Source: Medicago truncatula (lineage: Eukaryota; Streptophyta; Magnoliopsida; Fabales; Fabaceae). Taken from it: a stretch of 64,000 bases of DNA. Under the pieces are notes generated by a model. That model did not search any database. It had not been told where the DNA came from and was given only the letters and a program-made list of their open reading frames with translations. Location of the stretch: the NCBI RefSeq assembly GCF_003473485.1, contig NC_053048.1, forward strand, positions 47,008,255-47,072,254, read 5' to 3'. The position numbers were made by a program, and so were the translations under genes. Shown piece by piece: positions 1-64,000 of this stretch (position 1 is the first letter of the stretch; each line of letters opens with the position of its first letter).

Positions 1-882
1 GCACCAAAGTCCTCGCTGTCTTGGATTAAGACAACATTTCCTCACCCCAAACTTTTATTATCTAAAAAAAAACACTCGGTACTTGAACTTTGATATGTAC
101 CATTGGATAGTGGAATGACTCATGATCTACTTCAACATTTAATGTTTGCTTGGTTCGTGAGGGATTTGGATTCTCTCCATTGAAATTTTTCTCAGATTTT
201 CTCCATTTTTAATCTCCATCATTAAAAGCCATTAACCACTTTTTTTTATACAATTTAACTCTCATTTTCTCTCTCATATTTAATGGTTAAGATTTCACTT
301 GAGAAAAATTTCAATAGAGAGAATCCAAATCCATTCAGAAGAGGGGTTGGGAGGAGATAAATTTTAATGGAGGGGTTGGTAGGGGATTAAAATACTCATT
401 ATGCTTGGTTCAACATTTAATGTTTGCTTAGTTCAAGAGATGATGACCTGGGAGGATTTTAATTACATTTATGTTTGGTTCAAAATGGAAGTGGATAGAT
501 TTTAAAACTATTTTACCTTCTTATCTTTATAATTTTTCGATAGTCTCGTGATTTTGAAACTGTGACTCTTCGGCACTAAGACTTTTTGGACATTTTTTTT
601 TTTTTTGTAAAAAATAAGAAATAAATTATATAATAATCAGTAGCTTCAATAATATTGATGGTTTCATAAGTCTCGAATTCAATGGATTTTAGATGGTGTT
701 GGAATGTCATCCATGCGTTACAGATTTGATAAAGATAACAAAACCACTTTTCATGTTTTAAGGGAATACCCTGAACCACTCTTCATGATCTAGTTAGTCC
801 CTTCTAATAACATTACTAGTTTTTTCTTCTTCTTTTTTTAATTGTAAGTACTTGATTTTCAAGAATATCAACAACCACTTGC
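1..882. other. AT-rich intergenic stretch with one MITE
   Basis: No credible coding sequence is visible. The stretch holds the foldback MITE at 162-332. The phrase around TTCAACATTTAATGTTTGCT occurs at 131 and again at 409, flanking that MITE. The rest is AT-rich with T-runs. Confidence 0.6.
162..332. mobile_element. Foldback MITE of about 170 bp
   Basis: The left end begins GGATTTGGATTCTCTCCATT and the right end is its near-perfect inverse, finishing GAGAGAATCCAAATCC. The inverted arms extend about 35 bp, including a shared TTTCTC/GAGAAA part. It has no coding capacity. The size and terminal symmetry fit a non-autonomous DNA transposon. I did not find a clean target-site duplication, so the superfamily is unassigned. 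Confidence 0.75.
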
Positions 883-1651
883 ATGAAACTCATAGTAAGA
901 AGTGGACAACTACTTTTTTGGGTGGATTGCTGGCACATATGTATATGGAGGAGCAAAGTTATCTTTGAAGATGATTTTCAACGACCATTCAATGCAATCT
1001 CCATTGTCCTTGAGATGGTCGAGGACATAAACAATTGTAACCACTACCCTATGAATATTTGCCTCGAAGACGCCATTTTTATTGGTTGGGAAAGGCCCCG
1101 GGAATGGTGGGCCAAGCTTAATTGCGACGGAGCCTATGAGGACACTCAAATGATTATTCGGTGTGGTGGTCTTACACGACACTTTTACGAGAGATGGCTA
1201 ATCGTGTACTCACGTAAAATTGGAACCTGGGATACTCTTAGCGCCAAGATGTGGGGATGTACTTGGGTATGTAGCTTGCTTGGAGACGTGGTTTCCGTTG
1301 TCTTTAAATTGAAAACGACTCAAAAACTATGGTTGACGTGATCATGGAGAATGTCAAAATTAACGACAAACCGCCTATTTTGGTGTGATACACTCGAAAG
1401 CTTTAGAGTTGGATCAACAAGTGTATTTCAATTAAATTATACCTAGAGGGAGGGAAATAAAAGTGTCGATTGACTTGCTAACTTTAACTTTTTTCTAAAC
1501 TCTTTTCAAATTATTGTTATGAATACTATTCCTAATAAGATTTCAACCCATTTTTTAATGATATTTTTAGGGTTTGCATGCTTAAAAATATTGTTGAAAC
1601 AGTGCATTTCTCTATCTTTTGAGTTTTGACTCTCTTTTACTAAAAAAAAAA
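883..1651 (+). pseudogene. 3' end of a LINE: degenerate RNase H-like domain
   Basis: Translation of 883-1341 gives a peptide with the motif WWAKLNCDGAY followed by CGGLTRHFYERWLIVYSRKIG. This is the start of the plant non-LTR retrotransposon RNase H domain, where KLNCDGA carries the first catalytic Asp. The frame breaks near 1338, and a further family-like piece (REGNKSVD, LANFNFFLNSF) follows at about 1450-1500. An A-run at about 1643-1653 is a plausible poly(A) tail. It is a 5'-truncated, decayed copy. It could be mistaken for a small host gene because the ORF is 152 codons long, but nothing supports a host role. Confidence 0.75.
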
Positions 1652-1947
1652 CTTTTACAAAAATCATCTCAACAAGTTAAATATAAATAATTTTGTGAAT
1701 GTTGGTTTATAAAATCTTGGCTTTTCCTACCCTACACTACATCTCAACCTCGCCCTACTTATGAGGAGCAATACTATTAGGTCAACTAGAACATTCGGCA
1801 GGTGTTACACCCCTAAGTTAGGGTACGTCCTACAAACATTTTTAAGGTATCTCGACATCCTCGTCATCACCGTGAAACCTCAAACTAGGTTAGTTTCTCG
1901 TCGGTGGGTGATTCTGTCTGATTCCGTGCTTCAGGTAACAAGATAAG

Positions 1948-3938
1948 ATGGCATTTTTCTTTGGATTTCACCGCTTGCTTCGTCACTCTCAATCCCCACT
2001 TGTTAGCTCCCATTTCACTTCCATTCGTCTCAATTCAACTCTCACTTCCCCCAAACTCTTCATTAGCGGTAATTACCCCACCCCTCTTAACATTTCTCTA
2101 CCATATTTCAATTTTATGCATTAAATTAGATTAATATTGTTATGATGCACTTGTGTTACACCTAAGTTCCAGTTTAGATTAGATTCTTAATTTAAAGACC
2201 TTTTCAATTAACACTAGTTTATGGTTTTTTCACTTTACAAAAGGGTCATTAAAACTGCATTTCTGTCAGCCTTGCCCTGAAACTAGTTACATTTGAAGTG
2301 GACTTTTTTAAAAAATTAATAAATTGTATTACGGCTGTGCTTGTACCCTTGAAACATGAAATGTTTTCCTTTATTAAGGAAGCAAAACAGTTATGGCTGC
2401 GTGTTTTACATCTTCAAGGGAAACTCGAACTTCTTGTGTATTGATTGATTTCATGGTGTCACTGACTCTCTTTGGCATTCGGCACTATATCTTTTATTAG
2501 ATGTTTCTTGAAGAACCAACGCAAGAATAAAATCAGCGTACATGAGATGAGAATGTTAGGGGGATGTGTGGTAAAATCAGATGTGAGAGAATTGGGGTAG
2601 CACTTATAGTAGAAAAGATGGTGGAAAATAGGCTTAGGTGGTTTGGGCATGTAGAGATAAGACACGTAGATTTTGTGTGAAGGAGAGTAGATCAAATGGA
2701 GGATTGTTAGATCCCTGGAGGCAGAGGAAGACCCATAAAAACTATAAGACTAAGAGAAACTATTAAGAAAGACTCAGAGATTAGTTAGTTGGACCAACAT
2801 ATGGTCTATGATAGAACATTACAGCGTAAGTTGATCCGTGTAACCGACCCCACTTAACGGGAAAAGCTTGGTTGTTGTTGTTTCTTGATAGAAATGTAGG
2901 GGAATTATAGAGCTCTCTTACTTTGTTTGCTTTTTACTTGATATTTTGTCCGAACCTCCTTATATTTGCATTCATACTTTCCATCAATTTTAATTGAACA
3001 TACGTTGTGGAAGACATGTTGATTCGGTTGCAAAACATTGTAAAACTAGAAATTGGTTAAAGTGGTAAATGTTTTGTATATAAATGGAAGAAGGGAAAAT
3101 TTATGAAACTCTTCAGGTCAAATATACCTAACTTGATTTTTTATTGAAATCGTTGTTCGTAGCAACAATGATCTACTCAAGAACTAAATTCTAGTAGATA
3201 TCCAGCATGGTTTATTCTGAATGATTGTGGCCCAGAACTTGTTTTAGCTTACGTGAATCATGAACTTTGACCAAAACAGTTTTCTGGTGTATTTCGCATA
3301 TGCTTCAATAACTCTACAAGCTGCTTATTTGACGTTGTTTGCTGCATGAAATTGCTATGTGTATAATGCATGTATATTCACAATACCTGTTGCTTGTATA
3401 TGATTTATTTTTTAAACTCGTAAGATTATTATATATTTATACTGTACGGTGCAAAATACCTGAATTTTGTATGTAACATTTTAAAATTAGAAAAATATGC
3501 ATTTCATTGTATTTGAAATTTTGAACAGGTCTTTCAAGACTGACAACAGATGAAAAACTTACAGAAGCATTTTCTCCTTTTGGACAGCTGTTGGAAGGTA
3601 ATAATGAGAATTTTATTATTAGCTTTGGCATTACTCGATTATAATATCCTTATTTTGCTTGATGTGCATTGCGTTTGACCTTCAATCATTTTTATTATAC
3701 AGCTAAGGTGATAACTGATAGAGGCTCTGGAAGATCGAAGGGTTTTGCTTTTGTATCTTATTCAACCATAGAAGAAGCTGAGAAGGCAAGAGAAGGCATG
3801 AATGCTAAATTTTTGGATGGTTGGGTTATATTTGTTGATCCTGCCAAACCAAGAGAACCCAGACCTCCTCAGCAGTCACAATCTCAGCCGTCTCAAACAG
3901 GCTTCACCGTAAATAAGACCGTTGGGTGGTGTGGTTGA
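1948..3938 (+). CDS. Organelle-type single-RRM RNA-binding protein
   Basis: Three exons join in frame: 1948-2068, 3529-3597 and 3703-3938, giving 141 residues. The N-terminus is rich in Ser, Arg, Leu and Phe with almost no acidic residues, as in mitochondrial or plastid targeting peptides (inference). A single RRM follows: RNP2 is KLFISGLS around residues 37-44 and RNP1 is KGFAFVSY around residues 75-82. The domain continues to WVIFVDPAKP. The tail is Pro/Gln-rich (RPPQQSQSQPSQ). The size and layout match plant mitochondrial RRM and ORRM-like proteins, which assist C-to-U editing or RNA stability in organelles; which paralogue this is cannot be told. All splice sites are GT-AG. Intron 1 is 1460 bp and holds a LINE remnant. 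The start is the first ATG in the open frame and is followed by the presequence. Confidence 0.88.
2500..2885 (+). mobile_element. LINE 3' fragment inside intron 1 of the RRM gene
   Basis: Read from about 2607 in one frame, with three stops, the sequence gives VEKMVENRLRWFGHVEIRHV, then GRGRPIKTIRLRETIKKD, then HMVYDRTLQRKLIRVTDPT. This is the conserved C-terminal end of a plant L1-type reverse transcriptase polyprotein. It stops at a TAA and then shows the tail CTTGGTTGTTGTTGTTT, a TTG-repeat 3' end typical of this LINE group. It lies in the same strand as the host gene and is clearly non-functional. Confidence 0.85.
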
Positions 3939-5707
3939 TGATTGAAGAAACTTGATTGATTATTCTCATGTGTTGAGGGTAATAATAATAATAATTTAAG
4001 GACCATATTATTCAGCATAGCCAACTATACTATAAAAAAATTTGTGCTAATCAGTGATAATTGATTTTTGCACTTTGGCCATAAGGCATTATTTTTATTG
4101 TTTAAAATTTTGATGTCAAATTGGAAACTAAATGCTAAGTTTTCATTGCCAGTAAATTTTTCCTTATAATTAATTGTATTATTGACAGATAGCTGCTAGT
4201 AAATTTTCATTCCTATGGTCAAATTATGTTTCAAGTATTAATTAGTTGTTGTCCTTAATATTTTTTTATTTTTTTTGATTAAATACTTTCCTTCATCTTT
4301 GACAGAGGTAGTTTTTCCTCTCCAAACATGTATGCATCTAAAATTCTGATTGATTGATTTACTTATTTGATGGGCATATCATATTTATTGTTGCTTATTA
4401 TTGTGATACTGAAGTATATACTCAACAATTGCCCATTTCAATTCTTTGTATAGGACTACCTACGTCAATCTTTGGCTTATTTAGACTTTAAAGTTTTTTG
4501 TCTGGCAGAGGGACTTGTGTTCTCTGCCTATCACAATAGTTATGGAAGTTATATGAAGTGCAGTGTTTCCCTTGGCATCCACCATATTAGCAAGTAAATC
4601 CTCAACAATTGCCCATTTCAATTCTCTGTGTTCTCATCAAGCACCTTGAATATATTGGCATTTTCGTCCAACCATATATGATGCACCAGAGATAATGTAG
4701 GATTACTGCTAAAGTTGGTAATGGGACGAATGAATCCAAAGTTGCTTTTATGAGATTTGGAACACATGTCTAAAAGGATTGTTCAATTACTAGCTTCTTC
4801 GATCAATAACATATGCAATAGTTACGAGAATATTATGTATGCCCGCATAATTTTGATTCCTGCATAAAGACCCAAGACTAGGAGAAATTTAATTGGGCTA
4901 CCGATTCGTCGAATAAACCACACATTAAGTGAAAGAAATATGAGTGCGGTTAAGTTAGCTGTGTTTATTCTAACACAGGATTCTTGTGTCCATCACTCCA
5001 TTATTATAGAGATCCTTTCGTGTCCATCACTCCGATTTAAAGGTCCTTCCAAGGGAACTACAAAGTATCTTGTTTGACGAAGTTTTCAAGACTTGCATGC
5101 ATGTCTAGGAATATTTGTTTAATTTCGTTGTTTTTTTTTTGTCTTTGACATTGCCCTCTTTTGTGTACCATGACTTGCCTTGTATTTGTTAATCTCTCAT
5201 GTCGTATATAATTCCCATAGGTGGTAAAGTTGCTCAAATGACTAGATTGGATTTCTCAAGTCCATACATTTACCATTCTTAAAAATAAAATTTGAAGGAT
5301 TTATCAAAAAAAAAAATCAACGGAAAAATAATTCAAAAATCAACCTAGTTGGTTTCACTGTGCTTAGGTACCAAGACCATTTTACATTTAATTGCTTCTT
5401 TTTCTCACCCTGTGAGTTTCTCGCATGTCCTATGCAATTCGGATTATAGAATTTGAACAACATAAACACCCAATAAAAACCTCCAAAAACATGTCTAAAA
5501 GGATTTTCTTGTAATATGAGAAAAGTAACGACCTTTCTATTTTGGTTTGGCCCGTGAACCATGCTAAATGGGTCAAATATCTACTTTGGCCGGATTAACG
5601 AAACGAAATGAAATGAAATGCAGAGGGCTTGCCATTGGCAATACAACAATTGCTCTTTTGGATCCATGAAAGCCTAACGACAGTTAACTACCGTTTGAAA
5701 ACATTTT
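3939..5707. other. Intergenic region with an ankyrin-repeat relic
   Basis: This holds the 3' flank of the RRM gene and the far 3' flank of the minus-strand gene at 6113. A 30-bp phrase beginning CTCAACAATTGCCCATTTCA occurs at 4421 and 4601. Apart from the small coding relic at 4500-4640, I see no gene. T- and A-runs are common. Confidence 0.5.
4500..4640 (-). pseudogene. Short relic of an ankyrin-repeat coding sequence
   Basis: The minus strand reads VEDLLANMVDAKGNTALHIT over about 4550-4612. DAKGNTALHIT fits the ankyrin consensus (D-x-x-G-N-T-A-L-H-x-A). The neighbouring reading frames break quickly and no full repeat array is present. It is probably a fragment of a plant ankyrin-repeat membrane protein gene (ACD6 or ITN1 type), but it is too short to be sure. 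Confidence 0.4.
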
Positions 5708-6112
5708 TTAAATCAGATGAACTGATTTAAAAAGTGTCACAAATGATTTCAAAAGTATCGAACAGTTGTCTAAAGAGCAATAGCCCATCAATCTAAGTGA
5801 ATTTCTTATCACAACAAGAAATTCGCACATGTCAACAAAAACGTTTATCTCCAAATTTCCTTTATAATACATAAGCCATAAAAGCATAAAAACTACAAAA
5901 GACTCGCAACAAAAAGCTTGTTCCACATTACAAACAAAAATGTGTTGCTGAACATCAAGTTGATATGAAGAAAACAGCTTCAATCTGCCTGTGAAAGGTT
6001 CAGAAATCTCACACCATACAATCCCAAGCTTTTCACTATATATACAAGCTAACAAGAAGACAAAATTTTATTTATGCACATGAAATAGGCCAAAGCATTC
6101 AAGCTTTTTTAC

Positions 6113-7225
6113 TCATTGTGCTTCCGCAACCGAGTAATGCACTTCTGTAACAGATTTTTTCAAGAAACTACTTCCGCAGTTTGAATCTTGGCTACAAACA
6201 TCAAGAGAGTCAAATTCAGAGGAACCTTCAATAACTTGAGAATCCCACGACTTACTGCACAGATCAGATTGCCCACAAACATTGCGAGACTGCTTCTTAT
6301 CTTTCCCATTGCCTCCTCGGGTTGAATTTCCCTTGTTACCTTTCTTTGCATTTTTCTTTTCATTCTTCTTTTTCCTGGATTTCGGCTGTTTCTTGTTTTT
6401 TACAGTGTGCGACACTAGTGTAGGTACAGGATCATACACATCAGCAGCCCATTTCACTGTCAATTTCCCATGTGGTTCACCGTTTTTATCACGGCTACCT
6501 TTCAAGGCGGATTTAAGCTCTGAAGGAGCCTGTGATGTAAAATACATAGAAAAAGGAACCCGTTAAAAAAAATGCAGTCTAAAATAAAAAAAAATGGAAC
6601 TCTACATAAAGAGAGAACCACATCTTCATTGTCTGAATAACAAAAAGAACGGTGTATTCAAAAACATTAGTTTAACACTGTATTGAATAGGTAAATTCAA
6701 TAGGTATTCTTAATAGATCGACAGCATCAATTAATAGACCAACAAATCAATACCACAGATGGAATAAGAAACCAATTATTGAGGTAAAACGGCAGCCTTT
6801 TCAAAATAGAAATTAAGAAGCATAATTGCTTGAAACCAATACACATAAACATCATTAACTCCAACATCGTAACATGAAAAACTTACAGGCAGAGATATCG
6901 AACGAGAGTAAGCTTGATGAGCAGAATGCTCATTAAGTGATTCTGTAACGGATGAATCAGCATCCTCGTCAGAAGAGCTTGAAGGCAACATCACATGAGG
7001 AGTTGGAAAGGTTGCAGATTTATTCAAACACACCTTGTTAGGTTTTGATTTTTTCTGTTTATTAACCCCACTTAAGTTTTCCTTGCCTACATTGCACATC
7101 GCATCCCCCTCAGACAAATGCTCAGATTTCTCAGTATCTTGTATATGCAATGACTCGCTAAAAGTGCTTTCGAGATTACTTATGCAGTTCTCGTGCATGT
7201 CATTAACAGAAGAGCACACTTCCAT
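6113..7225 (-). CDS. Plant-specific lysine-rich protein, function unknown
   Basis: Two coding exons on the minus strand, 7225-6887 and 6529-6113, join in phase 0 and give 251 residues. The join reads SRSISLP then APSELKSALKGSRDKNGE. The first exon is Ser-rich and acidic (PSSSSDEDADSSVTESLNEH). The second carries a conserved-looking core, GKLTVKWAADVYDPVPTLVS, then a strongly basic run of Lys, Asn and Arg (KNKKQPKSRKKKNEKKNAKK) that could serve as a nuclear or nucleolar signal, and then a Cys/Ser-rich tail. I recall similar plant proteins with the core KLTVKWAPDVYDPVPT but no established function. The ATG at 7225 is chosen as the first Met in the exon; an upstream acceptor at about 7270 and donors near 8048 and 8235 suggest 5'-UTR introns. 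A basic RNA- or chromatin-associated role is only a guess. Confidence 0.78.
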
Positions 7226-8750
7226 AGAGTATATCAGACTATTAGGAACTATCACTAATCTGCATGATGAACATTGAAAAATTAAACCAACAGAAATATA
7301 AATCTGTAATATTTTGGCTATATTGACTTCTTGATTACGGAAAAAAACAGAAGACATCATTGCAGAGTTACTAGAACAGCGAACAGTTCAGACCTAATTG
7401 GATAAATATACAACTTGCAGCCTATAGCACAAGCAATAATCGTGCTGAGCGCTTATGTAAATGCTATTTCTATAGTAAAATATAAAATAGTCAAAATGCT
7501 TTCATATAAGCTCGCTTGGAAAATTTATGATAATAAGTTGTTTTCAAATTATGAACAATGTCAGAAGATGTTTTCATAAAACTCTCTCAAACAGTCTCTC
7601 ACAAAGCATATATCACTAGATAAGCTCAAGTAAGTCAATTTAAACAAGCCCATAATAAGAACTCACTGGTTTTTATTAACGACAATTTGAAATGATAATC
7701 TACATGTGTAATATGAATATCCAGATAAAATAAATTTTTCTTCAGCTTATGTTTTGAACTAAGATTTGTAAAAAGCCTAAAATATACTTCACATTAGATG
7801 TTTATGTTCAATGTGCATGAAAACCTACAAGCTAGAATTAGTACCCCGAACCTAGCTAGCTCAAACAAATGTTACATGACATGAAGATATAGTTCACAAT
7901 TTATAAATGATTGCATGTAAATTTCACCGACACATACATAACAATAAATTATGACACCATTTTCATAATCATCAGCATTCTTAGCTAAATGATCAAACTA
8001 TGAATATGAGTCAGATCTAATCAAACTAAGATGATATTGAAAAATACCTTAAAGACGAAGTTTAAAGCTGCAACAATCTCAAACCAAGAAAATCACTAGA
8101 TCCCCGATTCTTCAAACGATCAACTTGTACAACGTTTAGAGCAGAAACAACAATAACAATAACAACTACTAGGATGAAAAATATGAACCCAAAACAGAAA
8201 AACAAAAAAGGAAAATGTTGATGTTAACTAAGATTACCACGTCTATCACTTTTTTCAAGAGGTTTCAAACGATGAGAAGAAGATCCATTATGAAAATTGT
8301 TGAAAAAAGGAACCAAATGGTTAAGAAGAAGAAGTTGAATAGGCACCGAAGGCATTATGAAATGCTCTTCGAAACCCTCCAAATAGTTTGACACCCAACA
8401 AAACCAAACAACGTTGAATCCAAAGAAAAATCGATTTTCAAATCAAAAAACCCCAACACAAAACAAAAACCTATGACATTAAAATCATAACAACATAACA
8501 TAAACTTTAACCCATAGAAAAATGTACTAAAAATAAAAATAAAGGATAAAGTTAGAAAAATGGTGGATCGGGAAAAAAAGCGTGATGGAAACTGGATTAG
8601 GTTGTTGGAATCGGATAGGGAAGAAAAATGGGTTTTGTGTATTTATGGTGAAAGAATCTAGAAGGTCAGGATTAAGAATCAAGTTGTCTCTCAATCTCCA
8701 ACGTACACGTTTCAATCGTCAATAAAACCCTTAGATATTTTTGGTAGTCT
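7226..8750 (-). other. Probable 5' leader region and introns of the gene at 6113-7225
   Basis: The minus strand shows donor-like junctions (GTCTTTAAG|GTATTT near 8048 and ACGTG|GTAATC near 8235) and an acceptor near 7270, so the leader is probably split. Around 7430-7640 there is a stretch rich in AGCGCTTAT and CTTATATAAGC-type words shared with 29187-29300 and 38463-38560, probably a decayed MITE. An ORF at 8527-8715 has no recognisable content and is taken as untranslated leader or promoter. Confidence 0.45.
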
Positions 8751-9759
8751 TCTTCTCCAGTTGCAGGCAGTCCATCAATAGCCCTATAGTCTAGACCCAA
8801 TATTACTCCATGTGAGGCCCACGTGTATTATCATATGAAAATAACATCTTGTCTTGCTTGTTCAAAAGACTCTCACTTACACATAAAAATCAACCCTTTT
8901 AAATTTATTCATTTATTAAATGATGTATTTGATTTATAATAAAGATTGTATACATAATTAGTTAAATGAATTTAAAATGTTCTCTCTTTGGTCTCATTTA
9001 TAAAAAACATTTCACTTTTTTTATTCATTGCTTAAATGATGTATTTGGTCTATATTCTAAACCAAGTACATTAATTTCTTAATGAATCTAAAAAGTCAAT
9101 TTTTTTTCTTATACGTTCTTAATTTTAAAGCAAATATGAAATATGGATCGTTTGATTTTAATCAAATTGTCGATGTATTCATGATTGCATGGAGTCGTAG
9201 AAATAAGATTGTAATGTTTGTTATTAAAGAAACCTTTTTCCTAGACCAAAAAATATTGGATGTTAGCTCTTACCATGTAACAATGTTAAAATTCATGATG
9301 GAGTTTTAGCGTAAAGTGTGGTTCTACTTGATTTGAGATATTACTATTTATAGTTCACATAGAGGATATTTGGTTTACACCAAAGAAAGTCGTGATGTTA
9401 TGCTGAAATTTAATATAATCGTTAAATCAAATAGTCATTGAAGTCAAAGGCTAATAAGCTTCTTTCACTAGACTCTCCCCCATCCATCAAATACAATCAA
9501 ACAAAATTGATGTATTTGGTTTAATTTTCAGATCAAATACATCAATTTTTTAATTAAATTGCTTATATTGGTCATGGGGTACCTTTCAAGAGATAGAAGT
9601 TCAATTTCTGACTCACATAATCATTGAATATACTTTACTTACTGCCAACATAACTTCATTTTATCAGGATTCTTCCCTTCTGAACTTAAAGGCTAACTCA
9701 CAATTAAAATCGTTGTTTTGGACAAATAAGCATGTAATTTTGTTTCAATTATTTTATTT
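8751..9759. other. Intergenic, decayed repeats, no gene seen
   Basis: Two related phrases, AAATGATGTATTTGATTTAT near 8920 and AAATGATGTATTTGGTCTAT near 9034, together with ATTTATAAAAAACATTTCAC, look like eroded Stowaway-type MITE sequence. The open frame 9082-9309 has AT-driven composition and no recognisable domain. Confidence 0.4.
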
Positions 9760-12700
9760 ATACATTTTCACAATCCTTTATTCCATTTTACGTTGTATGT
9801 AATCGACTGTTGTTATCAGTTCTCCCTAAACTTGAGTTGAGTCCATACAGTGGATAATCTGTCCTTTTGATATGCCTCCTGTTTATGATCTAAGGAGACC
9901 TTTATAGATTCAATTCAATATGGTTTTCTACCCAAGCAAACCAAATTTGAGTTACAGAATCTCAATTTTGATGATTGTCCATAATGAGCTTAGCAAGTAA
10001 TGACAGATGCAAACTGCCAGTGCTCATAAAAGTCACTGTCTGAGGCAGAAAATTTGCAAGAGGCAAAAATAAAGAAAACACAGTAAAGTAACATCACTTG
10101 GTTGAGCACACTATTCCTCCAGCATTGGGTCAGAGTTCCTAAAAAGAAATGGTGTGAACCTGCAAAGTGGCGTGATTTTTCGGCTTTGCTTTGTTGATAA
10201 TCTGGACCCTAGAGTCCAACAGGTTGTGCCAAGCTGGGCATGCAAAAATATAACAGTGACTTGATGAAAAAGGCACATGTAAGAGGGGCAAAAAGGATAG
10301 GCAAATACAGAAATGAACAGAAACTCGATCAGGAAACAAGGAACACGAGACCAGTTTAACACCAGATAGGAAGTAGCATTTTAAAGTCACATGCATTCCC
10401 AGCAATAAACAAGAGACATGATTCACATTCTAACTCATGTTCTAAAATTACCAGAGTCAGATGTTTATGAACCTATGGGAGTGGGACTAAAATTATAAAT
10501 ATAACTTGCCATCAAACCAGATATTTTGACATATTTTTCAGACAGTGTTGTGTCAAACACTTCAGTGCATTGCAGTTTTATAATGTAAATATAATCAACT
10601 AATAATATAGAAAATGATTCAGTGGGATATTGATTCATATCATCTGATATAGCAAAACTTGTCTCACCTAGATCTTGTATCTTTCATTCTTTTGCAATTG
10701 TATTGATGTGGACATCGTTGTTGTATCATGCCAAGCTTGGAAATACATAATATGAAGGTTAATAAACCTCAACTTTGAACATTAGTCTCACTTTTGCACC
10801 CACAGCTATGCCAACTCTTGCATCAATGATGGTACAACCGGTCGTGGTCTTAGTTGAAAAAGCCAACATTCACTGAGGAGAAATTTGCTAATCATAAACA
10901 AAAACAAGAAAAGAGGGCTTCATGCAATTTTACATATCCAAATGTTACTTTCATACCCATAACTCTATATACCAGTGTACAATAATTCTGCTGGTACACC
11001 TTAGTCACTACCTTCCTTCCTGTAGTCTTAACTTTTTCCGTGTTTCATAGTTTTAAACCCACCCAAAGGCCAAGATAAATAAGGGACAACAAGTGCAAAG
11101 ACAAATTCAAACTTTTCACAAATGCTTACCCCAAGCACAGCAACAGGTAAACATTTGAGTGTGATGTATTTTATTATTTACAAAGATTAAAAGGAGCCTC
11201 CAGCAACATTACACAAATGGGGACAAGAAACAAATCTCACCAATCATATCATAACCTATTGAATAATCCGCTTAACAAGAAATAATCAAATAGGCACTAG
11301 CACAAAGAAAATATAACCTTCATCTTATCTAAATAATGTGCAGCAAAAAAATAAAATAACACACGTGGTAGAATATTAAACAACGTCGCAGCAATCGTAT
11401 TCACAAACACCAAACAACAAGAAAGGAAGTATATCATAATTATCATTAAAACACATTATTTTACATAATATAGTCTTCATAAAAGAAGACCCTGATTAAA
11501 ATGAAGATCAATTTAGGATAAACTAAACCCTAGATTTGAGAAAAAGGGAAGAGCATAGAATATAATTCAAGAACTGGTGAATCAATTTAGGAACCATATT
11601 TATACTTTTTCACGATCCTTTTTTTCTCTCTCCTATTTTTAATGAAAACTCCACTGTATGCAATCAAGTGTGTTATCAGTACAGACTGTACTCCCTAAAT
11701 GCATAATTTTTTTAATGAGCTAAGCAAGTAACGACAGATACAAACTGACAGTGCTCATAAAAGTCAAAATATTCGTCTAGAGGCGGCAAAATTTCAATAG
11801 TCAAAAATAAAGAAAACACGGTAACATCCCATTGTTGAGGAAACTAGTTACACAATCACAGGTTATTAAACGAAAATCCACAGTGCCTAAACTCTCACCA
11901 ATGGAAAAGAATCATCCTTCCAGCAAATAAAATCTTGTTTCCTCTGCAAAGCTCCACATTAAGTTAGCTTTTACAAAGGTCCTAGTTATTGAACACACCA
12001 CCTGCACCATCGAGCAGAACGAGAATGCTTATCGTAAGCATTGTATTCAAGTCGAAGGATAAACAGCAGCGCCAGCCCTCTAGAGTCTTTAGGGCCACAT
12101 AATTCCTACAAAGAAACAGTTCTACCCTATCTTTTAGGTGTTCCATACCTAGACCCTATTAGCAATGCTAAGTAGTATGTTTGAGTATTCTATAATTGTC
12201 TTAAACTCATTCATTTTAGGCAACTCAATGTCAATAAATTAAGCGATTGCATTTTCCATATCCTTTTATTCCCTACATATTTTTCCTTTAGATAATCCCA
12301 GATTTTATTTACTAATATTTAGACTCATGATCCTTGTGAAAAGGGTTGTTGAAACACCGGGAAAACAAAGTTCCAACACAGTATCTTGACATAAACAATT
12401 CATTGATAATCTGTACCAGCCTAACAGACTGTCCCGAGCTGTGTATGAAACATGTTTATTTAACAAGAGACTTACAGGAGTACTGAATATAACTTGAAAT
12501 AAAACCAGACAGTGTTTCTCATGCTTATTAATCCAGAAACAAGCAAGCAAATCATCTGTAAACAATATAGCAGGTAACAGTTCGAAAAAGCTATGGTGCA
12601 ATTTGGTTAATAAACCTCAGCTTTCAACATGAGATAGAGGGTAGTAGTAACTCTTTTGCAACCACAAGCATGCATGTCATGTTTTAAATTGATAATTCTT

Positions 12701-13240
12701 CAAACTATTGTAGTCCACAGATCACAAAAGCCGCAGCTAAATAATGTGGTTACCATTCAGTCATTCACCAACATAATACTACATTCAAAGTATCACCTTG
12801 AACTACCTTCCTGAAATGTTGAAACTGTCAATGGTTCAAAATTATATTGCCAAGCAACATAACATGCTCTACAACACAATCACTGTGAAAAGCCAATGTC
12901 AAGCAAAACATCACATCATATATTCAGTTGAACAAAAGCTTTCACACGAAGTTCAATGCACCACATTTTTTGACACAAATCTGGAAATAAATAATCCATT
13001 CGCTTTCATCAAATTGAATACGCAGCAATAACAAACTTCAATTTTAAAAAGAGTCATAATAATCTTATTCACGAAAACCACAAATAAAGAAAGGAACATT
13101 AAAATTCAAATCCACCATTATAAATCTACATTCTTCATTTAAAAAAAAATTTAAACATCAATTTATTATAAACTAAACACTAAATCAACGAAAAAGGGAA
13201 TAAACAGAAAATAATGAAATCAAGAGCTGGTGAATTTGGT
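9760..13240. repeat. Diverged tandem duplication of the histone H2B 3' flank
   Basis: Unit 1 (about 9760-11590) and unit 2 (about 11600-13240) align in the same order at an offset of roughly 1.7-1.8 kb. Matching landmarks are CAAGTAATGACAGATGCAAACTG (9992) with CAAGTAACGACAGATACAAACTG (11723), TTGATAATCTGGACC (10193) with TTGATAATCTGTACC (12403), and GGTTAATAAACCTCA (10757) with GGTTAATAAACCTCA (12605). The right ends also match: GATCAATTTAGGATAAACTAAACCCT (11507) corresponds to CATCAATTTATTATAAACTAAACACT just below the H2B stop. Unit 1 even ends in CAAGAACTGGTGAAT, the counterpart of the last H2B codons (CAAGAGCTGGTGAAT at 13220). No other coding content is seen in either unit. Confidence 0.78.
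11570..11592 (-). pseudogene. Remnant of the last codons of an H2B copy
   Basis: ATTCAAGAACTGGTGAATCA on the plus strand is the degenerate counterpart of the H2B stop region at about 13218-13236. The minus strand reads ATT CAC CAG TTC TTG A, against ATT CAC CAG CTC TTG A in the gene. Upstream coding sequence does not follow, so only the 3' edge of an H2B copy is present. Confidence 0.6.
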
Positions 13241-13636
13241 AACAGCCTTAGTCCCTTCAGAAACAGCATGTTTAGCCAATTCTCCAGGAAGAACCAATCT
13301 AACAGCAGTTTGAATCTCCCTAGAAGTAATCGTCGGCTTCTTGTTATACCTAGCCAAACGAGACGATTCCTGAGCGAGTTTCTCAAAGATATCGTTAATG
13401 AAACTGTTCATGATTCCCATAGCCTTGCTTGAAACACCGATATCAGGATGAACCTGTTTCAGAACCTTGAAGATGTATATCTTGTAGGTTTCAACGCTTT
13501 TCTTCGTTCTCTTCTTCTTCTTGTCGCTGCTTCCTTCCTTTGAGATCTTCTTCTCCGCTTTTGGTTTCTTCTCGGCTGGAGCTTTCTCTGCGGGCTTCTT
13601 CTCCGCGGGTTTCTTCTCTGCCTTTGTTGGAGGCAT
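13220..13636 (-). CDS. Histone H2B
   Basis: This is a single-exon, 138-residue core histone that pairs with H2A in the nucleosome. The N-terminal tail starts [20 protein letters not shown] and is the Lys/Ala/Pro-rich plant type with repeated AEKKP units. The histone fold follows from [20 protein letters not shown] through the signature [14 protein letters not shown] to the C-terminal helix [20 protein letters not shown] and the end TSS. The C-terminal Lys in the AVTKF context is the conserved ubiquitination site of H2B by family knowledge. The open frame runs 15 codons further upstream, but MPPTK is the normal plant H2B start and lies just below the leader. The lack of introns and the promoter motifs fit an S-phase-regulated gene. 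The C-terminal 3' flank is duplicated to the left. Confidence 0.97.
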
Positions 13637-13732
13637 TGTTGATTGGTTTGAAAGATTGGGAAAGAGGTGAATGAAGATCAAGAGATGAAAGGGATGAATG
13701 AATGTGAGTGAATTGGGGGATTGAAGAGAGTG

Positions 13733-13892
13733 TATTTATAAGATTGGGGGATTGGTGCTGATTGGAGGAAGTGGTGTCACGCGGATCGATGAGGTGGCGT
13801 GTTTGGATGACGTTGATTGAGATTGGTTTGACTGACGGTGGAGATTCCAGCTTGTTATTTTTTGAAGAATTTCGGACACGGATCGATGACGT
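13733..13892 (-). promoter_or_regulatory. Histone-type promoter of H2B: TATA, CCAAT, octamer, hexamers
   Basis: Read on the minus strand upstream of H2B: a TATA box TATAAATA lies at 13733-13740, about 97 bp above the ATG. Three CCAAT boxes are seen as ATTGG at 13743, 13751 and 13761. The plant histone octamer appears in reverse as CGCGGATC at 13780-13787. Two TGACGT cores (reverse ACGTCA, the histone hexamer) lie at 13808-13813 and 13887-13892; the second is next to an imperfect octamer (ACGGATCGATGACG). This combination is the known signature of plant replication-dependent histone genes. Confidence 0.85.
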
Positions 13893-14994
13893 GTAGTGTG
13901 CATACTACTTAGCCTTGCTTAAGCCTTATTTCGGTCCATTATTATTATTTGGATATGCTTAAAAGGGTTAATTATTAATTTTTTTACATTTAAACATAAA
14001 AAAATTTTGGAAGGATTAAAACAAAAAAATTTATTACAATCAAATGTGTTTCATCCATCCTTAATTATAAGATCATTTTAAAATAAATTGTCACTAAATA
14101 TAAGATAAGATATCTACAATTTTATTACTATCAATGTCTGAAATATGTCCCTAAATATTTTAAAAAAAATTGAGAGACGGTTCTTTATTTTAGAGAGAAT
14201 ATTGTACTTCTTCCACTAACTCTCTCTTTCTCTTTCTTTCTACATTTTATGTTTATCTCTCTCTAAATTTTAGAGAGAATATCAAGAAGAGATAGGAAAG
14301 ATAAGGAAAGAAAATCTGTTTTCTCGCTTGGTTTGTTGGATTGTGCTTGTGGTCGAGGGTTGGTTTTAGACCACTTTTGTTGTAGTTTGTTTTAGACACC
14401 CAGTCTTTTCTAACATCTACGAAGTTGCAGAGGGCTCGCCATTCCCCAATCTTTTCTAACATATAAGGTGTTGCAGAGGGCTCACCATCTACACCCCATT
14501 TGTCTTTAAAAGAAAAACAAACAACCAAACCTCCACCAAATGATTAAGAGACAGGAGTATATACTACTCAAGTCATAGTGTTGTAAAATAGGTTACTTCT
14601 GCCTAGACCTGACATGGTCTGGCTTATATAGATTCTCAGGGTCCCATGTGACCTATTTCCACATTAATAAAGTGCAAGAGGAAAGTAACAAATAGCTAAA
14701 TATAATCAGAATAACAATGGACCAGTATAAAAAGGATGTATTATTAATTGGCCAAGCAAAGATAATGAGTTGATAAAAAACCATGTCTGGTTGTATCCAA
14801 AAATAAAAAACCATGTCTCGCATCCTTTACAAGTATGATTTTAAAGCTCGAGTACACAAACAGATGCAATCTTAATTTTGAGATTTGCACTGTGAAAATG
14901 GGAAAAATAATCTTTGCTTCTCAAAGGGAATGAAAATGATGGTTACGACCTCCGCTTGCAACCCATCAAACTTGAAATTTCAACGCCGGAATTC
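13893..14994. other. Intergenic: AT-rich spacer with a short direct repeat
   Basis: The phrase CTTTTCTAACATcTACgaagTTGCAGAGGGCTC occurs in two versions, at about 14404 and 14451. This explains the open frame on the minus strand at 14253-14528, which repeats the peptide motif YMLEKIGEWRALCNFV in altered form; no known domain is present. The remainder to 14994 is probably the 3'-UTR or downstream flank of the gene on the minus strand. Confidence 0.45.
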
Positions 14995-17812
14995 TTAGAA
15001 CCTGTGAATTTCAGCAGAGAAGTTAATGATAGAACCCAAACATCAAAACGTAAAAGATTCAATTCAGTGGTAAAGTTGCACTTAATGCAATAAAACAGGT
15101 GACAAAAATGCTAAGTTACCTTCCCACCACAGGGAAAACAAAACATTTGTAACATAATAAATCAAAATATAGCACAACCTTTTTCACATAAATGCCATTA
15201 GATAAAAGCATAAAAAGAGGCATTCGTTCAATTTTTAAGTAGTGAATCAGAGAGATGTAAATGATCTGTTAGCAGTGCCCGTGGAGCTGACTAAAGTAGA
15301 GCAATATCTTAAATAGAGCTAGTTACCACATTTCTTACATGTCTAGCTCTGGATAAACACAATCCTTCATCGCCTATTTGAGCTTTAATGAAACAAAAAG
15401 GCCAGATTAACCATAATAACCAACAAAAGTACATAATTTCCGATGATGTAACAGGGTGTTGGTTTACCACGCAACACATTAGGTCAAAAGTTTCCCTAGC
15501 TACAGACAAGCATATCACCCCCCACCCCCCACACACACACAAATAAAATAAGTTGCTAGAACCCAAATTGAGGTTATGGCCAATCTCGGTAGCCAACTGG
15601 CTGATGTTGAAGTCAATTAGGAGAGTATCCCTCTCAGCCATGCAGTTCATGCACAAATTGTCTATAGTCAAAAGAATGACACAATCATTGCAATTAGCAA
15701 ATCTGCAGACATAATGACTCACATTGCAATATCAGCGACCAGATCCAAAATACAACCTTGATATGTGAGACGTAGGATCTTTATCCAACTGAAGTGACTG
15801 TGATTGGTTTGTTTGCAACAAATCCGAATTCGTTAAATTACCAAACTCCATGGTTTCCGACAAGAATCACAATTTTAGATTCTCTACCGTCACAATTTCA
15901 GTAGCTGTGTTGTGGATCTAGGTTATTGGATGAAAATCGGACAACTCTTGTCCCAATAGTATTTTAAAAAATATTTGGGGAAGTTAAATTACGAGTGAAC
16001 TGATCTTCATCCAACGAAATGGATCCATTGAACACAATGACAACATGGTTTGGCCAGCTACAGATTTGCCATTATAAAAATCAACCCATCCACTACCATC
16101 GGATGGAGTTTGGATCAAATTGGAATCACTGGATGACGATCGGATCAAGAACTCTGAATCCAATCTTCATCAAATAGCTCCCATTTAATAACTGGAGTGA
16201 CTGTGTTATTTGTTATCTATAACATCAAATGAGGTTCCCCGAGATCACAGCCTGATTTGAGCTTTCGGGAATCCCATGTGTGTCTATCATCTTAGCATCC
16301 TAAACACATGATCCAACTTCCTAACAGCCAAATTCATCCACAGCCAAAGAAAGTTGCTAGAACCAAATTTTGAGGTCATGGCCAATCCCGGTAGCCAACC
16401 TGGCTCACGTGGAAGTGACTATGATCAACTTTGTCTACAACATATCCAAATTCATTAAATTACCAAAACCCATGGTTTCCGACAAGAATCACGGCTATAG
16501 ATTCTATACAGTCACAACTTAAGTAGTTGCGGATCTAAGGTTGTTGAATGAAGATCGGATGACTCATGTCCCAAATTGTATTTTAAACCATAAACTATAT
16601 TTGGAGACGTTAAAACTTAAAATATGAGCGAGAACTGATCTTCATCCAGCAGCATGGATCCATTGAACACAACAACAACAATGACAACAACAAGGTTTGG
16701 CAACTGCAGATTCTATACAATAAAAAATCAATTTATTTACTACCATTCCATGAAGTCTCTATCAAATTGGAACCATTGGATGAAGACCGGATCAATAATT
16801 TTAAATCCAATCTTCATCTAATAGCTCAAATTTGCTAAATCGAGCGACCGCGTCATTTATTATCTACATCAAATGAGGTTCCCCAGGATCACAACCAGGG
16901 TGTTCCGAAACCCTATTTGTGCCTACCATCTAAACATCTTAAACCCTAAACAGAAGATCCAACTTCCTAACAGCTAAATTCATCAGCAACAAAAGCACAA
17001 CTCATATGAATATACAAAATAAAATAAAAAACTCAATAAACTAATGGAACACTAATAAACATTAACCCACCAAACAATCCAACAAAATTCACAACGTATT
17101 AACAAGAAAAAATCAAACCAAGGGAATAAAATTAACAAAAAAACAAAATTGTTGACCTTGGAGGAGCAGAACCAGCATTGAGACTGCGATGAAGAATCCT
17201 AGCAGGAGCAGCATCATCAGCATCAGTGTCAACATCAGCAATCAAATCTTTCAAACCCATACTGACAACATCAGCTTCATCATCAACTTCATCTTCATCT
17301 CCAACTGGTGATGAATAAGGACGCACCAAAGGTTTTGGCGCAGTCCTCTGAAAATAATTCCCATAAATATACTCAGGCGAAAACCCATGATCATCACTAT
17401 ACCCCATAATATGCCCATGCCATTCCCACACAACATACTCCCCTTCCTCATCATCATGACACCCAACACAAATACTACTCTCCCGAATCGTAACCGCTTC
17501 ACCGGAATTTGCCTTCAGCTTATCCCCTTCTCCACTGACAATCAGCTTGATAATCTCCCCTTCGACTCTCGACTCTTCGCGTTGAATTGCTTTCTGCCCG
17601 GCCTCCTGGTAAGTACAGGGAGCGTCGTCTTCGTCATCGTCAGAGCCAAAAAGGAAATCCTCGAAGGATTTTCGGGAAGGGCTGTTGTCGTCATTGACGT
17701 TGTCTGGATCGTGAAGTTGAATTTTTTTCATCAGGGTTTCGAGTAAGAGATTCTCGAGGTGGGTGATGGTGGAGGATGAATCGTCGTTGTTGATGCTTGG
17801 GAGGGATGTCAT
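14995..17812 (-). CDS. Acidic plant protein with WEWHGH motif, function unknown
   Basis: Exon 1 is 17812-17157 on the minus strand and starts MTSLPSINNDDSSSTITHLE. Its donor is CCAAG|GTCAAC. The most economical second exon is the seven bases 15001-14995, which completes the codons as R-F-stop after SLNAGSAPP and gives 220 residues; the intron would be 2155 bp. The protein is acidic (DDEDDAP, DEDEVDDEADVVSM, DVDTDADDA), contains a central CVGC pair, and holds the distinctive stretch EYVVWEWHGHIMGYSDDHGF followed by SPEYIYGNYFQR. I recall uncharacterised plant proteins with this motif but no known function. The first exon is secure. The short terminal exon is inferred from an acceptor (CACAG|GTTC) and needs transcript support; if it is wrong, the protein differs only after APPR. 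Confidence 0.72.
15550..16990. repeat. Two-copy tandem duplication inside the intron of the WEWHGH gene
   Basis: AAGTTGCTAGAACCcAAATT and GGCCAATCTCGGTAGCCAAC at 15550-15600 recur at 16350-16400. The phrase CCATGGTTTCCGACAAGAATC occurs at 15849 and 16471, GATCTTCATCCA at 16001 and 16637, and CATCAAATGAGGTTCCCC at 16226 and 16868. The order is kept throughout. The first copy carries about 170 bp (about 15618-15788) absent from the second. The divergence is modest, so the duplication is fairly recent. No coding role is seen. Confidence 0.85.
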
Positions 17813-17879
17813 GGTGTTCGATGAAAGTTCTCAGCGAAATGGATATGCAGGGTTTTGTAAATTGCGAAATGGAAATGGG

Positions 17880-18909
17880 TCTTATTTATAGCCTTATAGG
17901 GGTTTAAGAAATATACACAACGCGTGGATATTTCTGCAACTCTTAATCTTTTTCTAATGGTCAAATTAAATTAACATTTTAGGTGGTTTTACCATTTCAT
18001 TGAAAAAACAACATTGTTGAGTTTATTCAACTCTACTAGTTTTATTACTGTTTTAATTATGTGATGGATATTTTTTTCTATTCGATTTGAATTCTTTGGA
18101 TGCAAGTGAGAGAGACATCATGATTAACTTTTCTTACTTTTAAATTATGAACACCGTAAAATATATTTTTAAATCAGTTAAATGTAATTAAAGCATTATA
18201 TAATTATTTATCATATTATTTTTTGAATTTTAAAAAAATATAAAACATATTTAAAATATAAATTTAGGCTTCGAAAGTTCTCTATTCAAAACTCCTTCAA
18301 AATAGACTCTTAATTATATACTCTTGCATGAAATTGCTTCCAGACTCATGTAGGATGTTATTTTAAATGTATTTTATTCTACCATTAGATAAATATTTTA
18401 TTCAATTTTTATTCGAGTATTTTTAGTGTCAATAAGTTTGATGTAATATTGTAGTTGTGTGATGAAGAATTTTTTCTTTACAATTCGGCTTGAATTCTTT
18501 GAATCTAATTGAAATATGCAATTGCATTTAGTTGTGTACCATGCATCAAATATGATTGATTCTACAAAGAGATGGTATATCAAATAATATCGTCTCTTAT
18601 TTCATTTTCAAAAGAGTCAACTTTCTTTAAAAAAAAAAAAATCAACTTTGTCTTTTAAAAAATAATATTTTTATCTTTTTTTTTTTGTCGGAGTTCGAAC
18701 CCCAAACCTTACATATATTATATTTTGTGCATGAATACAAATTCTAAGGTAAATTCTAGAAGAAAATGGTGTGTTAAATACGGTTGATTCTAGAAGAATA
18801 TGATGGATAATGCTAATTTTAATAGAAAATGACACATCGAATAAGATTGCTTCCAAAAGATGTTATAAGTTGGTTTAAAAAAATGGTAATTTACCTTTGC
18901 GTTGGAAAG
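17880..18909. other. AT-rich intergenic repeats, no gene seen
   Basis: Two related phrases, TTTGAATTCTTTGGATgcAA near 18087 and CTTGAATTCTTTGAATcTAA near 18489, suggest an old duplicated element. Around 18674-18735 there is a partial SINE-like B-box segment. Several loosely related copies of a TCTAGAAGAAAATG or TTCTAGAAGAATATG word occur at 18755-18860. Confidence 0.4.
18674..18735 (-). mobile_element. Partial tRNA-derived SINE (Au-like)
   Basis: The sequence TTTTTTTTTTGTCGGAGTTCGAACCCCAAACCTTACATATATTAT matches, in reverse orientation, the B-box half of the better-preserved copies at 20562 and 33657 (GGGGTTCGAACCCCG, then TGCATATAATAT). The A-box half is missing. Confidence 0.6.
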
Positions 18910-18918
18910 TAATATTTT

Positions 18919-19812
18919 GACTGGTGCTAGTCACACCAAAAAAAAAAACAAGTTACACTCCAGAATAACTAATATACCCTTTAACTAAAATAAAAATTTC
19001 AAATCAACTAAATTTACATTAACGTAAATTGAACATAAGTAAACTTAATTTACATTAACCTAAATTGAACATAAGTAAATTTAATTTACATTAACCTAGA
19101 TTGAACGTAAGTAAATTGAATTTACAAACTTAATTTACATTAACCTAGATTGAACGTAAGTAAACTGAATTTACATTAACCTAGATTGAACATAAGTAAA
19201 CTTAATTTACATTAACCTAAATTGAACGTAAGTAAACTTAATTTATATTAACCTAGATTGAACGTAAGTAAACTTAATTTACACTAACCTCTTATATACA
19301 TACGTAAACTAAATTTACATTAACCTAAATTGAACATAAGTAAACTTAATTTACATTAACCTAGATTGAACGTAAGTAAACTGAATTTACACTAACCTAA
19401 ATTGAACATACGTAAACTTGAATTTACATTAATCTACATACGTAAACTACACTAACCCCTTTTATATACATACACGTAAACTTAATTTACACTAACCTCT
19501 CACTTAAAATCAAATTGACAGACATATCTCATACCAAAACAAACAATAAACAAATAGAAACTCATCGAAAATGAAATTCATAAAATTCACTAACCTTTAT
19601 GAATATAGTACAGATCAATAACAAAAATGTTGATTCAGATGTTGGTTGCACATCTATGGTGATTTGTGGATGAAAGGGGGTAAGAGTTCAGAATGATCAT
19701 AAAAGATGAGTTTTTAAAAATTTACATGAAGAGGGCACTTTTGGTATTATTATAAAATTTTAAATAAATTTGGATGTAACTTGTTTTTTTTGGGATGTGA
19801 CTAGCACCAGTC
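18919..19812. mobile_element. Mutator-like MITE with perfect 9-bp target duplication
   Basis: The left end is GACTGGTGCTAGTCACACC, followed by an A-run and ACAAGTTAC. The right end is the inverse: GTAACTTG, a T-run, GGATGTGACTAGCACCAGTC. Both outer flanks carry the identical 9-mer TAATATTTT (18910-18918 and 19813-19821), the target-site length expected for the Mutator superfamily. The element is 894 bp and has no transposase. Its interior is dominated by a 36-bp minisatellite at 19011-19503. A related right end (GAAGAGGGCA, TTTTAAATAAATTT, then GGTGTGACT) occurs at about 23060-23165. Confidence 0.9.
19011..19503. repeat. 36-bp minisatellite, about 13 copies
   Basis: The unit is AAACTTAATTTACATTAACC followed by TAAATTGAACATAAGT, 36 bp in full. 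Single-base variants recur (TAGATT for TAAATT, ACGTAAG for ACATAAG). Several units end CTTATATACATACGT in place of the standard second half, and the last few are shortened. It is not coding in any frame and has no unique spacers, so it is a tandem repeat and not a CRISPR-like array. Confidence 0.93.
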
Positions 19813-19984
19813 TAATATTTTTTACAAAATTTGATCAAATCTAATTGTTTGTATGGAAAGATGCATTTTTTAAAAAATATCATTAAATTATAAAAAATAA
19901 AAAAAAAATGTCAAAAGGAAAAAAGGTAATTGTAACGAAAACTTAATAAAGTGAATATAAACTAACGAAAACAAATTTAAATGT

Positions 19985-20460
19985 AAGGTTGATGCGTTCT
20001 TTTCTCAAGCTCGGGACCGGGTTGGCATTGGTGTGTGCATTTGAGATGATGAAGGTCGTTATGTTTTGGCCAAGACTAAATGGATGTCTCCGCTCCTTGA
20101 TGTGAATTTGGGTGAGGCTTTAGGCTTATTATCAGCCATTTAATGGGTTCGCGATCTGCAGCTAGGTAGTGTGGACTTTGAGCTTGATTCCAAAATTGTG
20201 GTAGATAGTCTTTATGGCAATAAAAGTGGCGTCTCTAATTTTAGCGCAGTAATCAATGACTGTAGACGCTTGTTAACTTCTGATTTAGTAACCTTTGATG
20301 TTAGGTTTATTTGGAGACAAGCCAACGAAAACACTCATAGTTTTTGTTAGAGTGGTTTTGCGTCTTGCTAGTTTTCATATTCATATTAGGATTCCATCTT
20401 GTATCTCTACTATTATTATGAATGAAATGCAATAAGTTTCTTCTTGTAAAAAAAAAAAAG
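19985..20460 (+). pseudogene. LINE 3' end: RNase H domain with poly(A) tail
   Basis: The plus strand reads DRVGIGVCI, stop, DDEGRYVLAKTKWMSPLLDV, then NLGEALGLLSAI, then VDFELDSKIVVDSLYG, then VRFIWRQANENTHS. This is the non-LTR retrotransposon RNase H (RVT_3) domain, with E in NLGEA and D in LDSK as catalytic-position residues. Stops interrupt it. The copy finishes AATGAAATGCAATAAG, then TTTCTTCTTGT and an A-run at 20449-20459, the retrotransposed poly(A) tail. Confidence 0.88.
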
Positions 20461-20561
20461 TAAATATAAAAAATGTATTTATAATTTATTAATTTAAAAA
20501 AAAAAATTGTCATTTTTAAACCTTATTTTAAATATGTGTTACATCAAACATGATGGTAGTT

Positions 20562-20655
20562 TCTTTTTTTGGTGGTGTTCGGGGTTTGAACCGCAGACCT
20601 TACATATATTATGCATTGTCCCTACCAACTGAGTTAAGCTCATGAGGACCATGAT
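20562..20655 (-). mobile_element. tRNA-derived SINE (Au-like), minus orientation
   Basis: In reverse orientation the sequence reads CATGAGCTTAACTCAGTTGG (A-box region), TAGGGACAATGCATAATATA, then GTAAGGTCTGCGGTTCAAAC (B-box region), followed by a poly(A)-like end seen as T-run TTTCTTTTTTT on the plus strand. The A- and B-box layout and the TAGGGACAATGCATAATATA linker match what I know of legume and grass Au SINEs. Confidence 0.75.
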
Positions 20656-20779
20656 GGTAGTTTCTAGAAGGATATTATATTTTATTTAAAATAAAAATAA
20701 TAATGTTCGGTTATATAAATGTGATGGGAAGAAAATTCATTTTGTACAAAACATGATTGAATCTTACCTAAAAAAATGA

Positions 20780-21960
20780 ATTTTTTTTTAATGGCAAATA
20801 TATATATATATATATAAAGATAAACTGTACAAAATACACTAAAGGAGCCGCCAATAGACGCTCACAAAGACCCCCATAGAGCGACCCCATGCCCAACAAG
20901 CTAGGTGGGAAGAAGCCTGAGGGAGGTCCAAGAAACACCAAAAAGAAATGACACCAAAAGAAAAGCCAAGAAACAACACAAACCACCAACCAAAAAACAC
21001 TTGTTGAAACAGAGAAGGAGAGAGAAGGTATAACCAGGAGGTCGGCCGAAGGAGAGAAGGCAGAGAAACCTCACCAATCCCCCACACGTACCCAATCACC
21101 CCCTCAAAACACCCTACCGCTGCCAACACAAGACGAGCTGCACCTCCTACTCATGATAAGTGCAAGAACTAGCAGGGCACTTAGGCAAGAACCACTTCCA
21201 AGCTATGAGTTTTGCTTTATCCACCACAGGTTCATCGCAGAGTACACCATCCGAAAAAATAAGGTTGTTCCGAGATGTCCAGATGGTCCAAACAACACCA
21301 TGTCAAACAAGAAGCAATCCTAACCTAACTCTCTTCCCCCTCCTAACCCCGTGAAAACCTGGAACTGCTGGGCCAGGCCAGGCCAAGGGGAATGACAAAC
21401 TCCCAACCCAACTACCTAGACACCTGATACCACACCGGAAAGACAGGAGAACAAAGGAGAAAGAGGTGCACCGAGGATTCAGACAACGCAATACATAAAA
21501 CACACCCCCAAGGCCACGTCAGGAAGAAGGGCACCACGCACAAGGGATTACGCATGGTGGGAATCCTATCAAGAATAAGCTGCCACGAAAAAGCTATGAT
21601 CTTAGGCAGAGCCCACGACTTCCACACTCTGGCAACAACGTGCAAAGCAGGACCATCTGGTGCACCCGAAGTCGGCAGAGCTTGAGCCAAAAAAGAATAA
21701 GCCGACTTAACCGAGTAGCGACCATCAGAGTTATGAGTCCAAGACCGCATATATTCCTTCTTCGATCGAGAGTGTCTAGGAGCAACCAAAAACAACTCAT
21801 CGAGTAGGTCCGACTCCCAAACAAACAAAGGTCTCCTCCACATAAGGTTCCAAATCCGGACACTCCCCACCCACATACCTAACTCCCACACACACCCTCC
21901 AGCCTGGGTAAAGAGTTGGAAAAGCCGACTAAATCTAACCCTAAGAATGTCATTCAAGCT
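20780..21960 (-). pseudogene. LINE 3' end: reverse-transcriptase zinc-binding domain
   Basis: On the minus strand, from about 21960 downward, the translation gives WVGSVRIWNLMWRRPLFVWE, then HNSDGRYSVKSAYSFLAQAL, then VWKSWALPKIIAFSWQLILD and RIPT. This is the zf-RVT domain found near the C-terminus of plant LINE reverse transcriptases (W-x-x-x-DG-x-YSVKSAY ... W-x-x-x-x-P-x-K). Frames are broken after RIPT. The 3' end reaches TTTATCTTTATATATAT and an A-run at about 20783 on the minus strand. It is opposite in orientation to the LINE at 19985. Confidence 0.85.
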
Positions 21961-22640
21961 TCTCTTAGGGGTGGAGAGTGAAATGTTTTCTAATATGTTT
22001 TGAATAAGAGAGGGAAATATATATTTTAACATAAGAGGAGAGAAGACTGTAATTCAAGCATCTTTGAAGGGATGAGAGTGTAATTTACTCTATTTTTATT
22101 TCCAATTATCTAGCAAAATAATTATAATCGAACACACTTTGAGAAAAATAGTATTGCGGGTCTATTTTAGTATAATTAAAATTTGAATACATAGTTTTTG
22201 CTACTTTTTATTCACAATTTTATTAACAAATAGTTTTAAACCCTATTATAAAGTATGAAACAACCGAAAATAAGATTAAAACATGTGAAAAATTACTAAA
22301 GACAATAAAGTATGGTTTCTTAAAAGTTAATTTTATACTCTAAATTATACAATTAACAACATAATATTTAAATTTAATTATTATTGTCATTTAAATTATA
22401 AATAAATTAATTTATTTTACTTAAATGATGGTTCAAAGCTAGTATATATTATAAAAATATTTATTTATCTTAAAATAAATTAAAGTGTAGTATATATTTA
22501 ATTATTAAGGGTGGGAGTTGTAATTCAAGCATTTTATATGAGAGGGGAGTATAAATTTTATTTTTCAAGGGAGGAGAATGTACATTAAATAAAGAGTGTA
22601 ATTCAAGCTTCTCTTAAAGGAGGGGAGTGTAATTTACTCA
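21950..22640. repeat. Recurring GTAATTCAAGC...GTAATTTACTC element ends
   Basis: The phrase TCATTCAAGCTTCTCTTAGGGGTGGAGAGTG at 21951 recurs as GTAATTCAAGCATCTTTGAA near 22050, as GTAATTCAAGCATTTTATAT near 22519, and as GTAATTCAAGCTTCTCTTAA near 22599. The 22050 and 22599 copies are followed by AGTGTAATTTACTC. They are probably ends of a MITE family inserted repeatedly or nested; I could not close a single element with its target duplication. Confidence 0.55.
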
Positions 22641-23273
22641 AAAGTTAAATTATACAACAAAAAAAAAAAACTTACCTTAAAACAACAATATAAAAAAACT
22701 TTATAATGTAAATGTAATAAGTCATTTTTCTTTTGTAGAAATAATGAAGTGAATTTAAAAACTTTATAAAATTAGAAAAAAATAATTAATTCAATTAAAA
22801 TATATTGATGTATTTAGGGAAGAGTTAAATTATTCAACAACAAAAAAAACTTACCTTAAAAAAGAGTAAAAGACAATTTAAAAAACTTTAAAAAGTGAAA
22901 GGTACATTAAATAAAATCTTAAACATGATTAAAATCAAAATATATTGGTGTGTTTTAGGGAAAAGTTAAATTATACAATAAAAAAAACTTACCTTAAAAA
23001 ACTATACAAAGAAACTTTTTTTTGTAGGAAATATAAAGAAACTTTATAATGTGAATGTAACAACAAAGATGGGTTTTTAGAAATTTATATGAAGAGGGCA
23101 ATTTTGATATTATTGTAAATTTTAAATAAATTTAAATGTAATTTGTTTTTTTGAGGTGTGACTCGGTCATGTAATAAAGTCATTTTTCTTTTGTAGAAAT
23201 AATAAAGTGATTTAAAAACTTTATAAAGTTAGAAAAAAAAAATGATTAATTCAATTAAAATATATTGATGTGC
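22640..23273. repeat. AT-rich direct repeats upstream of the AP-4 sigma gene
   Basis: AGTTAAATTATACAACAAAA followed by AACTTACCTTAAAA occurs at about 22642, 22824 and 22962 in slightly varied form. Separately, a segment of about 105 bp starting ATGTAATAAGTCATTTTTCT (22706-22811) recurs at 23168-23273 with few differences. The second copy ends only about 10 bp before the GC-richer, gene-like leader of the AP-4 sigma gene. Confidence 0.75.
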
Positions 23274-23884
23274 CGCTGCAACATCATTCTCTTCGGCGAG
23301 TTCTCCTTCTTTTTTTCCGAATCTCGATTCTTTCAGCGTTCAATTCAACCCAATCTTCTTGCACAATTTCTGCGGTTAGTGAGTTATTATCTCTCAAAAT
23401 TCTCTTGTTTCTATTTTCTTATTATTATTATAGCAGTGGAATCATGCATGATCTATTGATTGGTGAGGGTTTCACATAATTTTACTTTGATTATTAAATC
23501 TTACTTAGTCTGTACTGTTAGTTTTGATTCAATATATAATATGATTTGTTGAATCGAATCGAATCGATTTCCAGAAAACCAGTCTCCAACACCAAATTTT
23601 AGTCTGTTGATTCATAATTCATAATAGATACGCAAGTTATATAGTTTTAGTCTAGACTAGGTACCAACATTTATACCCTATGACTGAGCTGATTGTTGTT
23701 TATGGCTCGATCCACTAAAATCTTTTACCGGTTCGACCACATTAGGACTTTCGTCAATGCGGAGGTTAAATGCTTCCAAGACAACTATCTTGATACTGCA
23801 CTTGAAAACACGATTTCACTTCTCATCCTCCTCCGTTGTGTGTAGCAGAAAGAAAGATAAAGATAAAGAGAAAGAGGAATAAAA

Positions 23885-25494
23885 ATGGGGATCCGATTCG
23901 TTTTAATGGTGAACAAACAAGGTCAGACACGTCTTGCTCAGTATTACGAATACCTCACCGTTGAAGAACGAAGAACCCTTGAAGGCGAAATCGTTCGTAA
24001 ATGCCTCGCCCGTAATGAAAACCAGGTATGCGTCCACTCTTTTCTTTTATTTTCATCAGATCTCCATACCTTACCTTCAATTTTAGCTAATTGACCCTGT
24101 CGTTGTTTATTATTTATTCAACCCTAGTTTTAGGGTATGCTTGGATCATTGAAGGTAGCAATTAGATTGAGAGCTTAATTCAAAATTGAACAAAAACTAG
24201 GTTTACAATTTGACTCAACTGAATATCAAACATAAACACTTGTGAGAATATGGAAACAGCTTATAACATGTTCATAAGTTGCTTCAAGATTATTTCCATA
24301 AGTTCTCCATGATAGATTATGAAATCAGCTAATAGTTATAGCTTATTCGAAAACAGAGTTATTTTATTTTATCTTTTGTTTTAGAAATAGCTTAAGCATT
24401 AGTACTCATATGATAAATTTTTGTTGTAAGCACTTAATTAACTTGTTTATCTAAATAAGATATAGATGTCTTGGAAGGTTATTATTTGAAATTTTTATCA
24501 TAGACGGGAGAAAATAGTTGGTTTCCTTTCACACCCCGCCAAATTGGGGAAAAGAAAGTAGTTAGTGAAGTAAATAAAATATTGTCAACTAAATAAAATA
24601 AAAAACTTAGGGTCATTCCACTTTCTTTCGTTCCTGTATGTCAATACAACATGGCCTAAGGTATTCGGTCAATGATTAATATGTGGCTGATACATTTTTG
24701 TCATGGACAGTGTTCATTTGTTGAGCATCGCAACTACAAAATTGTATACAGGCGCTATGCATCTTTGTTTTTTCTGGTTGGAGTTGATGACGGCGAGGTA
24801 ATTCATTGTTTCTATATTTCTCATTCTAGTTGATTTATACAAAGGTGGTGAATATTTTGAAATAAGCAGATTGTGTTAAATAGTCTAGTTTTGATGTAAC
24901 TGACCAGTGGTCATGGCTTCAAATGTGATCGGCCTAGCCTTGCTTGTCTAAAGAAACTGAATGAATTTTCTGTTGTAAACTGAGAAACCTGAAGTTATTA
25001 GTCTTGTTCCACATTTCAGCTTCAGCAAAATTTCCCATGTATCACTTCCATTGTAAATAAATATGATATCGCTTCAAATCCGGCTTCAACTTTATTGTTC
25101 ATTCTACCTTCTGTGGATAATTTTGCAGAATGAGCTTGCTATTTTGGAATTCATCCATCTCTTGGTCGAAACCATGGATCGACATTTTGGCAACGTGGTA
25201 AGTACTGTTGTGACTAAGAGTCTCTGGAGTTTTGTGTTTGTTGAAATTGAAAGTAATGTGTCTCCTCACATTACTTCCATAATGTCTATTGTTTTCTTCC
25301 TTCCATATTCTGAACTTGGCTTTAGCCAAACACTGATTTTTTGTTTCTCAAATTTGCAGTGCGAGCTAGATATCATGTTTCATTTAGAAAAGGTACATTT
25401 TATGTTGGAAGAAATGGTCATGAATGGTTGTATTGTGGAGACGAGCAAATCAAATATTCTGACTCCTATTCAGCTTATGGATAAAACATCGTAA
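23885..25494 (+). CDS. AP4S1: AP-4 adaptor complex sigma subunit
   Basis: Four exons join in phase 0: 23885-24025, 24711-24797, 25129-25197 and 25360-25494, for 143 residues, the usual length of sigma adaptins. The protein has the sigma signature MGIRFVLMVNKQGQTRLAQY, then CSFVEHRNYKIVYRRYASLF, then NELAILEFIHLLVETMDRHF and CELDIMFHLEKVHFMLEEMV. It ends GCIVETSKSNILTPIQLMDK-TS. MGIRF, EGEIVRKCL and the PIQLMDK tail point to AP-4 and not AP-1, AP-2 or AP-3. AP-4 sorts cargo at the trans-Golgi network; in plants it is linked to vacuolar sorting. All junctions are GT-AG. A possible poly(A) signal AATAAA lies at 25616. The ATG sits below an A-rich leader (GATAAAGATAAAGAGAAAG). Confidence 0.95.
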
Positions 25495-26803
25495 GAGATA
25501 CAACGGAAACAAAAGAAGAATTCATGTATCTATGTTACAATTACCTGTCACTGCTGCTTTATTATGTGTGAATACAAACTGCATCAGTTTATCGTCAATT
25601 TTCTTTTTCTTCATGAATAAAACAAAAGTTGCGTATTTCATTTTTATAATTTCCTACCTGCTTGATTGTATTGACTATGACTACTGATTATTTGCTTTAA
25701 TTTCTTTTTTCATTTTTGGTGGCCACAAATACAACATTATATGCTTTTATATAAAAAAAATAATGTATACATGATACATACGAGCATTATGATATATACA
25801 ATCTTTCTTTTTTCTTTTTCCACCGACAGAAAGTGTATAATTGGATGGGTATTCATGAAATATAATTTTGATTGGAGATAATTACATTTATCTCCCTGAG
25901 ATTTCAGTAAAAGACGCTCACACTCCCTTTAATTCGTAATTTTTTTTTACCTCCCTTTGGTTTAACACCGTTAGCCATAGTTAAACAATTTGGAATACCA
26001 AAAAAAATAAAGATGGAAACCCATATTTTGTTTTTAAAACCGTTATTCATTGCATTCTTGAATTCTCTCACAAAACAATGAAAAGTCATCCCTTCGTATC
26101 TTAATCGATGAACCTTACGGACATTCTCATTTGATCAAGTCTTCTCTACTTGTAACTTCTTTATTTTCTTCTCGACAAAACAGAAAACAATCAAAATACG
26201 CATTACTGTCCTTGTTAGCCTTTATTATTTAGTGTAAATAAGCTAACTGCTTGTTGTCTTTGTCATTTAGCATTCTTTATTATTATTTTGCAGCATGCCA
26301 GTGTCAACTTATGCTCAATTATATTACTTGATGATACTCAGTAGAAAAAAAAGAGATCAACAGCCACCTTATGCTCCAATTAATAATGCATCATCTCAAA
26401 ATGCATAAAATGTCAATCATTTTGAACAAACAAGATGTAGAAGATACAAATGTAAAAGAAGATTATCCTGGAACAAATGCAAATAAGATAAAAATAGGTG
26501 AGATGTGGAGTTCTAAAACGAAAAAAACAACTTCACAGCAAATAAAGATTTAGGATACATGAGTTAGGAAACTGTCCTTGATGAAATGGAAGAGAAAAGA
26601 TACAAAAGTGGTTGTCTGACGTAACTGTTGTGCAAAAAGGCCCTGAGATTGCAAAGAAGAAGAAGAGTATACATCATCCTTTATAATAGAGACTTTCTTT
26701 TGTCTTGAAAAGGATTATTTTTAAAATAAAAATAAGATTAAATAGGATAAAAATTTGTATTTTTCGCTTACATTTTAGACAAAGAAAGTGAAGAAAAAAA
26801 ATT
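25495..26803. other. 3' flank of AP-4 sigma and AT-rich spacer
   Basis: After the AP-4 sigma poly(A) region, a phrase TTACATTTATCTCCCTGAGATTTCAG near 25881 opens a stretch that looks like the end of a MITE. The open frames at 25904-26089 (minus) and 26371-26553 (plus) are lysine-rich from composition and have no recognisable domain. No gene is supported. Confidence 0.45.
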
Positions 26804-27663
26804 GGCTTAAATATGATAATCGTCGCTGTAATTTGGGTCAATTTTGATTTTCGTTCCTGTAAAAAAAAACTTTGAAATACATTCCTGTAAAAAAAAATTT
26901 GTTTGAAAAAGGTCCTGACCTCACTATTCAGCTGATTTGACATGGTTTTGGCCACATGGCAGTTGCTACGTGGCGTGGCCCATAATATTAGTTTTTTTTT
27001 TTAAAATTAAAATTCTGAAAATTGTTTTTAAAATAAAAAAATCAGAAAATAAATTTTAAAATATTTTTCTGTTTTTTTTTTTATAATTTTCAAAATAAAA
27101 TTAATTTTTTTAATAAAATATATTCTGAAATTTCTGAATTTTTTTTTTAAATTAAAAATTTCGTAAAAGAACAAGAAATTAGATTATTTTTTTAAATTAT
27201 AATTTATTTTTGAAAATTTTTAATTTATAACTTTTGAAACTATAATTGTCATTATTTTCGAAAAAAATTTAATATATAATTTTCAAAATAAAAAAAATCT
27301 ATTTTTTCGAAAATTTAATTTTCACATTTTTTTTTCAAAATTTATAATTTTAACAGTTTTTATGTCAAAAAATTAAGTTTTTGAAAATTTTAAATTTCAA
27401 AGTTTTTTTGGAAATATTTTATGATTTTTAAAAAAATAATTTTCAGATTTTTTTTTAATTACGTGATAGTCAGCGCCACATGACAAAAGTTGCACAGTCA
27501 ACAACTGACACGTGGCGAATAACATGCCAAGTCAGCCATGTAGTGGGGCCAGAGACCTTTTTCAAACAATTTTTTTTTAGAGAGATGTATTTCAATTTTT
27601 TTTTTACAGGGACGAAAATCAATACTAGCCATTATTACAGGAATGATTAACATATTTATTGAA
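26804..27663. mobile_element. Long-TIR non-autonomous DNA transposon, AT-rich core
   Basis: The left arm starts GGCTTAAATATGATAATCGT and continues TTGATTTTCGTTCCTGTAAA, then TTTGTTTGAAAAAGGTCC and CACATGGCAGTTG. The right arm holds the inverse of each block in order: CAACTGACACGTGGC, GGACCTTTTTCAAACA-like (AGACCTTTTTCAAACAA), TTTACAGGGACGAAAATCAA and CATTATTACAGGAATGATTA. Arms are about 160-180 bp with 75-80% apparent identity by eye. The core (27000-27460) is nearly pure A+T with many small palindromes. There is no ORF. Long TIRs fit a Mutator-like element, but I saw no clear target duplication. Confidence 0.8.
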
Positions 27664-28350
27664 GGGATACATTAGAAGAGAGAAAACAAATTATAAATTT
27701 AAGAGACCACAAATTATAAAAACTTAAAGGATCTTGCTAACCATTGCCCTTAAAAAAGTTAAAAGTAGCATGTTTGCATTGGTTTCAACAACATTTTGAC
27801 TTTTAAAAAATTAAATTTATCACTTTTCATCAATTTATAATACTATATTTATATTTTTATCCCTTGTCTAATGCCCAAGAATGGTTAGCCTTCTTCAAAC
27901 TTAAAAAGTGAATCTTATGATTAAAAGAAGAAGTGAGCATAACCATGTGGTTTGCATAGCATAGTTACGATGGTGATGCGGGTAATGGATAGCAATAATG
28001 AGAATGAAAAGAAGATCAAAGGGCTATTAATTGAGTGACAATAAGAGCGCGAGTGTATGTGTTGTTTTGATTTCCCCAATTCAACGCCCAACTTAGTGAT
28101 GAGTGTCGACGTTACACGTTTTCCCTCTTTTCTTTTCATTCTCTCTCTTTCTCGTTTTCCTGTTTAGATCTTAACTTTCCTCTTCCTCATCTTCACAGGT
28201 ATTTCCACTTTTCTCTTCATTTATTCATTCATCACTACTTCACCAATTATTATTATTAGATGTTTTTCATTTTTCATAAATTATTTCATTGTTGTGATTG
28301 TAATTAATTAATGATCGACACTCGCAGAGGAATAGGTTTTGGTTGTTTCG
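27664..28350. other. Promoter and 5' leader region of the RABE1 gene
   Basis: The region rises from AT-rich spacer to a pyrimidine-rich leader (CTCTCTCTTTCTCGTTTTCC near 28140). A leader intron is likely: the donor TTCACAG|GTATTTCC at about 28198 and the acceptor CTCGCAG|AGGAATAGG at about 28327 would leave a short leader before the ATG at 28351. The open frame on the minus strand at 27921-28139 is antisense to the promoter and not supported. Confidence 0.55.
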
Positions 28351-32870
<4,520 letters not shown>

Positions 32871-33044
32871 TAACCCATATAATATATGTCAAATCAACAA
32901 TTTAATACGATGCAGAGGACACAACAATACACGATAGGCTGAAAGATAAACATTTAGCTGCACAGAGTAAAATTAAACCGAAATATTGTTGGATATACGC
33001 TATAACGAATCCACAGCTAGGGACATAGTTCCTTGCTCGTCAAT

Positions 33045-33125
33045 CGCTTGAAAAAAAAAAATCGAACCCCAACCCCTGCATATAATATGCAATATTTCTA
33101 CCAACTGAGTTAAGCTTACGGGAAT
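33045..33125 (-). mobile_element. tRNA-derived SINE (Au-like), minus orientation
   Basis: Reverse orientation reads CGTAAGCTTAACTCAGTTGG, TAGAAATATTGCATATTATA, TGCAGGGGTTGGGGTTCGAT and then an A-run (seen as GAAAAAAAAAAATCGAACCCC on the plus strand, so the tail is internal or rearranged). A- and B-box spacing agrees with the other copies here. Confidence 0.65.
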
Positions 33126-33656
33126 ATTTCTTACTGTATTAACTACTAATAAAGAGGATATATGTTTTTCTTAGCCTACATAAATTACCATCAACATTTG
33201 TACTCTTAAATCCATTAATTATTACTAAACTTTTATAACGAGACACGTTATGATCAAAACATAGTAGAGAAAAGTGGATAAACATGACTTTAGTCCCTGC
33301 ATTTTTGGTAGTTTTAAATATATATATTTTTTTGCATAAGTATAATCATAGTTTAGAGAATAAATTGGGAGTGATGCTAATTTTTTTTGGCACGAGATGA
33401 TAAATTCTACTCCCTCTTAAGCTATAAGTCCTTTTTAGCATTTTACATAGATTAAAAAATATAATCAATTTTTATATAGAAAGAAAAATTATATTATAAT
33501 TTACAAAATTATCCTTCATTAATGGAATGCCAAAAATAAATTAAAGAATTAAAAGAAAAAAAGTTAAATATATAATAGGAAAATTGACATTATATATATA
33601 TATTTGCGTTGATCCACCGATTCTCATGGACTTTGGTAAAATCCATTAAACACTTG

Positions 33657-33794
33657 TTCCCGTGAGCTTTGTTCAGTTGGTAGGGACAAATGTATTTTAT
33701 ATGCAGGGGCCGGGGTTCGAACCCCGACACTCCACTTCTCCATATTTAAAATGTGTGAGCTTCAGCCACTAGGCTACCTGACAAAAAAAAAATA
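33657..33794 (+). mobile_element. Complete tRNA-derived SINE with 19-bp target duplication
   Basis: The A-box is CGTGAGCTTTGTTCAGTTGG, the B-box is GGGGTTCGAACCCCGACACT, and the tail is an A-rich run near 33782. Both flanks carry the 19-bp direct repeat AAAATCCATTAAACACTTG (33638-33656 and 33795-33813). The perfect target duplication shows recent insertion by LINE-type machinery. It looks like an Au-family SINE, with an extra segment TGTGAGCTTCAGCCACTAGG between B-box and tail. Confidence 0.92.
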
Positions 33795-33879
33795 AAAATC
33801 CATTAAACACTTGAATTCAATTGCGTGATTACATTAATATTTGTTTTTGAAGGAAACATTAATATATTATTGGTTATTA

Positions 33880-33965
33880 TTTTTTTTGGTGGTGCTGGGG
33901 TTTGAACTCCAAACCCTGCATATATTATGTATTGTCCATATCAATTGAGCTAAACTCACGATGAC
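33880..33965 (-). mobile_element. tRNA-derived SINE (Au-like), minus orientation
   Basis: Reverse orientation gives GTGAGTTTAGCTCAATTGAT (A-box), ATGGACAATACATAATATAT, GCAGGGTTTGGAGTTCAAAC (B-box) and a short poly(A) seen as ATTTTTTTTGG on the plus strand. It lies about 85 bp from the complete plus-strand copy at 33657. Confidence 0.75.
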
Positions 33966-34213
33966 ATTTTATTGGTATATTATAAATTGACTTGGAACAT
34001 TTTTAACTATTTATATTTTAGGACAATACTTTTTTTTTAATAACAAATAAATTGATGATTTATTTTAAAAATAAAAAATAATGAAAGAGGCTTTTGTACC
34101 AAAATAAAATAAAAAAGGGTCATATATATGCATAAACCCTAACCTAACAATCTCGTGACTGCGGGTTTTCGTTTCGCCTCTTCTTCTCACAACAGCCGAC
34201 AGCAGCTTCAGCA

Positions 34214-37200
34214 ATGGTGGCGAAGCACTACAGACCCGCCGTGAGTTCTTCTCATCTCTTCAAATCACTTTATCCTTTCACATATTTTTAACTGCTTCCA
34301 CTTTTTCTATCGTTTTATTCGTTTATCTTTCGGTATTTTAATTGATGGGTAATGATTTTTTCCCCTAAGGATGTGGAGGGTTTAACGTTCATAGCCAATT
34401 ATCCGTGATGTTAATTTATACGAATTAGCGCAATAAAAGAGCGTATTGACGGACAGCGAGAATAAATTGAGATTGATGATTAATACCTTTTGTTCGTGTG
34501 TGAAAATTTGGAATTTGCAATTTAACTATAAGAAATTACAATATTTAAAATAAATTCTAGCTTTTTCTTCAAATAACGAATCTCTGTGTCGTATTCAGGG
34601 GAAGAAAAAGGAAGGAAATGCCGCTAAGTTTGTCACCAGGACACAAGCACTCAAGCAGCTTCAAATCAGTTTACCCCTTTTCAGGTATCGTATGCCGACA
34701 ATTCTATTTTATTATGAAAATAATGTTGTATGATGTGAATATTTGATTCTGATATTAGGGTTTATAAATTTTAGGAAACTGTGCATTTTGAAAGGTGTAA
34801 CTCCGAGGGAACCAAAGAAAAAGTTCAAGGGAAATGATAAGACTTACTACCATGTCAAAGATATTAGCTTTTTACATCATGAGCCTTTGGTTGAAATACA
34901 TAGAGCAATAAGAGTGCATGAGAGAAAAATTAAGAAAGCCGAGGCAAAGAAAAACGTTGAACGTGCAAATAGGCTACGTGAGAAAACACCCAAACCCAAG
35001 ATAGATAGGATAATCCGCCAGAGGTACCCAAGATTTGTTGATGCACTTGGAGAATTGGATGACTGTCTTACAATGGTACATCTTTTTGCTGCAGTACCTG
35101 CCACTGAAAGCAAAAAAATTGATGTGGAGCTTGTCCACAAATGTCGAAGGTATATATACTTGGAATTATAATCACTTTAGATTAATATGTCATGAAGAAT
35201 TTAGGTCTTTGTGCCTTAATCTTTACTTTGAAAATAAGGTCTAGGAGAGTATAATATAATTTATATTAGTATCAACATCTAATTGGCATTTTCATGCATT
35301 TTTTTTTAAAGTGCAACCTATTATGCTGCACTGCAATAATACTTATCATATTTATTATTGTCTGCCTATGTTCTAGATTGGCGCATGAATGGCAAGCATT
35401 TGTATCTCGTACTCACAAGTTAAGAAAAACATTTGTATCTGTTAAAGGCATATACTACCAGGTACCGTTTGTAGCCATCGATCATGTTCATTGTTAATCA
35501 TAATTGTACATTTTATAAATATTTATTATGTTGTTTGTGCAGGCTGAAGTTGAGGGTCAGAAAATAACATGGTTAACTCCTCATTCACTGCAGCAGGTTG
35601 TGTCTGAGGATGTTGACATCCCTACTATGCTAAACTTTCTGCAACTCTATGAGGTCAGTTTAATTACATATTTAAATTAAGTATGTTCATTTTTTTGACA
35701 ACTTGTCAATATGCATATCCGAAGTAATAGGATCATAGATCTAAATATATTTTAATCATGTATACATTTAATTTGAATAAGTTCTGTTAGGATCGTTATG
35801 TCATTCATGTATAAACCAAATTTAGTTATTCAATTACAACTGACATCCATATACTAATTTCTTAAATATCTATAATGAATTGATGCAGCCTCTTCTTTGT
35901 TTTGTCAATTTTCACCTCTATCATTCCATTAATTTGAAGTATCCTCCCATGCTTGATCCTCGCTTGGAGGCCTTGGCAGCAGGTACTGTTTGATTAACTT
36001 ATATCAAACTTTATAAACATGAATTGCTGCAAAGCTTGGAATTATCTCCTGATCACTTTTCTTATAAAATTTTGTAGATATATATGCATTGTCAAGATAT
36101 TTAAATGGCAACACCCGACCTGCTATACTGAATTCTGAAACCTCCCAATTAGTTGAATCTGAGCAACTGGAGTCCAAGCAAGATGGGGCACAGACCCAAA
36201 ATGAAAAATCTGAACTAAGACTTGCTCAACTTCAACATCAACTTCCTTCTAATGAACCAGGTGCACTAATGCAGCTAGTTGAAAAAGTTGCAGGCGAAGG
36301 TGAAGAGGAATATGATCAAGAGACACGAGAATGCAAAAATCTCTTTCGAAATGTCAAAATCTTCTTGAGCAGAGAGGTATGACTTTATAGTATTTGCTGA
36401 GTTAGAGTTTGTGTAAAATTTTCAATATAAAATGTAAGAAATTGTGAAGAGTTCATATATGGACTGGTGATATTATAAACGGGCAACATTTCTCAAAGAT
36501 TCATACTTAGAAGTACTAGAAACATACATAAAAATCACTTCTCAATGAGACACTTGAGTACTTTTCATATTAAAATTGTGTGTGTATGTGTGCTGTTTAA
36601 ACTTGCATTTATTTTGGAATTATTCTAATGATTGCATCTGTTTTGGTTTAATTATTCAGGCACCAAGGGAATCATTGCTTTTTGTTATTCCTGCTTTTGG
36701 TGGTACAGTTTCATGGGAGGGAGAAGGGGCTCCCTTTGCAGAATCTGACCAGAGCATTACTCATCAGGTTTGTGTGATTTATATGACATAACTTTATTGA
36801 ACTTCCTTCAATGTTTGCTTAACTATTGCTTTCATTTCTTCAGATCGTTGATAGGGAATCTCAAGGACACAGATTCCTCTCAAGAGAATATGTTCAACCA
36901 CAATGGGTATTTGACTGTGTGAATGCACGGATAATTTTGCCAACAGACAATTATTTTGTGGGAAGGTAACTTCTAATTCATTTGTGTTGGTGTACCGACT
37001 TCTGTACATATATTCTATATACGCCTGTATTTCCGTATGTGATGCCTCTTTTATCATTAGGATTCCTCCACCGCACTTGTCGCCTTTCGTTGACTATGAC
37101 GAAGGAGCATATGTTCCGGAGTATGCAAAGACCCTTAAACACTTGCAAGCTGCTGCCAGAAAGGAAGTCCTTCCACTTCCAGGTGCTGAAAAAGATCTGG

Positions 37201-37925
37201 AAGATCCTCAAAATCTTCTGGCTGAGGGTATTATTGATCGTGCAGCTGCAAATGAAGCGGCTGAGAAAAAGCAGAAGGTATTAAGAAGAACGGTGCATCA
37301 GGATTGTTAAATGAGTGGAGTGTATCATTCTATTGATATGTATAGTAATTCCTTTTCAATGGCTGTTTTGCAGCTGATGAAGCAGGAGCAGCGATTCCGT
37401 GAGGAGTTGAAGAAAGAACTAAAGGGTGAAACATACACTTCAGCAGGGTCTGCTGTTGAAAAAGAAACATCTACCGCAGTCATTGAGACTGGTGAATCAA
37501 CTAATAATGTTCAAGCTAATACTGATGATGGTGCTGAGATGGGTAAACTTTTGTTGTCACGCAGAAAGAGGAAGCTACTCGAAGCTATGCAGGTAGACTT
37601 TTTTATGAAATTCTTAGTCATATTAGTTATATTGCTTTTGTATTTTGTTTTATGAATTCTGAAGTTGCGATTTTACCAATTACTATTCTATTTATTATTT
37701 AATCCATAGTGGTTGCCAAGTGGCAGGTCTGTCTGGTAGTTATTATATCTGAGATAATGTAGTATTTTTCTGTTGGTTTTGATGTTCATAATTTTGTTCT
37801 GATATTCATAATTTTTGTTGTTGAAATCTGTCATTCAGATATCTAATGAGCGCAAGAAAAATAAACATGATACTATCATCAAACGGAAAAAGAAACTAGA
37901 TGAAGCTCAGAATCAAAGGAGTTGA
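34214..37925 (+). CDS. PES: Pescadillo homologue, ribosome-biogenesis factor
   Basis: Twelve exons join in frame: 34214-34240, 34599-34684, 34775-35149, 35377-35461, 35543-35653, 35889-35982, 36078-36376, 36660-36767, 36844-36965, 37061-37277, 37374-37592 and 37839-37925, giving 609 residues. Pescadillo acts in the nucleolus with BOP1 and WDR12 (PeBoW) in 27S rRNA processing and 60S subunit assembly. The N-terminal domain runs from [20 protein letters not shown] through [40 protein letters not shown] and [25 protein letters not shown] domain spans about residues 348-436 ([20 protein letters not shown] ... [20 protein letters not shown]). The C-terminus is Lys/Glu-rich coiled coil with a basic end ([20 protein letters not shown]). 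All junctions are GT-AG. The start is fixed by [20 protein letters not shown], the usual pescadillo N-terminus. Confidence 0.96.
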
Positions 37926-40243
37926 AGGATTCTGCATTCTCAAGGGTTCCAGTTATATGCCATATCATTCTGTGTTATAGGAGTTAGCTGATTTGAAAAA
38001 CTAGTTTTCTTTTATTGTTGGTTGCAACTATAACTTGTTTTTAGTCTTTGTTCTTTCAGTTTTGTAACGGATGAGTAAGGACCAAAGAAATTTTTGATTT
38101 TATTTTACAGTTCTCAGGTTTTTGATACATCTGGAGAAGGGAAAAATTGCCACACACCTGAAGGGGTAGTGGACAAACTCTGCAGAAACGTTGTACTGAC
38201 TTATTATCCTTGTTAAAACGACCTTGTCCTTTCCTTATATATAGGATACCGTTTTTAGATTTGATTTAATTTGCATCTATTCTCATGTTTATAACTGTAG
38301 ACTACGGTATATTATCATCGATCGATCATATCCATAAGTGCACTTCTATAATTCTCGAAAATCATTTTATTATAGATTACATTTTTTTTTTTACAAAAGT
38401 TATATATCTATGTTTTTTTGTTTAATTTTGAAGACAAAAAAGCAATTAATACAAGAAAAGGGGCAGTTTATTTGCAGTATCTTATAGCGCAATCACTTAT
38501 CATGATTAGAGCTTATGTGCAAGCTTTCATAAATAAGCTTTTTTTATAGCAAATATGCTCAACACAGCGCAGGAACTCACTTTATGCCGTTAAAAATACT
38601 AGTGTCTCATCTTCCTGGTTGGTTGCAAGGACCTCAAATCACATAAACTATTCATTATGATTTAAATAGTTCTATTATTCTCTCTCTTTCTAATCCATCG
38701 TAATTAGGATATCCCTACGTGCTTAAGTCAGTTAGCTCTGCAACGACACTAACTCTCAAGTCGATCGTTGGACATTCAACTACTTAGGCATGAAATTGAT
38801 TTGCTTCTCAAATAACAACAGACTTCAAAAATCGAACAAGAATTGTTTTCTCTAGTCTCCCTTGTTGTCCTCTAACTTGCTTAATTCTTTAATAATAACC
38901 GTTGTATGCAAAATATCATGTATCAATTTATTTTTTGATAAACTAAGATATCATCAAATACAATTGCAGAGACGAATCTCTCAATTCTATTTAAGAGGTT
39001 GATATCTTACAGCATATGTTTTCATATGTTTTCATACTATTGACTGGAAAAATATCCTTTCAACAAATAAACTCGACGATCAATCTATTACTCAAGTTAG
39101 ATTATTAAAGGTTTCTTAGTTGATGATATGTTTAATGCCTTGAGTGTTTGTTTGTTGTGTAAGAAATAAGTAATGGTGGATAATCGCTGTAAAAAATGTT
39201 AAGAAGAAAGAACATACAAATGTAAAAGTGCAAAAAAGTAAAGACAAAAGTAAAAGAGAAAATTGTATTACTATAAAGATAAATGAGCTAAATACATGGT
39301 TTGAATCAAACAACTAATAAATTGTTTTATCTTATGTTGGCAAATGAGTGATATAATATGTTAACTATAGAGAACGAAAATGAATTTCTTTGCATGGAGA
39401 ACGAATCTACTACTTATAGAAGAAAGAAGAAACCAACTCAGTTCCAAAAAGTTCCCAAGATTCCCAAAGACGAAGGCTGGGAAGGGAACGGATGTGTGAT
39501 CTAATGAGTGAACATTTGAGGAATAGCCTATATGTTAATTTCAAAAGAAATTTGAACTTGACATTTTAATTTAAACCAATGCATGATTGAAGTGTTTCGA
39601 CAAGGAAATATCCGTTACTAACATTTCAAGACCTGAAAAACGGGAGAGCATATTGTGCATGTCTCTCTAGTTAATGTCTTCTATGAACTACAACCTATTT
39701 ATTCAAAACAATCACTCACAATCACGTGATGTTTCAGACAACCAATATGATACATTCTTTCTATTAATCGGTATTATGCAGGTATTTTAAAAGTTTTTAA
39801 AATAAAACCCTAAATCTCGAACCCACAAAGAATTGCTTCAATTACAAGTCACTCTCTTTTTAGACTATTAAGGCGAACCAATTTGTTTGAAGTTAAGACA
39901 GTTTTTTTTTTTAATAAACTAAACTAGTCCATCCAAATTAACACGAGGAGAATCAACCTAAGACAACACATTCCAAATTCTAAGCCAACACCACCGATTA
40001 GGATGATTTGACGACAACTTCGCTTCATATAATATAACCTTCAACAAATATTCCTAAATGGTGCCTTGAAGACCGACGTTACCCCCATCATATGATTACC
40101 ACATTAAAGAATTAAGTACTTCTACCAAATACCAATAAGTTGCTAATACCCCACTGCATGAGTTAAATATTGGAAATAAAGCAACTCATGCTGCATTTAC
40201 CCCCATTCAATTCACCTATGCCCTATGGTTATGCAAACAAGTA
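37926..40243. other. Intergenic spacer downstream of pescadillo
   Basis: The pescadillo 3'-UTR ends in the first few hundred bases. At 38463-38560 an AGCGCTTAT-type repeat fragment occurs (CAGTATCTTATAGCGCAATC, AAATAAGCTTTTTT). The open frame at 39116-39313 (minus) is hydrophobic by composition only. No gene is supported. Confidence 0.45.
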
Positions 40244-40517
40244 CTCCATCCGTTTCAAAATGAGTGTTGCTTTAGCCAATTGCACACATATTAAGGTATT
40301 GAATGAATAATCATTAGATATATATAACACTTTTACTAAACTGCCCTTACTTTATAAGAAAATGACAAACTTAAAATTGCATTGAAAATTGTGAGGAAAA
40401 GTTGAAGAGGATAAAGTTGAAAGAAAAAAATTAAAGTTGTATTAAAAATATAAAATGACATTCATTTTGAAGCAATTTTTTTTGGCTAAAGTGACACTCA
40501 TTTTGAAACGGAGGGAG
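40244..40517. mobile_element. Stowaway-like MITE, 274 bp, TA target
   Basis: Left end CTCCATCCGTTTCAAAATGA and right end TCATTTTGAAACGGAGGGAG are near-perfect inverses, extending to GTGTTGCTTTAGCC and GGCTAAAGTGACAC. TA flanks at 40242-40243 and 40518-40519. There is no coding sequence. Confidence 0.9.
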
Positions 40518-42967
40518 TAAAATTTTACCTTCAAAAACAACTACTAGGATAAGATGAAGCCCACTAGATTATTAATTTTTTTGGCATATTTTTTACTATC
40601 AACATTTTTGTTGACAGAGGGAAGCCTAGTAGAGAGACACCATTCATCATACAATTAAAATAGAATATGATATTTGAATAATTTTTTTGGTACAACTTTT
40701 GGGACAATTTTGTTGTGTTCTCCTCTTCTCATTAGTCATAAGAAGATAATGTGAATATGAGAAAGAAAATTATACAAAAGTTGTACAAAAATAGTTGTAC
40801 AAATATCATTTCTCATTAAGATAATAGCAAACCAAATAAAATGCCTTCCTCTAAAAAAGAAAGATAAAATGCTAAGTTAGTCTGGTTACAAAGACCTTAG
40901 TTCGAACCTCGCTGTTACGGTTATTTTATTAGCGGTTGATATGTAAATACATTTTTAGTGGTGGAAGTTGTTCAAAATATTAGAGGGACAAGCACTAACT
41001 AAAATATTACCCCATTCTGATCCAATTATAAGTGAAATTATCTCATCTTAAACTTATAAAGAATGATAGTTAGGTGCATTTATTTTGTTATATTGTTTTC
41101 ATGAAGGGAAAAAAGAAAGAAATGTATCTACTAAACTTTTCCCCATTATCAGTCGTCTTTTCACAATATTAAGAGAGTGCTGTAAAATGTGGGTAGATTT
41201 TGTTTAGAAAGTGAGTTTTTCTCTCTCTTAAAAGTAGTATAATTAAAATTCATAAAAATCACATGTAATTTATTTATCTACTACGAAATAGTTTAGTGAC
41301 AAGAACCACACATACTAAGCGTATAGAAGTAGAGAATTGTAGATTTAAACTCACGTTCAAACACATAAAATATCTTTAGAACTACCAATTGAGCTGTACT
41401 TACAAACAAGTTGTATATAATTTTATTAAAGATTCAAAATAACATCCACACAAAACAAAAAATAAATATATGAAAAAAGAGATGTATCTAAAATTAAAAG
41501 GTTCTACCACTAAATACTTCTATAAGAGCTCTATGAATCATATGACTTTCATGGACTTTGGTGAGTCTTGAGAACGAACTCAGTTAATTTTTTTTATAAT
41601 TAAAAAAAAGACAAAATCAATAGTCTTAGAAAAGGGAAAACAAATATTAATTTTTCCTTTTGTTTTTGTGGAAACGATGGTGGAATTGTATCAGCCGTGA
41701 AGAACAGGAGGATTGTTACATTTTGATATCCCACGCGTCTCAAAATAATTGTTTTTAAGGTTTTTATACACAAATTAAGAAACATAATAAATAAATCAAC
41801 AAATATACTAATTTTACTAAACTAACCTTGCTATTTATTTCGTTTTTTATTCTTTAAAAATAACTCATATGGTAGTAGTTAATTATCGTAAAGATTTGTC
41901 AAAGCCAAAAAAAAATTACCGTAAAGATCAAAGTCACTAATCTAATGCAGTTGATGAAGAAAAAACCACGCTCAAGTAAAAACATTAACTATAAGAGTGG
42001 TAAATAGACACTTTCATGTTAACACAAGCTCTCCCTCTCAAAAGAAAAATGTTAACACAAGCTCACGATGGTTTTTTGGAAAAAGAAACATGTGGCAGTT
42101 ATAAAAAGTTGTGAGGGTAAAGTTGGAAAAAATATATTAACTACACCTTAAAAAAAGAAATCGACTAATATTATGCAACCTTTTTATTTTGATTAAACGA
42201 CTAATTTTGATTTAACTTTGTTCTTTTTACGAGAAAAAGGAGTTTAACCATCTCAAACAACAAACTAAAAACCAATTAAAAAAAAATCATGAGTGAATCA
42301 CAAATCTTCAACACACAAGGTTTTGACAATCTAATCTTTGATAAACCATTTGCAACTTAATTTTCATTTCCGAATCATGAGTGAATTTTACAACCTATGT
42401 TTTTTCATAAATTTCTTGATATTATAAACAAGCTCATAATAAGGAGGGGAGAAGATTTTTCAAGTATTTTGTTTTGAAGAAAGATTCTATCAAGTCTTGT
42501 TTTCTTGTGTTTTCTCGATTAGAGAGATACTTACCGTCAAATCTATTTATCTTTTTTTTATTTTGTTTAAATTTTCTCATTTCGTTTTTTTCTCTCCTAC
42601 CAAATTAATGACCTTTTTTATTTTTTGAGAGACAACCAAATCCAATGACTTGAATTGCATATGATCTTAATTAACATGAGATAATTCCTTTTCCGATAAC
42701 GAATGTCCCACTATAAAAAAGATGAAGACCGGCTTTCTCATTCCTATGTTTTCAGGATGTTTCATTTTTACGATTCTGCCCTTTCTTTTATGCTGTGGTC
42801 ACTAAAACCAGACCCCTCTTTTGATTTTTTTTATATCACCTTTTTAAATGAAAAGTTCTATTTAAGGCATGAGAATTCCACTTGAATAGGAAATTAAGAG
42901 ACCACAACAATGTCTTATTTTAGTCTTTTATGTGTAATAAGGATAAGGATAGGAATACAGTAATATG
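40518..42967. other. AT-rich intergenic repeats, no gene seen
   Basis: GGTTACAAAGACCTTAGTTC with GAACCTCGCTGTTACGG near 40880 is a B-box-like tRNA-derived scrap. Near 41015, CCCATTCTGATCCAATTATA resembles a decayed MITE end. CTCTCCCTCTCAAAAGAAAA (42029) and a GTTAACACAAGCTCAC/GTTAACACAAGCTCTC pair at 42018 and 42050 form a short direct repeat. No credible coding region. Confidence 0.4.
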
Positions 42968-43697
42968 TAGGGGTGTACATGGGTTGGGTAAACCCAAAAA
43001 ACCCGTTAAATCCACCCAAAAAAACCCAAAAAAGTGGGTTGGGTTGGATGATTGGGTGGATATGGTTTTAAAAAATGAAAAACCCATAAAAAATAATGGG
43101 TTTTGGATAAAACCGGACCCATACCCAATAAACCAACTTACCCAATAATTTCCAAATTTTAATTTCATTTTCATAGGGAGGAAGAAGAATAACAAATGTT
43201 TTGATCATAAATTTAGTTTAATTTCTAAAATTGACACAACATATCCTCTATATTGAAAATAAAAAAAAATATTAGAGTTACAAATTATGATGTTGCAATT
43301 TATAGTTACTTTGATGCTAAAGCAATTTTACATCATCCAACTTTAATTTATTTCAAGTATTCGATGATCAAATTTTTTATTTAATATTAAAATTTATTAT
43401 TTTATGATGCTAAAATATAGTGAAAATATGTTACATAATTATTTTAAGAAAATAAAAAGTTGAAAATTTTTTATGAAAAAAATACAAGGACTCGTCGTTT
43501 AGTCATTTCATATTAACAAAAAAAAAATGGGTAACCCACTACCCAACCCAAACCAAACCGAAAATTAGTGGGTTTGCCCAAACCCACCCATTAATTTAAC
43601 GGGTGAATATTTTACCAAACCCAAACCGGAGTACCCTATATGATTCGGGTCTTGGGTTTGACCAAATCCAACCCAAATCAACCCATTTACACCCCTA
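42968..43697. mobile_element. hAT-like MITE with 8-bp target duplication
   Basis: The ends are TAGGGGTGTACATGGGTTGG and CAACCCATTTACACCCCTA, with the flanking 8-mer GTAATATG on both sides (42960-42967 and 43698-43705). The 8-bp target and TAGGGGTG/CACCCCTA termini fit the hAT superfamily. Subterminal regions are full of GGGTTT/AAACCC words in both orientations; the core is AT-rich. The 730-bp element has no transposase. The open frames at 42930-43148 and 42920-43195 are translations of the GGGTTT-type repeats. Confidence 0.9.
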
Positions 43698-43978
43698 GTA
43701 ATATGTTCACCACCGTCTTATTGAACCCAGAGGACTACAAATGGTCTGAAAATGAAACCCTTATTGTTTTGTAAAATTAAGTTATAATATCTTTTTTGAA
43801 CAAAAAGCTAAGTTATAATCTAAAGAAATATAGATGACGAAAAACGAAAATGTAAAGACCAATAGCTTTTACAACATTAATTTTTTTGTTTACAACTTTT
43901 ATAAGGTTTTTATTTGAAAGAAACTTTTATAAGGTTTATGAATCGGTAATTTTTATGCAGAACCACTCTTTCATATTA

Positions 43979-44362
43979 CTTCATCCGTCCCTGTATCTAA
44001 GCACCTATTTGATTTTATTTTTAAATGTAACCCCTTTTCAAATTACTAGATGTATTTATTATTTTTTTTCCTAAACATATCCCTAATTAATATTCCATCC
44101 GTTTTTTAATATAAGCAAATTTTGACTTTTAGATTCATTCAATCAATGATGTATGTGGTTTATATTATAGATCACATACATCTTTGATTGAATGAACCTA
44201 AAAGTCAAAATTTGCTTATATTAAAAAACGGAGGGAGTACACATACAAATAAATGACAATTTCGTAATATTAACACACAAAACAGACACATTAATTACAC
44301 AAACAATTTTTCTTAAAAAATATGAAAAAGACAATGGGTGCTTACATTGAAGGACGAGGTAG
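43979..44362. mobile_element. Stowaway-like MITE interrupted by a second MITE
   Basis: The left end CTTCATCCGTCCCTGTATCT, then AAGCACC, is the inverse of GGTGCTTACATTGAAGGACGAGGTAG at the right. TA lies on both sides (43977-43978 and 44363-44364). The smaller MITE at 44093-44237 sits inside it, so this outer element is the older insertion. Confidence 0.85.
44093..44237. mobile_element. Nested Stowaway MITE, 145 bp, near-perfect hairpin
   Basis: Left: TTCCATCCGTTTTTTAATAT, AAGCAAATTTTGACTTTTAG. Right: CTAAAAGTCAAAATTTGCTT, ATATTAAAAAACGGAGGGAG. The arms are about 65 bp and nearly identical, leaving a loop of only about 15 bp. TA flanks at 44091-44092 and 44238-44239. The arms could give a small-RNA-like hairpin if transcribed. 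Confidence 0.95.
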
Positions 44363-45569
44363 TATAAAATTTAGTAACCAGAAGAAATTCACAGTTAATT
44401 ACAATTTTATGGTGAGTAAGTAATATCGAAGTGGACCAACCAATTAGCATAAAAACAAACCAAAATGGTTTAGGGCACTTTATTATAGACAATGATAAGT
44501 TTAAAGTATCAAACTTTTCAACTTTTATATGTCGGAGGATTGCATTAGAAAGATCTAAAACTGTTGTGACTAAAACTCTAAAAGGAATATATAGTCATGC
44601 TCTTCATTAAGTCTTTAAAATGCCATTGGCTGAATAAAAGTGTTTTCTATACACTAGTAATATATAATGGGTCATGCTATCTTATGTCTATAAAACACAT
44701 GTTAAGCATTAATGTTATTCCATTAATAGTAAGAATTTATTGAAAAAATTAATATTAAATATTTTGAGCAATAAATTAAGACAATTTCCAATACATGATT
44801 TATAATAGTAGAATTTTTAACATATGCTCTAAGGATACAAGTTAACATTTCCCATATATATATTTAAGGATGGAACCGAAGAGCGCTTAGATGTGACGAC
44901 ATGAGTTTCTTTTAGCTTAATCAAGGTCATGGGTTCAAATCCAGTCTTGGGCATGCAACAACGTTAAAACTCTTAGGAAGAGTTTGTCACCTATTTAGAT
45001 TTCACAAGACTCGAAAGATTCCTCTGCGCAATGCAGTTGCGCGTGTATGGACGATATTCGGTTAAGAAAATATATTTAATGATAGATCCATAAACTCTGA
45101 TTAATAGGGGACAAAATCATATACTATAATTATTTATATAAAAAACTTACAAATGTATACTAGTGATAAATTAATGATATAATTATTACTTTATTTGTTT
45201 CAAATTATAAATTAATTTGATCGGTTCATATGAATTAAAAAATTTAGTTAATTTTATATAGAAAAGAGAATTATGAGTTATTTTATAAAATTAATAACAT
45301 TTCTCAACATCTCTTAACAAAATAAAAGACTAAGTGGGGTAGGTATTACAAGAGATTCTTGATAACTTTATTTTTCTCTCCAATGATTTGCAAAAAATAA
45401 TAGAGAGAGAAAAAGGAAGATATATAATAAAAACATAATGTAAATATGAGAGAGAAAATTGTCAAAAAATTGTTAGAAAGTGGTTGTACAAATATTATTT
45501 CTCGTACTACAAATGGTCTCATGGCCTTAATGTTAGTTTGGTAAAGGTAAGTTAACATGTAAAGATATA
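44363..45569. other. Intergenic spacer with a SINE-like element
   Basis: AT-rich. One SINE-like element at 44885-45065. The open frame at 45346-45558 (minus) is low-complexity hydrophobic sequence without a recognisable domain. Confidence 0.4.
44885..45065 (+). mobile_element. SINE-like element of a second family
   Basis: GCTTAGATGTGACGACATGA resembles an A-box region and AGGTCATGGGTTCAAATCCA a B-box. A tRNA-unrelated body follows (AACTCTTAGGAAGAGTTTGT, CGCAATGCAGTTGCGCGTGT) up to TTCGGTTAAGAAAATA. It differs from the Au-like copies. I could not confirm a target duplication. Confidence 0.55.
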
Positions 45570-45903
45570 GGGTGTGTTTGTTTCAAGTTTACCAAATTTA
45601 TTCCTAGGAATATAAAGATGAGAATTTTATTCCAAGGAATTTAGGAAAAATATGTTTGGTTAGCTTTATAATATTCCTAGGAACCATAAAAATAGGGATT
45701 ATAATAGATAAACTATTTATGAATTTATTCCCATCTCCATGAGAACTTTATTCCCACCCTTTTTCTTGGGAAATTTTTTCTATTCCCAGGAACATTTTAT
45801 ACCCCGGAATAAAATTTAGTAAACTTGTAACAAACATAGGCATATACATTCCTATCATTTTATTCCCGCGAATCAACAATTATAACTTGAAACAAACACA
45901 CCC
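45570..45903. mobile_element. MITE of about 334 bp with GGGTGTGTTTG termini
   Basis: GGGTGTGTTTGTTTCAAGTT at the left is the inverse of AACTTGAAACAAACACACCC at the right, a 20-bp perfect TIR. ATA lies on both outer sides. The body has further inverted matches (TTCCTAGGAATA, TTCCCAGGAACA). The termini resemble those of the Tourist-like MITE at 29474. Confidence 0.88.
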
Positions 45904-48260
45904 ATAGAGTCTTTAAAAAAAAATGTAAAGATATAAAGGACAAAATATGAATCTGTAATTTATAACATTTGTTAAAAAAAAAAAAAAACTTTTATAACAT
46001 TTATGAATCTGTAATTTTTATACAGAACCACACTTTTTATTCTAAAATTTGTATTAATAATAACTATAAATTCATAAAAAATGATATGTATGTAATATTA
46101 ATATTGGTGTTATGTAATATAAATTCTTAAAGTAATATCGAAGAATTGTTTTTGAACGTGTCCCATTTTTATTGGTGTTGGTAAGCTACCCATTTTTTTT
46201 CTCCAAATAATTTAGTGGTTAGAATTCATATTTTTAAAGATAAATAAGTGAGGTGTGTCCGAAGTTCGAATCTCAGCCCCTGCATATAATAATACATGTC
46301 CCTACCAATTGAGATAGGCTGATGATGACAGCTACCCAAAATTCTTTTTTTTTTTAGCTACCCAAAATTCTTTAAAGCAACCTAAAAAATTCCAAACAAT
46401 TTGCATGGAGAGATATCAGTGTATCACACGCACCAATTAAAAGACAGATATCCCAGCATATATAGTGCTTCGAATCTTTTGATATTGTTTGAAATTTGTT
46501 GGCCACATTGAAGAGGAAGTCGAACATCTCATGTATTACACGTCAGAACCCATCAATCACCCAACATTGATAATCCTTTGGATTTTTATATTAAAGAATA
46601 ATCTTTGAATCTTAAAACCAAAAATCTAAACCTGGAGAATACTGTTTAGAATTGGTTTAGTGTATATCAAGTCTGTTTTCCCATGCTGTTTTCTTTGTTC
46701 AAAATGATGTTCATCACATAAAACTCACATACACAAATGTTATGTCTTATGTTCAAACTCGTAACGAAGATGTTCAACTTAACAAGTTGCAATCATTTGC
46801 GTCTAATCTTTTCCCTATTTTTTGTTGTTTAAAAAGAGGTTAATGTTTGATCTTGAAAATCATTAGAAAAGACACCACAATATCAAAATTCTAATTGAAA
46901 AGGACCAAAGATATATATGCTTTCTAAAGTAATAGTTCTAGATATTAAATTAGTGTTGGATTGGATGTTTTATTTTTTCACAAGCAAAAACGATTTATCA
47001 ATATTCATTTATGCTAATTCTCCTGCACTGAACCTTTATTATATTATTTCTATGAATATTATTTATTTCTGCCATGCATGCAGGGAACAAATTAATGTTG
47101 AACCGGACCCGCATTGAGTAAGACTCCATTGCTTGAATTCGGTGGCCATGGTGTACTGTCTTAGCTTCTTCTTGTAAAAATGACCTTATCCTTTTAATGT
47201 ATGTATAGGTTAGCCTTTTGAGTATCATGTTTTTTCGTATAAACTATAAGGTGTCCCCAATTACAACTCCGTAGACTAATAACAGAAACAAAGTATTATT
47301 TCTACACAATAATAAGGGGGGGACGTATACGCACTTAAATCTAAAACGTGCTTAGAATGAGCACAGAAAAGATACCAAGTATGGAGGTGGAATACCCAAT
47401 TGCTGTCTTAGTGGCTGCACAAATGAAAAGCACAACGAAACAAAGCGCTTAAAAAGGTTCAGAGTCACTAGCTACGAAGTGGACCTAACCTAAGTGCTTA
47501 ACACACTTTAATATTTGATTATTGACCTTGGACCAAACCTTTTAACGTATTAATAATGTAGAAAGCAAAACTAATAACTAGGGAGATATGATTATTATGC
47601 TTGTGCTTGTTCTAATCATCTTTCATATGTCACCTTCGACTATTGACTCAGTAGATTGAATTCAATAATTCACCTAAATAATTCAAAACCCTTTTTATCC
47701 TCAGAAAATTTAAAGAAATAATACCCTCAACTCAAAAGGATATTTGCTATTCTATTATGTTGATTTTATACAAGTTGATATTGTCACATGAATCATGATG
47801 AATAGCTCAATCATGAAATTGCACTACATTTGAAATCATATATTGGAGCATTGCTTTTTATCATCTTTGATGAGAAAGAATTACTAGAGACAACTTTTCC
47901 AATATAAAATCTTCACATGTATACGCATAAATTTGTCAAATAATAAAAATAAGAAAACAAGTGAACATAATGATAAAAGCTATTCCATGATGAGTAACAT
48001 TCAACTATAAGCAAAAGATACTAATAATTGAAAGTGTGACACTGACATTTTAATTTTTTTTGAGGACGGTATCTATTGATTTATGTGACATCCCACTTGG
48101 TTACGTGAAGTACTAGAGCTAGCTACTCTATGTATAGATATAGTATAATGCTGTTTTTTTCCCTGTGCATTAACATAATATATAAACACAAGGCTTCATC
48201 GTGCTATTTCATTCTTGTGGCACAAGAAAGTGGCTAAGTAATTTTGGGCTGAAAAATAAT
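45904..48260. other. Intergenic spacer upstream of the WAT1 gene
   Basis: Apart from the SINE at 46190-46330 and a duplicated phrase AGCTACCCAAAATTCTTT (46330 and 46357), this is AT-rich with no supported gene. The open frames at 46917-47117 and 46998-47228 overlap on opposite strands and look random. The last 150 bp before 48261 (TATGTATAGATATAGTATAA near 48128) is the likely promoter. Confidence 0.45.
46190..46330 (-). mobile_element. tRNA-derived SINE, minus orientation
   Basis: Reverse orientation gives CAGCCTATCTCAATTGGTAG (A-box region), GGACATGTATTATTATATGC, AGGGGCTGAGATTCGAACTT (B-box) and ends in a poly(A) seen as CATTTTTTTTCTC on the plus strand. AGCTACCCA occurs on both sides (46185 and 46330), a plausible target duplication. 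Confidence 0.75.
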
Positions 48261-51028
48261 ATGGCATTTTGTAACCAAAAAAGTTTCCAAAATTGGAAAC
48301 CATTCATAGCAGTAGTGCTCTTGCAATTTGGATATGCTGGTATGGATATTCTGTCCAAGTCTGCACTGAACAAAGGAATGAGCTGTTATGTACTAGTCGT
48401 TTATCGCCACGCCGTTGCCTTCGTTGTCATCGTTCCTTTTGCAGTGATCTTAGAAAAGTATTGTTTACTTTCTTCCACTTGTTTGTATATACATGAATTT
48501 GAATTGAAGTAATTGATATGCTACATTTTTTTTTAACAGGAAAGTAAGACCAAAGATGACATTGTCAATCTTTTTGAAGCTAGTGGCTCTCAGTGTGCTA
48601 GAGTAATTCTCTGCATGGTTAAACATATTCTTCAATTCCATGGAAAAACTTACCTTGATTTTGATAGTATTTAATTTCTTATTGCAGGCCTGTTATTGAT
48701 CAAAATTTATATTTTTTGGGAATGAAGTATACAACAGCTACTTTTGCAGTTGCCATGTTCAATGTCCTTCCTGCTATTACCTTTGTCGTGGCTTGGATTC
48801 TCAAGTAACATTTCCACTTCCACTTAATTGATCAGATTTTTATATGCAAATATTAGTTGTTATGTTAGTATGTTAGGTTAGTAGTCACGATTTGAACCCT
48901 GAATCTCTTTCTCAAAACTCTTTCGGGCGTTCTAGCTCAACCACTTGAGCTACGGCGGCTGCTACACTTTGAAAACTGTTAATAAAATTAAATATACACA
49001 TAGCAGTCCTTGTTGTCTAAAAATGAGTTAGAGACAAAAGAATATAATGTCTATAATTTTAACATATCTAATCCTTGATTTTTAGCAGTGAGAAATATTT
49101 GCTATTTTTTAGTACATTTAGTTATTTAACTAATTGCTTATTGTGTCCAGAATGGAGAAGATAAAAATGAGAAGTGTACATAGTCAAGCAAAGATTGTTG
49201 GGACAATAGCCACTGTTGCAGGTGCCATGGTTATGACATTAATAAAAGGCCCAATACTTAATTTATTTGGAATACATGAAAGCAGTGCTCAAATCCAACA
49301 TAATGGTGGGGTAAATCTACAACATGCAGTAAAGGGATCAATTATGATCACAATTGGCTGTTTTAGTTGTGCTTGTTTCACAATTCTCCAAGTGAGTTTT
49401 TAACTATATAAACTAATATAATGACATTTTCTTTCTTTCTTTCTTTCATTCTTTAAATTTTGTGTATTCTTATTCCTTAATACAGTTTAATCTGTTAATT
49501 AATTTATGTAGGCTGTTACACTTGAAACCTATCCAGCTGAGCTATCACTTACAGCATGGATATGTCTATTGGGAACAGTTGAAGGTGGCATAGTAGCTTT
49601 GATTATGGAAAGGGGTGAACCTTCTGTTTGGTCTTTGAGTTGGGATACAAAACTCTTGGCTGCAGTTTATAGTGTAAGTTTTTGTAAACATAATCACCAC
49701 CTTTTGATCAATGATAATAAAAATACAAGCACATTCATTTGGCACTAATAAAAAAGGACACACCACCTCCATTTTTAAAATATAGTAAGACACAACCACA
49801 TATTCTGTTTTTGTGTATTGTGACGAGGGAGGGGGTGTCAATTATGATTTTTTTAATTTTTTTTAATATAATAAAGAGATGTCAATTTTGATCGACCCAA
49901 TTTTATGTCCAATGGGCCATAATTTAGGTTGAGTTTAAGTACTTAAGTACATGTCTGAAAACAACTGATTTAATGCATTTTTTCTTTGAAAAATTTGAAT
50001 ACTTTACTCATTAAAAATGGAAATTTGGCATATCCCAATGTGTTTTAAGCAGAGCTACCAAATTTTAGGCCTAACGAACCTATGCTATGGGCTGGTGGTC
50101 ATTGGAATATCCCAATGTTAATCATTGAATTAATTCAACAAATGAGAGATACTACTACTAGATTTCATTTGTTGGATTAATCCACACAACCAATATCTAA
50201 AGCTATCTATCTTTGTCAAAAGTTACTAATAAACAAACTGAAAATGTTTATTGAGCTGTTCTGTCTTGTGTCAAACTTCACAAGTGTGAGCTGAGTGTCC
50301 AATCTATTCCAATATGCCTTACCACAAACAAGTCCAGAATCAATGAAACAATCTTTTAACAAGACACTTGACCATAACTGTCCAAAATGACTCATATATA
50401 TGACTCTCAGTGTCGGAAATGCTTCCAACACTTGGACAAAACCTCATGGAAACATTTATAAGGTTTCAGGTTTATAATAGAAAACGTATTAATAGACTGC
50501 TTGAACAACATTGCCATTAATAAATCATACAGTAACTGCTACATATAATAACTTTTATCTTTAAATATTCACATGCAGGGTATAGTTTGTTCAGGAATGG
50601 CCTATTACATCCAAGGAGTGGTGATGAGATACAGAGGTCCAGTATTTGTAACAACTTTCAATCCCCTTTGCATGGTCATCGTCGCTATCATGAGCCCCTT
50701 CATTTTGGCCGAGAAAATTTACCTTGGAAGGTAATTCATTATTAGTGATTGATTGACAGTAAAAAGTTTTTATTGACCGACTGTGTATATAAATTAAATT
50801 CCTTCCGATTAATTTTTCAGGGTGATCGGTGCCGTTGTGATTATTTTAGGACTATATTTAGTGGTATGGGGTAAAAGCAAAGATTATGACAGACCAAGTC
50901 CAATTATTAAAGATGAAATATTACCAGCTAAGCAAACTATAGAGAACAACGACAAAGAGAAATTTCATAGCCATGAGGTCATCACTAGCAGCAACTTTGG
51001 TGCAATAGCTCGAGATGAACAAGTGTGA
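48261..51028 (+). CDS. WAT1-related (MtN21/UMAMIT-like) EamA transporter
   Basis: Seven exons join in frame: 48261-48457, 48540-48602, 48688-48804, 49151-49391, 49512-49673, 50579-50730 and 50821-51028, giving 379 residues. The family has ten membrane helices in two EamA repeats and moves amino acids or auxin across the plasma membrane or tonoplast; the substrate here is unknown. Helices visible include PFIAVVLLQFGYAGMDILSK, VVYRHAVAFVVIVPFAVILE, ATFAVAMFNVLPAITFVVAW, KIVGTIATVAGAMVMTLIKG, SIMITIGCFSCACFTILQAV, AWICLLGTVEGGIVALIMER, LAAVYSGIVCSGMAYYIQGV, PVFVTTFNPLCMVIVAIMSP and VIGAVVIILGLYLVVWGKSK. VYRHA, MKYTTATFA, RGPVFVTTFNPL and WGKSKD are family marks. The ATG at 48261 gives the usual short N-terminus; the frame stays open 20 codons upstream. 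Intron 3 carries a tRNA-like SINE. Confidence 0.93.
48880..48970 (-). mobile_element. tRNA-like SINE piece in WAT1 intron 3
   Basis: Reverse orientation reads CCGCCGTAGCTCAAGTGGTT, GAGCTAGAACGCC, and then AGGGTTCAAATCGTGACTAC. The A-box TAGCTCAAGTGGTTGAGC and the B-box GGTTCAAATC are well kept. The acceptor and anticodon stems do not fold as a normal tRNA by eye, so I call a SINE head and not a tRNA gene. Confidence 0.6.
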
Positions 51029-51750
51029 GGAAATTAATACTTCCCACTTTGATTCAATCAATAGTCCAAATGGCTCCATTTAACATCAACAACAATTATA
51101 TATAGGTCTTTGTTTTTGGTTGTTTAATCTTTTGATTATGAATATAATAGTAGACAACAAAAACACCATTTAAAATACGTACTAATGATTTCAAAGGTTG
51201 GAGATACATATATTCCAACCAACTCCCATATTACTATATTATTATGAGTTAACTTTATGACACCATCGAATTCACTTGTTGTATCCAATATAAAATTTAG
51301 TTTTCAATTCAACCTAACAAAAATAGTAAATGACCTCAAATAATAATAGTACTAGAAAACAAGTTCGGATAGAATTTCCTACCTAATAGGGAACATGATT
51401 AAGTACCCCTCATATATAGATTAGTAGATTAATTCAAATAGAGATCTACAACTAAAAATGAAAGAATAACTTGTTGAATATTATTTTGGCCTCCTCATTC
51501 TATACACATTGTTTGTTACGCAAATCCAACTAAATAATATTTAAATGCAACAGAATACTAACTAAATTAGTGACTCAGCATAGAAGCACAAATATAAAAA
51601 AAATGGTGTACTGATACACCAATAGCCAATTGTCCTAGTGATATGGCATTTCATCTCAACTGCTGCCACATCATTTTCAAGATGTCTTGTCTTGCACAAT
51701 TGTTGCATTTAACAGTAATATTATTCATTCACCATTCTATATCATCTGTG
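51029..51750. other. 3' flank of the WAT1 gene
   Basis: The 3'-UTR and AT-rich spacer. No second coding feature or clear repeat. The last nine bases, TCATCTGTG, are the left target duplication of the adjacent MULE. Confidence 0.5.
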
Positions 51751-53289
51751 AATTTTTTTTTTCTGCCCTAGTTTATGCCAAAAAATACAAAAATGTCCTA
51801 CTTTTTCGAAAAATTGCATAAATATCCTATTTTTTTAGTGTCTCAGGTACCACTTCACTTGGAGTTGCGGGGTACCCTAAAAAGTGACAAAATTTTTGTC
51901 CTTATTGTACCCCTCTACTTGGAGTTGCGAGGTACTTTACTATTTTTTTTTAATTTTTTTCCTACCCCACAAGTGTGACTTGCGTTTTATACTTTGGTTT
52001 TTTTTTTAAATTTTTTTTTTAAATACCCCTCTACTTGGAGTAGAGTGGTATAATAAAGACAAAAAAAAAAATCAACATGTAATAATAACTTAATAATAAA
52101 AAACTAATTAAAATATTATATAACAAATAAAATACCATAAAATCTACAATTATTTGCAGGAATGACCAGACATCCTACAAACGAAATAAAGATTAGATTT
52201 CTACTGATGTCTAATATTAATGCAATCTCTGCGGGAATGACCAGACATCCTACAAACGCCGCATCTTCTCTCAGTTTCCACATCGTCCATCTCGGTCCTA
52301 ATGCGAGTAATTGGTGGACGACCTTTATTTGCCCTACGCATGGACTTGTTGGGAACCACCTTCAGTCCTTCATAATTAGGCCAATATGTCTGGTGGTGAA
52401 CCACGTCGAAGTGGATGTTGTATACGGCGTATACACACTCATTCGTGAATTTGTTATCGACAAAAGTCTTGTAGTCGTGACAAAAGCTAGAACATGCGGC
52501 AATGACATGTGAGCATGGTAGGTGTAACACTCTGAATCGTCCACAGTCACACCATTTATTTTGCAGGTCCACCTTGTATTCTCCCTTTGGCAATCCTTCT
52601 TTATGGTCGATGGTTTCACGGACGGAAAAGGTATACCGATCCCGGTCAAACTGAGCGACATGATGATTGTTGGATTTAATCACCTCATTCCTGAGATATT
52701 TCATGCTGTTTTCTGAGAATGGCTCACTAGAATTTACCCTTGCCGCATTAGGACCGAGATGGACGATGTGGAAACTGAGAGAAGATGCGGCGTTTGTAGG
52801 ATGTCTGGTCATTCCCGCAAAGATTGCATTAATATTAGACATCAGTAGAAATATAGTCTTTATTTTGTTTGTAGCATGCCTGGTCATTCCCGCAAATAAT
52901 TGTAGATTTCATGGTATTTTATTTGTTATATAATATTTTAATTAGTTTTTTATTATTAAGGTATTATTAAATGTTGATTTTTTTTTTTTTGTCTTTATTA
53001 TACCACTCTACTCCAAGTAGAGGGGTATTTAAAAAATTGAAAAAAAAAAACAATGTATAAAACGCAAGTCACACTTGCGGGGTAGGAAAAAAAATAGTAA
53101 AGTACCCCGCAACTCTAAGTAGAGGGGTACAATAAGGACAAAAATTGTCACTTTTTAGGGTATCCTGCAACTCCAAGTGGAGTGGTACCTGGGACTCTGA
53201 AAAAGTAGGACATTTGTGCAATTTTTCGAAAAAATGGGGCATTTTTGTATTTTTTTGGCATAAACTAGGGCATAAAAAAGAAAAAAATC
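51751..53289. mobile_element. Mutator-like element with foldback 550-bp TIRs
   Basis: The ends read CTGCCCTAGTTTATGCCAAA (left) and TTTGGCATAAACTAGGGCAT (right) after a T-run. Flanks carry the identical 9-mer TCATCTGTG (51742-51750 and 53290-53298), a Mutator-size target. The inverted arms run 51751-52305 and 52744-53289. They share GGTACCACTTCACTTGGAGT, GTACCCCTCTACTTGGAGTT and AAGTGTGACTTGCGTTTTAT-type blocks, and on the inner side GGAATGACCAGACATCCTAC and TCTCAGTTTCCACATCGTCC. The 438-bp unique centre holds the SWIM domain of a transposase. It lacks the transposase N-terminus and catalytic domain, so it cannot move itself. Confidence 0.92.
52201..52743 (-). pseudogene. C-terminal fragment of a MULE transposase (SWIM + zinc knuckle)
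   Basis: On the minus strand the open frame runs from the inner edge of the right arm (52743) to a stop at 52201. It reads RVNSSEPFSENSMKYLRNEV at the start, then the SWIM zinc finger KWCDCGRFRVLHLPCSHVIA (CxC...CxH), then QTYWPNYEGLKVVPNKSMRR, and ends with a CCHC zinc knuckle CGVCRMSGHSRRDC before INIRHQ-stop. This is the usual C-terminal order of MuDR-type transposases. The DDE domain is absent. The frame stays open another 48 codons upstream, but those are antisense of the zinc-knuckle region copied into the right arm. A second degenerate knuckle (VCRMSGHSCK) lies past the stop at about 52160-52185. Confidence 0.88.
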
Positions 53290-53298
53290 TCATCTGTG

Positions 53299-54187
53299 CA
53301 TTGATCCTGAATGGTTTCTCTATACTAACTGAGCTCATTAAAAGATGTGATAATTTATATCAAGTCTTAAGATTTTTATTAGAGATGTAATGTTTTTTGT
53401 AGCACGGAAGTCAAGATCATTAGCCCCCCTATTTCCTCCGGCTCAAACTATGATAATATTGTAATTGTGCTCAAATACTCTTATCCTGTTTTGGATAGTC
53501 CCTCTCTTGTTTTTTGTAATTACCAGCCTAGCCTTCATCGTTCGATTCACCAACACCATGACTGACACTGCGATTTGGCCTCATTCCAACTTTGTAGCTT
53601 TGATTTTTACGGTTGATTCACAAACATCTACAAGTAAATTCCTTAATGTTTGGATAAATATATGGTTTCAAATTCTATTTGTATGATTGATTTAGTCTAA
53701 CGTGAAGATCCGGACCAAACACTTTTTCTCAGCACATTCATTTTTGACAACTATTTTCTCAACAAATTCAAGTTTATAGTATTAAACTTCCATATATTGC
53801 TAATACAAGTAAATAACAATACAAGTTGGATATAGTAGTAATAAACATATATCTATACAAGTTGGATAATAATAATAAACATGTCTATTATACTCTATAG
53901 TAATTAATAATAATTCTTGCAGTTACTACTATTTAAAAACATTAAAAATCAGCATTTTTCACAAAACCTCAAAATCTGCTGTGCCCTGAGGCATATTGAC
54001 AGACAGCTATCAAATTACGAGAACTGTAGTGTTAAACATGGTGAGGGAACCACATATTCTGTCCCTCCCTTTCCCACATTGATCATCAATCAATCCATTA
54101 TGACCAAAAAAAAAAAAAGATGGATAACGAATTACTATATATATTATTATTTTTATTCCACATATACTTAAAAAATCCCTGTCTCTA
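53299..54187. other. Spacer between the MULE and the 5-phosphatase gene
   Basis: This is AT-rich spacer and, at its right end, the 3'-UTR of the minus-strand 5-phosphatase. ATACAAGTTGGATA occurs twice near 53819 and 53858. The open frames at 53465-53686 and 53917-54171 have no recognisable content. Confidence 0.45.
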
Positions 54188-57100
54188 CTACAAGAATCTT
54201 GAAACGGAGTCAATGCAACTTTGTGTCCTTGTTGCCAGTAACATGATTTGTTCTTCAGCTTGTACTTTAGCAGCAGCACAACAAGTAGATGGCAATGCAG
54301 CAGAATTTGTGAATGGTTTTAAGGGACAAGATCTTGAGATGGTGGTAGAAGCAGAACGTGTGAGATTCTTGTTTGTCATGTCCACTTGTGCTGTGAATAG
54401 AGAATACACTGGTCTATGGTCAGAGAATTTTGACTCTCCTCTAACATACATTTTCTGATTTAGTCCTTCTCCTTTCCATAGAATTCTATCACACCTTCAG
54501 CAACCAAAAAATATTAATTAAAAGATATCAAATTTTAATAGCTTTCGTAATGTGAGTTGAATCATAAAAATCATACCAAGCAGGAGTGCGTCGTTTTTCC
54601 TTTGATTTGCAAGTTTGAGCAACATATTGGTCAGAATTCATCAAGTATTTGTAAGTAGGAGCAAAGTATATGCTCCCTTCATTCCAACCTTCAAATATTC
54701 GTCCAGCATTCTGCTCCATCCTTAGTTGATCTTTCTCTAGTAACGCCTTCAAGTTATTGTTTTTTAGTAGCTCATGAATTTCATCGTAACCAGCGGCAAG
54801 TCTATAATTCAAATCCCCCAACCAAATAATGTTACTGCACATATACCAAATTAATTAAGAGTGTGTAGATATTAAATAATTAGAAATTTGGAATCATTAT
54901 TCATAGGACTTACTCATGTTCTAGTATACCAAGTGAGTGAGAAAATTTAGTTCTCTTGATGATTTCCGCGATGTCCAAGTTTCGACGCAACTCGTCACCA
55001 CATTTCTCTCCAGAGGCCAAGTGAGTGCAAACGAAGCAGAATGTGGTTTGGTACAATCTCATGCTAATAGATATCGAACCCTGTTAGCATAAACCACAAA
55101 TTTACAAAAATGTAAGCAATGAATCATAATCATACCACTGTAGCCAGTACATAGTCCTACTTCATCTTGAAATGTCACATTTCCATAGCAAAATCTGAAG
55201 CAATAGCTAATTAATTAGAACCATTTTATAGCCCCCCTCATATATAATTGTACATAACACGCGCATATTGAACCACATATATGACATCAACGTGTAATTT
55301 CTTTTATACTATCAATCAATCATAATCGTCAGATCATTTGACTTTTAACGAACCTTATTTCCAAGGTAGCCCATGATGCCGGTACCAACGCGAGACACTT
55401 TTAAATTGCCAACGTGGTTGCGATAATCGGCGCGTACCCACACGCACAAGAAGATACCGACCATTTGCTTGCTTGCTACTAGGCTAAAGCGTTTCTTTTG
55501 ATTTGGGATTTCATTGTTTGAGGTGTTTAGAGCTTGATGAATAAGGGCTAGCCACTTTGCTGCGGGGCCACTGTTCTCCGACCCAAGCACGTTCCCAGCA
55601 TTTAGTGGTACAATTTCTTGGAACCTAAGAGATCAAAAACAAGCCAATACAACAAAAATTAGATTTACCTTTTTTTTTTTTAATCTCCAAAATCAAAAAG
55701 TACTCTAATTTGGATAAGTTGAATCATACAAAAATAAGAAGTTGGTAACAGTTTAGTTTTACTATTGATAAACTTTACATAAACATCAAATCATATTTTA
55801 TGATCTTATTCTTATTACATAATAATATTATACCGATTAAAACATGTTTATGTGTACACAAAAATCATAATTTTTTTGGCATATGCCAAACAACCTTTCA
55901 ACATCTTAATGCTCTTATTTAGGTCATAAACTTGCACTATTAAACTCGGAATAAAAATCATATCTATATGATCAAACACATATGTTAGTATAATATTATG
56001 CGGTGCACTATATGCGGCACTTATTTTAAAACGGATGAAGAAATTTAAATACTCTAAAATTGCATAAAATACTTGCACAAAAAAAAAAAAAAACGATAAT
56101 TAAATAATCATTAAATGAAGGTGCAAGATCTAAATACACCTATTTATATTCAAATGGTGGCTGTAAGAGTATAGCCGTCGTAGATAATCCATAATCATCA
56201 AGACAGATGTTTTGAGTAAACTTGAACTCCTAAGAATATTTAAAGAGATTTAATTGATGCATATATAAAAGGTAATAGGTGGATTGAGTGGAAATGAAAA
56301 ATAAATAAAATACTACAGACAAAGTAGTAGATAGCCAAATAGGGAACATAGATGATAAGATTAAGTAAAAAGAAATAGTTAAAATAAAAAAATACCCAAT
56401 AACATATATGTCAGCTGGCGAAGTAGATATCAGCCAATTTTTCAAGTCCAAATTTTCATTTGGTGACTTTCCCCCAACATTCCACGTCCCCACAAACATC
56501 CTACACAAGAGTTAATTCAATTTTTTTAGAAGTCAATAATAATAATACTTCAGAAATGTTTTGCTAAAATAAGCTAGGCACATATTATTAACTTAAAATT
56601 TTAGGTTAGCCACATGTTACTTCAAAAAATAGGTATGATGGGAGCATTTACCTAAGGTTGAGAGGATTAGTGATGGTAGAAGGTTTTATCTCTCCATGCA
56701 CCGAACGTTTCACGCCATTTGTAGAATGCTTCAACCACCCTTCTTTGAAAACAAGGACCAAATATTATTAATTAGTCAGACATCAACCCGAACCAAAAAA
56801 ATACATTAACTTCAAAAATATAGTAAGTGCTGGTATTAAACAAAAAAACATAGGTTTTGGAAAATTTTAAGCTAAAAACATCCTAAAAACACCTAAAAAA
56901 TGCACCTAAGTCTAATTAGTTGTATCGATTTATCGATATCCTAGTTTTATCTAATTCACACATATAAAGTTTTTTCGTTCTAAATTAAAGAAATTATGTT
57001 ACTTAAGTACGATTCTTCTGATAACAAATATACAAGCTTAGCACTCTAAAATTTGCATGCCAATTCTTCCAAAAAAAAATAACCACTCCAAAACCAAAAC

Positions 57101-57620
57101 ACTAGATCCAAGCATAGCCGAAATTAAGGATTCACTATTTATTAAAAAATAGAGAATATTTCAAATCATAAAACAAAGTGTTGGGCAAATTACCAGAAAA
57201 ATTATCTGGTACGAGGATGTAACTATCTTGGTCTGAGCAACTCTTTCTTGTTTCTGTCGCAGACCCTGAGTGAGTCCCACAAAGATTAAACAAAATAATG
57301 TCTCAATTTCAACACGAAAAACGTAAAATGAAACCAAACTCAAAGAAAACCAATCACAATCTTAATTAAAATAATTGAGTTTCACCTGTAACAGAATAAT
57401 CTGAGGTAAACTTTTCAGAACTGTTCTTTGTACTAAGCCAATTCTTCACGGCTAATTTCGGCCATGACTGCAGCATAAAATTAAAAAGAAAAAAAAAAGA
57501 AAAAAAAAGTTTATGCTATCAGTGATATTATATGAAAAAAGTGCATTATTATTGGCATAGCAATAGATTAAGACAGCAAGAGAATGCGCATACCTTAGAT
57601 TTTTTCGATTCTATTTTCAT
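54188..57620 (-). CDS. Type I inositol polyphosphate 5-phosphatase
   Basis: Nine coding exons on the minus strand join in frame: 57620-57594, 57467-57386, 57265-57194, 56742-56652, 56500-56396, 55624-55354, 55080-54914, 54834-54577 and 54494-54188, giving 459 residues. The enzyme removes the 5-phosphate of inositol phosphates or phosphoinositides. The catalytic domain starts [13 protein letters not shown] (about residue 91), then [14 protein letters not shown] (Glu of the Mg site), [17 protein letters not shown]-type [56 protein letters not shown] (358-366) and [13 protein letters not shown] (380-392). Key Asp, Asn and His residues are present. The N-terminus has [13 protein letters not shown], usual in plant type I enzymes. 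The tail ends [21 protein letters not shown] leader intron acceptor (TATCAG|TTTTT at 57652) places the ATG at 57620 in exon 2 of the transcript. Paralogue unresolved. Confidence 0.94.
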
Positions 57621-58620
57621 TGCTCCTCCACTTTCAAGATCGCTTAAAAACTGATACAAACAAATAATATAGCAATTGAATGATCAGAAAAATCTATATG
57701 GATGTGCAAGATGCCAACTATTTTAATAGCAAATATATCAAAATCTATTATGGAAATCATTAAATTAAATAATTCAATTAGAGTAAATTTTTTATTAATG
57801 GAAGCAAGTTAAGATTTTGTTAATGTTTAATATCATAAGCGATTTTCTACGGAAATATAAAAGAACTAGTTGCAGGGAGAACGGGGACAGCTTTTGAGTA
57901 AAATAAATAAATTCATATTACTAATATTTAAGATAGAATAGATAATATATATAGAGAAAGTTCACCGTTTTGTTCAAAGTTTTGTGCTTTACAGATAAAA
58001 AAAAACCCATATATATACTTGTATATATATATAGGATGAATGATTAGAGAGAATCACAAAAGGGTTGAGTATCTTTAAAACAAATATTGAAAAAGGTGCA
58101 ACTTTTTTTATGACTTTGCTCATATGCTACAAAGAAATATACTTACCAATTTACCAAAGCAAAAAAAACAATGAGAGTAGCTATATAAGTGAATAAACCG
58201 CAGATAGGAAGTTATTAAAACGTGGGTCAATGGCATTGCTATAAGAGAGTCATGCGTGACGGTTTTTTGAGAAGCAAGAGAAAACTACTACTACTATTAT
58301 AGTTTTTTTTGAATGAAAATGGATGAGTAAAATATGAAGCTATAGCACCAAATATATAAGTGGAGGAAAAAATTACTTACAAAAATTGACCAAGAACGTG
58401 GGCGTAACGTAAGGTTTGAGTTTAATGAGAGAATGATGGTGAAAAGACAAAGCTATTTCTTAACCAAGCTTCAATGAATTTTTGTAATGGAAGAAGGGAA
58501 CAGAGATGAAAGGATAAGGGTATAGTGTTTGAGATTGAAAAGTGGAGAGGTTTTGAGTTCCTTGGGAAAGGAAAAAGGTTATATGATTTGAGAATAGGGG
58601 ATGGTGCACATAACTTAATT
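57621..58620 (-). other. 5' leader intron and promoter of the 5-phosphatase gene
   Basis: The exon holding the ATG begins after an acceptor at about 57653 and stays open upstream of the ATG ([14 protein letters not shown]). The first, untranslated exon is probably in 58380-58560, where the minus strand is purine-poor and gene-like. A donor was not fixed. The rest is AT-rich intron. Confidence 0.45.
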
Positions 58621-58974
58621 TTCTTTTATATAGGACTACGTACGTAAAACAAATAAATATTAAAACATTAATGTAACTTTCAAATAAGATCTCTAATTAT
58701 AATATCGATTTTTAGAGGGGGAAAAACCACTTTATAAGTGCTGTTCTGGCACTTTTGGGTCAAAAAATTGTAACATCAAATCTTGGCCGTACACCTTTCG
58801 TGCAAGCCTAGTTGGCACTGAATAAGTCTTTTGGTTTCGTGAATGTAAGTAAGTAAGGGAGGAAGGGGAGGGAGAGGTTATAACTTTTAATAGAAGGAAG
58901 GATGGGAAATGTGAGAAAAATTAAGCTATAGGCTATCTTATAATTGATCGTTAAAAAACTCATCTGAATTAGCC

Positions 58975-59085
58975 TAGTGATATTGATTTAGAATCTGATG
59001 GTGTGCTCTTCTTTAAGGTCCTAGGTTCGATTATGTCCAGTATTAATTTGAGTGAGTTAATTTAACTTCTTACAAAAAAAATGTT
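58975..59085 (+). mobile_element. SINE-like element
   Basis: TTAGCCTAGTGATATTGATT resembles an A-box region and AGGTCCTAGGTTCGATTATG a B-box. A body TCCAGTATTAATTTGAGTGA and an A-run (CTTACAAAAAAAATG) follow. It probably belongs to another legume tRNA-derived SINE family. Confidence 0.55.
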
Positions 59086-59309
59086 AATAGATTAAAATTA
59101 AAGTGTTTAGTAAAAGTAATATTTGAAGTGATTGATAAATGTAAAATCACATAAAATATATGCATGTTTAATATTTTATAAACAATTTTAATTAATATAT
59201 TCATCTTTAAAAAGAATCAATATATTTATGTTAAATGTTTTAATTTATTTCAAAGTACTTTTTATCTTTAAAATGATAATTGTGATATATGAATTCAATT
59301 GAGTTTTTT

Positions 59310-59475
59310 TTAACAAATCTTTTTGACGTGATAATCCTACTTTTTTTATGGAACTTTTTTAATTAACAAATCTTTTTGACTTAATAATCATACATTTTCT
59401 CATGGAATTTATTAATTAAAAAATCTTTTTGACTTGATAATCATACATTTTTTTATGGATTTTTTTTAAATTTTA
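59310..59475. repeat. Three-copy tandem repeat of about 55 bp
   Basis: AACAAATCTTTTTGACGTGA, TAATCCTACTTTTTTTATGG, then AACAAATCTTTTTGACTTAA, TAATCATACATTTTCTCATG, then AAAAAATCTTTTTGACTTGA, TAATCATACATTTTTTTATG. The units start at about 59314, 59366 and 59420. It is non-coding. Confidence 0.75.
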
Positions 59476-62400
59476 AGTGGTAAATATGTTTCATTTATAT
59501 ATGTTTCAAAAAACTTATGATTAATATAAGATTAAGGCAATGAGTGTCTACATTAAGGGACGGAGGGAGTATTTAATTATAAGCAGGATAATGGAGGGAA
59601 TTGTGGCGTGAATCGTGATAGTATAGAGATTGTGGCGTGAATCGTGATAGTATAGAGATCGACAGTTAAGAAGACCAGAAGGGTACTGTATTATCCGTAA
59701 GAATGTCTTACACCAAAGTAGGGTACTAGCCTACTAGGGGTTTTCCATGAAAGATATTGAATCATCATGGATATTGTAGAGGAGACACTTTGGTTTATGG
59801 GGTAGAAGGTGGCTTAGCTACATATAAGTATCAATCAGAGTTGGACATGTTCAATCCAGAAGTATGATGATTTCTTTTGAAGGATCATGAAGAATGATGA
59901 TTATGATGGATATTGTATTATCATGCATTGTTGATTAATAGAATATGATTTATGTGTTATGTTGGTTATGTTGATGTTGTTAATGTCTATAGTAGAGTTG
60001 TGTTATCGGAACAACCATTTGTATGACATCTTATCGAAACAATCATATGTTTGTAAAGAAAATAAGATATTGACATAAAAATCAAAACAATAAAGAGAAA
60101 ATATAAAAACATAATGTGAGTATGAGAGAGAAAGTTGTCCTAAAATCGATGTAGAAATATTATTTCTCTCAAAAGTATATGAATTATTATATTCGGCTCA
60201 TTTACGCTATTGACCTTGATGCCTCACTTCAATACGGTTTTTTCCCTGTAATTACTTTTGCAACATTTGTGCAGATAGATGATAAGATATTGACAACTGA
60301 AAAAGAAAGCGAGACTAAGAATAAAGAGTGATCGACATAACACAATTACAATTTACATAGTTTTTTTCTCTCGCATCGATAATGTATACTAATTAAATTG
60401 ATTTTAAAAAGAATAATTTAGAAGTCAAATGAGTTGATATATAGATATATCGTCTGACTTTCTGCTCATGTTAGTATTGATTTGGGTAATTTAATTTTTT
60501 GGTTCAAGTGTAATTTAAATTTGAAATTCTCTCAATCCGCAGTGTTAGAAATTACGCACGCACTAATGTTCATAAAAAAAATAAAAAATTACGCACTAAC
60601 ATTGTATCCAAAAAAAATGCACGACAGAATTGAAGGATCAAGAATAAAAAAGGATATACACATATTTAACATGAAAGAAAAAAAGTTTTAAGAAAGAAAA
60701 AAAAAACCATGGCTAGAGGAGAAGCTAATTCACTGTAACTAAAAATATTTTCAAGAGAAAAAGTAGAGTTTGTATTGTAAAATTAGTGATGATCTCACTC
60801 ACACCTAGCTACGTGAATTTCCTAAGATTTGGGTTCAACACGTGCCAAGTTTGTTTGCAAGGTCAAAGTTTGGCTAAAATTAAAATATAAAGAAAATCCA
60901 TTTATTTATATGTAAAATCCATATTTAATTAGCCATCTTTGCTATCTATATCATTCAGATTCAAGGTTAAAATGGACTAAGTGTGTGCCCCTTTTTAGAA
61001 CAAGTTAAGATTTAGAGCTATTAAGACAAAGTGTCATGCTCACGATGTAGTTTACTGTCTTTGTGGCATGCTCTCAATAGTTACATAAGATTCTAAGGAT
61101 CAAGCCTATATCACCTAATCCATCTAAGTGACAACAAAAAACTAAGATAATCATTAAACAAAACGAAAAGTAATAATTTTTTTTATGCAAAATATACTCC
61201 ATTTCATATATAATAATAAAGAAAGAAAATAAAATCCTAATAGTGACAATTTCATACAATTTATATATGATTATTACACCATTGTTTGAAAGAGACATGA
61301 GAGCCATCTAGCTTGACACGAAAGCAAGACCAGATTTTAGTAGTCGCCATATACAATTTACAACTTTGAAAATGTGTATCAATACATTAAAAACAAATGT
61401 ACTCTCCCTCTGTTAATATGTGTTCTATTCAGTGTATTTATTTTTCTTAAATTATTTGCTTTTACATAATATTAAGAATACTAATTAATTCCTTTCATAA
61501 GAAATATAGTAATTAGATTGTTTCGATAATACTTTCATTTATATTCCTTTGAAACAAAACACTTTTATTTATCTTTTATCTCAACTAACCTATATTAATT
61601 GGTTTTTCCATCTAACTCCTATTATAATAAAGAGACTTTAGTCAAAGTAAATTATTTATTTTACTTTAATGCCAACGTAAAAAATTCAGTTGATCCCCTA
61701 AAAAAAACCTCGGTTGATAGCTTGTGGAATATTTAACGTGTTACTGTTCAGAATGTGTAATTTTTCCCTTAATTACACTTAAATTGTATGATTTTAGTCA
61801 CTAAATTATTTTAAAAAAACTTAACTAGTTCGGTTTGATATATGATTACCACCATCTATCAACGAAACAAAATTAAACACGAGTTTCTCCTTAAAAAAAA
61901 AAAAAAAAATTAAACACGAGTTGATGTTGAATGTAGTAAAAAACACAATAAATGAGGTTTTAATTGGGTTTATATAATCTTTTTGCAAAACTCAATTTGA
62001 CAAAATTCCCTTTTGAAATATGAGTTATAGATGCTTTTTCACATACGACGTAAATAACAAGTTTAAGTAAAAGAGCTTGTGGAAAGAGAAGATTTATACT
62101 AGTTCACTATCAACATTATAGCTAGTCAATTCCTTTATACATGAAGGATCAACCAAGTTATATTTTTCTTTTATGATTTTGCCGCATTGTATCCAAGAGT
62201 TATTTCTTCCATGATATAAACTTCTATTTATAGTGTCTGTGAGAGAGAGGAGGAGTCTAGGGCAAAATACGAACATTGATTAATTGTATAGTCTCTGACG
62301 TCTCTTTTGATGTTTGATCATACCTTCTTCATGTACAACCTACCACTTCTCACCTTATACTTTCACATTCTCGTACTAATTCCTCCTTTCATCAAGAATA

Positions 62401-63189
62401 ATTGTTTATGATATGAAGATGTAGTAATTGTATATAAAGACGCATGAAGACTAACGGTGTGTTGATTGAAAATAGCAATATGTTTAGGGTTTGGGTGTAT
62501 CTTTGCCCGAGTGTATAATTAGATGATTTGTATATTATTTAGTTCTCATTCTAAAACGGGTATGACCTTAAGTTTGGAGCCATCAATTAAAATTTCCATT
62601 TAAGTCTATATAAGCAATTATTTTTTTGAAGCAATCTATATGAGCACTTATATATTTAAACATAATATGCACCCGAATCAACAAGCGACCTAGTGCTATT
62701 TAAAATACATGTTTATCTTAAGCAGACAAGTTATATTTCCATGGACACGTAAACTAATCATTCCTGATTTTAATGGAAATTTTGTAGACATACGCATTAA
62801 GAAATCTTCCTTTTGACTAAAAAGATCAAAAGGAACATTAACATATATATTGCAATATCCAGGCCGGTTCTATATAGATTACTTTTGATAAATTTCTTAT
62901 TATCACGAGCCAGTAACGAGACAAAATGAAAAAACGGGTCTTATCATAATAAACCCTTTATTGGATTTGAAATCTAATATGATGTGTTAATCCTAATCAA
63001 ATAAATAATTCGATCTCTTAAGAATTTGGATACGCTATGTTTTTTACGCAAGGGAAGGGAATGTCTCGTGAAAATTCATGTTTAGCTGGCTGCTGCTGAC
63101 TCCCATGATTTCCGCCAAACATATAATAATGACATTAAAAAAGTGCCACATGATGTGTATTCGTTTCTTTGTTGACAGACTTCTATATA

Positions 63190-63420
63190 TAGCATAGCTC
63201 ACATATATGTTGGTTCAGTGAAATGGAGTTAGGGGAACCGTCCACATAGAGGTTAGAATAACTACACTTGCAAGAGAGACACCAGACTTTTACCCAAAAC
63301 CTTAAGACTATGGGTTTATGGGTCCTCTTACTTATAAGATGTTCAACTTTTACTTTTTTATTCGATGTGGGACATATAACTTACACTTGCACACAATAAT
63401 ATACGGGTTAATAAACAAAA
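63190..63420 (+). repeat. Possible LTR-like or promoter-type repeat
   Basis: CCTTAAGACTATGGGTTTAT, GGGTCCTCTTACTTATAAGA, TGTTCAACTTTTACTTTTTT and ATTCGATGTGGGACATATAA form a phrase I associate with dispersed plant repeats whose ends contain TCCGATGTGGGAC. No termini or primer-binding site were identified. Confidence 0.35.
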
Positions 63421-63679
63421 TGCAAAACATAGACAAAATTGAGTATATGGGTCACATAAAAAATTGAGTATACGAGTGACACGTTTTATATACCTTTCAT
63501 CTAATTGAATAATCAAATTATTGTCGATTGCGAAATTAAGATGATCAATTATTCTAAAAGATCAGTCAGAGCGACATATAAGTTAATAATCAGACAATCA
63601 TAAAACATTGAGAATGTATCTTAACTCACAATTTTATTTTATTTTTTGAAGAATCTTAACTCAAAACATGATGAAGACC

Positions 63680-64000
63680 AAGGCCGTTCTTTGAGGAGTG
63701 CAAAGAGTTTAACCGAACTGGGTCTCCAAAGTGATGGGCCTCAAGAAAAAAATTATTGCTCAATATCCCTACCCCCACTCAAAAAAGAAAAATAAACATG
63801 TTTCATGTTTTAATTTCTAAGTTAAAAAACACGTCTTTGTAAAAATAATTGTTAATTTTGATTTCGGTGGCTAATAATCATTATACGAGTGTTATTCTCA
63901 ATTTAAATAGAAGATTAATCTTTTAAAAATATTGTGAATGTTTTTTATTAAGTGCTTATTTTTACTATGAGAGTCGAGCCTCTAGTTTCATAGGAACGGC
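63680..64000. mobile_element. hAT-like element cut by the window end (tentative)
   Basis: The left end AAGGCCGTTCTTTGAGGAGT is echoed in inverse at the window edge by CATAGGAACGGC. If the next bases outside the window are CTT, this would close an element of about 320 bp. The GGCC-containing terminus and the phrase GGGCCTCAAGAAAAAAATTA resemble known legume hAT-type MITEs. Confidence 0.45.

Follow-up and report, generated by a model that had tools for sequence, protein, structure and literature searches.

A foldback MULE inside an exact target-site duplication

The window analysed here is a 64-kb stretch of the Medicago truncatula genome (C7:47008255-47072254 of an assembly of 429,922,655 bases in 42 contigs). 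At 51751-53289 it carries a MULE of 1,539 bp, enclosed by an exact 9-bp target-site duplication (TSD; Table 1). It is a short, broken version of a plant transposon of the cut-and-paste type, in which the same parental end stands twice, face to face. Nearby, on the minus strand, lie exons of an inositol polyphosphate 5-phosphatase-like gene with Exo_endo_phos2 matches at 54528-54854 (E = 2.7e-27) and at 54188-54496 (E = 9.1e-5, below the Pfam cut-off). This frame is oriented towards the element and stops about 0.9 kb short of it.

Table 1 Features of the foldback, its neighbouring gene and the related foldbacks (window coordinates unless a locus is named)
Feature	Position	Strand	Basis
Left target-site duplication, TCATCTGTG	51742..51750	.	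sequence match
Left TIR, ~404 bp; the part present at both ends of close full-length relatives	51751..52154	+	
Post-stop sequence of the transposase gene, including a decayed second knuckle-motif copy	52155..52200	-	
Transposase 3' coding end in the left arm: stop and 34 codons, CCHC knuckle CGVCRMSGHSRRDC	52201..52305	-	
Single-copy loop, transposase C-terminal coding sequence with SWIM finger	52306..52743	-	
Junction with 3-bp CGC microhomology (CGC = 52744-52746)	52743..52746	.	
Second, inverted transposase 3' coding end, in which knuckle and stop are still readable on the + strand	52744..52848	+	
Inverted copy of the post-stop sequence	52849..52894	+	
Right TIR, inverted copy of 51751-52154; 23/386 compared sites differ	52895..53289	-	
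Right target-site duplication, TCATCTGTG	53290..53298	.	sequence match
Inositol polyphosphate 5-phosphatase-like exons	54188..54854	-	Exo_endo_phos2
L030, second 3'-end foldback, 1,168 bp	L030:1453-2620 = C8:21330452-21331619		
L031, 5'-end foldback, 1,333 bp	L031:581-1913 = C2:46927480-46928812		
L032, 5'-end foldback, 1,333 bp	L032:596-1928 = C2:39496345-39497677		
L033, probable 5'-end foldback	L033:620-1676 = C6:32841219-32842275		

We observed that each arm consists of a TIR of about 404 bp and 151 bp from the 3' end of the transposase gene. The latter segment comprises 46 non-coding bp from beyond the stop, followed by the stop itself and 34 codons, CCHC knuckle included (105 bp of duplicated coding sequence per arm), and a single-copy loop of 438 bp separates the arms. 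The initial annotation had proposed that the zinc-knuckle end of the transposase is present twice in opposite orientation, and the knuckle and stop were indeed found in the left arm with their inverted copy in the right. It had also described the target duplication as intact; both copies match at 9/9 positions and are the only occurrences of this 9-mer in the window on either strand. Pairwise alignment of 51753-52305 with 52744-53283 spans 556 columns, of which 507 match, 30 mismatch and 19 contain gaps. The identity of the arms is 94.4% ungapped (507/537) or 91.2% with gaps, well above the limit of about 70% that the annotation had set for its reading. The innermost 76 bp (52230-52305) are identical. 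A 29-bp knuckle-coding motif occurs twice at a spacing of 75 bp, at 52155-52183 and 52230-52258, and again in the inverted copies; the second copy sits beyond the stop codon, and partial second matches are seen in relatives too.

The open frame that runs through the loop (52908-52201, minus strand, 235 aa) contains a SWIM finger (PF04434, E = 1.3e-6). Its match is to the C-terminal ~180 residues of an open frame of 827 aa at a full-length relative in the same genome (L027); 174/220 residues are identical across the complete BLASTP alignment. If the first ATG (52887) is taken as the start, the transposase sequence begins at residue 49, whose codon has its first base at 52743, at the right-arm boundary, exactly as first annotated. 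Structurally, the earlier description was correct in all details checked.

Three lines of evidence place the element among MULEs. The 827-aa frame, whose tail the window fragment matches, carries the MULE domain (PF10551, E = 5e-16) together with a MuDR-type DNA-binding domain (PF03108, E = 1e-8) and a SWIM finger (PF04434, E = 1.9e-6). The TSD is 9 bp, with 9/9 matches in the window and in 16/18 relatives with two recognisable ends; the remaining two reached 8/9 (L025) and 7/9 (L024) as the best of 169 offset pairs each. Finally, the TIRs are long. Alignments were obtained for 18/18 two-ended relatives. For L010, L011 and L024 the sequence common to both ends runs up to query position 404; for L012 and L014 it stops at 364-388.

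The coding segment is one-sided in the relatives examined

Two-sided coding arms as a standard feature of full-length relatives would have run against the initial annotation, and we looked for them in 20 relatives. These were hand-picked from the 39 other places scored first (40 of 172 candidates were scored, window included); 18 are informative at both ends, as L009 and L013 have no right end. None of the 20 carries the coding segment in both orientations, and a two-sided arm is thus private to the foldback among the relatives examined, which rules it out as a standard family feature. The two-ended relatives have TIRs at both ends and the 3' coding segment of the transposase at one. The loop is 95.9-97.9% identical to the 17/20 relatives that align over its full length, and the other three align over 199-240 bp.

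At the junction, the parental sequence reads ...CCCTTGC/CGC/YGCYTCATG in 16/16 relatives shown (of the 20 fetched; the match of L012, L013, L014 and L025 ends before this point), and the window reads ...CCCTTGC/CGC/ATTAGGACC. The central CGC is common to the parental sequence and to the inner end of the inverted arm. Random joins in one parent (L011, join points 450-1500) give at least 3 bp of microhomology in 5.6% of 20,000 trials, so the shared bases argue only mildly for microhomology-guided joining. Other copies of the 52743/52744 junction, for which the initial annotation had proposed a search, were not found: a search of the 430-Mb assembly for the 24-bp junction pattern, with up to 3 mismatches allowed, gave a single hit, in the window itself. 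Of the two histories that the initial annotation had offered for this copy, transposition in foldback form and formation after insertion, either may apply. Taken together, the one-sided segment in the relatives and the unique junction with its microhomology indicate that both ends of the foldback descend from one parental end, as in Mu killer.

Divergence of the arms

The arms differ at 23/386 sites in the TIR (K2P 0.062) and at 7/151 sites in the coding part (K2P 0.048; Fisher p 0.68). About equal divergence is what a single event would predict. It fits both a right TIR that was kept from the parent and then extended and a left end that was copied whole, and does not separate the two. The arms are sisters at 99/98 support in a tree that includes L030 and leaves out the L024 rows, compared with 69/34 in an earlier tree without L030 and with the L024 rows in. 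In the former tree, the L030 arms are sisters at 91/87, and the window arms, L030 arms and L013 group together at 100/99.

The TIR pairs of some relatives also group, those of L010 and L024 with good support and that of L011 at 84-89, whereas those of L012 and L014 do not; across the 18 two-ended relatives, the two TIRs of one element are 82-99% alike. For these reasons TIR divergence is no clean clock, and the TIR part alone neither proves copying of the left end nor dates the foldback. The coding part (4.6% divergent) is the better clock.

Among the changes private to one arm, 12/14 polarised changes in the left arm and 5/14 in the right are C>T or G>A (4 undecided), and in L030 the deamination-type changes number 3/3 and 6/10 (4 undecided). 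The excess in the left arm is consistent with methylation, though not specific to it. The difference between the left and right arms of the window element is a possible asymmetry in small numbers.

Further foldbacks in the family

We found four further foldback loci in the same family, of which one goes back to the 3' end and the other three to the 5' end. A 33-mer from the 3' coding end, searched across the assembly with up to 3 mismatches allowed, returned 70 sites at 68 loci, of which two carry both orientations: the window and C8:21330969/21331061. A 28-mer from just inside the right end, the 5' end of the transposase, returned 59 sites at 56 loci, with 3 inverted pairs. Since more diverged copies, or arms that stop short of the motif, escape such searches, both figures are minimum counts.

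The second 3'-end foldback (L030) has arms with 565/578 identical sites, almost no loop and a 10-bp palindrome, GCCCTAGGGC, at its centre. The centre of its left arm is altered and looks as if the palindrome had been revised. Because its arms extend further into the coding sequence and it has no loop like that of the window element, it arose separately from the window foldback. A convincing TSD was not found for L030, with 6/9 matches at the natural ends and at most 7/9 in 144 offset pairs. It sits between the arms of another inverted repeat (L030 1098-1330 and 3644-3877).

Two of the 5'-end loci, L031 and L032, hold one foldback at two sites, with 1,324/1,330 positions identical over the element. 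Their arms are more than 99% identical ungapped (649/651 and 643/647, with 24 and 17 gap columns; the alignments extend into the flanks by 11 and 6, and by 1 and 1, bases) and enclose a 24-bp loop. The TSDs are perfect 9-bp duplications and differ from each other (CTAGAGATG and TATGTTTAA), and no similarity between the flanks was found above that of 50 shuffles. This 1.33-kb element has therefore transposed as a foldback. The third 5'-end locus (L033) has arms 93.9% identical (462/492) and a 52-bp loop; a TSD was not found (6/9 in 169 offset pairs). Its best ten matches among the fetched elements reach 72-84% identity, and part of its loop resembles, by eye, the inner edge of the left TIR; this makes it the least certain of the foldbacks. 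For this reason we put the number of independent formations, which involve both ends, at least at three and probably at four.

A predicted hairpin and the question of silencing

One reading of the structure is that it acts as a silencer in the manner of Mu killer: read-through from the 5-phosphatase gene, or promoters in the TIRs, would yield a hairpin RNA that Dicer would process into small RNAs against the MULE family. The predicted RNA fold of the whole element, which pairs 520 left-arm bases with the right arm (MFE -923 kcal/mol for the + strand and -896 for the - strand), speaks for it, as does the orientation of the neighbouring minus-strand gene, from which read-through into the element is conceivable. 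In addition, every one of the 20 relatives has 21-mers in common with the coding parts of the arms: of 131 per arm, 13-67 on the left and 26-78 on the right. The mostly deamination-type changes private to the left arm are expected of methylated DNA, but such change is common in any methylated TE. The duplicated coding part is only 105 bp long, however, and the 21-mers of the TIRs are nearly absent from a sister subfamily, L015-L022 (0-1/384 left, 0/375 right). Moreover, three members of that subfamily (L016, L018 and L019) are 99.2-99.6% identical over 6.65 kb, with different TSDs, and are far younger than a foldback whose arms are 5.6% apart overall. These copies spread long after the arms had separated, even though 39 (left) and 55 (right) of the 131 coding-arm 21-mers occur in them; of the TIR 21-mers they contain 1/384 (left) and 0/375 (right). 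Lasting silencing is for this reason doubtful: durable, family-wide silencing by the window element appears unlikely from these comparisons, and we regard the silencer reading as a whole as improbable. The three young copies, on C5, C2 and C7, are two-ended, recently active MULEs of 6.6 kb with open frames of 625 aa and 282 aa.

A wider version would have the MULE family convert one or other of its ends into mobile hairpin elements time and again. Loci that silence their own family, as Mu killer does, might then be no rare accidents: they would form regularly, could transpose, and would spread through the genome hairpins directed at the 3' end of the transposase or at the promoter end. We consider this, too, improbable.

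Origin of the foldback

Two other accounts would make the structure something other than one rearranged element. With at least 68 motif-bearing loci in the assembly, same-family neighbours in inverted orientation are possible, and two MULE fragments could have come to lie head to head or one within the other. However, a single TSD pair encloses the whole element, the arms are sisters (99/98), and the junction lies inside coding sequence with no terminal sequence there. On the strength of the TSD pair and the sister arms we reject a double insertion, and we hold juxtaposed or nested fragments to be highly improbable. Inverted duplications can also arise in genome assembly, so that a false palindrome has to be considered; but 30 of the 537 aligned arm sites differ, the TSD is intact, and several different foldbacks exist in the family. 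The changes private to each arm likewise lead us to reject such an artefact, which is highly improbable here.

Instead, the element is likely a non-autonomous MULE derivative that arose by inverted duplication of one element end, probably during repair. This reading draws on the anatomy, TSD, sister arms and junction of the foldback itself, and on the recurrence of such forms and the transposition of one of them in the family. Formation would most likely have started with a break or an excision gap in a full-length parent, followed by aberrant repair. On one side, 993 bp would have been copied from the left end inwards. On the other, the broken end would have been extended on the sequence of the left end, copying the TIR and 151 bp of the transposase 3' end; homology between the ~404-bp TIRs allows the wrong one to be used as a template. 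Joining of the two repair products at the 3-bp CGC microhomology would yield an element whose ends both derive from one end of the parent and whose body can form a hairpin and retains no more than a fragment of the transposase. As only this fragment remains, the foldback could move only with transposase supplied in trans. We infer that it is a by-product without a selected role. Inverted pairs stand at 2/68 loci bearing the 3'-end motif and at 3/56 bearing the 5'-end motif. The MULE family has been active recently, and we take the window element to be one outcome of a rearrangement that recurs within it.

At least three and probably four independent half-element inverted duplications within a single MULE family of one genome, from both ends and with one of them demonstrably mobile, make the birth rate of such elements and their small-RNA output measurable. 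Their recurrence suggests a simple route from long-TIR transposons to foldback elements.

Relation to known systems

To our knowledge, Mu killer is usually treated as a singular locus. The element at 51751-53289 was not named in the titles and abstract openings of the literature searched, most of it non-subscription, and in the text considered of a barley MULE study (PMC9168764) nothing comparable was found.

The closest likeness is to Mu killer (Muk) of maize, which, in the account considered (PMC3440606), is an internally deleted MULE with both TIRs from one element end and a partial transposase gene in inverted duplication, and into which nearby genes could read through. The window element has both ends from the same parental end and an inverted transposase duplication, and its Mu-killer-like architecture is real. 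The two differ in extent, as Muk repeats sequence reaching 1.298 kb into mudrA and the window element repeats 105 bp of the 3' coding end plus the TIR. The centre of Muk could not be sequenced (PMC3440606), whereas that of the window element is a sense loop of 438 bp. Genetically, Muk acts as a dominant silencer (PMC3440606); for the window element, silencing would be a putative activity. Read-through was proposed for Muk; in that account, short antisense transcripts occur in silencing individuals, and the read-through transcripts are sense and occur in individuals that fail to silence (PMC3440606).

In M. truncatula itself, MuTAnT is likewise a foldback-forming MULE with a 9-nt TSD, but its copies are mostly 200-300 bp and target TA microsatellites (PMC4486113). 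It is described by TIR modules, without transposase coding sequence in the arms in the text considered (PMC4486113). The FARE and foldback elements of Arabidopsis, as described in work cited there (PMC4486113), are similar in their long palindromic end repeats and are classed with MULEs. Pack-TIRs, interpreted as products of gap filling and template switching, resemble the window element in their breakpoint microhomology and repair-born internal rearrangement; microhomology in products of TIR transposons is given as 1-36 bp with a median of 2 bp (PMC8277862). The filler in that study is non-TE DNA (PMC8277862), whereas here it is the element's own other end. Finally, young plant MIRNA genes are described (PMC3086885, citing Allen 2004) as arising from inverted duplication of part of a gene, which gives a hairpin complementary to that gene. 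In the window element the hairpin is a predicted one, and its target would be the transposase.
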